A stretch of 54,053 nucleotides of DNA from Acidobacteriaceae bacterium. Its GTDB lineage: Bacteria > Acidobacteriota > Terriglobia > Terriglobales > Acidobacteriaceae. The notes beneath the pieces are model-generated. The model was not told where the DNA came from and ran no database searches. It worked only from the letters and a program-made list of their open reading frames with translations. How positions within the stretch are numbered: position 1 is the stretch's first letter; every line of letters starts with the position of its first letter. This document shows, in pieces, positions 1 through 54,053 of this stretch. The stretch is from NCBI GenBank assembly GCA_030041515.1, contig JASHNS010000009.1, positions 1 to 54,053 of the forward strand, read 5' to 3'. A program made the translations under genes and the position numbers.

Positions 1-75
1 GCGGAGACGCAGCAGGCGGCGCTGAGCCAGGTGATTGCCAAACTGGGGCAGCAGAGCCTGTTCAATGATTTGTGA
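1..75 (+). CDS. C-terminal end of an unidentified protein (5' truncated by window edge)
   Basis: Reading from base 1 gives 24 residues and a TGA stop at 73-75, ending ...QSLFNDL. The residues are polar and helix-prone (AETQQAALSQVIAKLGQQ). Too little is visible to name a family. The open frame up to the window edge and the codon use, similar to neighbouring genes, support a real coding end, but the rest lies outside the window. Confidence 0.5.
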   Translation, partial: AETQQAALSQVIAKLGQQSLFNDL

Positions 76-87
76 GGAATGCAGGGT

Positions 88-101
88 TTACGGGATACGG
101 T
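88..101 (+). repeat. 14-base dispersed intergenic repeat, copy 1
   Basis: TTACGGGATACGGT begins 12 bases after the stop of the truncated first gene. The identical 14-mer occurs at 23859-23872, also just after a stop codon. Two exact intergenic copies in 54 kb are unlikely by chance. It may be a small dispersed repeat of the GGGATA/GGGTA type; its function is unknown. Confidence 0.5.
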
Positions 102-355
102 CTGCAGGTTAGGGCGGGGCGCAACGAGATCGGTCGATACTGAAATCTCGTCCTGGTCTGGAACGAGACCGCCCTGGAGGTGTCCACTGAAGCCGTGCGG
201 CTCAGATCCCCCGGCGTCGAGAAGGTCGACCGAGCTGTCGGGACGGGCGAGAAAACCAGCGACGCTGAGCCGGCAAAGAGGTGGCAGGGCGAAGAGCCTG
301 CAGGAGTGCGAAAAGGGATGGAGAGAATTGTGGGGGCGGTCTTCGACCGGGAGTC

Positions 356-1210
356 TCAATCCTGCTTCGCGAGGGGAGCGTTGTGCGAGGTTGCGGCTGC
401 AGCGTGGCCCGGGCCGGCGGAATGCGCGAGATGCCAGGACCGTCTTCCGGTCTGGTACAAAAAGACCGCAGCGAAGACCAGAAAGATAAGGCCGACATTC
501 ATGATTCGGCCCTCGTGCAGGCGGCGCGCGATCCACCAGGCACTGGCGATGAAGACCGAGCATAGAAATCCGCTGGCCATGACCGCCCAGGGAATCCTGC
601 CCCAGGCGATGGAATAAGTGAAAAGCACGACGAAAGCGATGGTCGCGGCCCAGAGCGCGGCGCCGCCGACAAAGCGGCCGAAAGGACCGTGATGCGCTTC
701 GCGGATGCCGAGATCAACCAGCTGCCGGCGAAAGAGGTCGAGGCCATCCAGAGAGGCCGGCACGATGATCGCTCCGTGGCCGAAGCGGCCGCGAATAGCG
801 ATGCCGCCGTTGGGTCGTTCTTCAAAGTCCTCGATAAAGGCCACGGGCAGGAACTGACTGTGGCGCCGCTTGCGCAGGGAAAGGGTCTCGATTTCGGGAG
901 CTTCCAGTTCGCCGGTTTCCACCCCTGTGTAGAGACGGACGCCCTCCGGAGTGATCTCGTAGGCGTTGCGATCGCGTCCGCGGGCGTAGTCCGGATAACT
1001 CCACAGAGCAAATGCGCAGGCGGCAGCGCCCACGGCCGCTTCGGCTGAAAAGTAAAAGGGGACACCCTGGGCAAAGGGAGAGCCGGTGAGGTCCTTCCAC
1101 GCGGCGACGGATGCGATGAGCACCACGATGAAGGCGACACCAAGCAGGAATCTGCGCCTCTTCCGGCGCATTTGCTGGGCGGCCATCGGACGAAGGAAGT
1201 AAAGGCCCAT
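356..1210 (-). CDS. Multi-pass membrane protein of unknown function with a central soluble domain
   Basis: This is a 284-residue protein beginning MGLYFLRPMAAQQ. A basic stretch (RRKRRRF) is followed by a hydrophobic segment (residues about 18-35) and a second one near 55-70. A soluble middle of about 100 residues rich in beta-like sequence follows (about 75-175). Three more membrane segments lie near residues 185-205, 210-230 and 240-258. The arrangement of paired helices around a small beta domain resembles bacterial PH-like membrane proteins, but that is inference and no family motif was recognised. No clear Shine-Dalgarno precedes the chosen ATG; ATGs 8 and 13 codons further in are alternatives. 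It is divergent from the beta-lactamase gene, with which it shares a short intergenic region. Confidence 0.65.
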   Translation of the reverse strand: MGLYFLRPMAAQQMRRKRRRFLLGVAFIVVLIASVAAWKDLTGSPFAQGVPFYFSAEAAVGAAACAFALWSYPDYARGRDRNAYEITPEGVRLYTGVETGELEAPEIETLSLRKRRHSQFLPVAFIEDFEERPNGGIAIRGRFGHGAIIVPASLDGLDLFRRQLVDLGIREAHHGPFGRFVGGAALWAATIAFVVLFTYSIAWGRIPWAVMASGFLCSVFIASAWWIARRLHEGRIMNVGLIFLVFAAVFLYQTGRRSWHLAHSAGPGHAAAATSHNAPLAKQD

Positions 1211-1370
1211 GGGGGGAGTACCCGGAAGTGATAAGGGGAGTGTAGCAGGGTTGAATTCGCCGCTCAGTCCTCCAAACTTTGCGCCGGCGGCGGGACTCCG
1301 CGCCCGCCATGCTTCCCCGTTACAATGCCAGAACAATGCCCGGAGAGCGAACAGGGAGGACTTTCGTCCA

Positions 1371-2537
1371 GTGAAACGCCGCGTCCCAAAACTACTGCCT
1401 CTGTTTTTATTCCTTGGCCTTTCCGGCGTCGGCGCATCGGCCCGGGGAATTTCACCCGCCGTCGTCCGGCGCGATGTGGATGCCGCCATCCATCCGCTGA
1501 TGCGGCAATACGCGATTCCCGGCATGGCCGTCGGCATTTTTGCCGGAGGCAGGCCGTATGTTTTTAATTACGGATGGGCCTCCCTTCACCCGCGACGTCC
1601 GGTCACCGGGACCACGCTCTTCGAAATTGGCTCGGTCACCAAGACATTCACGGCGACGCTCACCTCGTACGCAGAAGTGACAGGCCACTTATCTTTGTCT
1701 GACCCAACCAGCCGCTACCTGCCTTCCCTGCGGGGCACGCCGTTCGGGAAGGTTACGCTCCTGGAACTGGGTACGCACACGCCGGGCGGGCTGCCGCTCC
1801 AGCTGCCGGAGACGGTCCAGACGAACGATGAGCTCCTCGCGTATTTGCATGCGTGGCGTCCCACCTGCGTTCCAGCCACCTGCCGGACGTACAACAACAT
1901 CGGGATCGGGACCCTCGGACTCATCACCGCCAGGAGCATGAGCGGGGCATTCCCGGAGCTGGTGCAGAGCGATCTCCTTCAGCCGCTGGGGATGAGGAGC
2001 ACCTTCCTGATGGTCCCGGCTTCGAGGAAGACCGACTATGCCGAGGGCTATACCCAGGACGGCAAAGCCATCCGGATGACTCCTGGCGAATTATCGGAGG
2101 AGGCGTACGGAATTCGGACCACGGCGGCGGACATGCTTCGTTTCCTTCGGGCGAACATGGATCCGGATCAGCGTGATCCGCTCGGGCGCGCGATTGCGGC
2201 CACGCATACCGGTTACTTCCGGGCCGGAGTTCTCACACAGGACCTGATCTGGGAGCAGTATTCCTGGCCTGTTTCACTGCCAACCCTGGTTCAGGGGAAT
2301 TCTGCGGCGATGGTCTTCAATCCAGTGCCGGCCAAAGCCATCACGCCTCCGGAAAAGCCTTCGAGCGGGGTCTGGCTGAACAAGACCGGCTCAACGAATG
2401 GTTTCGGAGCGTATGCCGCTGTGCTTCCCTCGCGGGGTCTGGCGATCGTGATCCTCGCGAACAAAAGCTATCCGCTCGATGCGCGGGTGACGGCGGCATA
2501 TCGCATCCTGACGAGCCTTTCTCGGCAGATGGATTAG
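1371..2537 (+). CDS. Class C (AmpC-type) beta-lactamase, secreted
   Basis: A 388-residue serine hydrolase of the class C beta-lactamase/DD-peptidase fold, expected in the periplasm, where it would hydrolyse beta-lactams. The three active-site motifs are visible: S88-V-T-K91, Y174-N-N and K338-T-G. Their spacing (86 and 164 residues) is close to that of classical AmpC (64, 150, 315). The stretch after SVTK (LSDPTSRYLPSL...GTHTPGGLPLQLPE) also follows AmpC rather than generic class C-like esterases. The GTG start at 1371 was chosen because AGGGAGGA lies 10 bases upstream, and the residues after it form a signal peptide (KRRVPKLLPLFLFLGLSGVGASA). Two cysteines, C166 and C171, immediately precede the active-site Tyr, which is unusual. 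No ampR-like regulator is adjacent. TACAAT at 1321-1326 could be a -10 element. Confidence 0.88.
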   Translation: MKRRVPKLLPLFLFLGLSGVGASARGISPAVVRRDVDAAIHPLMRQYAIPGMAVGIFAGGRPYVFNYGWASLHPRRPVTGTTLFEIGSVTKTFTATLTSYAEVTGHLSLSDPTSRYLPSLRGTPFGKVTLLELGTHTPGGLPLQLPETVQTNDELLAYLHAWRPTCVPATCRTYNNIGIGTLGLITARSMSGAFPELVQSDLLQPLGMRSTFLMVPASRKTDYAEGYTQDGKAIRMTPGELSEEAYGIRTTAADMLRFLRANMDPDQRDPLGRAIAATHTGYFRAGVLTQDLIWEQYSWPVSLPTLVQGNSAAMVFNPVPAKAITPPEKPSSGVWLNKTGSTNGFGAYAAVLPSRGLAIVILANKSYPLDARVTAAYRILTSLSRQMD

Positions 2538-2620
2538 CGGGATGGAGCAGCCGTTCGCGGCGGGGAAAATATTTTTAAAGGGGTAGGAATGCCGCATCGC
2601 ATTGATGTAACGAGGGTTCG

Positions 2621-2647
2621 AGGGTAATACCCTGCGGGTATTACCCT
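2621..2647. repeat. Perfect 12-bp palindromic hairpin
   Basis: AGGGTAATACCC pairs exactly with GGGTATTACCCT across a three-base loop (TGC). It lies 84 bases after the beta-lactamase stop and has no T-tract on either strand. It could stabilise or end that transcript, or be a protein-binding palindrome. Confidence 0.55.
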
Positions 2648-2759
2648 GCCGGTGTTTCTTCGCCGTCGATCCGCAGTTCCCGCGATGGGGTAACCGACAG
2701 CCGCCAGATTGAGAAAGAGCGTCGAAGCTGAGCCCCTGAGGGCCGCGCCGTTAAAAGGA

Positions 2760-2794
2760 AAAGCTCTGTCGGCGCGTGAGGCGGACAGAGCTTT
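2760..2794. repeat. 11-bp hairpin in gene-free region
   Basis: AAAGCTCTGTC (2760-2770) pairs perfectly with GACAGAGCTTT (2784-2794) around a 13-base GC-rich loop. The plus strand continues CTATTT, only weakly T-rich. It is either a terminator-like structure or part of a structured RNA. Confidence 0.5.
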
Positions 2795-3148
2795 CTATTT
2801 CCAAAGTAGGCTGCGCGAAGAATCGGAGCAAGGAAAATCGGCGGAGCGGGCGGTACGGAGGTCATGCGCAAGCTGCTGCCGGCTGGCTTCGAGCGCCCAG
2901 CGATCAGTTGTTACCAGCCGACATGAGTTGGCCGGGTCCTTTCGCTGCCTTGCTTTCACCGGATAACCGATGCGTTAACCGTACGGTGGAATGATTACCA
3001 TGCTGGTATGGTACGAAGTTTACTCTTTCGGCATACTGTAAATCATTTCACTAACCCGCGTGGATTCAGGCGAGTTTACCACTCATGCACGATATGACCG
3101 TGAAGACTCGGCGGGCGGTATGACGATAAGTGCTCCATAACAGGGTGA

Positions 3149-3187
3149 GCCCACCCGATCCGCATGAAGCTGCGGATCGGGGTGGGC
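3149..3187 (-). terminator. Large hairpin just downstream of the S9 peptidase gene
   Basis: GCCCACCCGATCCGCA (3149-3164) pairs with 3171-3187 over 16 bp with one bulged G and a six-base loop. It starts 14 bases beyond the minus-strand stop codon at 3201. No U-tract follows, so it may act as a 3' stabiliser or a factor-assisted terminator rather than a classical intrinsic one. Confidence 0.6.
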
Positions 3188-3200
3188 CACCTAAGCAGGC

Positions 3201-5315
3201 CTATGGTTTGACTGCCGGCCTGGCCGGTGGCCTGGGGGCCTCGGATGCCGGTGTCACGTCCTTCTTGCCGAGGACCCAGCTGTCGTACCAGGCGAACCAG
3301 CGCTCGTAGCGGTCGAGGATGAAGCTGGGTCGCGTGAATCCGTGGAACTGGTTGGGGTAGACGATCAACTCGGTGGGGACGTTCAGCGTCTTCAACGCTT
3401 CGTACATCTGCTTGCCGCCGACGAGAGGAACGTTCATGTCCGACGTGCCGCCCATGTACAGCGTGGGCGTGTGGATGTCGTACGCCTTGAAGAACGGATA
3501 GCCCAGCTTGATGTACTGCTGGGTATTCTGCCAGGGCGGACCGATTTCGTTGTTGTACTGGAGGATGTACTCGTCGACGCCGTAGAGGGCGAAGGGGTCG
3601 CCGGTGCCCGCGCCGCTGGAGGCGGCCTTGAAGCGGTTGGAGCTGGCGATCATGTAATCCGTGAGCATGCCGCCGTAACTCCAGCCGCCGACGCCCATAC
3701 GGTTGGGATCGACGTAGCCGTCTTTGATGACCTGATCGACGGAAGCGAGCAGGTCCTGGATTTCGAGATGGCCCCAGTCGTCCGCGATGGCCTGCTGGAA
3801 GGCCGCGCCGCGGCCGGAGCTTCCGCGGTAGTTGACGTTGAGGACCGCGTAGCCGTGGCCGGCGAACATCTGGTTGGTCATGGTGAATTCATGACCGTCC
3901 TGGCCGTTGGGGCCGCCGTGGATGAAGAGGATCATGGGGGACTTTGTTCCGGCGACGACTCCGGGGGGCAGGGTGAGGAGGCCGTGGACGATGGTGCCGT
4001 CCTGGCTGGTAGCGGAGATGTCGCGGACCTGCCCAAGCTGGAGCTGGGCCATCAGCGCATCGTTGTGGTGGGTGAGCTTGCGCAGAGTGCCGTGATCGAG
4101 GGCGTAGATCTCGTTGGGATCGGAGTTGGTGGTCCAGGTCAGGGCGGTGTGGCCGGCGTGCTCGCTGATCTGGTAGGAGACTCCGGGCGCCGCGACCTCG
4201 CGATGGACGTCGCCGGTGGCGACGTCGACGATGGCTGGGTACTGGTTGCGGTCGTCTTCCACGAGGACCTGGATGGATTTGCCATCGGCGGACCAGATTG
4301 GATTGGAGACGGAGCGGTCGAGCTTTGTGGTGACCATGCGCGGGCGGGCGCTGCCATCGGCGGGGACTACGCCGAGCGTGTCCAGGCTGTACTGCCAGAG
4401 CTTGAGCTGCGCGCCGCGGAGGAAGGCGATCATTTTGGAATCGGGAGACCAGGCGAGGCGGCCTTCGTCGATGCCGGGATAGTGCGTGAGCTGGCGGGGC
4501 GTGGAGCTGGGCTGTGCGTTGACGACGAAGACGTCGGTGTTGATGCTGCGGTCGGGATCGTGATCGTGATTGCTGATGAAGGCGATCTGCGACCCGTCAG
4601 GGGACCAGACGGGATCGGTCTCGTCGAATTTGGCGTCGCTGTTGGTGAGCTTGTCGAGCTTGTGGGTGGCGATGTCGTAGAGGAAGAGGTGGGTGTGCTG
4701 GTTGTCGCGCAGGTAGCCCTCGACGTCCTGCTCAAAAAGGTAGCGGTCGATGACGATAGGCTGCGGTTTGGGTTTTTCGCCGGGTTTGGGCTCGGGGTTT
4801 TCGTCGGGGACGATGGCGAGGACGAGCCTGGCCGAATCGGGGGACCAGGCATAGCCGCGGATATGCCCCTTGACGTCGGTCAACTGATGAGCTTCGCCGC
4901 CGCGACGGTCCATGATCCAGACCTGCTCGCCTTTGGCGGGGCCGGGACGGCCGGCCATGAAGGACAGGTACTTGCCGTCGGGGCTCCATTCCGGATCGCC
5001 GGCTGAGCCGAGGCCGTTCGGGTCCTCAATGGATTGAAAGCCCCAGGTGAGGCGGATGTCCTGGGAGCCGTCCCAGGAGACCATCCAGAGGTCGGTTGCG
5101 CCTTTGTCGGCTTTGAGGTCGGTTTTGTGGACGGTGTAGGCCACCCATTTGCCGTCAGGGGAGACGACAGGGCTGCCGACGTTCTGGAAACGATAGAGAT
5201 CGCTGAGGGTGATGGGATGCGGCGCAGCGGTTTGCGCCGAAAGCGCGGGCGCTGCCGCGAAGAGGGCAGAGACGCTCAGAGCGGACAGAGCAAGGGAAAG
5301 CCGTACAGGAAGCAT
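3201..5315 (-). CDS. Secreted S9-family prolyl oligopeptidase-type peptidase
   Basis: A 704-residue serine peptidase of the dipeptidyl aminopeptidase/acylaminoacyl-peptidase type. The N-terminus is a signal peptide (MLPVRLSLALSALSVSALFAAAPALSA), indicating export. Residues about 35-440 carry repeated propeller blades with the TolB/WD-like signature (VSPDGKWVAY, WSPDGKYLSF, WSPDGSQIAF, WSPDSKMIAF). The C-terminal alpha/beta hydrolase domain has the nucleophile in GWSYGG (S546), the Asp in GTSDMNVP (D626) and the His in NQFHGF (H658), a complete triad. It would cleave short peptides in the periplasm. The start was chosen for the signal peptide. There is no Shine-Dalgarno; instead TATACT lies five bases upstream of ATG. 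It is divergent from the ECF sigma factor operon. Confidence 0.9.
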   Translation of the reverse strand: MLPVRLSLALSALSVSALFAAAPALSAQTAAPHPITLSDLYRFQNVGSPVVSPDGKWVAYTVHKTDLKADKGATDLWMVSWDGSQDIRLTWGFQSIEDPNGLGSAGDPEWSPDGKYLSFMAGRPGPAKGEQVWIMDRRGGEAHQLTDVKGHIRGYAWSPDSARLVLAIVPDENPEPKPGEKPKPQPIVIDRYLFEQDVEGYLRDNQHTHLFLYDIATHKLDKLTNSDAKFDETDPVWSPDGSQIAFISNHDHDPDRSINTDVFVVNAQPSSTPRQLTHYPGIDEGRLAWSPDSKMIAFLRGAQLKLWQYSLDTLGVVPADGSARPRMVTTKLDRSVSNPIWSADGKSIQVLVEDDRNQYPAIVDVATGDVHREVAAPGVSYQISEHAGHTALTWTTNSDPNEIYALDHGTLRKLTHHNDALMAQLQLGQVRDISATSQDGTIVHGLLTLPPGVVAGTKSPMILFIHGGPNGQDGHEFTMTNQMFAGHGYAVLNVNYRGSSGRGAAFQQAIADDWGHLEIQDLLASVDQVIKDGYVDPNRMGVGGWSYGGMLTDYMIASSNRFKAASSGAGTGDPFALYGVDEYILQYNNEIGPPWQNTQQYIKLGYPFFKAYDIHTPTLYMGGTSDMNVPLVGGKQMYEALKTLNVPTELIVYPNQFHGFTRPSFILDRYERWFAWYDSWVLGKKDVTPASEAPRPPARPAVKP

Positions 5316-5320
5316 GGGGA

Positions 5321-5326
5321 AGTATA
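5321..5326 (-). promoter_or_regulatory. -10-like hexamer directly upstream of the S9 peptidase start
   Basis: On the minus strand TATACT is followed by five bases and then the ATG of the peptidase. If this is the true -10, transcription would begin at or next to the start codon, giving a leaderless message. No convincing -35 was found. Confidence 0.4.
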
Positions 5327-5476
5327 AACGGGCAGCGACAGCAAGGGGGCGGTTCGCTGAAAACCGGCCAGCGCACGGGTGGGTGGGCAGGAATATTTGA
5401 GGGACAGCGAAAATTTCTGCATCATTTGGCTCGCCCGTTTGCGTATAGGGTGAACAGAACGCGATTGAGGACGTGC

Positions 5477-5992
5477 ATGGACGACTCGCCCCAGACTTTC
5501 CGAGCCACGGTGGAGCGACATCAGGCGCGGGTGTTCTCGATCGCGTACCGAATTGTGGGCGAGCGGGGAACGGCGGAAGAAGTGGCGCAGGACGTGTTTC
5601 TGGAACTGCACCGGCGCCTGGGGCGGCTGGAGAGCGAAGAGCATGTGACGGCATGGCTGCGAAGGGTCGCATGCCATCGGGCAACGGACGCGGTGCGGCG
5701 GCGGGCAGCGCGAGCAGATACGGCAGCGGCCGCGTATGAAGACGGGATGGAACTAAGGCCGGCGGCGCCGGAGTTTCTGCCGCTGATGAACCGAGTCGAG
5801 CAACTGCTGCTGACGTTGCCTCCGGCACAGAGGAGCGTGGTCCTGCTGCGGTACCAGGAGGATCTGGATGCGGAAGATATCGCCATTGAGCTGGGCATGC
5901 CGCTGGCAACGGTACGCAGCCATTTGCAGAGGGCTGTGAAGCTGCTGCGGGAGAAGGCTCAAAGGAGCCTGAAGGAGTATTGCCGTGGTTGA
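5477..5992 (+). CDS. ECF-type RNA polymerase sigma factor
   Basis: A 171-residue sigma-70 family factor of the extracytoplasmic-function group. Region 2 spans about residues 8-75 (RHQARVFSIAYRIVGERGTAEEVAQDVFLELHRRL...AWLRRVACHRATDAVRRR). Region 4 spans about 110-165 (LLTLPPAQRSVVLLRYQEDLDAEDIAIELGMPLATVRSHLQRAVKLLR), with the helix-turn-helix in its second half. No region 3 is present, as expected for ECF factors. The ATG at 5477 is preceded by GAGG at six bases; a longer frame starting 51 bases upstream lacks a ribosome binding site. The stop overlaps the start of the next gene by eight bases, so the two are translationally coupled. It probably directs transcription of an envelope-related regulon. 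Confidence 0.93.
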   Translation: MDDSPQTFRATVERHQARVFSIAYRIVGERGTAEEVAQDVFLELHRRLGRLESEEHVTAWLRRVACHRATDAVRRRAARADTAAAAYEDGMELRPAAPEFLPLMNRVEQLLLTLPPAQRSVVLLRYQEDLDAEDIAIELGMPLATVRSHLQRAVKLLREKAQRSLKEYCRG

Positions 5993-6365
5993 GCCGATCA
6001 GGAATTTCGAGGGGGATTTCGAGCGGGAAGTGCGCGAGCAACTGACAGCGCGCGACGCGCCGGAGGGCTTTGCGGACCGAGTGATGGCGCGGGTTGCCGA
6101 GCGGCATGAGGCGCGCCAGCGGCGGCGGTGGTTCCGGCAGCCGGTGTGGGGATGGGCGGCGGCGACGGCGCTGGCAGCGGTGGTGGCGATCGGCGCGGGC
6201 CTGCAGCACCAACGCGATCAACGCCGGCAGGGCGAAGAAGCCAGAGCGCAGGTGATGCTGGCGCTGCGCATTACTGGAACGACGCTGCGCGACGTGGAGC
6301 GAAAGATCAACAACCCGGTGGGCGAGCGAGGGCGCGCCGGGAATCGGGACCAGAAAGAGGACTGA
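5985..6365 (+). CDS. Probable membrane-bound anti-sigma factor partner of the ECF sigma
   Basis: A 126-residue protein with a GTG start at 5985 preceded by AGGAG at seven bases, overlapping the sigma gene by eight bases. The first ~50 residues are charged and cytosolic in character (DFEREVREQLTARDAPEGFADRVMARVAE). One membrane helix follows at about residues 52-73 (PVWGWAAATALAAVVAIGAG), then a short polar tail. No zinc-finger HCC motif of the ZAS type is present. Single-pass topology and tight coupling to an ECF sigma gene are the usual hallmarks of an anti-sigma factor, but no family motif proves it. Confidence 0.7.
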   Translation: MVEPIRNFEGDFEREVREQLTARDAPEGFADRVMARVAERHEARQRRRWFRQPVWGWAAATALAAVVAIGAGLQHQRDQRRQGEEARAQVMLALRITGTTLRDVERKINNPVGERGRAGNRDQKED

Positions 6366-6368
6366 GCC

Positions 6369-6974
6369 ATGAAACGACGGATGATTTTCAGAATCGGAGT
6401 GGGGGCGCTGGCACTGCTGGCGGGACTGGCAGTGCCGGTGCGAGCGCAGACCAACGTGATGCCGTTTCCGGACTCGCTGGCAAAGTCGCTGGCGACGCGG
6501 GCCTCAAACTACACCGAGGTGACGCTGGACCGGAAGATGCTGGACTTCGCGGGCAACTTCATGAACGACAAGGACGACGCAGGAGCGAAAAGGATCATCG
6601 CGAACCTGAAGGGGATTTACGTCCGCACGTACGAGTTCAGCAAGCCGGGCCAGTACACGGATGCGGACCTGGCGCAGATTCGGCGGGCATTCGCAGGGCC
6701 GGACTGGGAGCCGATCGTGAAGTCGCGGGGGAAGGATGAAGACGACGATATTTACATGAAGATGGTCAACGGCCAGATCATGGGGATGATCGTTCTGAAC
6801 GCGGAGCCAAAGGAGCTGGACTTTGTGTATATCGATGGGGCGATCCGGCCGCAGGATCTGAACGCGATCACCGGGAAGTTCGGAGTGCCATCGAATCTGC
6901 CTGGGGCGGGAGCGGTTGCGCCGCCGTCTTCGAATCCGCCGTATCAGAAGCCGAAGAACGGCGGCCAGCCATGA
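6369..6974 (+). CDS. Secreted DUF4252 family protein
   Basis: A 201-residue exported protein. A signal peptide (MKRRMIFRIGVGALALLAGLAVPVRA) is followed by a DUF4252-like region (about residues 35-170; LDFAGNF, KGIYVRTYEFSK, VLNAEPKELDFVYIDG). The C-terminus is Pro/Gly/Asn-rich and low in complexity. DUF4252 has no known biochemical role but is repeatedly found with ECF sigma/anti-sigma genes. The gene starts three bases after the anti-sigma-like gene and its stop overlaps the next start (ATGA), so all four genes appear to be one operon. It could be the periplasmic sensor or an effector of the sigma pathway; this is inference. Confidence 0.8.
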   Translation: MKRRMIFRIGVGALALLAGLAVPVRAQTNVMPFPDSLAKSLATRASNYTEVTLDRKMLDFAGNFMNDKDDAGAKRIIANLKGIYVRTYEFSKPGQYTDADLAQIRRAFAGPDWEPIVKSRGKDEDDDIYMKMVNGQIMGMIVLNAEPKELDFVYIDGAIRPQDLNAITGKFGVPSNLPGAGAVAPPSSNPPYQKPKNGGQP

Positions 6975-7474
6975 AGGCCGCGGCGTGGTGGTTGACGGCC
7001 GCGCTGGCGGCGGTTCCGGTGACGGGATGTGCGGCGTCCGGGCATGACTTCGATGCGGTGGTCTCGGCGGTGGAGACTCGGTATCCGGCGCACGTGGAGC
7101 GTGTACCCATGATGGGTCTGATCAGCTTCTGTGCGCACGTTGTGACCGGCGGCGGTGTGAAGGGGATGCAGGTGGCCGAGTTCGAGAACTTCCGCAACGC
7201 GCCGGATCCGGCGGAACTGGATCGACTGGTGAGCGAAACGCTGGGTTCGGAGTGGCAGCGGTTTGTGACGACGCGGGACCACGATGGCAACGTGTCGCTG
7301 ATCTTCTCGCAGCCGGACGGACAGGCCATGCGGCTGCTGATCGCCGATTACGAGCACGGAGAGCTGGATCTGGTGCGCGTGGAGGTGAACGGAAAGCGGA
7401 TGCAGCGATGGATCCAGAATCCGCAGGGCAGCGCGCGGGAGCACGATTACGGGAGGAACGCGGTGCCGGATTAG
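6971..7474 (+). CDS. Lipoprotein, divergent DUF4252-like paralogue
   Basis: A 167-residue lipoprotein starting at ATG 6971 with a four-base overlap (ATGA) with the previous gene. The signal sequence ends in the lipobox VTGC, predicting lipidation at Cys20 and anchoring in a membrane. The mature part parallels its upstream neighbour (LLIADYEHGELDLVRVEVNG against VLNAEPKELDFVYIDG), so the two probably arose by tandem duplication. The family name rests on that similarity and the shared operon. It probably acts at the envelope in the same ECF sigma system. Confidence 0.75.
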   Translation: MKAAAWWLTAALAAVPVTGCAASGHDFDAVVSAVETRYPAHVERVPMMGLISFCAHVVTGGGVKGMQVAEFENFRNAPDPAELDRLVSETLGSEWQRFVTTRDHDGNVSLIFSQPDGQAMRLLIADYEHGELDLVRVEVNGKRMQRWIQNPQGSAREHDYGRNAVPD

Positions 7475-7499
7475 AGCCGGTTCCGCGGGGCTCCATGGA

Positions 7500-7534
7500 G
7501 GGGCATGGACACCTTCCGAGAAGGTCCCTGCCCC
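7500..7534 (+). terminator. Two-step hairpin between the ECF operon and pyrH
   Basis: GGGGCA (7500-7505) pairs with TGCCCC (7529-7534), and inside it ACCTTC (7511-7516) pairs with GAAGGT (7520-7525). It begins 25 bases after the ECF operon stop and ends 18 bases before the pyrH ATG. It may end the upstream transcript or form the leader of pyrH. There is no T-tract. Confidence 0.4.
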
Positions 7535-7552
7535 ATGCGATACTGTCCTTGC

Positions 7553-8257
7553 ATGTACAAGCGTGTGGTTCTGAAGTTATCGGGCGAGGCGCTGGCGGCT
7601 GGGCGCGGGTTTGGCGTGGATCCGGACCGCATCCAGCAGATAGCAGGCGAAGTTGCCGAGGTCCACAGGATGGGCGTGGAAGTGGCCATCGTGGTGGGGG
7701 GTGGAAACTTCTTCCGGGGCGTGGCCGAGCAGGCGAAAGAGATGGATCGCGTCTCTGCCGATAACATGGGCATGCTGGGGACGGTGATCAACGCGCTGGC
7801 GTTGCAGGATTCCCTGGAAAAGCACGATGTGCACTGCCGGGTAATGTCGGCCATCGGGATGAATCAGATTTGCGAGCCGTACATTCGGCGGAGGGCGATC
7901 CGGCACCTGGAGAAGGGCCGGGTTGTGATTTTTGCGTCCGGGACGGGGAATCCATATTTTTCGACGGATACGGCGGCCTCTCTGCGGGCGATGGAGATCA
8001 AAGCGGACGTTCTGCTGAAAGCCACGAAAGTGGAAGGCATCTACGACGCCGATCCGGTCATCCGACAGGACGCCGTTAAATTCGAGCAAATTACGTACAT
8101 GGAAATTCTGCAGCTCGGGTTGAAGGTGATGGATACCACTGCGGTGAGTCTGTGCAAGGACAATAGTCTGCCAATGATCATCTTTAAACTCAATCAGCCG
8201 GGCAATATCCGCCGCGTCATATCCGGGGAGAAGGTCGGCAGCCTGGTGACTGCCTGA
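7553..8257 (+). CDS. pyrH: UMP kinase
   Basis: A 234-residue bacterial UMP kinase of the amino-acid kinase fold. It phosphorylates UMP to UDP with ATP in pyrimidine nucleotide synthesis. Family hallmarks are all present: KLSGEAL at the N-terminus, [10 protein letters not shown], the [14 protein letters not shown] helix, [17 protein letters not shown], and [14 protein letters not shown] near the C-terminus. The ATG at 7553 gives the conserved [14 protein letters not shown] start; a longer frame upstream is not conserved. There is no good Shine-Dalgarno, and a TACTGT hexamer lies six bases before ATG. The usual neighbours rpsB, tsf and frr are absent here, so pyrH appears to be transcribed alone or with the acyltransferase gene that follows. 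Confidence 0.96.
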
Positions 8258-8331
8258 GCGCGCGAAGCCAGGCCGTTCCTCCGCTGATCGGGCCCTGCGA
8301 AAACGGATCCGACGGCGAAGCCGCACGCGAA

Positions 8332-9459
8332 GTGTCGGCGGCAAAGCCGGCGGTCGTTCGCAGGAAGAAGGACCACTTGCCCGCGCTGAGCGGGCTGCGG
8401 GCCTTCTCGGCAATGAATATCGTCTTTTTCCATTTTTTCAATCCCCAGTGGTTTGGCCCGTTTGCACCTATCGTCGACAGCGGTTACACGTCGGTGAGTT
8501 TTTTCCTTCTGCTTTCCGGATTTGTGCTGGCCTATAACTACTCGGATCGTGCGCAGAAGGGGCAGTTGAAGACGAAGAATTTCTGGATTGCCCGCGTCTC
8601 GCGCCTCTATCCAATCTATTTGGTAGCGCTGGTCGTCTCCGTCGGCATGCTGATGGCGGAGTGGCGCGCGCGCAGCCATGCACAGTTTGCCCTGGGCGTG
8701 ATTCTGACGCCGCTGATGATGCAGGGGTGGAGCCCGACGCTGTCGACCTTCTGGAATACGCCGGCGTGGACGATGTGCACGGAGGCCTTTTTCTATCTGA
8801 TCTTCCCGCTGGTCGTGCTGTGGAAGCGGCCGAAGCATCTGGGAAAGCTGGTGGCACTGCTGCTTGGGCTGTGGTGCCTGGGAATGGTACTGCCGAGTCT
8901 CTATCTGTGGTTCCGTCCGGATGGGGTTTTGCATGTCACGCGGAATACGAATGGTTTCTGGATTCGGGCGCTGAAGTTTACCCCCCCGCCGCATATTCCC
9001 TCGTTTCTATTCGGCATTGTGCTGGCCGACGTGGATGCGCTGATTCCGCGGGCGGGAGGGAAACGGCTGCTGCTGGCCGGGGTGGGGCTGGCGGGTGTTG
9101 TGGCCATGCTGTACTTCGGAAACCACTTCCCGTTCCCGATGATGCACGACGGTCTGCTGATGCCGATGTTCGGCATGACGGTCCTGGGGCTGGCTGGCCG
9201 AAACCTGATCGCACGGTTCTTTGGCCTGGCACCGCTGGTGGCGGTAGGGCAGGCGAGCTATTGTCTGTATATTCTGCACTTTAATCTCTGGAACCTCATC
9301 CATAACCATCACGTTGTAGCCCGGCTCGGATTGGCGCGGCTGGATCCGTGGCTGAGCTATGCGTTTCTGGTTCTGCTGGCGATTCTGGCGATGAAGTTTA
9401 TCGAGAGACCGGCGCAGCGGGCGATCAAGAGAAGGTTCGGGCTGGAACACGGAATCTGA
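8332..9459 (+). CDS. Acyltransferase 3 family membrane protein
   Basis: A 375-residue multi-pass membrane protein of the OafA/YrhL acyltransferase-3 family. These enzymes transfer acetyl or other acyl groups to sugars of surface polysaccharides or glycolipids. The N-terminal motif PALSGLRAFSAMNIVFFHFF (residues about 17-36) contains the conserved His expected in the active site, and SFFLLLSGFVLAYNY follows. About ten hydrophobic segments are spaced through the protein, ending with FIERPAQRAIKRRF typical of the family's C-terminus. The GTG at 8332 is the chosen start, with weak ribosome binding site support. It lies 74 bases after pyrH on the same strand. Substrate unknown. Confidence 0.87.
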   Translation: MSAAKPAVVRRKKDHLPALSGLRAFSAMNIVFFHFFNPQWFGPFAPIVDSGYTSVSFFLLLSGFVLAYNYSDRAQKGQLKTKNFWIARVSRLYPIYLVALVVSVGMLMAEWRARSHAQFALGVILTPLMMQGWSPTLSTFWNTPAWTMCTEAFFYLIFPLVVLWKRPKHLGKLVALLLGLWCLGMVLPSLYLWFRPDGVLHVTRNTNGFWIRALKFTPPPHIPSFLFGIVLADVDALIPRAGGKRLLLAGVGLAGVVAMLYFGNHFPFPMMHDGLLMPMFGMTVLGLAGRNLIARFFGLAPLVAVGQASYCLYILHFNLWNLIHNHHVVARLGLARLDPWLSYAFLVLLAILAMKFIERPAQRAIKRRFGLEHGI

Positions 9460-9742
9460 CAGTTGTGATCGTGCGGACGCGGGGCTTGTCTGTCGCATGA
9501 AGTCTGCACGATGCACGAATGCGCCGCCAGGGCGCTGCAGCACCCGATGGATCGAAGGCGAGGACGTCGCGCCGTCTATACCCATAGCGGCCATCGCCTG
9601 ATGAGAAAGCTCACCGGCGGATCATGCGCAGGGACATCGCGGCTTCGGCCGGGCTCCATCCAAGAGAGAAGCACGAACATTCAATCCTGCTGTGCGCGCA
9701 CGCGGATCCAGGAGTCCAGCGGGAAATCAGCGAGGTGCGTGC

Positions 9743-10081
9743 ATGGCTTCTCCGCAACAAAGACCGGCACCCGACCGGGAACCAGAACGGGATGTGAGTG
9801 AGCGGGCCGAATTGCGGCCCGTAGAGCAACCTGGGAGACGGAACCGAGGCAACGCGGCGGGATGGTATGCGTGGTGGTGGTTGTGGCTCCTGATCATCCT
9901 TTGTGCCATCTGGTTCGCCGGGTGGGGGTGGGGTGGCTATGGTGGATGGTGGTGGGGCAACCGCGGGACTGCTTCCAGTGGCTACCCCGGTGCGAGCACG
10001 ACAGGGCCAGCCGTTACCGGAGCAGGGGCGGGAACCGAGAACGGCACCGGTGCAAGTGCTCCCCACGGGCAGCGGGAATAG
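9743..10081 (+). CDS. Small tryptophan/glycine-rich single-pass membrane protein
   Basis: A 112-residue protein starting at ATG 9743 with GAGG seven bases upstream. The first ~38 residues are polar and charged. A single very Trp-rich hydrophobic segment (WYAWWWLWLLIILCAIWFAGWGWGG) is followed by WWWG and a Ser/Thr/Gly/Ala-rich tail of low complexity. No known family was recognised. The Shine-Dalgarno and clear membrane segment make it a credible gene. It converges on the outer-membrane barrel gene, with a terminator between them. Confidence 0.65.
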   Translation: MASPQQRPAPDREPERDVSERAELRPVEQPGRRNRGNAAGWYAWWWLWLLIILCAIWFAGWGWGGYGGWWWGNRGTASSGYPGASTTGPAVTGAGAGTENGTGASAPHGQRE

Positions 10082-10113
10082 CGCAGGTTCGTTCAGAACG
10101 CGGCGAAACCGGC

Positions 10114-10140
10114 AAAAAAAGGCAGCCCCGGGGGGCTGCC
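10114..10140 (-). terminator. Intrinsic terminator of the outer-membrane barrel gene
   Basis: On the minus strand a nine-bp GC stem (GGCAGCCCC/GGGGCTGCC, 10121-10140) is followed directly by seven Ts (10114-10120). It lies 26 bases past the stop of the minus-strand gene ending at 10166. This is a classical rho-independent terminator. Confidence 0.85.
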
Positions 10141-10165
10141 AGGAGATCGTTCAGCAAGAAAATCG

Positions 10166-10774
10166 TCAGAAGCGAATGCTGGGGCCGAAAGTGACCCGCA
10201 GGTTGTTGTGCGTGCCGTTGGCGAGATAAAGCTCATCGCCGGCATCGGCACGAATGCCTACGGGACCCAGGAAGAATTCAAGGCCGCCGCCCGGATAGGC
10301 CGCGAAGTGCGTTCCCGCTCCGCCGATGTCGCTGACAGCATTGGTGGCGCCGGTGGCGGAGACGTTATTGGGGTTGCTGGTACTGAAATCAATGAAACCC
10401 ACCTGGCCGGTAACGAAGGCGGTGACTGCATGGCCGGCGCCGACTTCGAATTTAGGACCGAAAAGGCCGGTGAGGGGGCGGAGACGGGTATTCGCGAAAT
10501 TCGTGGTGATGGTTCCGCCGGAGTTGGTGGTCGTTGTGCTGGTGTAATTGCGGGCGAAATCGTAATCCATTTGAGCTTCGAGGGCCACCCAGTGACTGGT
10601 ATTGACATCGAGACGTCCGCCGAGGCCGACGAAGTTGGTGGAGCTATTGTTTGGGTTGAAGTGCAGATAGCTGCCGTAGACACCGACCTCAACATGGTCG
10701 AAGGTTTGTGCGCTTACCCACGTCGGTGCTGAAAGTACAAGCGCCAGCCCAGCCAGCAGGGCAAGTTGTTTCAT
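10166..10774 (-). CDS. Outer-membrane beta-barrel protein, OmpA/OMP_b-brl-like
   Basis: A 202-residue exported protein with signal peptide MKQLALLAGLALVLSAPTWVSA. The mature part alternates polar and hydrophobic residues in short strands separated by Asn/Ser/Thr-rich loops (VEVGVYGSYLHF, VGLGGRLDVN, VALEAQMDYDFAR, AVTAFVTGQVGFIDF, FFLGPVGIRADAGDELYL) and ends in RVTFGPSIRF. A terminal Phe is the usual barrel-insertion signal. An eight-strand barrel is likely. GGGAG lies seven bases upstream of ATG. It is monocistronic and followed by a strong terminator. Confidence 0.82.
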   Translation of the reverse strand: MKQLALLAGLALVLSAPTWVSAQTFDHVEVGVYGSYLHFNPNNSSTNFVGLGGRLDVNTSHWVALEAQMDYDFARNYTSTTTTNSGGTITTNFANTRLRPLTGLFGPKFEVGAGHAVTAFVTGQVGFIDFSTSNPNNVSATGATNAVSDIGGAGTHFAAYPGGGLEFFLGPVGIRADAGDELYLANGTHNNLRVTFGPSIRF

Positions 10775-10999
10775 GAGGTAACTCCCAGGGGAGAGGATTT
10801 GTCGTCCGAGAAGCTCGCCGGACCAGTTCTCCTGTGCGAAAGGAGAGAAGAGGTTCCGTGTTCCCTGTTTTGGATGCGGGGGGTCAGGCGGCTGTTGGCG
10901 CGAAAGGTAACGGCTGCGTATTCAGGTGATGCAAGCAGAGGCAGGGATGCAGCGCCTTCCCGGCGGAAGGCAACCTTTTGGACTGGGAGGAGAGAAGGT

Positions 11000-12454
11000 T
11001 CAGCTGCGAGCGCGGGCGACCTGTTCGTAGACACGAACGTATTCGGCGGCGGAGCGGGCCCAGGAGTAGTCCTGCGCCATGCCATTGCGCATGAGAGTCC
11101 GCCAGGCATCCTTGTCCTGGAAGACGGCGAGAGCGCGCTGGATGGCGGCGAGAAAGTCCTCGGGGCGATAACCAGAAAATTTGAAGCCGGTGCCGGAGCG
11201 GGCGGCGGGGTCCCATTCTGCGACGGTGTCCTCAAGACCGCCGGTAGCGCGGACCACGGGCACGGTTCCGTAGCGCATGCTGTGGAACTGGCTCAGGCCG
11301 CAGGGCTCGTAGCGCGAGGGCATGAGGAAGATGTCCGAGCCGGCTTCGACCTTATGCGCGAGCGCCTCGTCGTACATGATCTTGATCAGAGCGCGGTCGG
11401 GGAATCGGGCGGCGATGGAGCGGAGGAGATTTTCGTAATAAAGCTCGCCGGTGCCAAGGGCGCAGAGAACGACATCTTCATGCATGAGCGGCTCGGCGAT
11501 CTGGTCGAGAATGTCGATGCCCTTTTGGGTGGTGAGGCGGCTGACGATGCCGAGGATGGCGGTGGAATCCTGAACCGCACCGGCGCCGAAGGCGTGGAGG
11601 AGATCACGGCGGCACTGGGCTTTGCCGGCTAAGTTCGTCGGCGAGTAATGTGCGGCGATATTGCCGTCGGTGGCGGGATTCCAGTTGGAGTAGTCGACGC
11701 CGTTGAGAATGCCGGTGAGATCTGCGGCGCGCTTCTGCAGAGTGCCTTCAAGACCTTCGCCAAATTCGGAGGTCTGCAATTCCTGGGCATAGCGAGGGCT
11801 CACGGTGGTCAGGCGATCGGAGTAAACGATGCCGCCCTTGAGAAAATTGAACTGGTCGTAGTATTCGACGCGATCCATGGTGAAGATGTCCCACGGAAAG
11901 AGCAGGCTGGAGACTGTCTGCGGCGGGAAGAGTCCCTGATAACCGGCATTGTGAATGGTGAGGACGTTGCCGACGTTGCGGAGAATGGGATCGAAGTAAT
12001 AGAGGACACGCAAATAAACGGGCAGCAGCGCGGCCTGCCAGTCGTGGACATGGAAGACGTCGGGGACACCGAGCTGCTTGGAAGCTTCGAGGACGGCGCG
12101 ACAGAAGAGGCCGAATCGTTCCCAGTTGTCCCGATATTCGCCGCCTCCGGTGCCATAGAGAAATTCGCGATCGAAGAGCTCCGGGCAGTCGACGAAGTAG
12201 GTCTGCACGCCGTCGTTTTTACCGCCGTCGAGGATGCCGGCGAATCGAGAGTAGTACGGAAAGGGAATCGTGAGGCTGCGGATCGCGAAGTTCTTTTCGG
12301 GAACGCGTTCGCGGACCTGGCGGTACCAGGGCAGGTACACGGATACCTCGTGACCGAGGGCGGCGATTTCGCGCGAGAGAGAACCGACGACTTCTCCGAG
12401 GCCGCCGGTTCTGACCCAGGGCGCGCACTCTGAAGCGGCGAAAGCGATCTTCAT
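11000..12454 (-). CDS. glgA: Glycogen synthase
   Basis: A 484-residue GT5 family glycosyltransferase that elongates alpha-1,4-glucan from ADP-glucose. The N-terminal domain begins MKIAFAASECAPWVRTGGLGEVVG, the substrate-binding loop. The C-terminal domain has the conserved EPCGLSQFHSMRYGTVPVVRATGGLEDTV region. Length matches the family. The usual KxGGL loop reads R15-T-G-G-L here, a conservative change at a residue known to contact ADP-glucose in characterised enzymes. GGAG lies six bases upstream of ATG. No other glycogen genes (glgB, glgC, glgP) are in the window. It is divergent from rsmA. Confidence 0.93.
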   Translation of the reverse strand: MKIAFAASECAPWVRTGGLGEVVGSLSREIAALGHEVSVYLPWYRQVRERVPEKNFAIRSLTIPFPYYSRFAGILDGGKNDGVQTYFVDCPELFDREFLYGTGGGEYRDNWERFGLFCRAVLEASKQLGVPDVFHVHDWQAALLPVYLRVLYYFDPILRNVGNVLTIHNAGYQGLFPPQTVSSLLFPWDIFTMDRVEYYDQFNFLKGGIVYSDRLTTVSPRYAQELQTSEFGEGLEGTLQKRAADLTGILNGVDYSNWNPATDGNIAAHYSPTNLAGKAQCRRDLLHAFGAGAVQDSTAILGIVSRLTTQKGIDILDQIAEPLMHEDVVLCALGTGELYYENLLRSIAARFPDRALIKIMYDEALAHKVEAGSDIFLMPSRYEPCGLSQFHSMRYGTVPVVRATGGLEDTVAEWDPAARSGTGFKFSGYRPEDFLAAIQRALAVFQDKDAWRTLMRNGMAQDYSWARSAAEYVRVYEQVARARS

Positions 12455-12495
12455 TGGAGGCTCCGTAAGGAATGGGATGCCGAAAGGTGAGAATA

Positions 12496-12583
12496 GCAGG
12501 ACGGCAGCGATGAAGCGGGCGGTGAAGAAGCGGGCAGCTGAGGTGCGGGCAGCTGAGAACCGGACAGCGAAAATCGGACGGCA
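12496..12583. repeat. Degenerate tandem repeat, period about 15 bases
   Basis: Between glgA and rsmA five to six imperfect units follow each other, for example TGAGGTGCGGGCAGC (12539-12553) and TGAGAACCGGACAGC (12554-12568), then GAAAATCGGACGGCA. The array sits in the shared upstream region of two divergent genes and could bind a regulator or be neutral slippage. Confidence 0.5.
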
Positions 12584-12600
12584 GTGAGAAGCTGGGATAG

Positions 12601-13404
12601 ATGCAGAAGAAGAAGCCGAAGCTCGGGCAAAATTTTCTGGTAAGCGCGACGGCGCAGGCGGCGATCGTGGACGCGCTGGGCGACGTATCGGCGCGGACCG
12701 TGGTGGAGATTGGGCCGGGCCGCGGAGCGCTGACGGGGATGCTGGCGGGGCGGGCGCGGCGGCTGGTGGCCATCGAGCTGGACGCGGAGCTGGCGGCGCG
12801 ACTGCGATCGGAGTTCACCGGGCGGGAGAACGTGGAGATCCGCGAGGAGGATGTGCTCGGCACAGACTTCGCAGGCCTGCGCGACGGCGGCGAGCGGCTG
12901 ATGGTAGTGGGGAATCTGCCGTACTACATTACGTCGGAGATTCTGCTGCGGCTGTTCAAGTATGCGGATGAGATCGAGAGAGCGGTTGTGATGATGCAGC
13001 GGGAAGTGGCGGAGCGGGTGGCGGCGCAGCCCGGCGGGCGGGAGTACGGGGTCCTTTCGGCGACGGCGCAGCTCTACGCGCGGGTGGAGAAGCTGATGAC
13101 GCTGCCGCCCGGGGCGTTTGCGCCGCCGCCGCAGGTGCATTCAACGGTGCTGCGGCTGTCGATGGCGCCGCAGTTTCAGGAACTGAGCGTGGAGACGGAA
13201 GAGTTCGTGGCATTGATTCGCGCGAGTTTTGCGCAGAAGCGGAAGATGCTCGCAAAGAACCTGCGAAATGCGGGCTATGGGGCAGACGCGGTGGCCGCGG
13301 CACTGGCGGCGAGCGGCGTGGCGGCGACGGCTCGCGCGGAAGAAGTGAATCTGGCGCGGATGGCGGCGGTGTGGAAGCAGCTGAAGGCAGAGGACAAGGT
13401 GTAG
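12601..13404 (+). CDS. rsmA: 16S rRNA dimethyladenosine transferase
   Basis: A 267-residue S-adenosylmethionine-dependent methyltransferase (KsgA/RsmA) that dimethylates two adjacent adenines near the 3' end of 16S rRNA during small-subunit maturation. Seen motifs: KKPKLGQNFLV at the N-terminus, SAM-binding VVEIGPGRGALTGML (about residues 35-49), acidic VAIELDAEL, and the catalytic NLPYYIT (about 105-111). The C-terminal helical domain contains RASFAQKRKMLAKNLR. The ATG at 12601 gives the conserved N-terminus. The DUF5996 gene follows 27 bases later and may be co-transcribed. Confidence 0.95.
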   Translation: MQKKKPKLGQNFLVSATAQAAIVDALGDVSARTVVEIGPGRGALTGMLAGRARRLVAIELDAELAARLRSEFTGRENVEIREEDVLGTDFAGLRDGGERLMVVGNLPYYITSEILLRLFKYADEIERAVVMMQREVAERVAAQPGGREYGVLSATAQLYARVEKLMTLPPGAFAPPPQVHSTVLRLSMAPQFQELSVETEEFVALIRASFAQKRKMLAKNLRNAGYGADAVAAALAASGVAATARAEEVNLARMAAVWKQLKAEDKV

Positions 13405-13431
13405 GGGATAGGCTCTAGGAAAGAGATCGGG

Positions 13432-14337
13432 ATGACGACGCCTATCGATCGACCGGAGTGCTGGCCAGCATTGCCGCTGGACAGCTGGCGCGACACGTAC
13501 GCCACTTTGCACCTGTGGACGCAGGTTGTGGGGAAGATTCGGCTGCGGCTGACTCCGTTAGTGAACCACTGGTGGAACGTGCCGCTGTATGTGACGGCAC
13601 GAGGGCTGACGACGTCGATGATTCCCTATGGAGAACGAGCGTTCGAGCTGCGCTTCGATTTTCTGGCGCGCGAGCTGGTGCTGGAATCGAATGACGGGCT
13701 GGTGAAGCGGCTGGCGCTGCGGCCGATGACGGTAGCGGATTTCTATCGGGAGTGCCTCGGAATGGTGCGATCGGCTGGATTCGAGGTGCACATCTGGCGG
13801 ATGCCGGTGGAGATTCCCGATGCGATTGCGTTCGACGAGGACCAGGTGCACGCGGCGTACGACCCCGAGGCGGCGGAGCGGTTCTGGCGGATTTTGGTGT
13901 CAGTGGATGCCGTGCTCGAGGAGTTTCGCTCCCGGTTTATCGGGAAGTCGAGCCCCGTGCATTTCTTCTGGGGGAGTTTCGATCTGGCGGTGACGCGATT
14001 TTCCGGACGGCGGGCGCCGGAGCGGCCAGGGGCGGATTCGATCACGCGGGAGGCCTACTCGCATGAGGTGAGCAGCGTGGGGTTCTGGCCGGGCGGCAGC
14101 GGAATCGACGGACCGGCGTTCTATTCGTACGCGGCGCCCGCGCCGGAGGGGTTTGGCGAGGCGAGCGTGCAGCCGGCGGGCGCGCGGTATGACACGCAGT
14201 TGGGGGAGTTCCTCCTGATGTACGACGATGTGCGAGCGGTCGCGTCGCCGAGCGCAGCGCTGCTGGCGTTCTGCCAGAGTACGTATGAGGCGGCCGCGAA
14301 CCTGGGGAAGTGGGAGCGAGGAGCTCTGGAGCGATAA
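13432..14337 (+). CDS. DUF5996 family protein
   Basis: A 301-residue soluble protein with no signal peptide or membrane segment. The opening (WPALPLDSWRDTYATLHLWTQVVGKIRLRLTPLVNHWWNVPLYVTARGLTT) is characteristic of the DUF5996 family, as are SSPVHFFWGSFDLAVTRFSGR and SHEVSSVGFWPGG further on. No biochemical function is established for the family. The ATG at 13432 lies 27 bases after rsmA. It converges with the drug exporter gene, the two stops being only a few bases apart. Confidence 0.85.
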   Translation: MTTPIDRPECWPALPLDSWRDTYATLHLWTQVVGKIRLRLTPLVNHWWNVPLYVTARGLTTSMIPYGERAFELRFDFLARELVLESNDGLVKRLALRPMTVADFYRECLGMVRSAGFEVHIWRMPVEIPDAIAFDEDQVHAAYDPEAAERFWRILVSVDAVLEEFRSRFIGKSSPVHFFWGSFDLAVTRFSGRRAPERPGADSITREAYSHEVSSVGFWPGGSGIDGPAFYSYAAPAPEGFGEASVQPAGARYDTQLGEFLLMYDDVRAVASPSAALLAFCQSTYEAAANLGKWERGALER

Positions 14338-14341
14338 CGGC

Positions 14342-15976
14342 TCAGCGCACGGTGACGCTGCCGTCGTCTTCGTGACGGATGCGCTGGAAGAGCCAGCACA
14401 TGGCTCCGGCGGCAAAGGTGACGAGCGCGGTCCATCGGAAGACATCGACAAAAGCCCAGAGCATTGCCTGGTGCTGGAGCTCGCGATACATACTGGCGAG
14501 CGCGGCAGGCTGTCCGGCGGCGTGGCCGAGCTGGCGGCCGAGATATGCGCCTGCGCCGGATGCGTGCTGCTGGAACCAGAGACTGGTCTGCGGGACGGCG
14601 GCGGCGATGCGGCTCTGGTGGAAACTCTGGCGGCGGACGAGTGCAGTTGCCGCCATGGAGATGCCGATGGAGCCTCCGATATTGCGAACAAGGTTGAAGA
14701 TGGCGGTCGCGTTGCCCATCTGCTCGTTGCTGATGGTGGCGGTGGCCATGTATCCGATGGGAACGAAGAGGAAGCTGAGGCCGAATCCGGTGGCGACGAT
14801 GGGGATGAGCATGGTGAGCGGGCCGAGCTCGAGGTTGAGATTGGAGAAGACGATGGTGCAGAGGCCGAAGAGCAGGAATCCCCAGGTGAGAAGCCAGCGG
14901 TTGTCGACGCGATGGCTGATGTAGCCGACCAGCGGCAGGCCGAGCATGGAGCCGAGGCCGCGCGGAGCGACGACAAATCCCGCGGTGAGCGCGGTGTAGC
15001 CGAGGACTTCCTGATAGAAGAGGGGCATCATGGCGACGGAAACGTAAATCGCGATGCCGAGCATGAAGACGAGGAGGCAGCCGACGGCGAAGTTGCGGTT
15101 GCGCGCGAGGATGTGGAGGTTCACGAGCGGCCGGCGTTTGTGCCAGGAGTGCCAGAGGAACCAGGCGAAGGAGACGGCGAGGACGAAGACCAGCCAGCGG
15201 ATCCAGACTGCTCCGAACCAGTCCGCCTCCTGGCCTTTGTCGAGGATGATCTGGAGCGCCCCAGTCCAGAGGCAGAGCAGGGCAAAGCCCATGTTGTCGA
15301 AGGCGCCGGGGCGCGCGTTTTTGATGTAGGGCGGATCGTGGACGAAGCGGCTGATCATGAAGATGGCGAGCAGGCCGACGGGGATGTTGATGTAGAAGGC
15401 GTAGCGCCAGCTCAACGTGTCGGTGAGCCAGCCGCCGAGGGTGGGGCCGACGACGGGTGCGACGACGACGCCGAATCCGAAGAGGGCCATGGCCTGGCCG
15501 CGTTTTTTCGGAGGGAAGGATTCGAGCAGGATGGCCTGGGAGAGCGGCTGGAGCGCGCCGCCGCCTGCGCCCTGGACGACGCGGGCGAGGAGCAGAAGGG
15601 CGAGGGAGGGCGCGGCTCCGCACCAGAAGGAGGCGGTGGTGAAGATGACGACGCAGGTGATGAGGAAGCGCTTGCGTCCGAAGCGCTGGGCGAACCAGTT
15701 GCTCGCCGGGAGGATGACGGCGTTGGCGATGAGGTAGCTGGTGAGGACCCAGGTGGCTTCGGAGGTGGAGGCGGCGAGCGAGCCGGCGATGTAGGGGAGG
15801 GCTACGGAGGCGATGGAGGTGTCGAGGACCTCCATGAAGGTGGCCAGCATGACGGAGACGGCGACAATCCAGGGATTCTGAGAGGGCGTGGCGAGAGCGG
15901 TGGCACGGGGATGCGCGGGCGGGCGGGCTGCGCCTGCGGAGAGCGTGCGTGGCGGAGCTTCGATGACCGTCGCCAA
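14342..15976 (-). CDS. DHA2 family (EmrB/QacA-type) MFS multidrug exporter
   Basis: A 544-residue inner-membrane transporter with about 14 hydrophobic segments. The first helix region reads NPWIVAVSVMLATFMEVLDTSIASVALPYIAGSL, the typical DHA2 opening including the membrane-embedded Asp. The loop NWFAQRFGRKR is motif A, and VVVAPVVGPTLGGWL is the antiporter motif C. The family exports drugs or toxic organic ions using the proton gradient. A 30-residue Ala/Pro-rich N-terminal extension precedes helix 1. No partner membrane-fusion protein (EmrA) or TetR-type regulator lies beside it, so it may act alone or with a partner elsewhere. Confidence 0.92.
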   Translation of the reverse strand: MATVIEAPPRTLSAGAARPPAHPRATALATPSQNPWIVAVSVMLATFMEVLDTSIASVALPYIAGSLAASTSEATWVLTSYLIANAVILPASNWFAQRFGRKRFLITCVVIFTTASFWCGAAPSLALLLLARVVQGAGGGALQPLSQAILLESFPPKKRGQAMALFGFGVVVAPVVGPTLGGWLTDTLSWRYAFYINIPVGLLAIFMISRFVHDPPYIKNARPGAFDNMGFALLCLWTGALQIILDKGQEADWFGAVWIRWLVFVLAVSFAWFLWHSWHKRRPLVNLHILARNRNFAVGCLLVFMLGIAIYVSVAMMPLFYQEVLGYTALTAGFVVAPRGLGSMLGLPLVGYISHRVDNRWLLTWGFLLFGLCTIVFSNLNLELGPLTMLIPIVATGFGLSFLFVPIGYMATATISNEQMGNATAIFNLVRNIGGSIGISMAATALVRRQSFHQSRIAAAVPQTSLWFQQHASGAGAYLGRQLGHAAGQPAALASMYRELQHQAMLWAFVDVFRWTALVTFAAGAMCWLFQRIRHEDDGSVTVR

Positions 15977-16099
15977 AGCGGGCCCCCTGATGAGAGGCGA
16001 CGGTTCAGAGTAGTGCGGGGGCGGGGTGCGGGGCTGTGGTGGGGATCACAGGGATTGGCAGTTGATCTCTCGAAACAGCGGGAAGCCGCGCGACGACTG

Positions 16100-17359
16100 C
16101 TAGACCAGTTGGAGAAATCCTGAGCGACCGACTCCAGAGCCTGGAAAGACGTGGTTCAGGTTTCGAGCACCGAGGGTCTTGCTCACGAGTTCTCCCAGAA
16201 CCAGGCGATAGTCGGTGGTCAGGGCGAGATCGCGATTTTGGTTCAGCTGCTCGGCGGCGAGTCCTGGCCAGCGGCCGTAGACCTTGCCGCCGCGCGCGTC
16301 GCCGCCCAGGACGAACATGGAGTTCGCGTGTCCGTGGTCGGTGCCGCCGGTGCCGTTTTCGCGGGCGGTGCGGCCGAATTCCGACATGGTCACCAGGGTG
16401 ACGTTTTCCGCGCCGTCGCCCAGGTCCTGCCAGAATGCCGCGATGGATGCGGAGAAATCGCGGAGCCGCGCGGAGAGCTGGCCTTCCACGCCGCCCTGGT
16501 TGTGGTGCGTGTCCCAACCCTGCACGTCGGTGAACGCGGCCTCTACACCGAGGTTGGCCTTGAGCAACTGGGCGATCTGGCGCATGTTGTTGCCGAAGGG
16601 CGTGCTGGGATAGGCGACGCCAGGCGCGGGCGTGTACTGCGCAGGATCGGCCGCACGCAGCATCTTCATCGCGTCGAAGGTTTTGTCGCCGACGGTGCGG
16701 AAGAGGCGGTCGCCGCTGTCGGCATACATGGTCTCGAATGCCTGAGCCGCGGGCGACAAGGCCGGACCGCGGCCGCCGACGGTAAAGCCGCTGACGTTGT
16801 TCAGCGCGATGGCGGGAACGCTACCGGCCAGCGTCAGCGGCACGTCCGGACCAAAGGCAAGAGCGCGGAAGGCGGTATGTTCTTCGCGATGGCGGGGATC
16901 GCAGCAGGCGTCCTCGTCCTGCAGCGCACGATTGAGCCAGCCATCGGGGGTGCTCTTCACGCCCGGCGTGCCGGACTCCATGTAATCCTGGGCGTCGAAG
17001 TGGGAGCGTGACATATCGGGAGAGCCGGCGGCGTGCACGATGGCGAGATGCTTCTGGTCGTAGAGAGGCCTGAAGGGCGCGAGGGAGGGATGGAGGCCGA
17101 AAAAGCCGTCGAGGTCGAGCACCTGATTCTGCGGAATGGCGATGCTGGGGCGCATCGCGTAGTAATTGGGCTCGCGATACGGCACGACAATATTCAGGCC
17201 GTCGGCCGCGCCGCGCTGGAAGATGACGACGAGACGCCGCTTCGGCGCGGCTGCCGCCTCAGCGAATACAGAGCGGACAAGGAAGCCCGGAATCACCGAG
17301 GTACCGGCAATGGCCAGCGCTCCATTGCGCAGGAAAAACCGCCGCGTTGGCTGCATCAT
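16100..17359 (-). CDS. Tat-exported DUF1501 family protein
   Basis: A 419-residue protein. The N-terminus MMQPTRRFFLRNGALAIAGTS is a twin-arginine signal, predicting folded export. The following RLVVIFQRGAADGLNIVVPY, SHFDAQDYMESG and TLVTMSEFGRTARENGTGGTDHGHANSMFVLGG segments are hallmarks of DUF1501, a family related in fold to sulfatases and alkaline phosphatases. The His/Asp-rich motifs suggest a metal site. GGAGG lies six bases before the chosen ATG; the longer open frame upstream overlaps the preceding gene and is not coding. It is 17 bases downstream of the DUF1800 gene, the standard pairing. No activity has been shown for the family. Confidence 0.9.
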   Translation of the reverse strand: MMQPTRRFFLRNGALAIAGTSVIPGFLVRSVFAEAAAAPKRRLVVIFQRGAADGLNIVVPYREPNYYAMRPSIAIPQNQVLDLDGFFGLHPSLAPFRPLYDQKHLAIVHAAGSPDMSRSHFDAQDYMESGTPGVKSTPDGWLNRALQDEDACCDPRHREEHTAFRALAFGPDVPLTLAGSVPAIALNNVSGFTVGGRGPALSPAAQAFETMYADSGDRLFRTVGDKTFDAMKMLRAADPAQYTPAPGVAYPSTPFGNNMRQIAQLLKANLGVEAAFTDVQGWDTHHNQGGVEGQLSARLRDFSASIAAFWQDLGDGAENVTLVTMSEFGRTARENGTGGTDHGHANSMFVLGGDARGGKVYGRWPGLAAEQLNQNRDLALTTDYRLVLGELVSKTLGARNLNHVFPGSGVGRSGFLQLV

Positions 17360-17376
17360 TTCTGTCCTCCACTTCT

Positions 17377-19395
17377 TCAGCGCCGCTGGAAGGCGGGCGA
17401 GCCCAGCAATAGTCCGGCCAAATACCGATCTTCTCGTTGCCGTGCCGAGAGCGTGCGAACCGCAATGCGAGCAGGAACGCCGGCGGCGACGGGCTTGCCG
17501 AAGCCGGTCGCTCCCAGCTGCTGAATCTGTTCCAGAATCGCCACCCGCGTCGATGCGCTCACGCCGCCGGGAACCAGTGCACGCTCCAACTGTGCTTCGT
17601 CTCGCTCGGGCGACAGGTCCGGTTCTCGCAGGAGGGCGGCCCAATCCGTGCGGATGCCCGGCAGCCGATTCCAGGCCAGGGCCAACGCGAAGTTCATGCG
17701 GTCGACCATGGCGCCCGCGTTGACCCACGTCGCCGAGTCCCAGCTATAGCCATTCGGTTGAACACAGCCATAGAGCGGCATGCCCATTTTGCGCAGGGTG
17801 TTGGCGAGGGGAAGGAAATTGTCGACGTCGGCATCGCTGGCGCGCACGGCTGAGACGACGTATTCGAGCGGAGTTTTTACTTTGGCCTGCCACGCGGCTG
17901 TGGAACGGAACTCCGGGGAGTGGAACATCGTGGTCAGCACGGAGGCGATGTCGCCGTCGCTCTTGATCCAGGTGCGTGCCATGCGATCGACCAGCGTTTG
18001 CGGCGGATTGTCGCTCACGAAGCGAACGGCCAGCTCGCGACAGATGAACTGGGCGGTGGACGGGCGTGTGGCGAGAAAATGCAGCAGCGCCCGGCCCTGC
18101 TGCTCGCCGCCGCCGCGGAATTTGTGGCCCATGACGGTTTCCGTGCCAGGCTCATGACGATTGGGATTGAACTGAAAGCCGCCGCCGCGCTCAGGGCGAT
18201 CGACAGTCCATCCGGTCAGGATGCGCGCCGCTGCGATGACGTCGGCCTGGGTATAGCCGCCATTCACGCCGACGGTGTGCAACTCCATCAGCTCGCGGCC
18301 ATAGTTTTCGTTGATCCCCTCAGGCGGACGATCGGGATGGCGCCAGGCATTGAATGCGGCGCGTTCGGCGGCAGGTGAGTCAGGACCGAGGCTGCTGGCA
18401 TTATCCAGGTAGAGCAACATAGCGGGACTGTGCGCTGTTGCTTCCAGCAGGTCTTCGAATTTTCCGAGAGCGTGGGGGCGAATGGTATCGCGCTCGTAGC
18501 TGACCAGGTAGTACGGCATCGCCTCGTTTTTGTAGAGGTAGACGCTGAAGTGATTGAGCCAGAAGTCGGTCATCACTTCCTGGAGTTGCGCGTTCGAGTA
18601 GATATCGCGGGCCAGGCGCTCTCCGATCAGCTGGTTGACAACGGTGCCCTCCGGGTTCTCGAGAGCGCTGATGGTCTGTTGCTGATCCGGCGTCAGGCCG
18701 GTCACCAGCCGGAAGCGCTGCACGGGCCTGAGACCACGGACGAAACTGTCCAGCTCCGGCTGTGACATCCGGGACAGGGCATCGACGCGCTGCGCGGGCT
18801 GCAGGTCGAGAAGTTCGCTGGGATCCGGCGTTCGCGGCGAGGCGTCCGCGCCGGGCGCTCCCATCATGTCGATTGGTGAAGGGGCCGGGTCGTTGCCGGC
18901 GGTCCTATTTGCGGATGCCTGCGCCTGTGCGAGCTGACGCGCCTGAATGCGGGCCATCTGGTTCTCGTAGATTGTGCGCAGGATTCCGCCTTCAGGAAGG
19001 CTGACTCGCCCGTGCAGCGCCTGGCGGATGATGGCGTTGCTGGGCAATCGATAGAGGAGTTCCTCCGTGTTCCACTGCATGGCGGGGAACTCGGCCAGGC
19101 GGGAAGTCAGCTCGCTTTCATCCAAAGTGGCGGGGTGCAGTTGCTGCCGGAACCACTTTTCCAGGCCCATTGCCTGCACGGCCTGCACGTCGCCGGGTCG
19201 CGGCCCGAAGGTGAAGCGATTCAGGGTCTGGAGGATCAGCTGGTTCGCGGGCATCTCTCGGAGTGGCGGTTGGGTCAATCGCCCGCGAGTGGCTGACCTG
19301 GACTCCGCGGCGGGTGACGGCGCGGTGGACAACTGGGCGATGCAAGGCAGGCTCAGGCACAAGAGCACCGCGCCGACGCTTCGAATGCGCTGCAT
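17377..19395 (-). CDS. DUF1800 family protein, secreted
   Basis: A 672-residue protein with a signal peptide (MQRIRSVGAVLLCLSLPCIAQ). The DUF1800 family is recognised from LNRFTFGPRPGDVQAVQAMGLEKWFRQQLHP near the start, MTDFWLNHFSVYLYKNE in the middle, and NENYGRELMELHTVGVNGGYTQADVIAAARILTGWTVDRP, followed by GHKFRGGGEQQGRALLHFLATRPSTAQFICRELAVRFVSD. An Ala/Pro/Asp-rich insertion lies near residues 145-190. AGGGAG precedes ATG. It is the first gene of a two-gene operon with DUF1501; the pair recurs in many bacteria, which suggests joint function at the envelope, but that function is unknown. Confidence 0.9.
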   Translation of the reverse strand: MQRIRSVGAVLLCLSLPCIAQLSTAPSPAAESRSATRGRLTQPPLREMPANQLILQTLNRFTFGPRPGDVQAVQAMGLEKWFRQQLHPATLDESELTSRLAEFPAMQWNTEELLYRLPSNAIIRQALHGRVSLPEGGILRTIYENQMARIQARQLAQAQASANRTAGNDPAPSPIDMMGAPGADASPRTPDPSELLDLQPAQRVDALSRMSQPELDSFVRGLRPVQRFRLVTGLTPDQQQTISALENPEGTVVNQLIGERLARDIYSNAQLQEVMTDFWLNHFSVYLYKNEAMPYYLVSYERDTIRPHALGKFEDLLEATAHSPAMLLYLDNASSLGPDSPAAERAAFNAWRHPDRPPEGINENYGRELMELHTVGVNGGYTQADVIAAARILTGWTVDRPERGGGFQFNPNRHEPGTETVMGHKFRGGGEQQGRALLHFLATRPSTAQFICRELAVRFVSDNPPQTLVDRMARTWIKSDGDIASVLTTMFHSPEFRSTAAWQAKVKTPLEYVVSAVRASDADVDNFLPLANTLRKMGMPLYGCVQPNGYSWDSATWVNAGAMVDRMNFALALAWNRLPGIRTDWAALLREPDLSPERDEAQLERALVPGGVSASTRVAILEQIQQLGATGFGKPVAAGVPARIAVRTLSARQREDRYLAGLLLGSPAFQRR

Positions 19396-19844
19396 GCAGA
19401 GTCGCTCCCTGGAGCGCGGGAATCCCGGGTCGGACCGCAGGCTTCCGAGTGCCTGCTGATGGTTGCAGACGAGCTTTCGCGGGGAAAGTTGTGGGCCGTC
19501 CCTGGAGGTTACCTCCGTTCTATTTCGACAGGGCCATGGCGGGGCTCAGATGCCGTCATGTTCGGCAGGAAGCGCATGTATTAACTAACTAGTACTGCTA
19601 CGATTTGAGTGCAATGAGTACTCTGGAAGATGTCGCGCGGTCCGGCGGGCCTGTTGCCACCCTGCGACGGACGCCCCGGGGCAGGTATTTTGGCAAGAGT
19701 GAATGTCACCTGGAGGGAAGCCGGAGGAATACAATTCCCAACGTGCAGCTTTATGATCGCGTTGCAGCCTGGCGCGACCGTCAGTGTATGGACCCTCGAA
19801 CTCCTGCGGTTGCAGGATGAAGTGCGAATGGGGAGAAGAAACCA
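19396..19844. other. Gene-free region upstream of the Ig-like lipoprotein
   Basis: About 450 bases divergent between the DUF1800 gene and the lipoprotein gene. Short open frames here lack ribosome binding sites and have unlike composition. A local AT-rich stretch near 19578-19600 (TATTAACTAACTAGTACT) may contain promoter elements. AGTACT occurs twice, at 19591 and 19617. No RNA gene was recognised. Confidence 0.4.
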
Positions 19845-20996
19845 ATGAATGTTCGCCATATGAAGTTGTCCTGTCTGGTACTTTCTGCGACGTGCGCGGC
19901 GTTTCTGCCGATGGGGTGCCTGAAGGTTCAGCCCGTGAAGCTGGCCTGCAGCGCAAGCGCTCCTTCAATCTATCCGGGAGAGGCAGAGACGATTACGGCC
20001 ACGCCAAGCGACGTAACGACCAAGAAACACTGGGATACGACGTATAGCTGGACCGGGACGGGTGCAACCGGCACGGGTGCGACGGCGACCGTCGACACAA
20101 GCTCGCTGGCTCCGGGGGACTATACGGTTACCGGCCAGATCAAGGAAGGGAAGAAAGGGCAGGAAGGGGAGACGGGACGCAAGAAGGTTCGCCCGAACGA
20201 GGTCGCATCCTGCCAGGCGCCCTTTACGGTGAAACCGTTCGAGCCGCCCACGGTGAGCTGCTCGGCTGATCCGAGCACGGTCAAGCCGGGCGATACCTCG
20301 ACGATTACCACCACAGCCAGCAGCCCACAGAATTTGCCGCTGACGTACAGCTATTCGGCTTCGAGCGGTTCCATCAACGGCACCGATACGACGGCGACCT
20401 TGTCGACGACGGGTGCGCCCGCCGGAACGATCACCGTAACCTGCAGCGTGGCCGACAACAAGGGACATAACGTATCGGCGACGACGACCGTGGACGTGCA
20501 GGCTCCGCCTCCTCCGCCGCCACCGAAGACGCAGACGCTGTGCTCGATCACGTTCAATACGGACAAGCATCGGCCGACGCGGGTGGACAACGAAGCGAAG
20601 GCGTGCCTGGACGACGTGGCGATGAACGCGCAGCAGAAGCCGGACGCGACGATCGTGCTGGTAGGCAATTCGGCTCCGACGAGGACGCCGAAGACGAGGT
20701 GGGAGCGGAAGCATTGGCCGACGGCCGAAAAACTGGCGGCGCAGCGCGCAGTGAACACCAAGGCCTACCTGGTGAACGAGAAGGGCATCGATGCCAGCCG
20801 CATTCAGGTGCGGACGGGGACAGGTTCTGACAACGAAGTGGAAGATTACCTGGTTCCGGCGGGCGCTAACTTCGACAACGACGTTTCAGGAACGACGGCC
20901 GTGGATGAGAGCCAGTACAAGGCTCAGCCACGGAATGCGACCCATCACCATCATCGGCATCACCACAAGGCGGCGACGTCGGGTGGAACTCAATAG
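19845..20996 (+). CDS. Lipoprotein with two Ig-like repeats and a divergent OmpA-like C-terminal domain
   Basis: A 383-residue protein. The signal sequence ends in lipobox LPMGC, predicting lipidation at Cys25. Two related beta-sandwich-like segments follow (about residues 30-130 and 135-225), each starting like CSASAPSIYPGEAETITATPS or CSADPSTVKPGDTSTITTTAS and ending in GxxTVT. A polyproline linker (PPPPPPP) leads to an OmpA-like part (about 235-345) with FNTDKHRPTRVDNEAKACLDDVA and KLAAQRAVNTKAYLVNEKGIDASRIQVRTGTG. The usual peptidoglycan-binding Asp of the GHTD loop is missing (VGNSAP) while the Arg is kept. The tail has a natural His cluster (HHHHRHHH). The Shine-Dalgarno GGAGAAG lies about eight bases upstream. 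A strong terminator follows. Confidence 0.82.
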   Translation: MNVRHMKLSCLVLSATCAAFLPMGCLKVQPVKLACSASAPSIYPGEAETITATPSDVTTKKHWDTTYSWTGTGATGTGATATVDTSSLAPGDYTVTGQIKEGKKGQEGETGRKKVRPNEVASCQAPFTVKPFEPPTVSCSADPSTVKPGDTSTITTTASSPQNLPLTYSYSASSGSINGTDTTATLSTTGAPAGTITVTCSVADNKGHNVSATTTVDVQAPPPPPPPKTQTLCSITFNTDKHRPTRVDNEAKACLDDVAMNAQQKPDATIVLVGNSAPTRTPKTRWERKHWPTAEKLAAQRAVNTKAYLVNEKGIDASRIQVRTGTGSDNEVEDYLVPAGANFDNDVSGTTAVDESQYKAQPRNATHHHHRHHHKAATSGGTQ

Positions 20997-21024
20997 AACG
21001 GTTCCTGGCTCAGGAGAAGCATGC

Positions 21025-21061
21025 GGGGCCAGCCGAGGAATCGGCTGGCCCCTTTGCTTTT
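21025..21061 (+). terminator. Intrinsic terminator after the Ig-like lipoprotein gene
   Basis: GGGGCCAGCCGA (21025-21036) pairs over 12 bp with TCGGCTGGCCCC (21041-21052) around a GGAA tetraloop, then TTTGCTTTT. It lies 28 bases past the stop and is a very strong rho-independent terminator. Confidence 0.88.
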
Positions 21062-21274
21062 GGCAGAACGCGCGAAGGCCCAGCTGAGGAAAAACGGTAC
21101 TTTAGAAACGCTGTAGACTGCTGAAGAACTCCCAGGCGTTACCAGTGGGTCGTTTTTGCGCGATGGGAGCGTACCGGTCGCGCCGGCGATGGTAGACTCG
21201 GGGCGAAATGACTGAAATTCGACCGTGGTGCAGAGGCGGGGAGCCGTTTTGTGCGCCCGGAATGGAGCAGCAAC

Positions 21275-22354
<1,080 letters not shown>

Positions 22355-22380
22355 GGTTACGGTTTTCGCGTCAGGAAAAG

Positions 22381-22420
22381 CGGGCGCAGGGTGCGAAGGC
22401 ACTCTGTGCCCGTGGTGTTT
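22381..22420 (+). terminator. Probable terminator of recA
   Basis: CGGGCGCAG (22381-22389) pairs with CTGTGCCCG (22404-22412), nine bp with one G-T wobble and a 14-base loop, followed by TGGTGTTTT. It starts 26 bases after the recA stop. Moderate intrinsic terminator. Confidence 0.55.
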
Positions 22421-22463
22421 TCGCGCCGCGACGGCCTTCTGCGGCTGGGGCGCAGGCAGCTCT

Positions 22464-22745
22464 TCATGGGCGGCGATTCTGCAGGGCGCCGTTCCGGTGC
22501 AGGCCGAGGCGCTCGCTCATCTCCGCGTGGAGGAAGCCACGGCCGGGGTGATAGGGCTGCACCCACTCTCCATCGATGACAAATTGGGGAATCGCACGTT
22601 TGCCGACGTGAGCAACGACTTCTTCGATGGCGCCGGGCGTTGTCTCGATGTCGATCTCCGTGTAGGGAAGGTGGTTGGCCTCGAGAAAGCGCTTGGCTTC
22701 GCGGCAGTCGCGGCACCAGGAGGCGGAGTAAACGAGAATCTGCAC
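22464..22745 (-). CDS. Glutaredoxin/NrdH-like thiol redox protein
   Basis: A 93-residue thioredoxin-fold protein. The CxxC site is in YSASWCRDCREAKRFLEANHLPYTEIDIE, with strand-helix spacing as in glutaredoxins, and the cis-Pro loop is RAIPQFVIDGEWVQP. It would reduce disulfides or glutathione-type mixed disulfides in the cytoplasm. The GTG at 22745 was chosen because the conserved fold begins directly there (VQILVYSASWC); an upstream TTG adds 16 residues lying over a heptad DNA repeat and is unlikely. No clear Shine-Dalgarno is visible. It converges toward recA and is divergent from the ABC exporter operon. Confidence 0.82.
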   Translation of the reverse strand: MQILVYSASWCRDCREAKRFLEANHLPYTEIDIETTPGAIEEVVAHVGKRAIPQFVIDGEWVQPYHPGRGFLHAEMSERLGLHRNGALQNRRP

Positions 22746-22751
22746 GAGTTT

Positions 22752-22779
22752 AGGGTACAGGGTACAGGGGACAGGGTGT
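22752..22779. repeat. Four tandem heptads (AGGGTAC type)
   Basis: Four perfectly phased 7-base units: AGGGTAC, AGGGTAC, AGGGGAC, AGGGTGT. They lie directly upstream of the glutaredoxin-like gene's start, in the region shared with the divergent ABC operon. They may be a slippage-prone microsatellite or a binding array. Confidence 0.65.
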
Positions 22780-22786
22780 AGATCCC

Positions 22787-22800
22787 ATGACAAGTGTCAT
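22787..22800. promoter_or_regulatory. Palindrome ATGACA-N2-TGTCAT, possible operator
   Basis: ATGACAAGTGTCAT has perfect six-base arms separated by AG. It sits in the divergent control region about 95 bases before the ABC ATPase gene and next to the heptad array. TGACA/TGTCA dyads are typical of dimeric repressors of several families. No cognate regulator is adjacent except the DesR-like protein of the operon. Confidence 0.4.
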
Positions 22801-22895
22801 CCTGCTTTGCTGACAATCCCCACTGGGAGCAAAGGCCGGAAGGCGCGATTCTGATCCTGCCGCTGGAACACAATCTGGGCGGCAGGAGAGACGCG

Positions 22896-23855
22896 ATGAC
22901 AGCCACGGCAGTTGTTCCGGGACCGGATCAGACAGGCCAGGCGGCGTGGCCGGCGCCCATTTCGCAGGTGCGGACGGTGGCGCGCCTGGTGGACGTGACG
23001 AAGCGCTATGGAGCGGTCACGGCGCTGGACCGATTTTCGCTGGAGCTGCATGCCGGCGAGGTGGTGGCGCTGCTGGGACCGAACGGGGCGGGCAAGACGA
23101 CGGCAGTGCGGCTGTTGCTGGGACTGATCGCACCGGCCGCAGGCACGGTACGCGTGCTGGGGCGCGACCCGCGGGACTCCGACGCGCGCACACGGATTGG
23201 TGCGATGCTGCAGATCAGCCGGGTTCCGGAAATGCTGCGAGTGCGTGAGCACATCGATCTGTTTCGCAGCTATTATCCGCAGCCGCTGCCGGCAGCCGAG
23301 GTGGTGCGGCTGGCGCGGCTGGAAGGAATCGAAGGCAAATTGTTTGGTGAGCTCTCGGGCGGGCAGAAGCAGCGCACGCTGTTCGCGCTGGCGCTGTGCG
23401 GGAATCCGGATCTGATCTTTCTGGACGAGCCAACGGTGGGGATGGACATCGAGTCGCGGCGCGCCATGTGGGAGCAGATTCGAACGCTTTCCGCGGCGGG
23501 CAAGACGATTCTGCTGACCACGCACTATCTGGAAGAGGCCGATCTGCTGGCCAGCCGCGTGGTGGTGATCAACAAGGGACGCACCGTTTGCGAGGGCACG
23601 CCGGCGGAGATCCGGCATCGCGTCTCCGGGCGGAGGATCCGCTGCGTGACGCAGTTGGACCTCGACTGGCTGCGCACGCTGCCGTCGGTTTCAGCAGTGG
23701 AGCGGGACCGCGATGCGGTCGTGATCCAGGCCGAACAGGCGGAGCCCGTGGTGCGGGAGATGCTGAATCGCGATTTGAAATTGTCCGGGCTGGAGATTGC
23801 ATCGGCAGGGCTGGAGGAGGCGTTTCTGGCGCTGACGGGCGGCGACAGCCAATAG
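22896..23855 (+). CDS. ABC-2 type exporter ATP-binding subunit
   Basis: A 319-residue ATPase of the DrrA/YvfR type. Walker A is GPNGAGKT, the signature LSGGQKQR, Walker B LIFLDEPTVGMD, and the H-loop LLTTHYLEEADLLASRV. An extra N-terminal stretch of about 35 residues and a C-terminal domain of about 80 residues (RRIRCVTQLDLDWLRTLPSVSAVERD...) are typical of this group. The ATG at 22896 is preceded by AGGAG at seven bases; a longer frame upstream lacks support. It is the first gene of a four-gene operon (ATPase, permease, histidine kinase, response regulator), as in Bacillus yvfRSTU-like systems. It energises export of an unknown, possibly toxic or lipidic, substrate. Confidence 0.93.
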   Translation: MTATAVVPGPDQTGQAAWPAPISQVRTVARLVDVTKRYGAVTALDRFSLELHAGEVVALLGPNGAGKTTAVRLLLGLIAPAAGTVRVLGRDPRDSDARTRIGAMLQISRVPEMLRVREHIDLFRSYYPQPLPAAEVVRLARLEGIEGKLFGELSGGQKQRTLFALALCGNPDLIFLDEPTVGMDIESRRAMWEQIRTLSAAGKTILLTTHYLEEADLLASRVVVINKGRTVCEGTPAEIRHRVSGRRIRCVTQLDLDWLRTLPSVSAVERDRDAVVIQAEQAEPVVREMLNRDLKLSGLEIASAGLEEAFLALTGGDSQ

Positions 23856-23858
23856 TGA

Positions 23859-23872
23859 TTACGGGATACGGT
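23859..23872 (+). repeat. 14-base dispersed intergenic repeat, copy 2
   Basis: TTACGGGATACGGT begins three bases after the ABC ATPase stop and is identical to the sequence at 88-101. It lies in the 77-base gap before the permease gene. Confidence 0.5.
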
Positions 23873-23932
23873 TGACGGGCTAGAGAAGACTGAGCCGAGC
23901 TTCGGGCTCGGAGCGCGAGGGGAGAGAAGAGT

Positions 23933-24718
23933 ATGGCGACGAATGCAATCACGATGGCGCCGCAAGGGCTGGGGATGAGCTATTACACGCGCCTCTTCAG
24001 CAAGGAGATACGCTACGAGTTTGTGCGCCTGCTGCGCACGAAGGCGTTTTCGTTTTCGGTGATCGGGTTTCCGGTGATGTTCTACCTGCTGTTCGGGAGC
24101 ATGAACCGGGGCGGGCTGTATGCGCGGTATCTGATGCCGAGTTATAGCTGCATGGGCGGACTGACCGCGTGCCTGTTCGGTGTCGGGTTCAGCCTCTCGA
24201 TGGAGCGGGCGCAGGGCTGGCTGGAACTGAAGCAGGCCAGCCCCATGCCGCGCGCTGCGTATCTGGGCGCGAAACTGGTGGGATGCGCGGCGTTTGCGAT
24301 GATCGTCGTCGGCATTCTGCTGGCGCTGGGGCGGACCGTGGGCGGAGTCGTATTCACGGCGCCGGAAGCGCTGCGACTGACCGGCGTGGTGCTGGCAGGG
24401 ACGGTCCCGTTCACGGCGATGGCGCTGCTGGTGGCGCTGCTGGTGCCGGCGAACTCCGGACCCGGGATCATCAATCTGATCTGGCTGCCGATGGGGTTTG
24501 CGTCCGGTTTCTTTATGCCGCTCCAATATATGCCGCACTGGGTGCGGGTGGTCGGGCCGTGGCTGCCGACGTATCATCTGGCGCAACTGGCGCTGGGCAT
24601 TTTCGGGATGGCGCAGCCGGGAAACGTAGTCCGGCACTGGGAGATTCTGTTTGGATTTACCCTGTTGATGCTGGGCACGGCGTGGATGATCTTTGCGCGG
24701 ATGGAGGCGAAGGCGTGA
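23933..24718 (+). CDS. ABC-2 type exporter permease subunit
   Basis: A 261-residue inner-membrane protein with six hydrophobic segments: about residues 38-57, 65-85, 110-133, 143-165, 172-190 and 230-252. It starts with a cytoplasmic stretch RLFSKEIRYEFVRLLRTKAFSFSVIGFPVMFYLLFG, standard for ABC-2 permeases. SGPGIINLIWLPMGFASGFFMPL is the conserved loop region before the fifth and sixth helices. GAGAAGAG precedes ATG 23933. The stop overlaps the kinase start by four bases (GTGA). It forms the membrane channel for the ATPase encoded just upstream. Confidence 0.92.
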   Translation: MATNAITMAPQGLGMSYYTRLFSKEIRYEFVRLLRTKAFSFSVIGFPVMFYLLFGSMNRGGLYARYLMPSYSCMGGLTACLFGVGFSLSMERAQGWLELKQASPMPRAAYLGAKLVGCAAFAMIVVGILLALGRTVGGVVFTAPEALRLTGVVLAGTVPFTAMALLVALLVPANSGPGIINLIWLPMGFASGFFMPLQYMPHWVRVVGPWLPTYHLAQLALGIFGMAQPGNVVRHWEILFGFTLLMLGTAWMIFARMEAKA

Positions 24719-25878
24719 GCGGGGCCGAGGGCAAGATCGCGGGAGATCCGGAGGCGTCCCAGGTGGGCGCGGTCGCCCAGGGTGCGGAGCTGCTCCTGCT
24801 CGGAGACCGGAAGAAGCGCGGCGGGCATTTCTTCGACTACATCTGGCTGATCTATTCGCTGTTCTTTCTGATCGATCCTGTCGAGCGCCACTCGCGCGTC
24901 GCGTGGGTGGAATTCGCGATTGCCTATGCGCTTTTCCTGCTCTGCTATTTCGGCATGGTGCTCAGCCGCACGCAGCGCTGGAAAATCGGGTACCTCGTTG
25001 GGTTGGCCCTCCTCGGCGTGGTGTATTTCCGCTACAACGAGGGCGCTGCGGGAATGTTCATTTACACAGCCGCGCTTGCGCCGTTCGTGACGGAGTCGAT
25101 CAGCTTTGGAGTCGGCGCCATCCTGGTCTCCGCGCTGGTGACGGTGGCGGAAGGCGTCAAACTGGGTTATTCGGACTGGAACTGGGGCATTTGCGCCGCA
25201 TTTTGCGTGACCGTGGGAGCGGCGAATCTGGTGGCATCGCAGCGGATGCGGGCCGGCCGCAAGCTCGGTCTGGCATACGAAGAGATCGCGCACCTTTCGC
25301 GCGTGGCAGAGCGGGAACGCATTGCGCGCGATCTGCACGACGTGCTGGGGCACACGCTCTCGGTGGTGGTGCTGAAGTCGGAACTGGCCGGCAAGGTGAT
25401 GGATCGCGATCCGGAGCGCGCGCGGCGCGAGATTGGGGAAGTGGAGGAGATCGCGCGTAAGGCATTGAGCGAAGTGAGGGAGGCGATCACCGGCTATCGG
25501 GCGGATGGTCTGGCGGCGGAAATCGTCCGGGCGCAGAAGGCCCTGGACGCCGCCGGTGTAGCGCTGGAAGTTGCCGATGCGGCTCCGCATCTGCCGCCTG
25601 CGGAAGAAACGGTGATCGCACTGATTGTCCGCGAGGCGGTGACCAACATCGTGCGCCATGCACAGGCGCAGCACTGTCGCCTTTTGGTGGAGAGCCGCGG
25701 CGAGAGCACGACGCTGATGGTCGAAGATGATGGGCGTGGCGGCATCCGCGAGGAAGGTAATGGCCTGCGCGGGATGCGGGAACGTGCGGAGTCGCTGGGC
25801 GGCCGGCTGCGCATTGAATCCGGCGCCGGGACTCGGCTGCTGGTGGAGATTCCGGCGCAAGCCGCAGCTCATCCATGA
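24715..25878 (+). CDS. DesK/NarL-type membrane histidine kinase
   Basis: A 387-residue sensor kinase starting at GTG 24715 inside the permease stop. Five or six membrane helices fill residues about 40-185 (DYIWLIYSLFFLIDPV, WVEFAIAYALFLLCYFGMVL, WKIGYLVGLALLGVVYF, GMFIYTAALAPFV). The dimerisation/phosphoacceptor region is ERERIARDLHDVLGHTLSVVVLKSELA with His208, the HisKA_3 form. The ATP domain shows REAVTNIVRHAQA (N box) and VEDDGRGGIREEGNGLRGMRERAESLGG. No large sensor domain is present, so sensing is by the membrane part, as in DesK. It probably controls its own ABC operon through the adjacent regulator. Confidence 0.93.
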   Translation: MSGAEGKIAGDPEASQVGAVAQGAELLLLGDRKKRGGHFFDYIWLIYSLFFLIDPVERHSRVAWVEFAIAYALFLLCYFGMVLSRTQRWKIGYLVGLALLGVVYFRYNEGAAGMFIYTAALAPFVTESISFGVGAILVSALVTVAEGVKLGYSDWNWGICAAFCVTVGAANLVASQRMRAGRKLGLAYEEIAHLSRVAERERIARDLHDVLGHTLSVVVLKSELAGKVMDRDPERARREIGEVEEIARKALSEVREAITGYRADGLAAEIVRAQKALDAAGVALEVADAAPHLPPAEETVIALIVREAVTNIVRHAQAQHCRLLVESRGESTTLMVEDDGRGGIREEGNGLRGMRERAESLGGRLRIESGAGTRLLVEIPAQAAAHP

Positions 25879-26486
25879 AGAAGATTCAGGTGGTGGTGGC
25901 CGAAGATCAGGCGATGGTACTGGGCGCGCTGGCAGCGCTGCTGGAGACGGAGCCGGACATTGCGGTGTGCGCGCGGGCCAGCAATGGACGCGAGGCGCTG
26001 ACGGCAGTGGCCAAACACAAGCCTGACGTGCTGGTGACGGATATCGAGATGCCGGAGATGACCGGGCTGACTCTGGCTGCGGAGGTGCGCGACCGCTATC
26101 CGCAAACGCGGGTGGTGATCCTGACGACCTTTGCACGGCCCGGGTATCTGCGTCGCGCGCTGGATGCGGGAGCCAAGGGGTATCTGCTGAAGGACCGCCC
26201 ATCGGCGGAACTGGCGGAAGCGGTTCGGCGTGCACATCGCGGACTGCGCGTGGTCGATCCGCAACTGGCGGCGGAGGCGTGGGAGAGCGGTCCCGATCCG
26301 CTGACGGAGCGCGAACGCCAGATTCTGTGGCGCGCCGGCGAGGGAAAATCGAGCGGCGAGATCGCCGAGGAGCTGCATTTGTCGGAGGGAACGGTACGAA
26401 ATTATTTGTCCGAGGCGATCAGCAAGCTGGGTGCGTCGAACCGTGTGGAAGCGGCGCGGCTGGCGCGCGCGAAGGGCTGGCTGTGA
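25875..26486 (+). CDS. NarL/DesR-type response regulator
   Basis: A 203-residue transcription regulator overlapping the kinase by four bases (ATGA). The receiver domain (residues 4-118) has acidic pocket E10-D11 and phosphoacceptor D56 (VLVTDIEMPEM), plus the Lys in GYLLKDRP. The C-terminal LuxR-type helix-turn-helix (about 140-200) reads LTERERQILWRAGEGKSSGEIAEELHLSEGTVRNYLSEAISKLGASNRVEAAR. It is the phosphorylation target of the kinase encoded immediately upstream and most likely regulates the ABC exporter operon. Confidence 0.94.
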   Translation: MKKIQVVVAEDQAMVLGALAALLETEPDIAVCARASNGREALTAVAKHKPDVLVTDIEMPEMTGLTLAAEVRDRYPQTRVVILTTFARPGYLRRALDAGAKGYLLKDRPSAELAEAVRRAHRGLRVVDPQLAAEAWESGPDPLTERERQILWRAGEGKSSGEIAEELHLSEGTVRNYLSEAISKLGASNRVEAARLARAKGWL

Positions 26487-26609
26487 CGGGCACGATCCGC
26501 GTTCCGGCGCCGGCTCACCTTTGCGAATTCCTGTGACACTGCCCGGAAATCCTCCGCGTACGATAGGATGAAGAGTTTGCATCCGATCGTAAAGGCGCGA
26601 GAGAGAACG

Positions 26610-27725
26610 ATGATCATTGGTGTTCCGAAGGAAGTGAAAGATCATGAGAGCCGAGTGGGTGTGACCCCTGCCGGCGTGAAGGCGCTGGCTGACGCCGGGC
26701 ACAAAGTGCTGGTGGAAACGCGCGCCGGCGAGTTGTCCGCGTTTACCGACGAGGAATACCAGACGGTTGGCGGGGAGATCGTCGGTTCCGCACACAACGT
26801 CTGGGGCAACGCCGACCTGGTTGTGAAAGTGAAGGAGCCGGTAGAGAAAGAATACGGCTTCTTCCGCGATGGGCTGGTGCTGTTCACGTATCTGCACCTG
26901 GCGCCGCTGCCGCAGCTGACCGAAAAGCTGCTGCAGAAGAAAGTGATCTCGATCGCGTATGAGACGATTCGCGATCGTGCCGGTACGCTGCCGCTGCTGA
27001 CGCCGATGTCGGAAGTGGCGGGCAGGATGGCAGTGCAGGTGGGCGCGTCGTATCTGGAGAAAGAGCGAGGCGGACGCGGCGTGTTGCTGGGCGGCGTCCC
27101 AGGCGTGCCGCCGGCAAACGTCTGCGTGATTGGCGGGGGGATTGTAGGGACGAATGCTGCGAAAATCGCGCTGGGGATGGGCGCCAAGGTGACGCTGGTC
27201 GACGTAAACCTGAACCGGCTGCGCGAGCTGGACGACATTTTCAACGGACGGCTGTTTACGCTGGCGTCGAATTCATGGAATGTGTCGCGCGCCGTGCAGG
27301 ACGCAGACCTGGTCATTGGAGGCGTGCTGATTCCGGGCGCAGCGGCGCCGAAGATTGTGACGCGTGCCATGGTGGAAAAGATGAAGAAGGGCGCCGTGAT
27401 TGTGGACGTGGCCATCGATCAGGGCGGCTGCGTGGAGACGGCGCACCCAACTACACACAGCGACCCTGCTTTCGAGGTGAACGGTGTCGTCCACTACTGC
27501 GTGACAAACATGCCGGCAGCGGTTCCGAACACCTCCACGCTGGCGCTGACGAATGCGACTTTTCCTTACGTGATGCGGCTGGCGCGCCAGGGCGCAAAGC
27601 AGGCGATTCTGGACGATGACGGCATACGAGACGGGGTGAACACGTACGAGGGCACGCTGACCTGCGAGCCGGTGGCGGCTTCGCAGAAGAAGCCGTGGAC
27701 TCCGGTGAGGCAGTTGCTCGGCTGA
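26610..27725 (+). CDS. ald: Alanine dehydrogenase
   Basis: A 371-residue NAD-dependent enzyme that interconverts L-alanine and pyruvate plus ammonia. The start MIIGVPKEVKDHESRVGVTPAGVKALADAGHKV is the family signature; LVVKVKEP and LFTYLHLAP hold the active-site Lys and His. The Rossmann motif is VCVIGGGIVGTNAAKIALGMGAKVTLVD, and VIVDVAIDQGGCVETAHPTTHSDP follows near the second active-site region. Length equals the usual 371 residues. The ATG at 26610 was preferred over one 42 bases upstream because it gives the conserved N-terminus. The gene stands alone, 123 bases after the response regulator. Confidence 0.96.
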   Translation: MIIGVPKEVKDHESRVGVTPAGVKALADAGHKVLVETRAGELSAFTDEEYQTVGGEIVGSAHNVWGNADLVVKVKEPVEKEYGFFRDGLVLFTYLHLAPLPQLTEKLLQKKVISIAYETIRDRAGTLPLLTPMSEVAGRMAVQVGASYLEKERGGRGVLLGGVPGVPPANVCVIGGGIVGTNAAKIALGMGAKVTLVDVNLNRLRELDDIFNGRLFTLASNSWNVSRAVQDADLVIGGVLIPGAAAPKIVTRAMVEKMKKGAVIVDVAIDQGGCVETAHPTTHSDPAFEVNGVVHYCVTNMPAAVPNTSTLALTNATFPYVMRLARQGAKQAILDDDGIRDGVNTYEGTLTCEPVAASQKKPWTPVRQLLG

Positions 27726-27735
27726 AGAACGCGCA

Positions 27736-27753
27736 GGCCGGCGAAAGCCGGCC
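27736..27753. terminator. GAAA-loop hairpin between convergent ald and lipoprotein genes
   Basis: GGCCGGC pairs perfectly with GCCGGCC around a GAAA tetraloop. It lies 10 bases from each of two converging stop codons and may end both transcripts. It has no T-tract. Confidence 0.5.
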
Positions 27754-27763
27754 CGATTCGCGC

Positions 27764-28516
27764 TTATTGGCTTTCGGTAACGTGCACAGAATGCTCCAGG
27801 CGGAAGGTGATCAAGGTCTCCGCCGGCAGGAAGATCTGATGATTCCCGGTCATGGCGCTGCCTGCGGTGCCTGCACCTGCTCCGGCCAGCGCGCCAACGA
27901 GGGCGCCCTTACCGCCGCCCGCCAATCCTCCGACCAGCGCGCCGAAGGCGCCGCCTCCTCCAGCAAAGAATCCTGTGCGCTTCCCTTTGCCCTGTTCGAC
28001 GCGCTCCATGGTGCTGGTCTGTACCGGATAGCTGCCCCACTGGGTCCTGACGCGCTCGAGTCGCAGCTCGAGAAGCGCGCCGCCCTTAAAATGGCCGAGC
28101 GGTTTGGCGTCGATGACGGTGCCCTCCGCGCGAGCATCGCGGGGAATGACGGTCTGACCGTCGACGATGACGGCATCGGCGACAGTCGCCGAGAAGGTGT
28201 CTCCCGGGTGGCTGATTTTCGAGCCGAGATCCTGGTTGATGCGGACGCGAACGCGCGTGCCGGCGGGGATCTCCACAGCCGCAGGGGGCGGGGACTGCTG
28301 CGCAGCCGCAGACTGAGAGGATCCGGACTGCGGCGGAGGACCGGGCTGATCTGGCGGGGGTGGGGGAGGATTGCCTGAGGGTTGCGTTGCCGACGATGCC
28401 GAGGCCGGGGGCTGGTTCCCCGTCTGCTGACTCTTGTTCCTGCTACAGCCGCATATGGTGAGCATCGCCACCAACGCGGCACCTGCTGCGAGGGAAGAAA
28501 ACCGGTTGATTCGCAT
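27764..28516 (-). CDS. Glycine-zipper lipoprotein with proline-rich linker
   Basis: A 250-residue protein with a lipobox (TICGC; lipidated Cys near residue 24). A Gln/Ser/Pro-rich linker (about 27-80, with PPPPPP) is followed by a beta-rich domain (VEIPAGTRVRVRINQDLGSKISHPGDTFSATVADAVIVDGQTVIPRDARAEGTVIDAKP), then a glycine-zipper segment (GGGGAFGALVGGLAGGGKGALVGALAGAGAGTAG) and a closing FLPAETLITFRLEHSV. The gene at 33314-34414 has the same domain order and wording, so they are paralogues. The zipper may insert in or lie on a membrane. Function unknown. Confidence 0.82.
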   Translation of the reverse strand: MRINRFSSLAAGAALVAMLTICGCSRNKSQQTGNQPPASASSATQPSGNPPPPPPDQPGPPPQSGSSQSAAAQQSPPPAAVEIPAGTRVRVRINQDLGSKISHPGDTFSATVADAVIVDGQTVIPRDARAEGTVIDAKPLGHFKGGALLELRLERVRTQWGSYPVQTSTMERVEQGKGKRTGFFAGGGGAFGALVGGLAGGGKGALVGALAGAGAGTAGSAMTGNHQIFLPAETLITFRLEHSVHVTESQ

Positions 28517-28619
28517 AACAGCGCTTCAGATGCGCTCCACGATCGAATGGTTGGCTCGACTATGAGAATCATCCATGGGGAAAATGGTACAGGGTGCGGC
28601 CGCTCCGGATCAGGCGGCC

Positions 28620-28625
28620 TATAAT
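28620..28625 (+). promoter_or_regulatory. Consensus -10 element upstream of the NtrY-like kinase
   Basis: A perfect TATAAT. No good -35 lies 16-18 bases upstream, where a GC-rich inverted repeat (GGCCGC...GCGGCC) is found instead. Transcription from here would start near 28632, which leaves only a short leader before the candidate start codons of the kinase. Confidence 0.4.
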
Positions 28626-28687
28626 CATCGGGTATTCAGGGGTCGACGATCCTGGCAGAGGCAAAACATCGACGCGCGACACTGATT

Positions 28688-30916
28688 TTGCTCACGGCAG
28701 GGGGGCTGCTGCTGCTGTTCCTTTTGCTCGGGCTGAATGCGTTTAATGTACGATCGCTGAACCCGCGAACGACGCCGCAGATCTTTCTACTGACATCGCT
28801 CTCTGTGGTCGTCTTCCTGCTATTTGTCACGGTGCTGGTGCTGCTGCTCAGGAACCTGATCAAGCTGCTGGCGGACCAGAGAAGCCAGGTACTGGGAGCG
28901 CGGTTGCGGACGCGAATGTTCATTGGAGCGCTGCTGTTGTCGTTCGTCCCGGCGCTCTTCATGTTTCTCTTTAGTTTTTTGCTGATGAACCGGTCGATTG
29001 ACAGGTGGTTTTCGCAACCGGCTTCGGAAGTGCGGGAGGATTCGTCAGAGATTGCGATGGAGCTGGCGCACTATGCGTCGCTGAACGCGCGCGCGGAAGC
29101 CGAAAGTATGGCGCGCATGCCGCCGCTGACGACGGCTCTGGAAGCGGGCAACACGGGCGCCATGGTCGATCAGCTGCGTGCCCACCAAATCACGCTGCAG
29201 GGGGGCTTCGCGGTGCTGTATCACGATGCCCTGCCGGTGGCGAGCTATGAGCTTCCGGAGGCATCGGGACCCGCAGAAGTGCATTCGTGGCTCAATCAGG
29301 ACGACACGCAGCGCATTGCCGGAGATGAACCGCTGCCTGAGGCAATCCTGCAGGCCGCGCAGCGTTCTGACGAACCGATGCTGGACGTTGCGGGATCGGA
29401 GTATGCGCTGGGTGCAGCGAGCCTGAATGATGGCGGCCTTGTGGTGGCGGCGCTGCCGATGCCGGCGGGGATGCGGGGCATGATGGCGGAGCTGAGCAGC
29501 GGCGCGGATCAGTACTGGGCACTCTACCGCCAGCGACGTCTCATCCGAGCCACATATTTCTCGCTGCTGTTGATGCTGACGGCGCTGGTATTCTTCGCGA
29601 GCAGCTGGCTGGCGCTTTTCGTTTCGCGGCGCATTACCAGGCCGCTGGAGTCGCTGGCCGACGCGATGGATGCGATCGGCAACGGGGACTACAGCCATCG
29701 TGTGACCGGGGACGCCAGCGGGGAAATGGGCGAGCTGGTGCGGAGCTTCAATCTGATGGCAGGGGATCTGGAGCAGAGCCGGCTGAACGCCGAGACCTCC
29801 GCGCGCGAGTTGTCGGCACTGAACCAAACGCTGGAAACACGGCGAAGGGAGCTGGAGACGATTCTGGAAACGATTCCATCGGGAGTGGTCACTCTGGACG
29901 CCGGCCGGCGGGTGGTGATGGGCAATCGAGCCTTCGCGGAGCTGATGGGCCTTGAACGGCGCCCGGACCTGGCGGGCGCGTCACTGGAATCGCTGCTGCC
30001 GGAGGACATCTCAGGCGAAGTGATTCGTCTTGAGAGACGGGCGCACCGCATGGGAGTGGCGTCGACGGAGATGGAGCTGCGCCGTCCGCGCGGAAGCATC
30101 CATGTAGCGATGACCATTGCCGCGCTGGGAATCGGAGGCAGTCAGGGTTCAATCGCGGTGATGGAGGATGTAACCGATTTCCTGCATGCGCAGCGGCAGG
30201 CGGCATGGAAAGAAGTGGCGCAGCGGATCGCGCACGAGATTCGCAACCCTCTGACGCCCATTGCACTTTCGGCGGAGCGTATACGACGGCACGTGGATCG
30301 GGCCGTACCGGAATCGCCGGCTGTCATTCGCAAGTGCTGCGACGCGATTCTGGGATCGGTGGACACGCTGCGCACGCTGGTGGGCCAGTTTGCGGCGCTG
30401 GCGGAGTTTCCTGTAGCTCATCCGCGGTCTGCCAGCCTGAATGAGATCGTGGAGAGCGCATTGCTGCTGTTCGAGGGACGCATCCAGAACATTCGGGTCG
30501 AGAAGCACCTGGACGCATCGCTGCCGCTGGTGATGGCCGATCCCGAGGCGCTGCGCCGGGCACTGGCCAATCTCATCGACAACGCGGCGGAAGCGATGCG
30601 CGAGAGCCTGCTGCGCGTGCTCTCCGTTGAAACGTTCCTGGGCGAGCGCCCGGGAATGGCCGAGATCGTGATCGCGGACACGGGACCGGGAATCACAGAG
30701 GAGATGCGGGAGCGGCTTTTCCTGCCCTGGTTTTCCACTCGACAGCGCGGGACGGGTCTGGGGTTGTCGATTGTAGCGAAGATCGTGCAGGAGCATGGCG
30801 GGTCGATCCGTGCGGAGAATAATCTGCCCGCAGGAGCGCGCTTTATCATCGAAGTGCCGCTTACGGAAAGCGGCACCGCGGACAGCGCGACGGCAGCGGC
30901 GCTGAGCAGGGTCTGA
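28688..30916 (+). CDS. NtrY-like membrane histidine kinase
   Basis: At least 742 residues. Two N-terminal membrane helices, a third near residue 75, a periplasmic region and a fourth helix (SLLLMLTALVFFASSWLALFVS) precede a HAMP domain (RRITRPLESLADAMDAIGNGDYSHRV). Next come a PAS domain (ETIPSGVVTLDAGRRVVMGNRAFAELMGL), the phosphoacceptor WKEVAQRIAHEIRNPLTPIALSAERI, and an ATP domain (LANLIDNAAEAM, ADTGPGI, TGLGLSIVAKIVQEHGGSI). This order is that of NtrY, a nitrogen or envelope/redox sensor. The coordinates use TTG 28688, but it has no ribosome binding site and sits directly at a membrane helix. The frame stays open back to 28625; CTG 28652 or ATC 28649, downstream of AGGGG at 28638-28642, would give the more natural start AEAKHRRATLILL. 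The response regulator follows 13 bases later. Confidence 0.92.
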   Translation: MLTAGGLLLLFLLLGLNAFNVRSLNPRTTPQIFLLTSLSVVVFLLFVTVLVLLLRNLIKLLADQRSQVLGARLRTRMFIGALLLSFVPALFMFLFSFLLMNRSIDRWFSQPASEVREDSSEIAMELAHYASLNARAEAESMARMPPLTTALEAGNTGAMVDQLRAHQITLQGGFAVLYHDALPVASYELPEASGPAEVHSWLNQDDTQRIAGDEPLPEAILQAAQRSDEPMLDVAGSEYALGAASLNDGGLVVAALPMPAGMRGMMAELSSGADQYWALYRQRRLIRATYFSLLLMLTALVFFASSWLALFVSRRITRPLESLADAMDAIGNGDYSHRVTGDASGEMGELVRSFNLMAGDLEQSRLNAETSARELSALNQTLETRRRELETILETIPSGVVTLDAGRRVVMGNRAFAELMGLERRPDLAGASLESLLPEDISGEVIRLERRAHRMGVASTEMELRRPRGSIHVAMTIAALGIGGSQGSIAVMEDVTDFLHAQRQAAWKEVAQRIAHEIRNPLTPIALSAERIRRHVDRAVPESPAVIRKCCDAILGSVDTLRTLVGQFAALAEFPVAHPRSASLNEIVESALLLFEGRIQNIRVEKHLDASLPLVMADPEALRRALANLIDNAAEAMRESLLRVLSVETFLGERPGMAEIVIADTGPGITEEMRERLFLPWFSTRQRGTGLGLSIVAKIVQEHGGSIRAENNLPAGARFIIEVPLTESGTADSATAAALSRV

Positions 30917-30929
30917 GGATCCGGTTTCC

Positions 30930-32294
30930 ATGTATCACATCCTCATCGTGGACGACGAGGCGGACATTCGCGAGTCTCTGGAGGAGATTCTGCGCGAGGA
31001 GGGGTACGCGGTTGCGAGTGCGGGAACCGCAGCCGAGGCCCTGAACCAGGCGCGCGAGCCCATCTACGATTTGCTGCTTCTGGATGTATGGCTGCCCGAC
31101 CAGGATGGACTCGAGGTGTTGCGCGAGATCCACGCGCTGGATGCGGAAAGCCGTCCGGAAGTGATTGTCATCTCCGGGCATGCGACCATCGAGACCGCAG
31201 TGAAGGCGACCAAACTGGGGGCTTTCGATTTTCTCGAAAAGCCACTCACACTCGACCGCACGCTGATCGTGGTGAAGAACGCGATTGAGGCGCGGCGGCT
31301 GCGCACGGACAATCTCGAATTTCGGCGCCAGCTGGCGCTGGAGCGCCAGATCACGGGCGAGAGCGTACAGGCGCGGGCCTTGCGGCAGCAGATCAAGCTG
31401 ATGGCGCCGACAAATGGCCGCGTTCTGATTTATGGCGAGTCGGGTTCAGGCAAGGAGCTGATCGCGCGGGCCATCCACGCGGAGAGCCTGCGCAGCGATC
31501 GCGTATTTGTGGAGCTGAACTGCGCGGCGATCCCCGAGGACTACATCGAGAGCGAGCTGTTCGGCTATCGCCATGGCGCTGTACCTGGTGCACATCCGGA
31601 GAAGCGCGGAACCTTTGAGCGGGCTAACGGGGGCACGTTGTTTCTGGACGAAGTGGGCGACATGAGCCTGAAAACGCAGTCGAAGGTACTGCGTGCGCTG
31701 GACGAGCAACGTTTCATTCCCGTGGGCGCCACGCAGCCGATCAGCGTGGACGTGCGCGTCATCGCGGCGACGAACAAGAACCTTGAGGAGGAGATTGCGA
31801 AGGGGAATTTCCGCGAAGACTTTTTCTACCGGCTGAATGTGATTCCGTTTTACGTCCCCCCCCTGCGCGACCGGCGCGAGGATATTTCGCTGCTCGTGAA
31901 GGAGTTCCTGCGCGGGTTCCGGCGCGAGTACGGACGCCCACACGTGGAAATGGACGAGGGAGCGCTGGAGCTGCTGCGCCAGTACCATTGGCCGGGGAAC
32001 GTACGCGAGCTGAAGAATGTGATTGAGCGAGTGCTCATTTTGAATCCGCAGGCGCGGCGCATTGAACGGCGGCATCTGCCGATGCTGGTGCACCGCAGCG
32101 CGGCAAGGACCGGCGAGTTCGACACGCTGCAGCAGGCGCGGGACGCCTACGAGCGGGAGTATATTCTGCGCAAGATCGACGACTGCAATGGCAACATCAG
32201 CCGGGCAGCCGAGACGCTGGGGCTGGAGCGCCGGCATCTTTACCGGAAGATGAAAGCGCTGGGCATTACGCTGCGGGAGCCGGTGGAACGGTGA
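30930..32294 (+). CDS. NtrC/NtrX-family response regulator with altered sigma-54 contact loop
   Basis: A 454-residue three-domain regulator. The receiver domain (residues 3-120) has D8-D9 and phosphoacceptor D52. The AAA+ domain (about 140-375) has Walker A G169-ESGSGK175, Walker B GGTLFLDEVGD and the RVIAATNKNL segment. The C-terminal Fis-type helix-turn-helix is NISRAAETLGLERRHLYRKMKALGI. The L1 loop, normally GAFTGA, reads GAVPGA at residues 216-221, replacing the Phe and Thr that touch sigma-54. It may therefore work without sigma-54 or with altered contact. Its partner is the NtrY-like kinase just upstream. Confidence 0.94.
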   Translation: MYHILIVDDEADIRESLEEILREEGYAVASAGTAAEALNQAREPIYDLLLLDVWLPDQDGLEVLREIHALDAESRPEVIVISGHATIETAVKATKLGAFDFLEKPLTLDRTLIVVKNAIEARRLRTDNLEFRRQLALERQITGESVQARALRQQIKLMAPTNGRVLIYGESGSGKELIARAIHAESLRSDRVFVELNCAAIPEDYIESELFGYRHGAVPGAHPEKRGTFERANGGTLFLDEVGDMSLKTQSKVLRALDEQRFIPVGATQPISVDVRVIAATNKNLEEEIAKGNFREDFFYRLNVIPFYVPPLRDRREDISLLVKEFLRGFRREYGRPHVEMDEGALELLRQYHWPGNVRELKNVIERVLILNPQARRIERRHLPMLVHRSAARTGEFDTLQQARDAYEREYILRKIDDCNGNISRAAETLGLERRHLYRKMKALGITLREPVER

Positions 32295-32303
32295 ATCGCG
32301 GTC

Positions 32304-33266
32304 TCAGGCCAGGGTAAGGACGGTGATCTCCGGCGGGCAATCGAACCGAAATGGCACACCGACCGTGCCGATACCGCGGTTCACATAGAGCTGTGTCGGC
32401 CCGTGGCGGAAGAGCCCTTCCACATAGTGTTTGCCATACGGAGGCAACTTGAAGGCGGGCAGAAAGGGCAGGCGAACCTGGCCGCCATGCGTGTGGCCCG
32501 ACAGCATCAGGTCTGCATTGTAGCGAGCGACCTGAGGCAAAATGTCCGGTTCGTGGGCCAGGACGATGACCGGCTCCTTCCCGGTGGCTGCCGCAGGGGG
32601 AATGGCCGCGGCGGGGTCAGCGGCGTCATAACAGGCGCTGCCCAAACCTGCCAGCCACAGACGTTGGCCGCCACGCTCCAGGGCGACAGCCTGATTCACC
32701 AGCGTCGGAATGCCGTGCTCGCGCAGGGGACCGATCACATATTCAGGCCCGACCTGGGTATCGTGATTGCCCAGGCTGGCATAGCGCAGAGGGCACTGGA
32801 TCTCGCTCAGGATGGCCGCGCATTCGGGCATATGGCGGCGCGGGTACGAGCGGGGAAATGATGCGTAGCTGATGAAGTCTCCGGTCAGAACCACCATGTC
32901 CGGTTTCAGCCGGTTGACACGGTGCACCATGTCGCGCAAAAACCATCCCTCGGTGAAGTCCGCGTAGTGGAAGTCGGAGATCTGCACGATGCGCATACCG
33001 CGGAACGCGTCAGGCAGGCGCGTGAGATGCAGAGTGTGTTGTTCCAGGCTCAGTTCGTGGCGAGAAATTTCACCGGCATAAAGCGCCAGGCCGCCCATGG
33101 AGGCGGCGGAAAGTCCCAGAAATGAACGACGGGTAAGACGGATTCCTGGATCTGCTTTCAGTTCTCCCCCTTCTCCATCATACGGGTGGACTTTGCAAGT
33201 GTCGGTTTCAGTGTCGACGAAGGGAGTCACTCTTGATTGGACGCGCGAGTTGAGCAGACGAGGCAC
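32304..33266 (-). CDS. Tat-exported metallophosphoesterase (YkuE-like)
   Basis: A calcineurin-like phosphoesterase of up to 320 residues. A twin-arginine signal (LTRRSFLGLSAASMGGLALYAG) begins near residue 43. Metal-binding motifs follow in order: QISDFHYADF (DxH), VVLTGDFI, LGNHDTQ, LAHEPD and LSGHTHGG. This group includes UDP-2,3-diacylglucosamine-type and cyclic phosphodiesterases; the substrate is not readable from sequence. The GTG at 33266 is the longest start and places an unusual 40 residues before the Tat motif; GTG 33230 is an alternative, and neither has a good Shine-Dalgarno. It converges on the NtrX-like gene with nine bases between stops. Confidence 0.87.
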   Translation of the reverse strand: MPRLLNSRVQSRVTPFVDTETDTCKVHPYDGEGGELKADPGIRLTRRSFLGLSAASMGGLALYAGEISRHELSLEQHTLHLTRLPDAFRGMRIVQISDFHYADFTEGWFLRDMVHRVNRLKPDMVVLTGDFISYASFPRSYPRRHMPECAAILSEIQCPLRYASLGNHDTQVGPEYVIGPLREHGIPTLVNQAVALERGGQRLWLAGLGSACYDAADPAAAIPPAAATGKEPVIVLAHEPDILPQVARYNADLMLSGHTHGGQVRLPFLPAFKLPPYGKHYVEGLFRHGPTQLYVNRGIGTVGVPFRFDCPPEITVLTLA

Positions 33267-33278
33267 AGAAGACAGCAG

Positions 33279-33299
33279 GGCCGGGCGAGTTGCCCGGCC
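33279..33299 (-). terminator. Hairpin downstream of the BON/glycine-zipper gene
   Basis: GGCCGGGC (33279-33286) pairs with GCCCGGCC (33292-33299) around a five-base loop. It starts 15 bases past the minus-strand stop at 33314 and lies before the next minus-strand gene. It is terminator-like but has no clean T-tract. Confidence 0.5.
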
Positions 33300-33313
33300 G
33301 CGCTGCCTTCGAC

Positions 33314-34414
33314 TTAATACGGATAGCCGTAGTAGTAGGGATAAGGAGGCGGCGGTGGAGGGTAATACGGATAGGGCCGCGGATAAAGGGGCCGCTGTTG
33401 CAATTGCGGTACGTTTGCGGCCAGCCGCTGCGCCTCCTGCCAGGAAACAGGCTGTACGGTAAGGGGCCTGGACAGATGGAAATTCAGGATTGTTTCCGGC
33501 GGAAGCATGACCCGAGGCCCATTGGTCGCACCAGAGGCCAGCAAGCCGGCGCCGCCGCCGGCGAGCGCGCCAATGGCAGCGCCGGGGCCGCGCCCGATCA
33601 GGCCGCCGATCAGTGCCCCCATGATGGCCCCACCTGCGGTATTCGTGGCGGTGTAACCCGCTTTGTTCGGGCTCTTGCTGGACCAGAGATCGGTTTGGAT
33701 CGGATAACTGGTCCCGCCAAGCTGCAGCTGGGAAAGCCGCAGATCGAGGACGCCGCTGCCGCCAAAGCGTCCGGGCTGTTTGACGTCCACGACCGTGCCC
33801 TGGAGGACCGCGCCGCGCGGAATCGCCAGCACATTGCCCTGGTACACATCGCTGGCCACCGTGACCTGAAAGGACGCTCCGGGCTGCAGTTTGGTGACAT
33901 TCAGCGGCTCACTGGTGCGGATCTGCAGCAGGGTTCCGGCGGGAATCGTCACCGGGCCACTGGGGGGCTGCGGTGGAGGAGCGGCGTATCCCTGGTAGGG
34001 GGCACGCGCTGCCGGGGCCGTCTGATCCGGCGGCGGCGGGGGCGGGGTTTGCGATCCTCCCTGCGGTACAGCGGCTGCGGGCGGATTGGACGTCGGAGCC
34101 GGTGTGGATTGCTGCTCACCCGGCACCTGAATGTTATCGGCAATGCCCGTCACTCCGGACACATTGGCGACAACGGTTTCGGCTTCCTGCCGTTGCTGTG
34201 GGGTCTGCACGGTACCGCTCAGCGTCACCTGGCCGTTTTGTACGACGGCGGCGACATGCTGTCCGTGCAGGGCGGCGTCATTCGAGAGTGCGGCATTCAC
34301 TGCCGCCTGCAAATCGCCGCCCTGGCCCATTGCGGAGGGAATGCCGAGGCACCCAGCCAGAGCCAAAACCGTGCTGGCTGCGAGAAGAGATTTTGGATGA
34401 AAGTATGCGTTCAT
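33314..34414 (-). CDS. Secreted BON-domain and glycine-zipper protein
   Basis: A 366-residue exported protein starting MNAYFHPKSLLAASTVLALAGC, with a signal peptide and possible lipobox (LAGC). A BON domain follows (about residues 35-100; LQAAVNAALSNDAALHGQHVAAVVQNGQVTLSGTVQTPQQRQEAETVV), which in other proteins binds phospholipid membranes. A Pro-rich linker leads to the same beta domain and glycine zipper as in the lipoprotein at 27764-28516 (VTIPAGTLLQIRTSEPLNVTKLQPG, GGAIMGALIGGLIGRGPGAAIGALAGGGAG, MLPPETILNFHLSRPL). The C-terminus is Pro/Tyr-rich (YPYYPPPPPPYPYYYGYPY). An ATG 45 bases upstream is less likely because it would precede the signal peptide. Confidence 0.85.
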   Translation of the reverse strand: MNAYFHPKSLLAASTVLALAGCLGIPSAMGQGGDLQAAVNAALSNDAALHGQHVAAVVQNGQVTLSGTVQTPQQRQEAETVVANVSGVTGIADNIQVPGEQQSTPAPTSNPPAAAVPQGGSQTPPPPPPDQTAPAARAPYQGYAAPPPQPPSGPVTIPAGTLLQIRTSEPLNVTKLQPGASFQVTVASDVYQGNVLAIPRGAVLQGTVVDVKQPGRFGGSGVLDLRLSQLQLGGTSYPIQTDLWSSKSPNKAGYTATNTAGGAIMGALIGGLIGRGPGAAIGALAGGGAGLLASGATNGPRVMLPPETILNFHLSRPLTVQPVSWQEAQRLAANVPQLQQRPLYPRPYPYYPPPPPPYPYYYGYPY

Positions 34415-34560
34415 AATCCCGTGTCCCCTCGAGCTTCCGGCCGACTTCGCTGACGACAAACGGACGATTGATGTTCGGACGCAGCTGCGCCGGAAGCGTC
34501 ACCTGTTTCAACACTTTATTGGATGAAAAGTTTCGGGAAAAGGGCAGGGAACCTAAGCTC

Positions 34561-36207
34561 TCAGCCCCGCTCTTTCCGGAAGCGTTGCATGAGAGCCGTT
34601 GTGGAACTGTCGTGGCTGTCCGGAGCCGGGCCGGAACCCTCCAGTTCTCCAATGATTTTTTTGGCCAGCACCTTACCAAGTTCCACGCCCCACTGGTCGA
34701 AGGAGTCGATCTGCCAGATCACTCCCTGAGTGAAGACGCTGTGTTCATAAAGAGCCACCAGCTTGCCCAGGGTTTCCGGGGTCAACTGCTTCAGGAGCAG
34801 AGTGCTCGAGGGCCGATTGCCCTCAAAGACGCGGTGCGGCACAAGCCAGTCCGGGGTGCCCTCGGCCTGGACCTGTTCGGCGGTCTTGCCGAAGGCCAAA
34901 GCCTCGCCCTGGGCGAATACATTGGCCAGGAGCAGCGTGTGATGATCGCCTAAAGGATTCAGAGTTCTGTAGAAGCCAATGAAATCACAGGGAATGAGCC
35001 GCGTTCCCTGATGGATGAGCTGGTAGAACGAGTGCTGCCCGTTTGTTCCCGGTTCGCCCCAGAAGATCGGGCCAGTGGCGTAATTCACGCGCTGGCCGGT
35101 CAGCGTTACGTGCTTGCCGTTGCTTTCCATGGTGAGTTGCTGGAGGTAGGCCGGGAAGCGCTTGAGGTATTGTTCGTAGGGCAGCACCGCTACGGTCTCA
35201 GCGCCGAAGAAGTCGGCGTACCAGACGGTCAGCAGGCCCATAAGCACCGGCAGATTTTTCTCCAGGGGCGCAGTGCGGAAGTGCTCGTCCATCTCATGGA
35301 AGCCAGCGAGCATGGCGCGGAAATTCTCCGGCCCGACGGCGAGCATGGTGGAGAGACCGATGGCGGAGTCCATGGAGTATCGGCCGCCGACCCAGTCCCA
35401 GAACCCAAACATATTTTCCGGATCGATGCCGAATTTCGTCACTTCTGCCTCGTTGGTTGAAACCGCAACGAAGTGTTTTGCGATGGCGCGGTCATCCTTC
35501 AGGCGAGTCAGCGACCACTGCCGCGCCGTCTGCGCGTTCGTCATGGTTTCCAGCGTGGTGAAGGTCTTCGAGGAGATGATGAAGAGCGTTTCGACGGGAT
35601 CGAGATCGTGCGTGGCCTCGGCAAAGTCGGTGCCGTCGACATTGGAGACGAATCGGAAGGTCATGTCGCGGCGGCTGTAATGGCGCAACGCCTCATAGGC
35701 CATGACCGGACCGAGATCGGAGCCACCGATGCCGATGTTAATGACATTTCGGATGGGCTTGCCGGTGGCGCCCTTCCAGGCGCCGCTGCGCACGCGCTCA
35801 GAAAACTCAGCCATGTGGTCAAGGACCTCGTGCACGGCGGGGACGACATTTTCGCCATCGACCCGGATCACCGCATCCTTCGGCGCACGTAGGGCGGTGT
35901 GGAGCACGGCACGCTTTTCGGTGATGTTGATCTTCTCGCCGGTGAACATGGCCTGACGGCGCTCTTCGAGCCCGCTCTGGCGAGCCAGATCCAGTAAGAG
36001 CCGGAGGGTCTCATCGGTGATGCGGTGCTTCGAATAATCGAGGTAAATGCCGGCAGCTTCTGCGGTGAGACGAGTGCCACGGCCAGGATCGCTGGCGAAG
36101 AGCTCGCGCAGGTGCCTGGCGCTGATGGCCTCGAAGTGCTGCTGCAGGGCTTTCCAGGCCGGGAGCTGGGTCAGCGGGGTTTGGACAGGGGTAGCGCTTG
36201 CGCTCAT
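34561..36207 (-). CDS. pgi: Glucose-6-phosphate isomerase
   Basis: A 548-residue cytoplasmic enzyme converting glucose-6-phosphate and fructose-6-phosphate in glycolysis and gluconeogenesis. Length equals the long bacterial Pgi form. Family motifs: [72 protein letters not shown] and the C-terminal [19 protein letters not shown]. The ATG at 36207 follows GGAGGAG by a few bases; upstream open frame is not coding. It is the last gene of a minus-strand series manA, manC, phosphohexomutase, cupin, pgi. Confidence 0.97.
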
Positions 36208-36293
36208 CGTCTCCTCCGGTGCATGGTTTCGCTCATTCTGATTCCGCAGCGGCCATCGCGGTCGCCTGGTAAAGACTGGCCCGGTTGAAATCC

Positions 36294-36674
36294 TCAGTTT
36301 CCGGTGGGGATGATCCCGGCGTTCTCCACCATCAGGATGACGGTTCGCTGGAGCGCGCGCGTCCGGTGCAGGGTGGCGCGCGGCACTACGAATCCCTGGC
36401 GAGGGTGGAGTTCCACCGTACGGCCCTCCAGATCGATCAGCAGCATGCCCTCGATGACGTAGAAGAACTCGTCCTCTTCGGTGTGCTGGTGCCAGTGATA
36501 CTCGCCCTCGATGACGGCCATGCGCACCACGCTGTTGTTCACCTGGCACAGCGTTTGATTGAACCACTTGTACTCGCAGGCAGCGGCGATGGCTTTCTCG
36601 TCGATGACCTCAAGGGGCTGGTGCAGGATATTCAGGCGCGTTTCATAGGGATAACTCGCGACACTGTCGGCCAT
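36294..36674 (-). CDS. Small cupin-domain protein
   Basis: A 126-residue single-domain cupin. The two conserved motifs are [17 protein letters not shown] (metal-binding His, His, Glu) and [17 protein letters not shown]. The start at ATG 36674 is supported by GGAGG a few bases upstream and the [17 protein letters not shown] opening. It lies between the phosphohexomutase and pgi genes with 65- and 86-base gaps, same strand. Such cupins can be sugar-phosphate isomerases, dioxygenases or sensors. The context suggests a sugar-related role, but no activity can be assigned. Confidence 0.87.
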
Positions 36675-36739
36675 GGGACCTCCGAATCGGCTCAGCCTCC
36701 ATGGTACGACGCACAATCCCCAGAATCATCGTGCACCCC

Positions 36740-38173
36740 TCAGCTCGCGCTGTTCACAGCGAAATCGCGCGCAGCGGCCAGCAGCTTCTGCACGGATTTC
36801 TTCGAACACGACTCGGAGTAAATGCGGAGCAGAGGCTCGGTGCCCGAAGCCCGGAGCAGGAGCCAGGTTTTTGCGGCGTTGGGCTTCGATTTTGCCTCTG
36901 GATTCTCCAGCCAGAGCTTGATGCCGTCGAGGGTCTCGACCTTTTCCACCTTCATGCCGGCCATCTCCTTCAGCCCAGCTTTCGCGCGGGCAATGGCCGC
37001 ATTCTTCAGCGTGTCGGGAATGTGCAGGTCGATGCGGCCGTACTGATGCTCACCGTACTCCTGCTGGACCCGGGCGACCAACTGGCCCAGAGTCTTCTTT
37101 TCCTCGGCCATGATGTTGGCCAGGAGGAGGGAATTCAGGAGGCCATCGCGCTCCGGCAGGTGGCGCTTGAGGCCGATTCCGCCAGACTCCTCGCCGCCAA
37201 TCAGAATGTCCTCGGTCAGCATCAGGTCGCAGACAAACTTGAATCCGATGCCGTGCTCGTGCAGGCGGCGGCCATAGCGCGCCGCGATGCGGTCGAGCAT
37301 CGATGTGGTGTTGAAGGCGCGGGTGACATCTCCGGGCCACTGTTTCCGCTCCAGGAGCCACTGCAGGATGACGGCATAGATCTTGTGCGGGTCGACGAAG
37401 TTGCCATCTTCGTCGACGGCGCCAATACGGTCAGCGTCGCCATCGGTGATGAAACCCGCGTCACATTTTCGTTCAACGACCACGTCCTGGCAGGCGCGGA
37501 TGTGCGGCTCGATGGGCTCGGGATTGATGCCGGGAAAGAGGGGGTCATGGTTGGCGCGAATCTGGACGAAGTCGACGCCGATCTTCGAGAAAATGCCGGC
37601 GAGGATGCCTGCACCAGCGCCGTACATGCAGTCGATGGCAAAGCGGAAGCCGGACTTTGCGATCAGATCGAGATCGACGAAGCGCTCGATGGCTTCGACG
37701 TAGGGTGGGACGAAATTCACGCGCTCGATCTTCGCGGGCGGCGCGGCGGGCAACGGCTTGCCCAGCATGGACTCAATCTCCGCCATGATGGAGGGGCTGC
37801 CGGAGCCGCCATACGAGGCCTTGTATTTGACGCCATTCCACTGTGCGGGATTGTGGCTGGAAGTGATCATGATGCCTCCGCCCGCACCGAGGTGTTTCAC
37901 CGCGTATGAAAGTGCCGGGGTAGGAGTAATTCGGTCGGCCAATTGGACCGGAATTCCGGACGCGGCGAGTACTTCGGCGACGGTGGCTGCGAAGGCGGGC
38001 GAGCCGAAGCGGGTGTCAAACCCAACACAAACGCCTTTCGCGGGGTCTTCCTTCGCGCGGATATAGCTGGCAATGGCAGCAGCGGCGACGCGCACATTGG
38101 CAAAGGTAAAATCGTCGGCGATAACGGCGCGCCATCCGTCGGTACCAAACTTTACGGGAGATTTTTCGGTCAT
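36740..38173 (-). CDS. Phosphohexomutase (phosphoglucomutase/phosphomannomutase)
   Basis: A 477-residue enzyme of the alpha-D-phosphohexomutase superfamily, interconverting hexose-1- and hexose-6-phosphates. Four active-site regions are visible in order: KFGTDGWRA at the start; ITSSHNPAQWNG with the phosphoserine; the metal loop FITDGDADRIGAVDEDG; the sugar loop GGEESGGIG; and the phosphate site RASGTEPLLRIYSES. The opening and sugar loop fit phosphoglucomutase-type members at least as well as ManB, but its place directly after manC and manA suggests it provides mannose-1-phosphate. Dual activity is possible. Confidence 0.9.
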   Translation of the reverse strand: MTEKSPVKFGTDGWRAVIADDFTFANVRVAAAAIASYIRAKEDPAKGVCVGFDTRFGSPAFAATVAEVLAASGIPVQLADRITPTPALSYAVKHLGAGGGIMITSSHNPAQWNGVKYKASYGGSGSPSIMAEIESMLGKPLPAAPPAKIERVNFVPPYVEAIERFVDLDLIAKSGFRFAIDCMYGAGAGILAGIFSKIGVDFVQIRANHDPLFPGINPEPIEPHIRACQDVVVERKCDAGFITDGDADRIGAVDEDGNFVDPHKIYAVILQWLLERKQWPGDVTRAFNTTSMLDRIAARYGRRLHEHGIGFKFVCDLMLTEDILIGGEESGGIGLKRHLPERDGLLNSLLLANIMAEEKKTLGQLVARVQQEYGEHQYGRIDLHIPDTLKNAAIARAKAGLKEMAGMKVEKVETLDGIKLWLENPEAKSKPNAAKTWLLLRASGTEPLLRIYSESCSKKSVQKLLAAARDFAVNSAS

Positions 38174-38221
38174 GGGCTGAAGTGGCTTGCCGATTCTTTC
38201 CTTTCGATCGTCAACGATATC

Positions 38222-39334
38222 TCAGGTCAATTGGTCCTGGCCGCGCCCCGCCAGTTCCTTCACTACTTTGCCGACATCCTGCGAGCTTTGCCGGGTGGTA
38301 ATCAGCAGAGCATCGGGAGTCTCCACAACCACCAGATCCTGTACGCCGACCAGGGCAACGAGCTTGTCCGCGCTGTAGACATAGTTCCCCGAAGCATTCA
38401 GCGCCACGGACCCGATCGCATCCAGAACATTGCCGTGAGCGTCGGCTCCGCCGCGCTCCACTCGGTATTCATGCAGGGCGGTCCAGGAGCCGAGGTCATT
38501 CCAGCCGAAGCGCGCCGGCAGGCAATACAGATTGGAATGATGCTCGCCCATCGCGGAGCGTGGCTCCAGAATCGCGTAATCAACGCTTATGTTTTCGCAT
38601 TTTGGGTATAGCTCGGCGAAAAGGTGCCCGAAGTCGGGCGTTCCCCACGCGGCAGCGATCTTTTCCAGCAGCGGAGCGGTTTCCGGCAGGTGCTGGCGCA
38701 TGGCATTCGCCAGAGTGCGCGTGCCCCAGATGAACATCCCGCTGTTCCAGAAGTAATTGCCCGCTTCCAGGAACTCCTCCGCCCGCTGGCGGTTCGGTTT
38801 TTCCGTGAAGCGACGCACGCGCAGGATGCCTTCCGTGCAGGCTTCGCCGGTTTCAATGTAGCCGTAGCCGATTTCAGGACGTGTGGGATGAATGCCGAGC
38901 ACCACCATATTGTCGCCGGCGGCCGCCAGAGCGATCGCCTTTCGAATGGTGGCGACAAAGGCAGCTTCGTCGGTAATGACGTGATCAGAAGGGAAGATCC
39001 CGAGAACCCCATCGGGATGCAGGCGCTCCAGAAGAAACGCTGCGAGACCAGCGGCGGGAGCGGTGTTCCGCGCGGCCGGCTCGCAGATAATCTGCTCGCC
39101 GGGGACGCAGTCGAGCTGGGTGCAGATGGCCTGGGAGAGCAGAGTGTTGGTGATCACCCAGGCGCGCTCCGGAGAGGCCAGGGGAGCGAGGCGGTCGAGG
39201 GTTCGCTGGATCATGGTGCGCTCGCCATCGAGGACGAGCACCTGCTTGGCATGGGCGCGGCGGCTGCGCGGCCAGAAACGCGTGCCGCTGCCGCCGGCAA
39301 GGATCACGGGACAAAAATCAATGGAATCGGACAT
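38222..39334 (-). CDS. manC: Mannose-1-phosphate guanylyltransferase
   Basis: A 370-residue nucleotidyltransferase making GDP-mannose from mannose-1-phosphate and GTP. The signature FCPVILAGGSGTRFWPRSRRAHAKQVL opens the protein; EPAARNTAPA, IFPSDHVI, GYGYIETG, FTEKPN, YFWNSGMFIW, and the SVDYAILEPRS region follow. The length shows a single-function enzyme without the fused isomerase domain found in longer ManC/AlgA proteins; the isomerase is encoded by the gene just upstream. ATG 39334 has GGAG six bases upstream; GTG 12 bases earlier lacks support. GDP-mannose feeds surface polysaccharide or glycoprotein synthesis. Confidence 0.94.
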   Translation of the reverse strand: MSDSIDFCPVILAGGSGTRFWPRSRRAHAKQVLVLDGERTMIQRTLDRLAPLASPERAWVITNTLLSQAICTQLDCVPGEQIICEPAARNTAPAAGLAAFLLERLHPDGVLGIFPSDHVITDEAAFVATIRKAIALAAAGDNMVVLGIHPTRPEIGYGYIETGEACTEGILRVRRFTEKPNRQRAEEFLEAGNYFWNSGMFIWGTRTLANAMRQHLPETAPLLEKIAAAWGTPDFGHLFAELYPKCENISVDYAILEPRSAMGEHHSNLYCLPARFGWNDLGSWTALHEYRVERGGADAHGNVLDAIGSVALNASGNYVYSADKLVALVGVQDLVVVETPDALLITTRQSSQDVGKVVKELAGRGQDQLT

Positions 39335-39377
39335 CCTGGTCTCCACGGCGAATAGTACAGAACTTCAGCCAACGGTT

Positions 39378-40322
39378 TCAGCTTTCGGCCGGAAGGATCC
39401 GGATCAATTCGGCCGGGCCCTCGGTAGAAAGTGTCCATTGTTCTGCGGCCGCTGGGATGATTGCGATCTGGTTGCGTTCCACAAGAAATGGCTCCAACGT
39501 TCTTCCTGAAATACGGATGCAGCCTTCCTTCACAAAGAGCATCTGCACCCTGAGGACTGGATTCAGCAACGCGGGAGCCAGGGACGCCCGGACAGGCCAG
39601 CGCTCCAGCCGAAAATAGCGCTCGCTGATCAGGACGCTGTGGCCGTCGATGGGCTGTGGGGCCACCTTGCCGGCCCGCGTCCGGAGGTGGAGTGCGGCAA
39701 ACGCTTTCTCAAGGTGCAGCTCGCGTGAGCTGCCGTAATCGTAGAGGCGGTAGGTCAGGTCGCTGGTCTGTTGGGTCTCCAGGATCACGACGCCGGGCCC
39801 CATCGCGTGCACCGTCCCTGCCTCCACAAAGATCATGTCGTCCTTGTGGACGGGAAGCATATTCAGGAGCGACTCGAGCGAGTGGTTTTCAACGGCGAGG
39901 GAGACCTGTTCCCGCGTGACTCCCGGACGGAGTCCGAGGGCGACGGATGCTCCCGGTTGGGCGTCCAGCGCGTACCAGCATTCTGTCTTCCCACGCGGCT
40001 CTCCATAGCTCTGAGCCAGGGAGTCGTCGGGATGGACCTGGACGCTCAGCTTGTCTTTGGGAAAGAGCAGCTTGATGAGAAGCGGAAAAGCGCGACCTTC
40101 GGGACCGGGGCCGAGCAGGAACGTGCGATGCAGGCGGGTGATTTCCGCCAGGCTCATGCCGCGGAGAGGTCCGGTATCCGCCGTGCACATCTCGCCGGTC
40201 AGCCAGACTTCTCCGATCGGTTCACCGTCCGTTTGGTAGTCGTACCAGGGGCGAAGATCGTGAAACCCCCAGGGACGTGTCCGAAAGTAAGGAGCCAGTC
40301 GAAACGGTGCGAGAGTGTCCAT
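39378..40322 (-). CDS. manA: Class I mannose-6-phosphate isomerase
   Basis: A 314-residue zinc enzyme converting fructose-6-phosphate to mannose-6-phosphate. Zinc-ligand motifs are seen: LSVQVHPDD (His), GKTECWYALDA (Glu), and VEAGTVHAMGPGVVILETQQTSDLTYRLYDY (His). Length is typical of short class I enzymes. The start at ATG 40322 gives MDTLAPFRLAPYFRTRPWG; ATGs further upstream are in an unlikely basic stretch. GGGA lies five bases upstream. It is the first gene of the run with manC 43 bases downstream. Together they channel hexose phosphate to GDP-mannose. Confidence 0.93.
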   Translation of the reverse strand: MDTLAPFRLAPYFRTRPWGFHDLRPWYDYQTDGEPIGEVWLTGEMCTADTGPLRGMSLAEITRLHRTFLLGPGPEGRAFPLLIKLLFPKDKLSVQVHPDDSLAQSYGEPRGKTECWYALDAQPGASVALGLRPGVTREQVSLAVENHSLESLLNMLPVHKDDMIFVEAGTVHAMGPGVVILETQQTSDLTYRLYDYGSSRELHLEKAFAALHLRTRAGKVAPQPIDGHSVLISERYFRLERWPVRASLAPALLNPVLRVQMLFVKEGCIRISGRTLEPFLVERNQIAIIPAAAEQWTLSTEGPAELIRILPAES

Positions 40323-40524
40323 GCATTCCCAGTATGCACGAGCCGCGGACGCCATTCGGAAAAGCGCTACCCGGTTCGCCGGGTGGCGCGGAGCCGGAGT
40401 GCAGCTGGTGGCGTCGGGGGGTAAGAAGAGGCGGCGGGGGAAAATGTTGCTCCGGCAAGCGATGGACGGCCGGGGTGGGCCTTCCGGACGCCTGGAGGCG
40501 GGAACCTTCGGCCAGAATTCTGCG

Positions 40525-40556
40525 TACACTGGGGTGAGAACCCCTGCGATTCCTGT
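40525..40556 (+). promoter_or_regulatory. -10-like hexamer followed by a small hairpin and T-run
   Basis: TACACT (40525-40530) is a -10-like hexamer. Directly after it GGGGT pairs with ACCCC around a GAGA loop (40531-40544), and a T-run follows at 40556-40560. The site lies about 60 bases before the first MacB-like permease gene and could be its promoter with an attenuator-like leader. Confidence 0.35.
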
Positions 40557-40592
40557 TTTTCCGGACCGCCCGGGTTTCCGGGACCTGCGCGC

Positions 40593-41819
40593 ATGGAATT
40601 AGCAGAAGCCTTTAAAGTGGCCCTGCAGTCGCTTTGGGCCAACAAGATGCGGACGGTGCTGACCATCGTGGGGATGGTAATCGGCATTGCTGCGCTGATC
40701 GCCGTCACCATGCTGGTGCAGGGCGCGAAGTGGTGGGTGATCAACAAAATCGCGACGAAGGGCTCCAACACGCTGACGGTGACGAAAATGCCGGCGGTGA
40801 TCACCACGCCGGAAGAATTCCTGAAGGTCAATAAGCGGAAAGACCTGACCTACGACGATTACCTGTACCTGCAGCGGACGTGCTCGCTTTGCGAGAGCAT
40901 CGGGGCTTCGTTGTCTTCGAGCGGGACCGTGATCAGCGGAAAGCAGTACAGCAACAACACCTCGATCAACGGCTGGACCACGGCCATGGAGCACATCAAC
41001 GATCTGAAGGTGGTCCAGGGCCGGCCGCTGACTTCGATGGACGACCAGCTGGGAACGCACGACATCATTGTGGGGTACGACATCGTCCAGAACCTGCTGC
41101 CCAATATGGATCCCATCGGGCAGGAGCTGCGGGTCGACGGCGAGGTGTATACCGTGGTGGGCGTGGGCGAGAAGGAAGGGGCGATTTTCGGCCAAAGCCA
41201 GGACAACTACGTGGATATGCCGCTGAGCACGTACCTGCACACGCACGGGGAACACCAGAGCGTGGAGATTTCCGCGGCGGCGAGCACGGCGCCGGGGGCC
41301 CTGGATAACGCTATCGATCAGGTGCGGGCGCTGCTGCGTGCGCGGCGGCACGATTTGCCGGGGACGGAAGACGACTTCAGCATCTCCACCAACGACACCT
41401 TCATCAGCATCTTCCACCAGATCACGTCGACCTTCGCGACGGTGATTCTGGGCATCGTCTCCATCTCTCTTGTGATTGCCGGCGTCGTGATCATGAACAT
41501 CATGCTGGTTTCGGTGACCGAGCGGACGCGCGAGATCGGCATCCGCAAGGCGCTGGGCGCGAAGCAGAACGATGTGATGATCCAGTTTCTGATCGAATCC
41601 GGCGTCATGGCCCTGATCGGAGGGTTCTTCGGTGTGCTGCTGGGCATCGGTATTGGGGAAGGGATAACCCAGTTGATTGGATTTCCGACCGCCATTCCTG
41701 CCTGGGTGGTGGTGCTGGCGCTGTTTGTGGCGGCCAGCGTAGGCATCTTCTTCGGCGTTTACCCGGCGCGTAAGGCGGCGATGCTCGATCCGATCGTGGC
41801 GCTGCGCGCGGAGCTATAG
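40593..41819 (+). CDS. MacB/FtsX-type ABC permease, first of a pair
   Basis: A 408-residue inner-membrane protein of the MacB fold. The N-terminal helix region is ALQSLWANKMRTVLTIVGMVIGIAALIAVTMLVQGAK. A large periplasmic domain (about residues 50-275) follows. The C-terminal FtsX-like part has three helices, including the standard VIMNIMLVSVTERTREIGIRKALGAKQNDVMIQFLIESGVMALIGGFFGVLLG and the closing GVYPARKAAMLDPIVALRAEL. A CxxC pair (C97, C100) in the periplasmic domain could form a disulfide. No ATPase gene is adjacent; the sister permease starts three bases later. Substrate unknown; related systems export peptides, lipoproteins or act as mechanotransmitters. Confidence 0.9.
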   Translation: MELAEAFKVALQSLWANKMRTVLTIVGMVIGIAALIAVTMLVQGAKWWVINKIATKGSNTLTVTKMPAVITTPEEFLKVNKRKDLTYDDYLYLQRTCSLCESIGASLSSSGTVISGKQYSNNTSINGWTTAMEHINDLKVVQGRPLTSMDDQLGTHDIIVGYDIVQNLLPNMDPIGQELRVDGEVYTVVGVGEKEGAIFGQSQDNYVDMPLSTYLHTHGEHQSVEISAAASTAPGALDNAIDQVRALLRARRHDLPGTEDDFSISTNDTFISIFHQITSTFATVILGIVSISLVIAGVVIMNIMLVSVTERTREIGIRKALGAKQNDVMIQFLIESGVMALIGGFFGVLLGIGIGEGITQLIGFPTAIPAWVVVLALFVAASVGIFFGVYPARKAAMLDPIVALRAEL

Positions 41820-41822
41820 GTC

Positions 41823-43076
41823 ATGGCAATCAGCGACTCTCGCGAATCCGTGCGCATGGCGATGTCGACATTGCGCACGAACAAAATGCGCTCGGGACTG
41901 ACGATTTTCGGTGTCGTTATCGGCGTCGCGACGGTCATCGCCATTTCCTCTCTCATCAATGGCGTGAACAACCGCGTGGCCGACATGGCACATTCCTTCG
42001 GGACGAACGTGCTTTGGATCTTTCGCTGGAATCCGATCGGCACGCGGCCCACGGCGGAGATGCTGGCACGGCCCTATCTGACGCTGGATGATGCCGCGGC
42101 GCTGGGAACGCTGCCGCATGTGGTGGCCGTGGACGCGGCGCGGCAGTTCGCAAACTGGCAGCTGAACGTTGGCCAGGTGGCGGTCCAGTACAAAAACAGG
42201 ATCGTGCAGAACACCATCCTTGAAGGCGCGATGCCTACGTTTGCCAGCGTCTCCAACGTGCAGTTTCTGGAGGGCCGCCCGTTCAGCGCGGACGAGGCGC
42301 TGCGCGGCGCCAACGTGGTCGATTTAGGGCACGACACGGCTGCGAAGCTGTTTCCTGACGAGGACCCCATCGGGAAGGACGTCATCATCGATGGCGATGT
42401 CTTCACCGTGATCGGCGTACTGGACAAGTTCAAACAGGCCTTCGGAAGCGGTCCGGACCCGCAGGATAACCGAGCGGAGTTCGCCCTGAGCACGTTCAAC
42501 AAAATCCATCCTGAGGTCACGGACACTGTCATTGCCGTCAAATATGACAACGAGAAGAACAAGGAACTGGTGACGGAAGAGGTGCGCGAGATGCTGCGGG
42601 CGCGCAGGCGGGTGCGCGTCGAGAAGGACGATAACTTCGCCATATTCAGTCCGGATTCCATTCTTAGCTTCTGGTCGCAGATCACCACCGGACTGGTGAT
42701 CTTCATGTTCGCCATTTCCTCGGTGGGCTTGCTGGTGGGCGGCATCGGAGTCATGAACATCATGCTGGTCTCGGTGACGGAGCGGACGCGCGAGATCGGC
42801 GTGCGCAAGGCCATCGGCGCCACCCGTCGCAATGTTCTGGTGCAGTTCACCGTGGAAGCCATTACTCTGTGCGCGCTGGGGGGCGTTATCGGCATTCTCC
42901 TCGGCGGAATCATCACCGCCATCGTGCGCTACGGCATCACGTTTCCAGCCAGCATGTCCATCTTCTGGACGGTGACTGGTTTTGTCGTTTCCTGCGCGAT
43001 CGGACTGGTGTTCGGTATCTATCCGGCATGGAAGGCAGCGAATCTGGATCCTATTGTGGCGCTTCGGTATGAGTAG
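41823..43076 (+). CDS. MacB/FtsX-type ABC permease, second of a pair
   Basis: A 417-residue homologue of the preceding gene, starting at ATG 41823 three bases after its stop. It shares the four-helix layout: STLRTNKMRSGLTIFGVVIGVATVIAISSLINGVNN at the N-terminus, a periplasmic domain, then GVMNIMLVSVTERTREIGVRKAIGATRRNVLVQFTVEAITLCALGGVIGILLGG and GIYPAWKAANLDPIVALRYE. It lacks the CxxC pair of its partner. The two probably form a heterodimer that needs a MacB/LolD-type ATPase from elsewhere. The pseudo-protease gene follows after 167 bases. Confidence 0.9.
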   Translation: MAISDSRESVRMAMSTLRTNKMRSGLTIFGVVIGVATVIAISSLINGVNNRVADMAHSFGTNVLWIFRWNPIGTRPTAEMLARPYLTLDDAAALGTLPHVVAVDAARQFANWQLNVGQVAVQYKNRIVQNTILEGAMPTFASVSNVQFLEGRPFSADEALRGANVVDLGHDTAAKLFPDEDPIGKDVIIDGDVFTVIGVLDKFKQAFGSGPDPQDNRAEFALSTFNKIHPEVTDTVIAVKYDNEKNKELVTEEVREMLRARRRVRVEKDDNFAIFSPDSILSFWSQITTGLVIFMFAISSVGLLVGGIGVMNIMLVSVTERTREIGVRKAIGATRRNVLVQFTVEAITLCALGGVIGILLGGIITAIVRYGITFPASMSIFWTVTGFVVSCAIGLVFGIYPAWKAANLDPIVALRYE

Positions 43077-43243
43077 AACCGCCGGCCGGGGAGACCGGGA
43101 GCCGGTGCGCCAGGATTCACGATTGTGGCGGACGAGCGGGGCCTCCGGAAACGCCCGCAGTGCCCGTGGGTTATCATAGAAGCACCCAGCGGCGTGGCAT
43201 TCCCGGAGACTGCCGAGGATCCACGTCCCGTGTCCTACACCTT

Positions 43244-44461
43244 ATGTCCAGAAGTTTCCATCGCGCTATCCTCGGTATTTCCGTCGCTGTCATTCTCGTG
43301 GTTTTCCTCGGCGCCTTTGGGCCGCCGGGAGTGAGCGCCAGCCAGAACGACGGCGCCTACCTCCAGATGAGTGTCTACGAGGATGTTCTGCACAAGATTC
43401 AGACCGACTACGTCACGACGCCGAACATCGGGCAGGTGACCAACGGCGCGCTGCACGGCCTGCTGGAGTCGCTCGATCCTGAATCCAGTTACCTGACCAA
43501 GGATGAATACGCCACCTACCTGGATCATCAGCACGAAGGCCAGGCGCAGGTGGGACTGGAAGTTTCCAAGCGCTATGGCTACGGCAGCGTGGTCACGGTC
43601 ATTCCGGGAAGCCCGGCTGCCAAGGCTAACATCGAAGATGGCGATCTGATCGAAGCCATCGGTGGCAAAACGACGCGCGTCATGTCCCTGGCGATGATCC
43701 GGCTGTTGTTGGAGGGCAAGCCGGGAACGACAGTAAGTTTCGACCTGGTGCGGCCGGGCGATCCGAAGCCGGATACGATCACGCTGACCCGCACCAACAT
43801 GGCGCCGCCAGCTTTGGACGTCCGGCAGTACAAGGATTCGAGCGTACTTTATCTGAAGCCGACCGTGCTGACTCAGGATCGGGTGGACGAAGTCCTTGCT
43901 CGCTTGCGCGCGATGCCTAAAGATGGCGACAAGAAGGTGATTCTGGACCTGCGCGATACCGCAGTGGGCAGCGAGGACCAGGGCATTCGCCTGGCGAACG
44001 CATTCCTGCAGTCGGGCACGATTGCGATGCTGGCCGGGCAGACGGTTCCGAGCAGGAGTTTCACCGCGGAAGCTTCCCAGTTCATCACGGCGGCGCCCCT
44101 GGTTGTTCTTGTCAATGGCGGGACGGCCGGAGCGGCGGAGATTGTGGCCGGGGCCGTTCTCGACAATAAGCGGGGCGAGGTCGTGGGCGAACGCACCTTT
44201 GGCGAAGGCGGCGAACTGAAGACCTTCGACCTGCCGGACGGTGCGGCACTGCTGCTCACCGTGGCGAAGTACGAGACCCCGGACGGGCAGAAGATCGAGG
44301 ACAAAGCGATCACGCCGAATGTTGAGGTGGCGGAGGAACAGGGACAGCTTTCGATTCCGGCTGCGAACGCGGTGAAAAATGCCCCGGCGGCTCAACCTCA
44401 GCAGCAACCCGACGAGCAGCTGAATAAGGCGCTGGATATTCTGAAGCAGAAGAGCGCGTAA
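43244..44461 (+). CDS. S41 peptidase homologue with PDZ domain, predicted catalytically inactive
   Basis: A 405-residue carboxyl-terminal-processing protease homologue. The N-terminus has a membrane/signal segment (RAILGISVAVILVVFLGAFG). The PDZ domain is about residues 105-190 (GYGSVVTVIPGSPAAKANIEDGDLIEAIGG...). The peptidase core is about 200-345. Aligned without gaps to the known Tsp/CtpA active site, the region T294-A-G-A-A-E299 replaces SASASE, so the nucleophile Ser is Gly296; the Lys of FGKG is Glu321 in FGEG. Only the Asp (D307) is kept. It is therefore probably a pseudoprotease that binds, but does not cut, protein tails. The C-terminus is Gln/Pro-rich. PBP1A follows 17 bases later. 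Confidence 0.9.
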   Translation: MSRSFHRAILGISVAVILVVFLGAFGPPGVSASQNDGAYLQMSVYEDVLHKIQTDYVTTPNIGQVTNGALHGLLESLDPESSYLTKDEYATYLDHQHEGQAQVGLEVSKRYGYGSVVTVIPGSPAAKANIEDGDLIEAIGGKTTRVMSLAMIRLLLEGKPGTTVSFDLVRPGDPKPDTITLTRTNMAPPALDVRQYKDSSVLYLKPTVLTQDRVDEVLARLRAMPKDGDKKVILDLRDTAVGSEDQGIRLANAFLQSGTIAMLAGQTVPSRSFTAEASQFITAAPLVVLVNGGTAGAAEIVAGAVLDNKRGEVVGERTFGEGGELKTFDLPDGAALLLTVAKYETPDGQKIEDKAITPNVEVAEEQGQLSIPAANAVKNAPAAQPQQQPDEQLNKALDILKQKSA

Positions 44462-44478
44462 GAGCTAAACTCGGGTAG

Positions 44479-46710
44479 TTGAATCTCATTACCCCATCAG
44501 CGCAGGACGAGGAGCCGGAACCAGGAGGCTTCCAGCCGGGAGCCGGACGGCGGAAGATCGCGGGCAGCGTGGCGCTGGTATTTCTGATTCTGCTGGCTGC
44601 AGCGGCCGGGGCGCTCACCGGCCTGATGCTGGTTTACTCCGTAGACCTGCCGCAGATCGATCAGCTCGAGCACTACCAGCCGATCGCCACCACGCAGCTC
44701 TATGACGTCCACGGCCGCATCATCGGTTCCTTCGCGCTCGAGCGCCGGACGCCGGTAGGTTACAGCGATTTTTCACCGCTGCTGCGGCAGGCGGTGATTT
44801 CCACCGAAGACCGGGATTTCGAAAGCCACTGGGGTGTGAATCTGTTCCGCGTGGCGGGCGCGGCGTGGCATGACGTTTTTTCCAAAGGCCGTGCGCAGGG
44901 GGCGTCGACGCTGACCATGCAACTGGCGCGCAATCTCTTCCTTACGAACGAACGCACTCTCTCGCGCAAGTTGCAGGAGGTGTTGCTCTCGCTGCAGATC
45001 GAGCATCGCTTCACGAAGCAGCAGATCTTTACGCTCTACGGCAACCAGATTTATCTGGGCAGCGGCGTATACGGGTTTGAGGCGGGCGCGCAGTATTACT
45101 TTTCAAAGCACGCCAGTGATCTGACGCTGACCGAAGCGGCGATGCTGGCTGGGCTGCCGAAAGGTCCAGTCGAATTTTCGCCTGTCCTGAATCCGGAACG
45201 TGCGCTGCGGCGGCGCAATCTTGTGATCGACGCGATGCTTGAGGACGGGAAAATTACTGTGACCCAGGCAGAGGCCGCGCGCTCGTCGCCGCTGGGGCTT
45301 CACATCGAGCCGCCACCGAACTCCGTCGCTCCGTGGTTCGTGGAAGAGGTGCGACAGGAACTGGACCGACGGTTTGGTTCCGAGGAGGTTCATTCAGGGG
45401 GCCTGCGCGTCTACACCACGATGGACCTGGACTATCAGGAGGCGGCGAATCAGGCTGTACTGGATGGTTTGGCTGCCTACGAGCGCAGCCGTGGCTGGCG
45501 CGGCCAACTCCTCAACGTGATTGCCGGCGGCTATTCCGTTGAGGACTTCAGGCATCCCGACTGGGTGCAGCCGCCCTCGCCGGGAGCGTACATCCACGCG
45601 GTCGTCACCGGCGTGCTGCCCTGGCAGGTAACCGCGCGCATCGGAGAACGAACGTTGATTCTGACGGCTGCGGACTGGGCGTGGACCGGATATTCCACGG
45701 CAGATAAATTTCTGCATGTCGGCGACATCATCTATGTGCAGATCACCGCAGGGGATAACGGCTCCGGTGGACTTTTGCGCGGCACGCTGGAAGAAGATAC
45801 CGGCGCGCAGGGCGCGCTGCTGGCCATGGATAACACCAGCGGCGATGTGCTGGCTCTGGTGGGAGGGCGGGACTTCGACCTTTCTCAATTCGATCGCGCC
45901 ACTCAGGCGCAACGGCAGACCGGTTCGTCGTTCAAGCCATACGTCTACACGGCGGCCGTCGAGGACGGACTGACTCCTGAGGACACGATTGTTGATCACC
46001 CCGTGTCCTTTGGCGCCTACGTGCCGCACAACTACGACGGACGGTTTCTGGGCCGCATTTCTCTGCTGAAGGCCTTTGCGGATTCGCGCAATATTCCCGC
46101 GCTGGAACTGGCGCAGCGCGTCGGGATTGAGAACGTGATCCGTACGGCGCGCCGCTTCGGAATTACTACCGATATTCCGCCCTACCTGCCCATCGCGCTC
46201 GGCTCGGCGGACGTCACTCTCGAGCAACAGGTGGCGGCGTACTCCGTGTTTCCCAACGATGGCCTGCGCGTAGCTCCTCATCTCATCCGCCGCGTGATCG
46301 CCGCCGACGGCACGCCGCTCTTCGAAGAGACGCCGGAAGTGAAGGAGGCGATCAGCCAGAAGACGGCGCGGACGATGATGATCTTTTTGCGCAGCGTAGC
46401 GACCGAGGGAACAGCAGGGTCGCTGGCGGCGCTGCACTATCCCCTGGGCGGCAAGACAGGGACGACGAATGACTTTACCGACGCCTGGTTCGTAGGCTTC
46501 TCGCCTTCGGTCAGCTGCGGCGTGTGGGTGGGCTACGACAGCCGCGAATCACTGGGCGATAAAGAGACTGGCGCGCGCGCCGCGCTGCCCATCTGGACCG
46601 ACTTTATGAAGACGGTGATCACGGCATCGCCCAACGAAGCGTTTCCGGGCACGCCCTCGACACCCTCGGACGCGGCGAAACAGACGGCGAAGCTGACGGA
46701 ATTTCATTAA
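44479..46710 (+). CDS. Penicillin-binding protein 1A (bifunctional transglycosylase/transpeptidase)
   Basis: A 743-residue class A PBP building and cross-linking peptidoglycan in the periplasm. One membrane anchor (VALVFLILLAAAAGALTGLMLVYS) is followed by a GT51 domain (about residues 65-245) with AVISTEDRDFESHWGVN, QGASTLTMQLARNLFL and RKLQEVLLSLQIEHRFTKQQI. A linker insertion of about 100 residues precedes the transpeptidase domain, whose motifs are SSFK (in QTGSSFKPYVY), SRN (in ADSRNIPAL) and KTG (in GGKTGTTNDFTDAWFVG). The TTG at 44479 is the only usable start, as no ATG or GTG precedes the membrane anchor; ribosome binding site support is weak. It is 17 bases after the pseudo-protease gene, suggesting co-expression. 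Confidence 0.94.
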   Translation: MNLITPSAQDEEPEPGGFQPGAGRRKIAGSVALVFLILLAAAAGALTGLMLVYSVDLPQIDQLEHYQPIATTQLYDVHGRIIGSFALERRTPVGYSDFSPLLRQAVISTEDRDFESHWGVNLFRVAGAAWHDVFSKGRAQGASTLTMQLARNLFLTNERTLSRKLQEVLLSLQIEHRFTKQQIFTLYGNQIYLGSGVYGFEAGAQYYFSKHASDLTLTEAAMLAGLPKGPVEFSPVLNPERALRRRNLVIDAMLEDGKITVTQAEAARSSPLGLHIEPPPNSVAPWFVEEVRQELDRRFGSEEVHSGGLRVYTTMDLDYQEAANQAVLDGLAAYERSRGWRGQLLNVIAGGYSVEDFRHPDWVQPPSPGAYIHAVVTGVLPWQVTARIGERTLILTAADWAWTGYSTADKFLHVGDIIYVQITAGDNGSGGLLRGTLEEDTGAQGALLAMDNTSGDVLALVGGRDFDLSQFDRATQAQRQTGSSFKPYVYTAAVEDGLTPEDTIVDHPVSFGAYVPHNYDGRFLGRISLLKAFADSRNIPALELAQRVGIENVIRTARRFGITTDIPPYLPIALGSADVTLEQQVAAYSVFPNDGLRVAPHLIRRVIAADGTPLFEETPEVKEAISQKTARTMMIFLRSVATEGTAGSLAALHYPLGGKTGTTNDFTDAWFVGFSPSVSCGVWVGYDSRESLGDKETGARAALPIWTDFMKTVITASPNEAFPGTPSTPSDAAKQTAKLTEFH

Positions 46711-46772
46711 GCGCGTGGCCGCTGCGATCTCTGTTGCCGCCCCGTAAGCGACGCAACGGCCTGGCGGGATGG

Positions 46773-46778
46773 TATCTT
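46773..46778 (+). promoter_or_regulatory. -10-like hexamer directly upstream of the GH18 gene start
   Basis: TATCTT is followed by seven bases and the ATG at 46786. If it is a -10, the message would begin at or next to the start codon. No Shine-Dalgarno is present. Confidence 0.35.
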
Positions 46779-46785
46779 TTCCACC

Positions 46786-47886
46786 ATGCTGCATTTCAAG
46801 TGGATCCGTCCCACGGCCGCTCTGGTCTGCGCGGCTTTTGCTCTCCCTTGCCTGGCGCAAGCTCCACAGGCGCTCTTCTACATGACCGAAACGCCGGATT
46901 CGGTGCGAGATTTTTTGGCGCACGCGTCGCAGGTGGATCTGCTGGTGCCGACCTGGTACTCCGTCGACGAGAGTGGACTCGTCTCCGGGGAACCCGATCC
47001 TCTGGTGATGGCCACGGCGAAGGCCGCGCATGTGCCTGTGGAGCCGATCCTCTCGAACCATGCGGACAACCCAGCCATTTTCCACGCGCTCCTCGGGAAT
47101 CCGGAAGGGCAGAGGCAGATGATCGCCGCTATGCTGCGCGAAGCTGGCGCTTACGGCTACAAGGGGTTCCAGTTCGATTTTGAGAACGTGGCCTGGACCG
47201 ATCGCGATGCGCTGAGCGCCCTGGTGGCTCGCGCCGGCGCCGCATTGCATGCCGCGGGCTTTCAGCTCTCCATCGCCGTCGTACCCGCCGCGCCCGGCTA
47301 TCCGGGCGCGACGGAATTCTCAAGCTGGAATTACGCCTATTGGCAGGGTGCTTACGATCTCGGGTCATTGGCTAAATCCACCGATCTGATTTGCCTGATG
47401 ACCTACGACGAGAACACGGCGTACACCCCGCCTGGGCCGGTGGCCGGCTGGGTGTGGGTAGAGAAGAATCTCGCCTACGCGCTCCAGTCGGTGCCCAAAG
47501 CAAAACTCTCGCTGGGGATCCCGCTTTATGGGCGACACTGGTTTGCAGGCGCGCCGCGGCCGAACCCGGCTACTGCCGCATTGCCCTGGCATCCAGGCGG
47601 ATCGCAGAACGACCTGCCCAACTCCACGGCCGATTACATCAATGGCGAAGACGCGCTCCTGTTGGCCAAAACCTGGGGCGCGACCATCCAGTGGGACCCG
47701 GTGGATCGCAGCTCCTGGTTCTGGTTTTATCGCGATAACGTACGCGAGTGGGTCTTCTTCACGACGGAGCGGAGCTTTGCTGCTCGTTACGATCTGGTGA
47801 AGCAGCGCGGCCTTGAAGGCTTCTGCTCGTGGGTGCTGGGCAGCGAAGATCAGTCAGTCTGGAAGGCGCTGCCCACGCACCCGTAA
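46786..47886 (+). CDS. Secreted GH18-type glycoside hydrolase (spore-coat/YaaH-like fold)
   Basis: A 366-residue exported enzyme with signal peptide MLHFKWIRPTAALVCAAFALPCLA. The GH18 catalytic strand is GYKGFQFDFENV, with catalytic acid E133 in D131-F-E133. LICLMTYDENTAY carries the second conserved active-site motif, and LSLGIPLYGRHW and GLEGFCSWVLGSED complete the barrel. YaaH-like members cleave N-acetylglucosamine bonds in peptidoglycan or chitin. It lies 75 bases after PBP1A, so cell-wall remodelling is a reasonable role. No LysM or other binding domain is present. Confidence 0.87.
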   Translation: MLHFKWIRPTAALVCAAFALPCLAQAPQALFYMTETPDSVRDFLAHASQVDLLVPTWYSVDESGLVSGEPDPLVMATAKAAHVPVEPILSNHADNPAIFHALLGNPEGQRQMIAAMLREAGAYGYKGFQFDFENVAWTDRDALSALVARAGAALHAAGFQLSIAVVPAAPGYPGATEFSSWNYAYWQGAYDLGSLAKSTDLICLMTYDENTAYTPPGPVAGWVWVEKNLAYALQSVPKAKLSLGIPLYGRHWFAGAPRPNPATAALPWHPGGSQNDLPNSTADYINGEDALLLAKTWGATIQWDPVDRSSWFWFYRDNVREWVFFTTERSFAARYDLVKQRGLEGFCSWVLGSEDQSVWKALPTHP

Positions 47887-47927
47887 CCTTCTGCAGCCTG
47901 CGCCATGACGCGGGCATCGAATTCGAT

Positions 47928-48908
47928 ATGACGAGCGCAACTTCCGCCCCCTTTGCGACCCGCAGGCTGGGAAACTCCGACCTTCATCTCACTCCCATTG
48001 GCTTCGGTGCGTGGGCCATCGGAGGAGGGAACTGGGAGTTCGCCTGGGGCTCACAGGACGATAACGATTCGGTTGCTGCCATTCATCGCGCTCTCGACCG
48101 CGGCATCAACTGGATCGACACCGCCGCAGTTTATGGCCTCGGCCACTCCGAGGAGGTTGTCGCGCGAGCCGTTCGATCCTCGCCACAGAAGCCGTATATC
48201 TTTACCAAGTGTTCCCGCCTCGGGAAGCCCGACGGCTCTATCTACGGAAACCTCGATCCCGCATCACTGACCGCGGAACTGCACGAGTCGTTGCGCCGGC
48301 TCGGCGTGGACGCCATCGACCTCTATCAGATTCACTGGCCCGATCCCGAAGGGCAACTCGAAGAGGCCTGGGACACGCTGGCGCGCTTTCAGCAGCAGGG
48401 CAAGGTGCGCTACATTGGCGTCTCCAACTTCAACGTCGAGCAGATGCGGCGCGTGCAGGCAATCGCTCCGATCACCTCGCTGCAGCCGCCCTATTCTCTG
48501 CTGCGGCGCGACATCGAGAGCGAGATTTTGCCCTTTTGCCGGGAGAATGGTATCGGCGTCATCAATTATTCGCCGATGGTATCCGGCCTGCTGACCGGCA
48601 AAATGACCGCCGAGCGTGTTCAGAAGTTCCCTGAAAACGACTGGCGCCGGCGCAACCAGAATTTTCGAGAGCCGAAGCTCTCGCGAAATCTGGCGCTGGC
48701 CGCGCTGCTGACAGAAATCGGCCGCGAACATGGGGTGCAGGCGGGCGTTGTCGCTATTGCATGGACACTCCGCAATCAGGCCGTTACGGCAGCCATCGTC
48801 GGCGCGCGGCGTCCGGAACAGGTTGAGGGAATTCTGCCCGCCGCTACATTCCGGCTCTCCGATGCCGAAGCCGAACGCATCGAACGCTGGCTGGCCGAAC
48901 ATCCCTAA
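47928..48908 (+). CDS. Aldo/keto reductase
   Basis: A 326-residue NADPH-dependent oxidoreductase of the general aldo/keto reductase family. The catalytic tetrad is visible: D64 and Y69 (WIDTAAVYG), K94 (IFTKCSR) and H136 (LYQIHWPDP). The cofactor-binding C-terminal motif is AAIVGARRPEQVEGIL. Length and spacing are typical. The ATG at 47928 lies 41 bases after the GH18 gene with no Shine-Dalgarno; the longer frame overlaps that gene and is not coding. Substrate unknown; many members reduce sugar aldehydes or small ketones. Confidence 0.92.
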   Translation: MTSATSAPFATRRLGNSDLHLTPIGFGAWAIGGGNWEFAWGSQDDNDSVAAIHRALDRGINWIDTAAVYGLGHSEEVVARAVRSSPQKPYIFTKCSRLGKPDGSIYGNLDPASLTAELHESLRRLGVDAIDLYQIHWPDPEGQLEEAWDTLARFQQQGKVRYIGVSNFNVEQMRRVQAIAPITSLQPPYSLLRRDIESEILPFCRENGIGVINYSPMVSGLLTGKMTAERVQKFPENDWRRRNQNFREPKLSRNLALAALLTEIGREHGVQAGVVAIAWTLRNQAVTAAIVGARRPEQVEGILPAATFRLSDAEAERIERWLAEHP

Positions 48909-48968
48909 GCCTGGACGGGCGGGGAGATACCGGGAGATCCTTGCCACGGGCCCAGCGTGGGCGATTGC

Positions 48969-48974
48969 TACACT
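48969..48974 (+). promoter_or_regulatory. -10-like hexamer directly upstream of gatB
   Basis: TACACT lies six bases before ATG 48981 and no Shine-Dalgarno exists between. The spacing suggests a leaderless transcript. Confidence 0.4.
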
Positions 48975-48980
48975 ATCTTC

Positions 48981-50456
48981 ATGGCGTCCGCAGTCACACT
49001 TTCCCCTGAAGTGCGCGCGAAATATGAGGCTGTCATCGGCCTGGAAGTTCATGTGCAGCTGCTGACGGAAACCAAGGCCTTTTGCGGCTGCCCCAATCGC
49101 TTCGGCGCGCCTCCGAACACGAACGTCTGCCCTGTATGCCTTGGGCTTCCCGGGGCGTTGCCGGTGCTGAACAAGCGGGCGGTGGAGTTCGCCACACTGG
49201 CCTCGCTGGCGCTCCATTGCGAGGTGCGGGAGCGGTCGATCTTCGCGCGAAAGAATTACTTTTATCCCGACCTCCCGAAGGGCTACCAGATTTCGCAATA
49301 TGACACGCCGCTGGGGGAGAACGGATGGATCGAAGTGCTCTCGGGCGAGGGCCGGAAGCGCGTCGGCATCACGCGGCTGCACATGGAAGAGGACGCTGGC
49401 AAGTCGATGCACGAGGGCTTCGCCGATTCCGCGACGCGCACCTATGTAGACCTGAACCGTTGTGGGACGCCGCTGGTGGAAATTGTGAGCGAGCCGGACT
49501 TGCGCACGCCCGACGAAGCGTACGAGTATCTGACGCGGCTGAAGGAGATCCTTCTGTACACGGCCGTCAGCGACTGCAACATGGAAGAGGGCTCGCTGCG
49601 CTGCGACGCCAATGTGAGCGTACGCCTGAAGGGCGCTGAAGAGTTCGGCACGAAGGCCGAGGTGAAAAACGTAAACAGTTTCCGCTTTATCCGTGCGGCA
49701 CTGGAATACGAGATCGAGCGCCAGATCGAGCTTGTCGAGAGCGGCGGACGCGTGGTGCAGGAGACGCGGCTCTGGAATGCCGGCGAAGGACGGACGTACT
49801 CCATGCGATCGAAGGAGCAGGCGCACGATTACCGGTACTTCCCGGAGCCGGATTTGCCGCCGCTGATCGTGACCGATGCGTGGAAAGCGGAGATCGCCGC
49901 GCGCATGCCGGAGTTGCCGGGAGCGCGGCGCGCACGCATGATTGCGGAGTACGGCATCACCGAGCAGGATGCGCATACCCTGACCGCATCGCGGGAGTTC
50001 GCGGATCAGTTCGAGGAAGCTGCGCGGGCGGCGAAGAATCCGCGGCGCGTAGCCAACCTGGCTCAGAGCGAGCTCACGATGAGGCTCAAGGCGGCAGGAC
50101 TTGAACTGGATCAGTCGCCCATCTCCATGAAGGGCGTGGCGCAGGCGGCGGACCTGGCAGAAGAAGGGAAGCTCTCCAGCAAGCAGCTGAAGCAGCTCTT
50201 CGATCTGTGCTTCGAGCGGAAGGAAGACTTCGGGACGGTCTACGAGCGAGAGAAGCCGCAGCAGATCACGGATTCATCGGTAATTGAGAAGATGATTGAT
50301 GAAGTCATCGCGGCAAACCCTGCGCAGGTGGAGCAATACCGCAAGGGCAAGAAGACAGTAGCGGCGTTCTTCGTCGGTCAGGTGATGAAAGCCTCGAAGG
50401 GGCAAGCCAACCCTGCGCTTCTGAACGAACTGGTGACGAAGAAGCTCGACGCCTAA
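48981..50456 (+). CDS. gatB: Aspartyl/glutamyl-tRNA amidotransferase subunit B
   Basis: A 491-residue subunit of the GatCAB complex, which amidates Glu-tRNA-Gln or Asp-tRNA-Asn in the cytoplasm. Hallmarks are YEAVIGLEVHVQLLTETKAFCGC, CPVCLGLPGALPVLNKRAVE with the zinc-site cysteines, KNYFYPDLPKGYQISQYD, and the signature AVSDCNMEEGSLRCDANVSVR. The C-terminal tail domain ends in KGQANPALLNELVTKKL, as expected for the YqeY-like module. Length is normal. The gatA and gatC genes are not in the window, so the complex is encoded at separate sites. Confidence 0.97.
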   Translation: MASAVTLSPEVRAKYEAVIGLEVHVQLLTETKAFCGCPNRFGAPPNTNVCPVCLGLPGALPVLNKRAVEFATLASLALHCEVRERSIFARKNYFYPDLPKGYQISQYDTPLGENGWIEVLSGEGRKRVGITRLHMEEDAGKSMHEGFADSATRTYVDLNRCGTPLVEIVSEPDLRTPDEAYEYLTRLKEILLYTAVSDCNMEEGSLRCDANVSVRLKGAEEFGTKAEVKNVNSFRFIRAALEYEIERQIELVESGGRVVQETRLWNAGEGRTYSMRSKEQAHDYRYFPEPDLPPLIVTDAWKAEIAARMPELPGARRARMIAEYGITEQDAHTLTASREFADQFEEAARAAKNPRRVANLAQSELTMRLKAAGLELDQSPISMKGVAQAADLAEEGKLSSKQLKQLFDLCFERKEDFGTVYEREKPQQITDSSVIEKMIDEVIAANPAQVEQYRKGKKTVAAFFVGQVMKASKGQANPALLNELVTKKLDA

Positions 50457-50551
50457 GAGGCCAGATCACTCCCCATTTTGCTCTGTTTCGCTGCGGACAC
50501 CGGTGCAGGTGGTGACGGTGCGGGTGGGGGCGGCCTCCTCAGCGCGCGGGA

Positions 50552-50989
50552 TTAATCATGCGCATAAGCCGTGCCGCGCAACAGGTCGATGCGCCACTCT
50601 AGGTCATGGTCCCCGCACAAGATCTTCGGCGAAAGCCTGACAAGCCTGCGTGCCACTTCGGGCCAGGTTGGAAGTCTTGCAGCATAGACAATATGCCGCT
50701 TCCCGCAATCCTTGTGGGCGCATGTGCATGTGACCCTCCAAAGTGGGGGCACCGGCGCGCCCGGGCTCCTGATGTCGAGATCGCTCTGAATATCTTCAGG
50801 AGAGCGTACGCAGGCCAGTCCGTGACGGAGGCATACAAAATTCGCCGGCCAGTATTCCGTGGGCTGGTATAGCGGGCCTTCATATTTTCCCAGGGGGCTT
50901 TGGTGGGGGAGGGGAAGATGGCAGATCGGCTCCAGTTGTGTAGGGATGCAATCGAAGCGAATCGAATAAACGATTGTGAAGTCACCCAT
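50552..50989 (-). CDS. Hypothetical protein with conserved-looking Cys/His motif
   Basis: A 145-residue protein starting at ATG 50989, with GAGG seven bases upstream. No signal peptide or membrane segment. The second half contains CTCAHKDCGKRHIVY and later LCGDHDLEWRIDLL, which could form a zinc site. Composition is normal for a protein, with Trp, Tyr and balanced charges, unlike antisense shadows. The family was not recognised. It is flanked by long gene-free stretches on its 5' side and opposes gatB. Confidence 0.6.
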   Translation of the reverse strand: MGDFTIVYSIRFDCIPTQLEPICHLPLPHQSPLGKYEGPLYQPTEYWPANFVCLRHGLACVRSPEDIQSDLDIRSPGAPVPPLWRVTCTCAHKDCGKRHIVYAARLPTWPEVARRLVRLSPKILCGDHDLEWRIDLLRGTAYAHD

Positions 50990-51638
50990 AGCGGCACCTC
51001 AAATGAGCGTTAGGCGCCAATGCCTGCCCTGTATGCACACTTCAACAGGACGCTGCGCTCTGGGGGGAGCAGGAGGGCAGCCCAGAAAGCTTGGAATCGG
51101 CTTTTTGTGAGCGAGTATGCCAGACAGATGCGCGGCAGGCAAGAAGAAAGCGGCCGCTGTGCAGGTGATCGCGCATCGATTCAGGCGGCTGCGCCCTCTT
51201 CCGCGGCGCGGCGCACGATGGCCGAGGCGATCTTCCCAATCCAAAAAACAGATGCAGCGAAATAGCTTGCTGCCAATCCCGGGAGGCGCTGCAGATGGCT
51301 CGTAAGGAATTCTGTGCCGGGAAGCAATTCAGCTACGAGCGATTCCCCGAGAGCAGCGGCTCACGATTCAGGATGGTTACTAAAGGTTGCAAATTTTTAG
51401 AAACTTCGCCTTCGGGGCCGGGTTCATGCCCACAAACGGCGATCCATGTAAGACGCCGTCACTCAGAAATCAAGCAGCTCCTGGGCATGCTGCGCGTAAT
51501 CGGTGCGGCGGCCGTTTTCCGAGAAGGACAATCCCGCGGGCGGTTCGCGGCAGCGCTCTGCGCAGACGCTGCACCTGTGCCCAAAGCCTCGTCCTTCCCG
51601 GCAAAGGCGTGCTTCAGAGCTGCAGAAAGCGATTCACT
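50990..51638. other. Gene-free region upstream of the DUF4382 lipoprotein
   Basis: About 650 bases with no convincing gene. Open frames here are Arg/Ser/Ala-rich and lack ribosome binding sites. A short AT-rich block near 51376-51403 (TACTAAAGGTTGCAAATTTT) stands out against the GC-rich background and could hold promoter elements for the downstream gene. No RNA gene was recognised. Confidence 0.4.
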
Positions 51639-53057
51639 ATGTTTGCCGACGCAACCTCTTTCTCGCGCAAATCGGTTCTGCGCTTCTGTGCGGTCCCAGT
51701 TGCACTGTGTGCTCTGCTGGTGGCAGGCTGCAGCAGCACGATCAGTTCGTCCGGCCAGCAGGGCGGCGCCACAAGCGGCGAGGCTTTCGTGATTGGGACT
51801 GACGCGCCCCTGGCCAGCGTGGTCTCGTTTAACGCGACGATTAGTTCCATTGACGCGATTGACGCTGACGGCAATTCCACCAGTTTGCTGAGCAGTCCAC
51901 AGACGGTGGACTTCGCCCGCTTCAATGGCCTGCAGACGCTGCTGGACATGAACGAGGTTCCGGCAGATACCTACACGCAAATCGCAGTCACTTTCAGCGG
52001 CGCGACCATCGGCTACCTGCAGACTACGGCCGGCGCTGCGCCGACCATTCAGACCATGCAGGCGTCTTTTACCACCCCGACCGTGACGGTTACGCTGACG
52101 AATCCGCTGGTTGTCGCGCAGACGGGACCGGTCGGCATCCGCCTGGATTTCCTCCTGGGTAAGTCCATTCAGGTTTCCGGCGGCGAGATCACCGGCCAGG
52201 TCAATCCCATGCTGGACATCACAGCCGTGGGGCCGAATGCTCCCCAGGGCTATATCGATGAGTTCATTGCCGGAGTCGTGAGTGTGGATCAAACCGGGCA
52301 ATCCTTCGTGATTCAGGGACCGCATGGTCGCAATTTCACGGTGGACGTGAGCGGGCAGACGCAATGGGACGACGGAAGCACTCTCGCGAGCCTGACCAAC
52401 ACGAGCATCGTTCAAATATCGGGAACGATCGACAAGGCAGATTCCACCATCGACGCCGATGAGGTGTTGGTGCTGTCGCAGGACGGCTTCTATGCGGCGG
52501 GAACGATGACGTATGTCGATTCCGCGAACGTGCCGCCCGATGACTTCCAGCTGTACGTGCGCGGCACTCTTCCCGCCACAGGCGACGGGGTCACGCTCGG
52601 GCAAGTCGCGCAAGTCAATCTGACGGGTAACGAAAAATATTACATCTACTGGATGCACAACAGATTCACGCAGTTTCTCTTCAACCGCTCCACCCTGCTG
52701 GCTGGGCAGCACATCGCTGTCGGCGGTCCGCTGAGTGGTGCGACCAATGCGCAGGCGCTCAGCGTCAACCGGATTGTGCTGCGCGACTGGGGCTTCAACG
52801 GCACGATTGTTCCAGGCACGGTCAACACCGGTAACGGGACATTCCAGATGCAGATCAGCGGATTCGCCGGCCTGTTAATTCCACAAACCGTCACGGTCTA
52901 CACGGCCAGCGGTACGGATTACCGTTACGGTTTCAACGGAATGAGCGATGTAAGCGCCAGCACGTCCATCCGCGTGGTGGGGCTGCTTCTGGAGGATCCG
53001 ACGTCGGGAGAAACGATCCTGTTGGCGCGTCACATTGATGATATGGCCAACGAATAG
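51639..53057 (+). CDS. DUF4382/DUF5666-type lipoprotein
   Basis: A 472-residue lipoprotein. The signal sequence ends in lipobox LVAGC. The DUF4382-like domain (about residues 50-205) reads GEAFVIGTDAPLASVVSFNATISSIDAIDADGNSTSLLSSPQTVDFARFNGLQTLLDMNEVPADTYTQIAVTF. Several related beta segments of DUF5666 type follow (IAGVVSVDQTGQSFVIQGPHGRNFTVDVSGQTQWDD; AAGTMTYVD...; NGTIVPGTVNTGNGTFQMQISGFAG). Such proteins are common in acidobacteria and are presumed outer-membrane-anchored; function is unknown. The ATG at 51639 gives the signal peptide; longer frames upstream are not conserved-looking. An intrinsic terminator follows. Confidence 0.87.
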   Translation: MFADATSFSRKSVLRFCAVPVALCALLVAGCSSTISSSGQQGGATSGEAFVIGTDAPLASVVSFNATISSIDAIDADGNSTSLLSSPQTVDFARFNGLQTLLDMNEVPADTYTQIAVTFSGATIGYLQTTAGAAPTIQTMQASFTTPTVTVTLTNPLVVAQTGPVGIRLDFLLGKSIQVSGGEITGQVNPMLDITAVGPNAPQGYIDEFIAGVVSVDQTGQSFVIQGPHGRNFTVDVSGQTQWDDGSTLASLTNTSIVQISGTIDKADSTIDADEVLVLSQDGFYAAGTMTYVDSANVPPDDFQLYVRGTLPATGDGVTLGQVAQVNLTGNEKYYIYWMHNRFTQFLFNRSTLLAGQHIAVGGPLSGATNAQALSVNRIVLRDWGFNGTIVPGTVNTGNGTFQMQISGFAGLLIPQTVTVYTASGTDYRYGFNGMSDVSASTSIRVVGLLLEDPTSGETILLARHIDDMANE

Positions 53058-53083
53058 AGAGCAGAAAAGCCGGACTCCCCCCT

Positions 53084-53121
53084 GGGCGGCGGGCTCCTGT
53101 GGGCCTGCCGCCCGTTTGTTT
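53084..53121 (+). terminator. Intrinsic terminator of the DUF4382 lipoprotein gene
   Basis: GGGCGGCGGGC pairs with GCCTGCCGCCC over 11 bp (one G-T pair) around an eight-base loop, then GTTTGTTTG. It lies 27 bases past the stop. Confidence 0.8.
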
Positions 53122-53129
53122 GCATCGAT

Positions 53130-54053
53130 TCAGTGTCCGGCATACGCGGAGCGGATATACTTTTGCGCCTGCTCGCCCTGCACGGTGTCGGCACCGGCGC
53201 TCATCACGGCCCGGTATTCGTTCACGGCTGCGGCACGATCATGCATGAGGTCAAGCGTTTCGCCGGCCCTGAGCAGGCAGCGGCGGCGCAGCTCCTGGCT
53301 GGTATGGGGCTGGAACGCGCCATTGCGATAAGCCGCTACGGCTTCAGCATAATGGGCCTGGCCGCGCAAGGCCTCGGCCAGCCCGTACCAGGCGAGCTCC
53401 ACGTGAGCAGAGTCGAAATAGCCGGGGCGCCGCGCGAGATCGATGAGGTGCTGATACGTGTAGACCGCGGTCATCCCTTCGCCCCCGTCTTTTTGCAGGT
53501 TGGCTTCTTCCAGTTGAAAGAGAAATCCGTGCGGATATTCCTGCGCAAGGCCGTGAGCGATGGAGGCGGCCTGCGCGTACTTTGCCTCGCGCCGCAGGAA
53601 GAGCATCATCGCGGTGCGGGCCTCGACATTGGTCACAACGCCGCGGGCAGCATCGTCCTGGAGAAGGGCCATGCCCTGGGATTTCGAGCCATGAATTCCG
53701 ACGATGCCAATGAAGATCTTAAAAGCAAAGGGAAGCGCGCCGACGACATAGTCGTAGACGCCGACTACGAGCTTGGCGTCGACATAGTCAGGATCGAGCT
53801 GGAGAACGCGGCTGCAGTCGTTGCGTGCGTCCCAGGCCTGACGCAATCCGGTGCTGAAGGCGCGGTCGGCCATCCCGGAATAGGTCGCCTCCAGGCTGCG
53901 CGCCCAGCCGCGGGCAAAGAGTGCGTTCACATCATTGGGATTGCGGCTGAGTTCCGCATTGGCCTCGCTGACCACCTGCGCGCCCAGCGCGCGGATGCGG
54001 TCACGCGTCTGCGGGTCTTCCGTCACGGTGTGCTTGCCGGTGAGGAAGCCGTC
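53130..54053 (-). CDS. TPR-like repeat protein (5' truncated by window edge)
   Basis: The frame is open from the window edge to the stop at 53130, giving 308 residues of a longer protein. Helical repeats with TPR features are present: NAELSRNPNDVNALFARGWARSLEATYSG, DARNDCSRVLQLDPDYVDAKLVVGVYDY, LAWYGLAEALRGQAHYAEAVAAYRNG and RCLLRAGETLDLMHDRAAAVNEYRAV. A hydrophobic stretch VGALPFAFKIFIGIVGIHG lies in the middle. TPR proteins are scaffolds for protein contacts. A GTG at 54026 could serve as a start, but the frame continues upstream (DGFLTGKHTVTEDPQTR), so the true start is probably outside the window. Confidence 0.8.
   Translation of the reverse strand, partial: DGFLTGKHTVTEDPQTRDRIRALGAQVVSEANAELSRNPNDVNALFARGWARSLEATYSGMADRAFSTGLRQAWDARNDCSRVLQLDPDYVDAKLVVGVYDYVVGALPFAFKIFIGIVGIHGSKSQGMALLQDDAARGVVTNVEARTAMMLFLRREAKYAQAASIAHGLAQEYPHGFLFQLEEANLQKDGGEGMTAVYTYQHLIDLARRPGYFDSAHVELAWYGLAEALRGQAHYAEAVAAYRNGAFQPHTSQELRRRCLLRAGETLDLMHDRAAAVNEYRAVMSAGADTVQGEQAQKYIRSAYAGH

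Follow-up and report, generated by a model that had tools for sequence, protein, structure and literature searches.

In several Gram-negative bacteria, growth of the cell wall is controlled by C-terminal processing proteases through the destruction of hydrolases, and the CtpA of the Pseudomonas envC-ctpA-sddA operon destroys cell-wall hydrolases. For class A penicillin-binding proteins, known cofactors include the Lpo lipoproteins and CpoB. Non-proteolytic proteins of the S41 fold and pseudoproteases are both known kinds: IRBP (RBP3), an S41-fold non-protease, consists of animal modules that bind retinoids without proteolysis, has no PDZ domain and has no link to peptidoglycan.

The operon of P. 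aeruginosa is envC-ctpA-PA5135, and SddA of E. coli, a peptidoglycan deacetylase (PMC12440217), is the orthologue of PA5135 (PMC12569750); all PMC citations in this paper refer to excerpts of the articles. In P. aeruginosa CtpA (PaCtpA; PDB 7rpq and 8sxe), the catalytic Ser302 and Lys327 lie 25 residues apart (PMC11021448), as do Ser452 and Lys477 of Prc (PMC6686036). Activity of PaCtpA in vivo is abolished by S302A and likewise by K327A, and is lowered by H84A (PMC11021448). The CtpA of H. pylori (HpCtpA; 9jr1 and 9ku0) is catalytically competent and is described as a self-contained hexamer (PMC12749690). Prc/Tsp of E. coli shares the S41 core and PDZ domain and, together with the adaptor NlpI, targets peptidoglycan enzymes (PMC8764530, PMC12749690), but is much larger, monomeric and active (PMC8764530). 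The iRhoms and CspC/CspA of Clostridioides difficile, described in excerpts of the literature as inactive proteases whose folds serve binding or regulation, belong to other protease families. Searches of open-licence PMC papers returned no title or abstract opening that describes a bacterial S41 pseudoprotease.

An altered active site

We analysed a stretch of acidobacterial DNA of 54,053 nucleotides, referred to here as the window. It carries a CtpA-like gene with the following features:

43244 to 44461, plus strand: pseudo-CtpA gene (S41 fold, PDZ domain, no Ser-Lys), 405 amino acids plus stop, ATG at 43244
43481 to 43483, plus strand: codon of Glu80, opposite His84 of PaCtpA; His is found in 0 of 134 family members and in 13 of 13 active paralogues
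43946 to 43972, plus strand: loop DLRDTAVGS, residues 235-243, which reads DLRxNPGG in active proteins; Val replaces the first Gly of the GG pair
44129 to 44131, plus strand: Gly296 replacing the catalytic Ser, from alignment with CtpA proteins
44162 to 44164, plus strand: codon of Asp307
44204 to 44206, plus strand: Glu321 replacing the catalytic Lys, from alignment with CtpA proteins

The protein belongs to the S41 fold family, with a Pfam PF03572 match of 113.2 bits (cut-off 24) and a fold match of Z 37.8. PDZ_6 was also matched, and the NCBIfam model prc scored 194 bits, below its cut-off of 218.6. Residues 294-299 read TAGAAE and residues 319-322 read FGEG, and the Ser of SxSxxE and the Lys of FGKG, which mark an active S41 peptidase, are thus Gly296 and Glu321. 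The preliminary description of this DNA had read the same changes, from SASASE to TAGAAE and from FGKG to FGEG, with a spacing that left no gap. Both the sequence and the CtpA alignments confirmed them: positions 296, 307 and 321 are spaced 11 and 14 residues apart, and in a gap-free alignment to PaCtpA (7rpq) and HpCtpA (9jr1) the Gly lines up with the catalytic Ser and the Glu with the catalytic Lys. In the preliminary description, Asp307 was matched by this spacing to a putative Asp441 of E. coli Tsp.

Spread of the altered residues in Acidobacteriota

Orthologues of the window protein were found in 73 of 81 genomes of relatives (two of them as fragments) and were absent in 8. In an even draw of 149 Acidobacteriota genomes they were present in at least 77, among the matches listed; both figures were counted by reading. 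With the two draws merged, which have 5 genomes in common, an orthologue is present in at least 145 of 225 genomes. A search over all species, based on a small number of peptide patterns from the window protein, returned two close relatives only.

For residue counts, 134 orthologues from Acidobacteriota were aligned. Left out were duplicates of genomes already included (L002, L006, L036, L037, L120, L122, L123 and L130), the active paralogues L001 and L179, the 92-residue fragment par_L003 and the doubtful G148. Orthologues were also detected outside the alignment in G020, G058, G061, G198, G108, G127, G179, G133, G100, G195 and G091, of which G133 and G100 were fetched afterwards (as L205 and L206) and stand outside the counts. 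At the Ser site the 134 members carry Gly (121), Ser (8), Asn (2), Gln (2) or Lys (1). The Lys site is occupied by Glu (37), Ala (17), Val (13), Arg (13), Asp (12), Leu (8), Ile (7), Ser (6), Gln (5), Lys (5) and others. None of the 134 has the assisting His of the CtpA group (His84 in PaCtpA, His85 in HpCtpA), and His, Ser and Lys are all present in 13 of 13 aligned active paralogues. On the other hand, D235, R237, E299 and G320 are identical in all 134 members and in the 12 active paralogues compared, and the scaffold of the active site has therefore been kept.

The preliminary description had suggested a check of whether G and E are conserved as a clade. This held for the Gly (121 of 134) and failed for the Glu (37 of 134), and Glu321 as the seat of a conserved new function was rejected, since the site drifts among many residues. 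The claim that the protein cannot cleave is strongly supported at the level of sequence, with nucleophile, base and CtpA His all lost, and in a clade far wider than had been proposed; the window protein is very probably catalytically inactive. We also asked whether the oxyanion GG pair marks activity, and the outcome was mixed: GG is present in 24 of 134 members, 22 of them without Ser and Lys.

A sequencing error or recent local mutation can be set aside, because the same G and E stand in the separate relatives L007 (85% identical) and L008 (84%), and Gly occupies the Ser site in 121 of 134. Sister species with Ser and Lys intact had been named as the sign of such an error; in the genus, L015 alone among the 11 other genomes has Ser, with Glu in the place of Lys, and across the family both residues are found in 4 of 134. 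The Ser at residue 296 of L015 may be a lone return, or a retention without the base.

The four members with both residues are L074, L075, L164 and L170, and on their account some of the family may cut. They have no CtpA His, and carry Gly or Glu in place of the Asp. Ser and Lys co-occur above expectation (both in 4, Ser only in 4, Lys only in 1, neither in 125; Fisher p 2.7e-5), a result that rests on two lineages.

Phylogeny and selection

Trees were built without the active-site columns. A single branch separates the 134 members from 13 active paralogues (SH-aLRT 100), and with 59 of the 134 members the family is split from 8 active paralogues, PaCtpA and HpCtpA with bootstrap/SH-aLRT of 100/100. 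The members that keep Ser and Lys are nested inside the family in two lineages. On the tree of 59 members, one ancestral catalytic loss with two regains requires 3 changes, and loss without regain requires 5; a single ancestral loss with regains and five losses without regain thus fit almost equally. A profile of the family scores PaCtpA at 302 bits, above the 18 acidobacterial active paralogues at 228-256 bits.

The ratio dN/dS was 0.07-0.15 in ten pairs within the genus, at dS of 0.3 to 1.5. These values of dN/dS led us to reject a pseudogene. The family shows the marks of a pseudoprotease: the predicted fold is kept, the catalytic residues are gone and the gene is maintained by selection.

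Retained structural parts

An AlphaFold2 model of the window protein, made from 45 sequences, predicts an intact fold with pLDDT 87 and pTM 0.81, and with low confidence at residues 28-36 and 365-386. The top structural match by Z was HpCtpA (9ku0_D; Z 37.8, rmsd 2.7 over 341), which was also the best single-sequence match in the PDB set, and PaCtpA was matched with Z 36.2 and rmsd 3.5 over 347 (8sxe_B). The protein follows the order of the CtpA group, with a dimerization helix, PDZ domain, S41 core and C-terminal helix:

43250 to 43318, plus strand: N-terminal hydrophobic helix, residues 3-25, a putative membrane helix read by eye
43352 to 43423, plus strand: helix of residues about 37-60, corresponding to the N-terminal dimerization and adaptor-binding region of PaCtpA (PMC11021448, PMC8764530)
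43535 to 43801, plus strand: PDZ domain, residues about 98-186, from Pfam and the fold match
44411 to 44458, plus strand: C-terminal helix DEQLNKALDILKQKSA, corresponding to the C-terminal dimerization helix of PaCtpA (PMC8764530)

In the N-terminal helix, Ser13 is present in 129 and Gly23 in 128 of 134 members. Conservation to this degree seems more than an ordinary signal peptide requires, and we infer that the helix is a retained anchor with a contact face. In the dimerization helix, positions 42 (L/M/I), 45 (Y/F), V48, L49, Y56 and V57 are mostly kept, with L/M/I42 in 131, Y/F45 in 123 and L49 in 106 of 134, and the protein may well form dimers as PaCtpA does. We matched these three to hydrophobic positions of PaCtpA, where they contact the adaptor LbcA (PMC11021448). 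The C-terminal helix has D390 in 114 and L393 and A396 in 122 of 134.

Compared with PaCtpA, the pseudo-CtpA thus shares the domain order, the fold and both the dimerization and C-terminal helices. PaCtpA differs in its active Ser302-Lys327 pair, in His84 and in a longer C-terminal linker with the stretch FKEADLQGHL; Ser is lacking in 126, Lys in 129 and His in 134 of 134 family members, and the stretch is found in 0 of 104 tails. Loss of the trans-inserting C-terminal loop (around Glu382 of HpCtpA and Glu385 of PaCtpA) was considered as a diagnostic mark. A regular expression for it matched none of the 104 placeable tails of the 134 members and none of 12 active paralogues, and the mark was dropped, since the acidobacterial active paralogues are without the stretch too.

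Genomic context across the phylum

Profiles of neighbouring genes were made locally from neighbour clusters, and matches were then verified with Pfam. A neighbour was counted up to 1200 bp away for GT51, up to 600 bp for EnvC or the deacetylase, and, for MltG, up to 3000 bp on the other strand or 600 bp on the same strand. We scanned 132 loci, 25 of them with flanks of only 1.5 kb; the window itself and L087, which gave no S41 match, were excluded. GT51 lies downstream in 46 loci, 45 of them in the taxonomic family of the window (Acidobacteriaceae); the other, L070, has no transpeptidase match and is not PBP1A. An EnvC-like M23 gene lies upstream in 22 of 132 and an SddA-type deacetylase (PF04748) downstream in 14, and MltG is found upstream in 26, RuvX in 32 and ThrS downstream in 17. 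At least one of the four peptidoglycan genes (GT51, EnvC-like, SddA-type, MltG) lies within the limits at 95 of 132 loci. None of the scanned neighbours was found at 31 loci, and only RuvX or ThrS at 6 more. As a control, the loci of active paralogues have these genes inside the limits in 0 of 18 cases; one of them, L196, has an EnvC-like match 2,980 bp upstream, outside the limit.

Pfam confirmed 22 of 23 EnvC-like, 14 of 14 SddA-type, 26 of 26 MltG and 44 of 46 GT51 matches. The EnvC match at L140 was false, as it overlaps MltG on the other strand, and was taken out, leaving the figure of 95 of 132 unchanged. The GT51 entries without a Pfam match are L048, a 99-residue piece at a contig end, and probably L091, where the gene is split.

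This older gene order, with EnvC, SddA and MltG, was missing from the preliminary description. The contexts are tied together by mixed loci: EnvC-S41-SddA (6), MltG/RuvX-EnvC-S41-ThrS (6), S41-SddA with PBP1A upstream (L064) and MltG/RuvX-S41-SddA (L066). The EnvC-like and SddA-type genes occur together at 6 of 132 loci, and flanks of this kind suggest that the pseudoprotease there occupies the slot that the active CtpA has in Pseudomonas; the envC-ctpA-sddA order itself is not present in the window. Outside the counts, L206 is placed between EnvC-like and SddA-type matches. Both L164 and L170 are also flanked by EnvC-like and SddA-type genes. For 5 of 5 EnvC-like neighbours scanned, EnvC was the best NCBIfam model, always under its cut-off. 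The mark of active M23 enzymes is HxH, and most of the EnvC-like neighbours inspected end instead in LYFExR or similar. No FtsEX was recognised by eye beside EnvC in the upstream frames of 11 loci. A block of RuvX, MltG (mostly on the opposite strand), sometimes EnvC, pseudo-CtpA, sometimes HU, and ThrS recurs in several lineages of the phylum (L131, L150, L152, L153, L156, L159, L166, L167, L169, L172 and others).

PBP1A and MacB neighbours in the lineage of the window

Within the window, the pseudo-CtpA gene is flanked on both sides by genes of the same strand:

40593 to 43076, plus strand: two MacB-like permeases, upstream of pseudo-CtpA
44479 to 46710, plus strand: class A penicillin-binding protein of the PBP1A family (TIGR02074, 587 bits, above cut-off)

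The stop at 44461 is separated from the TTG at 44479 by 17 bp, the TTG start being the choice of the open reading frame tool. A promoter and terminator scan of 42900-44700 gave one match each, about the number expected by chance, and neither falls in the gap between pseudo-CtpA and PBP1A. In the Acidobacteriaceae, PBP1A lies no more than 1.2 kb downstream at 45 of 50 loci, and no more than 215 bp downstream at 40 of these; the exceptions are L046, L097, L099, L102 and L103. The association with PBP1A proposed in the preliminary description is thus supported by conserved gene order. Its other suggestion, a link to the MacB-like permeases, found no support: the pair lies upstream at all 11 other genus loci and at 0 of 40 other loci of the taxonomic family, where the flanks span just 1.5 kb at 9 of the 40 and are shorter still at L042 and L044. 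As neighbours only within the genus, the MacB-like permeases probably lie outside the system. Inspection by eye revealed no ABC ATPase in the frames beside the MacB pair, whose upstream gene is phosphomannose isomerase-like, and the pair is doubled in tandem in the genus relatives L082, L083, L085 and L091. Downstream of PBP1A, a GH18-family protein is encoded at 46786-47886 of the window, as in the nearest relatives L078 and L079.

The classic PDZ ligand is a hydrophobic tail, and the PBP1A tail in the genus of the window is not of this type. Part of the taxonomic family (L038-L040, L042-L045, L050, L096, L098, L100 and L106) has a PBP1A ending like VDTPDxxPGDGEAH after a variable spacer; the genus of the window has another ending. 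The PBP1A tail as PDZ ligand, conserved in part of the taxonomic family and not in this genus, remains a lead.

The genome of the window (G000) has five S41 matches including pseudo-CtpA, one of which (L001) is an active CtpA by its motifs (TASAAE...FGKG). It also has two M23 matches, with EnvC identity established for neither, three GT51 genes and one MltG on another contig, and the SddA domain (PF04748) gave no match in it. With no SddA domain and no M23 gene established as EnvC, the ancestral partners may be gone from this genome, and its EnvC-SddA pathway may be absent or differ from the one known elsewhere. We infer that pseudo-CtpA persisted after its former neighbours had gone and became adjacent to PBP1A.

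Alternative explanations

The protein might instead be a regulatory subunit of the active CtpA of the same cell, with mixed dimers or hexamers that tune activity or capture substrates. In the PaCtpA-LbcA complex there is one active subunit per dimer, and a dead partner therefore fits the architecture (PMC11021448); the dimerization helix is retained in pseudo-CtpA, and Ser and Lys are kept in all 12 aligned paralogues from 11 genomes (among them G012, which has no family member). However, the active paralogues belong to another subfamily, with frames of 540-690 residues and another C-terminus, they differ at positions of the dimerization helix (Tyr for Leu49 and Ala for Val57), and a second S41 match was found at only 1 of 132 loci (L154), so that we regard this as unlikely. 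Continued proteolysis by a rearranged active site is less likely still. Thr or Ser at 294, Glu299, Arg237 and Gly320 are invariant or nearly so, and Ser and Lys are kept in 4 of 134 members, but the same residues are found in the active paralogues and thus look like scaffold rather than new catalytic residues; moreover, at least 12 different residues occur at the Lys site, and none of the 134 has the assisting His.

We give equally little credence to a small hydrophobic or cell-wall ligand held in the S41 groove, as in IRBP/RBP3. The IRBP modules are related by fold (7jti_D; Z 19.2, rmsd 5.0 over 248), but this match is far weaker than that to CtpA, and pseudo-CtpA has kept its PDZ domain. An adaptor for the upstream MacB-like permeases is slightly less probable again: the pair shares its strand with pseudo-CtpA and is separated from it by 167 bp in the window and by about 70-710 bp in the other loci of the genus, yet this arrangement, seen in 11 of 11 of those loci and in 0 of 40 elsewhere in the taxonomic family, is much younger than the pseudo-CtpA gene. 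Decay into a pseudogene, or an assembly error, would fit the loss of catalytic residues if that loss stood by itself. It is refuted for practical purposes by the presence of the gene in at least 145 of 225 genomes, by dN/dS of 0.07-0.15 and by the same residues in separate genomes.

Proposed function

We favour the explanation, which on balance we consider probable, that this protein is an ancient S41 pseudoprotease that binds peptidoglycan enzymes without cutting them and so regulates or positions them, now with PBP1A. A role in peptidoglycan metabolism, taken more broadly, is likely. A specific binding role for PBP1A, suggested by gene context, is a tentative proposal, and it should be borne in mind that neighbouring genes need not interact. 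The protein would be periplasmic and of the CtpA type (S41), with its N-terminal helix as an anchor in the cytoplasmic membrane. Its Ser-Lys-His set would have been lost long ago in Acidobacteriota, and the PDZ domain, the peptide cradle and the dimerization helices would have been kept. The PDZ domain and groove may still take up protein tails or an adaptor, so that peptidoglycan enzymes are held and positioned and not cut. In origin it may have been the CtpA of an envC-ctpA-sddA operon that turned into a non-cutting regulator. In the lineage of the window, where it travels with PBP1A, this enzyme is its candidate client, and pseudo-CtpA would most likely tether or tune the synthesis that PBP1A carries out. 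More speculatively, a non-cutting tail reader that couples EnvC, SddA and MltG, and later PBP1A, could be a third type of class A PBP cofactor, with the Ser13/Gly23 face of the helix contacting a partner.

In conclusion, much of the phylum has kept this protein and its cell-wall neighbours and discarded catalysis, which suggests that binding alone is useful. The tail-reading or scaffold roles of these proteases would thereby be separated from the cutting role. The annotation "S41 family peptidase" may assign a large set of genes to the wrong kind of protein. For the Acidobacteriota, whose cell-wall biology is in our judgement little studied, pseudo-CtpA provides a concrete candidate regulator of PBP1A.
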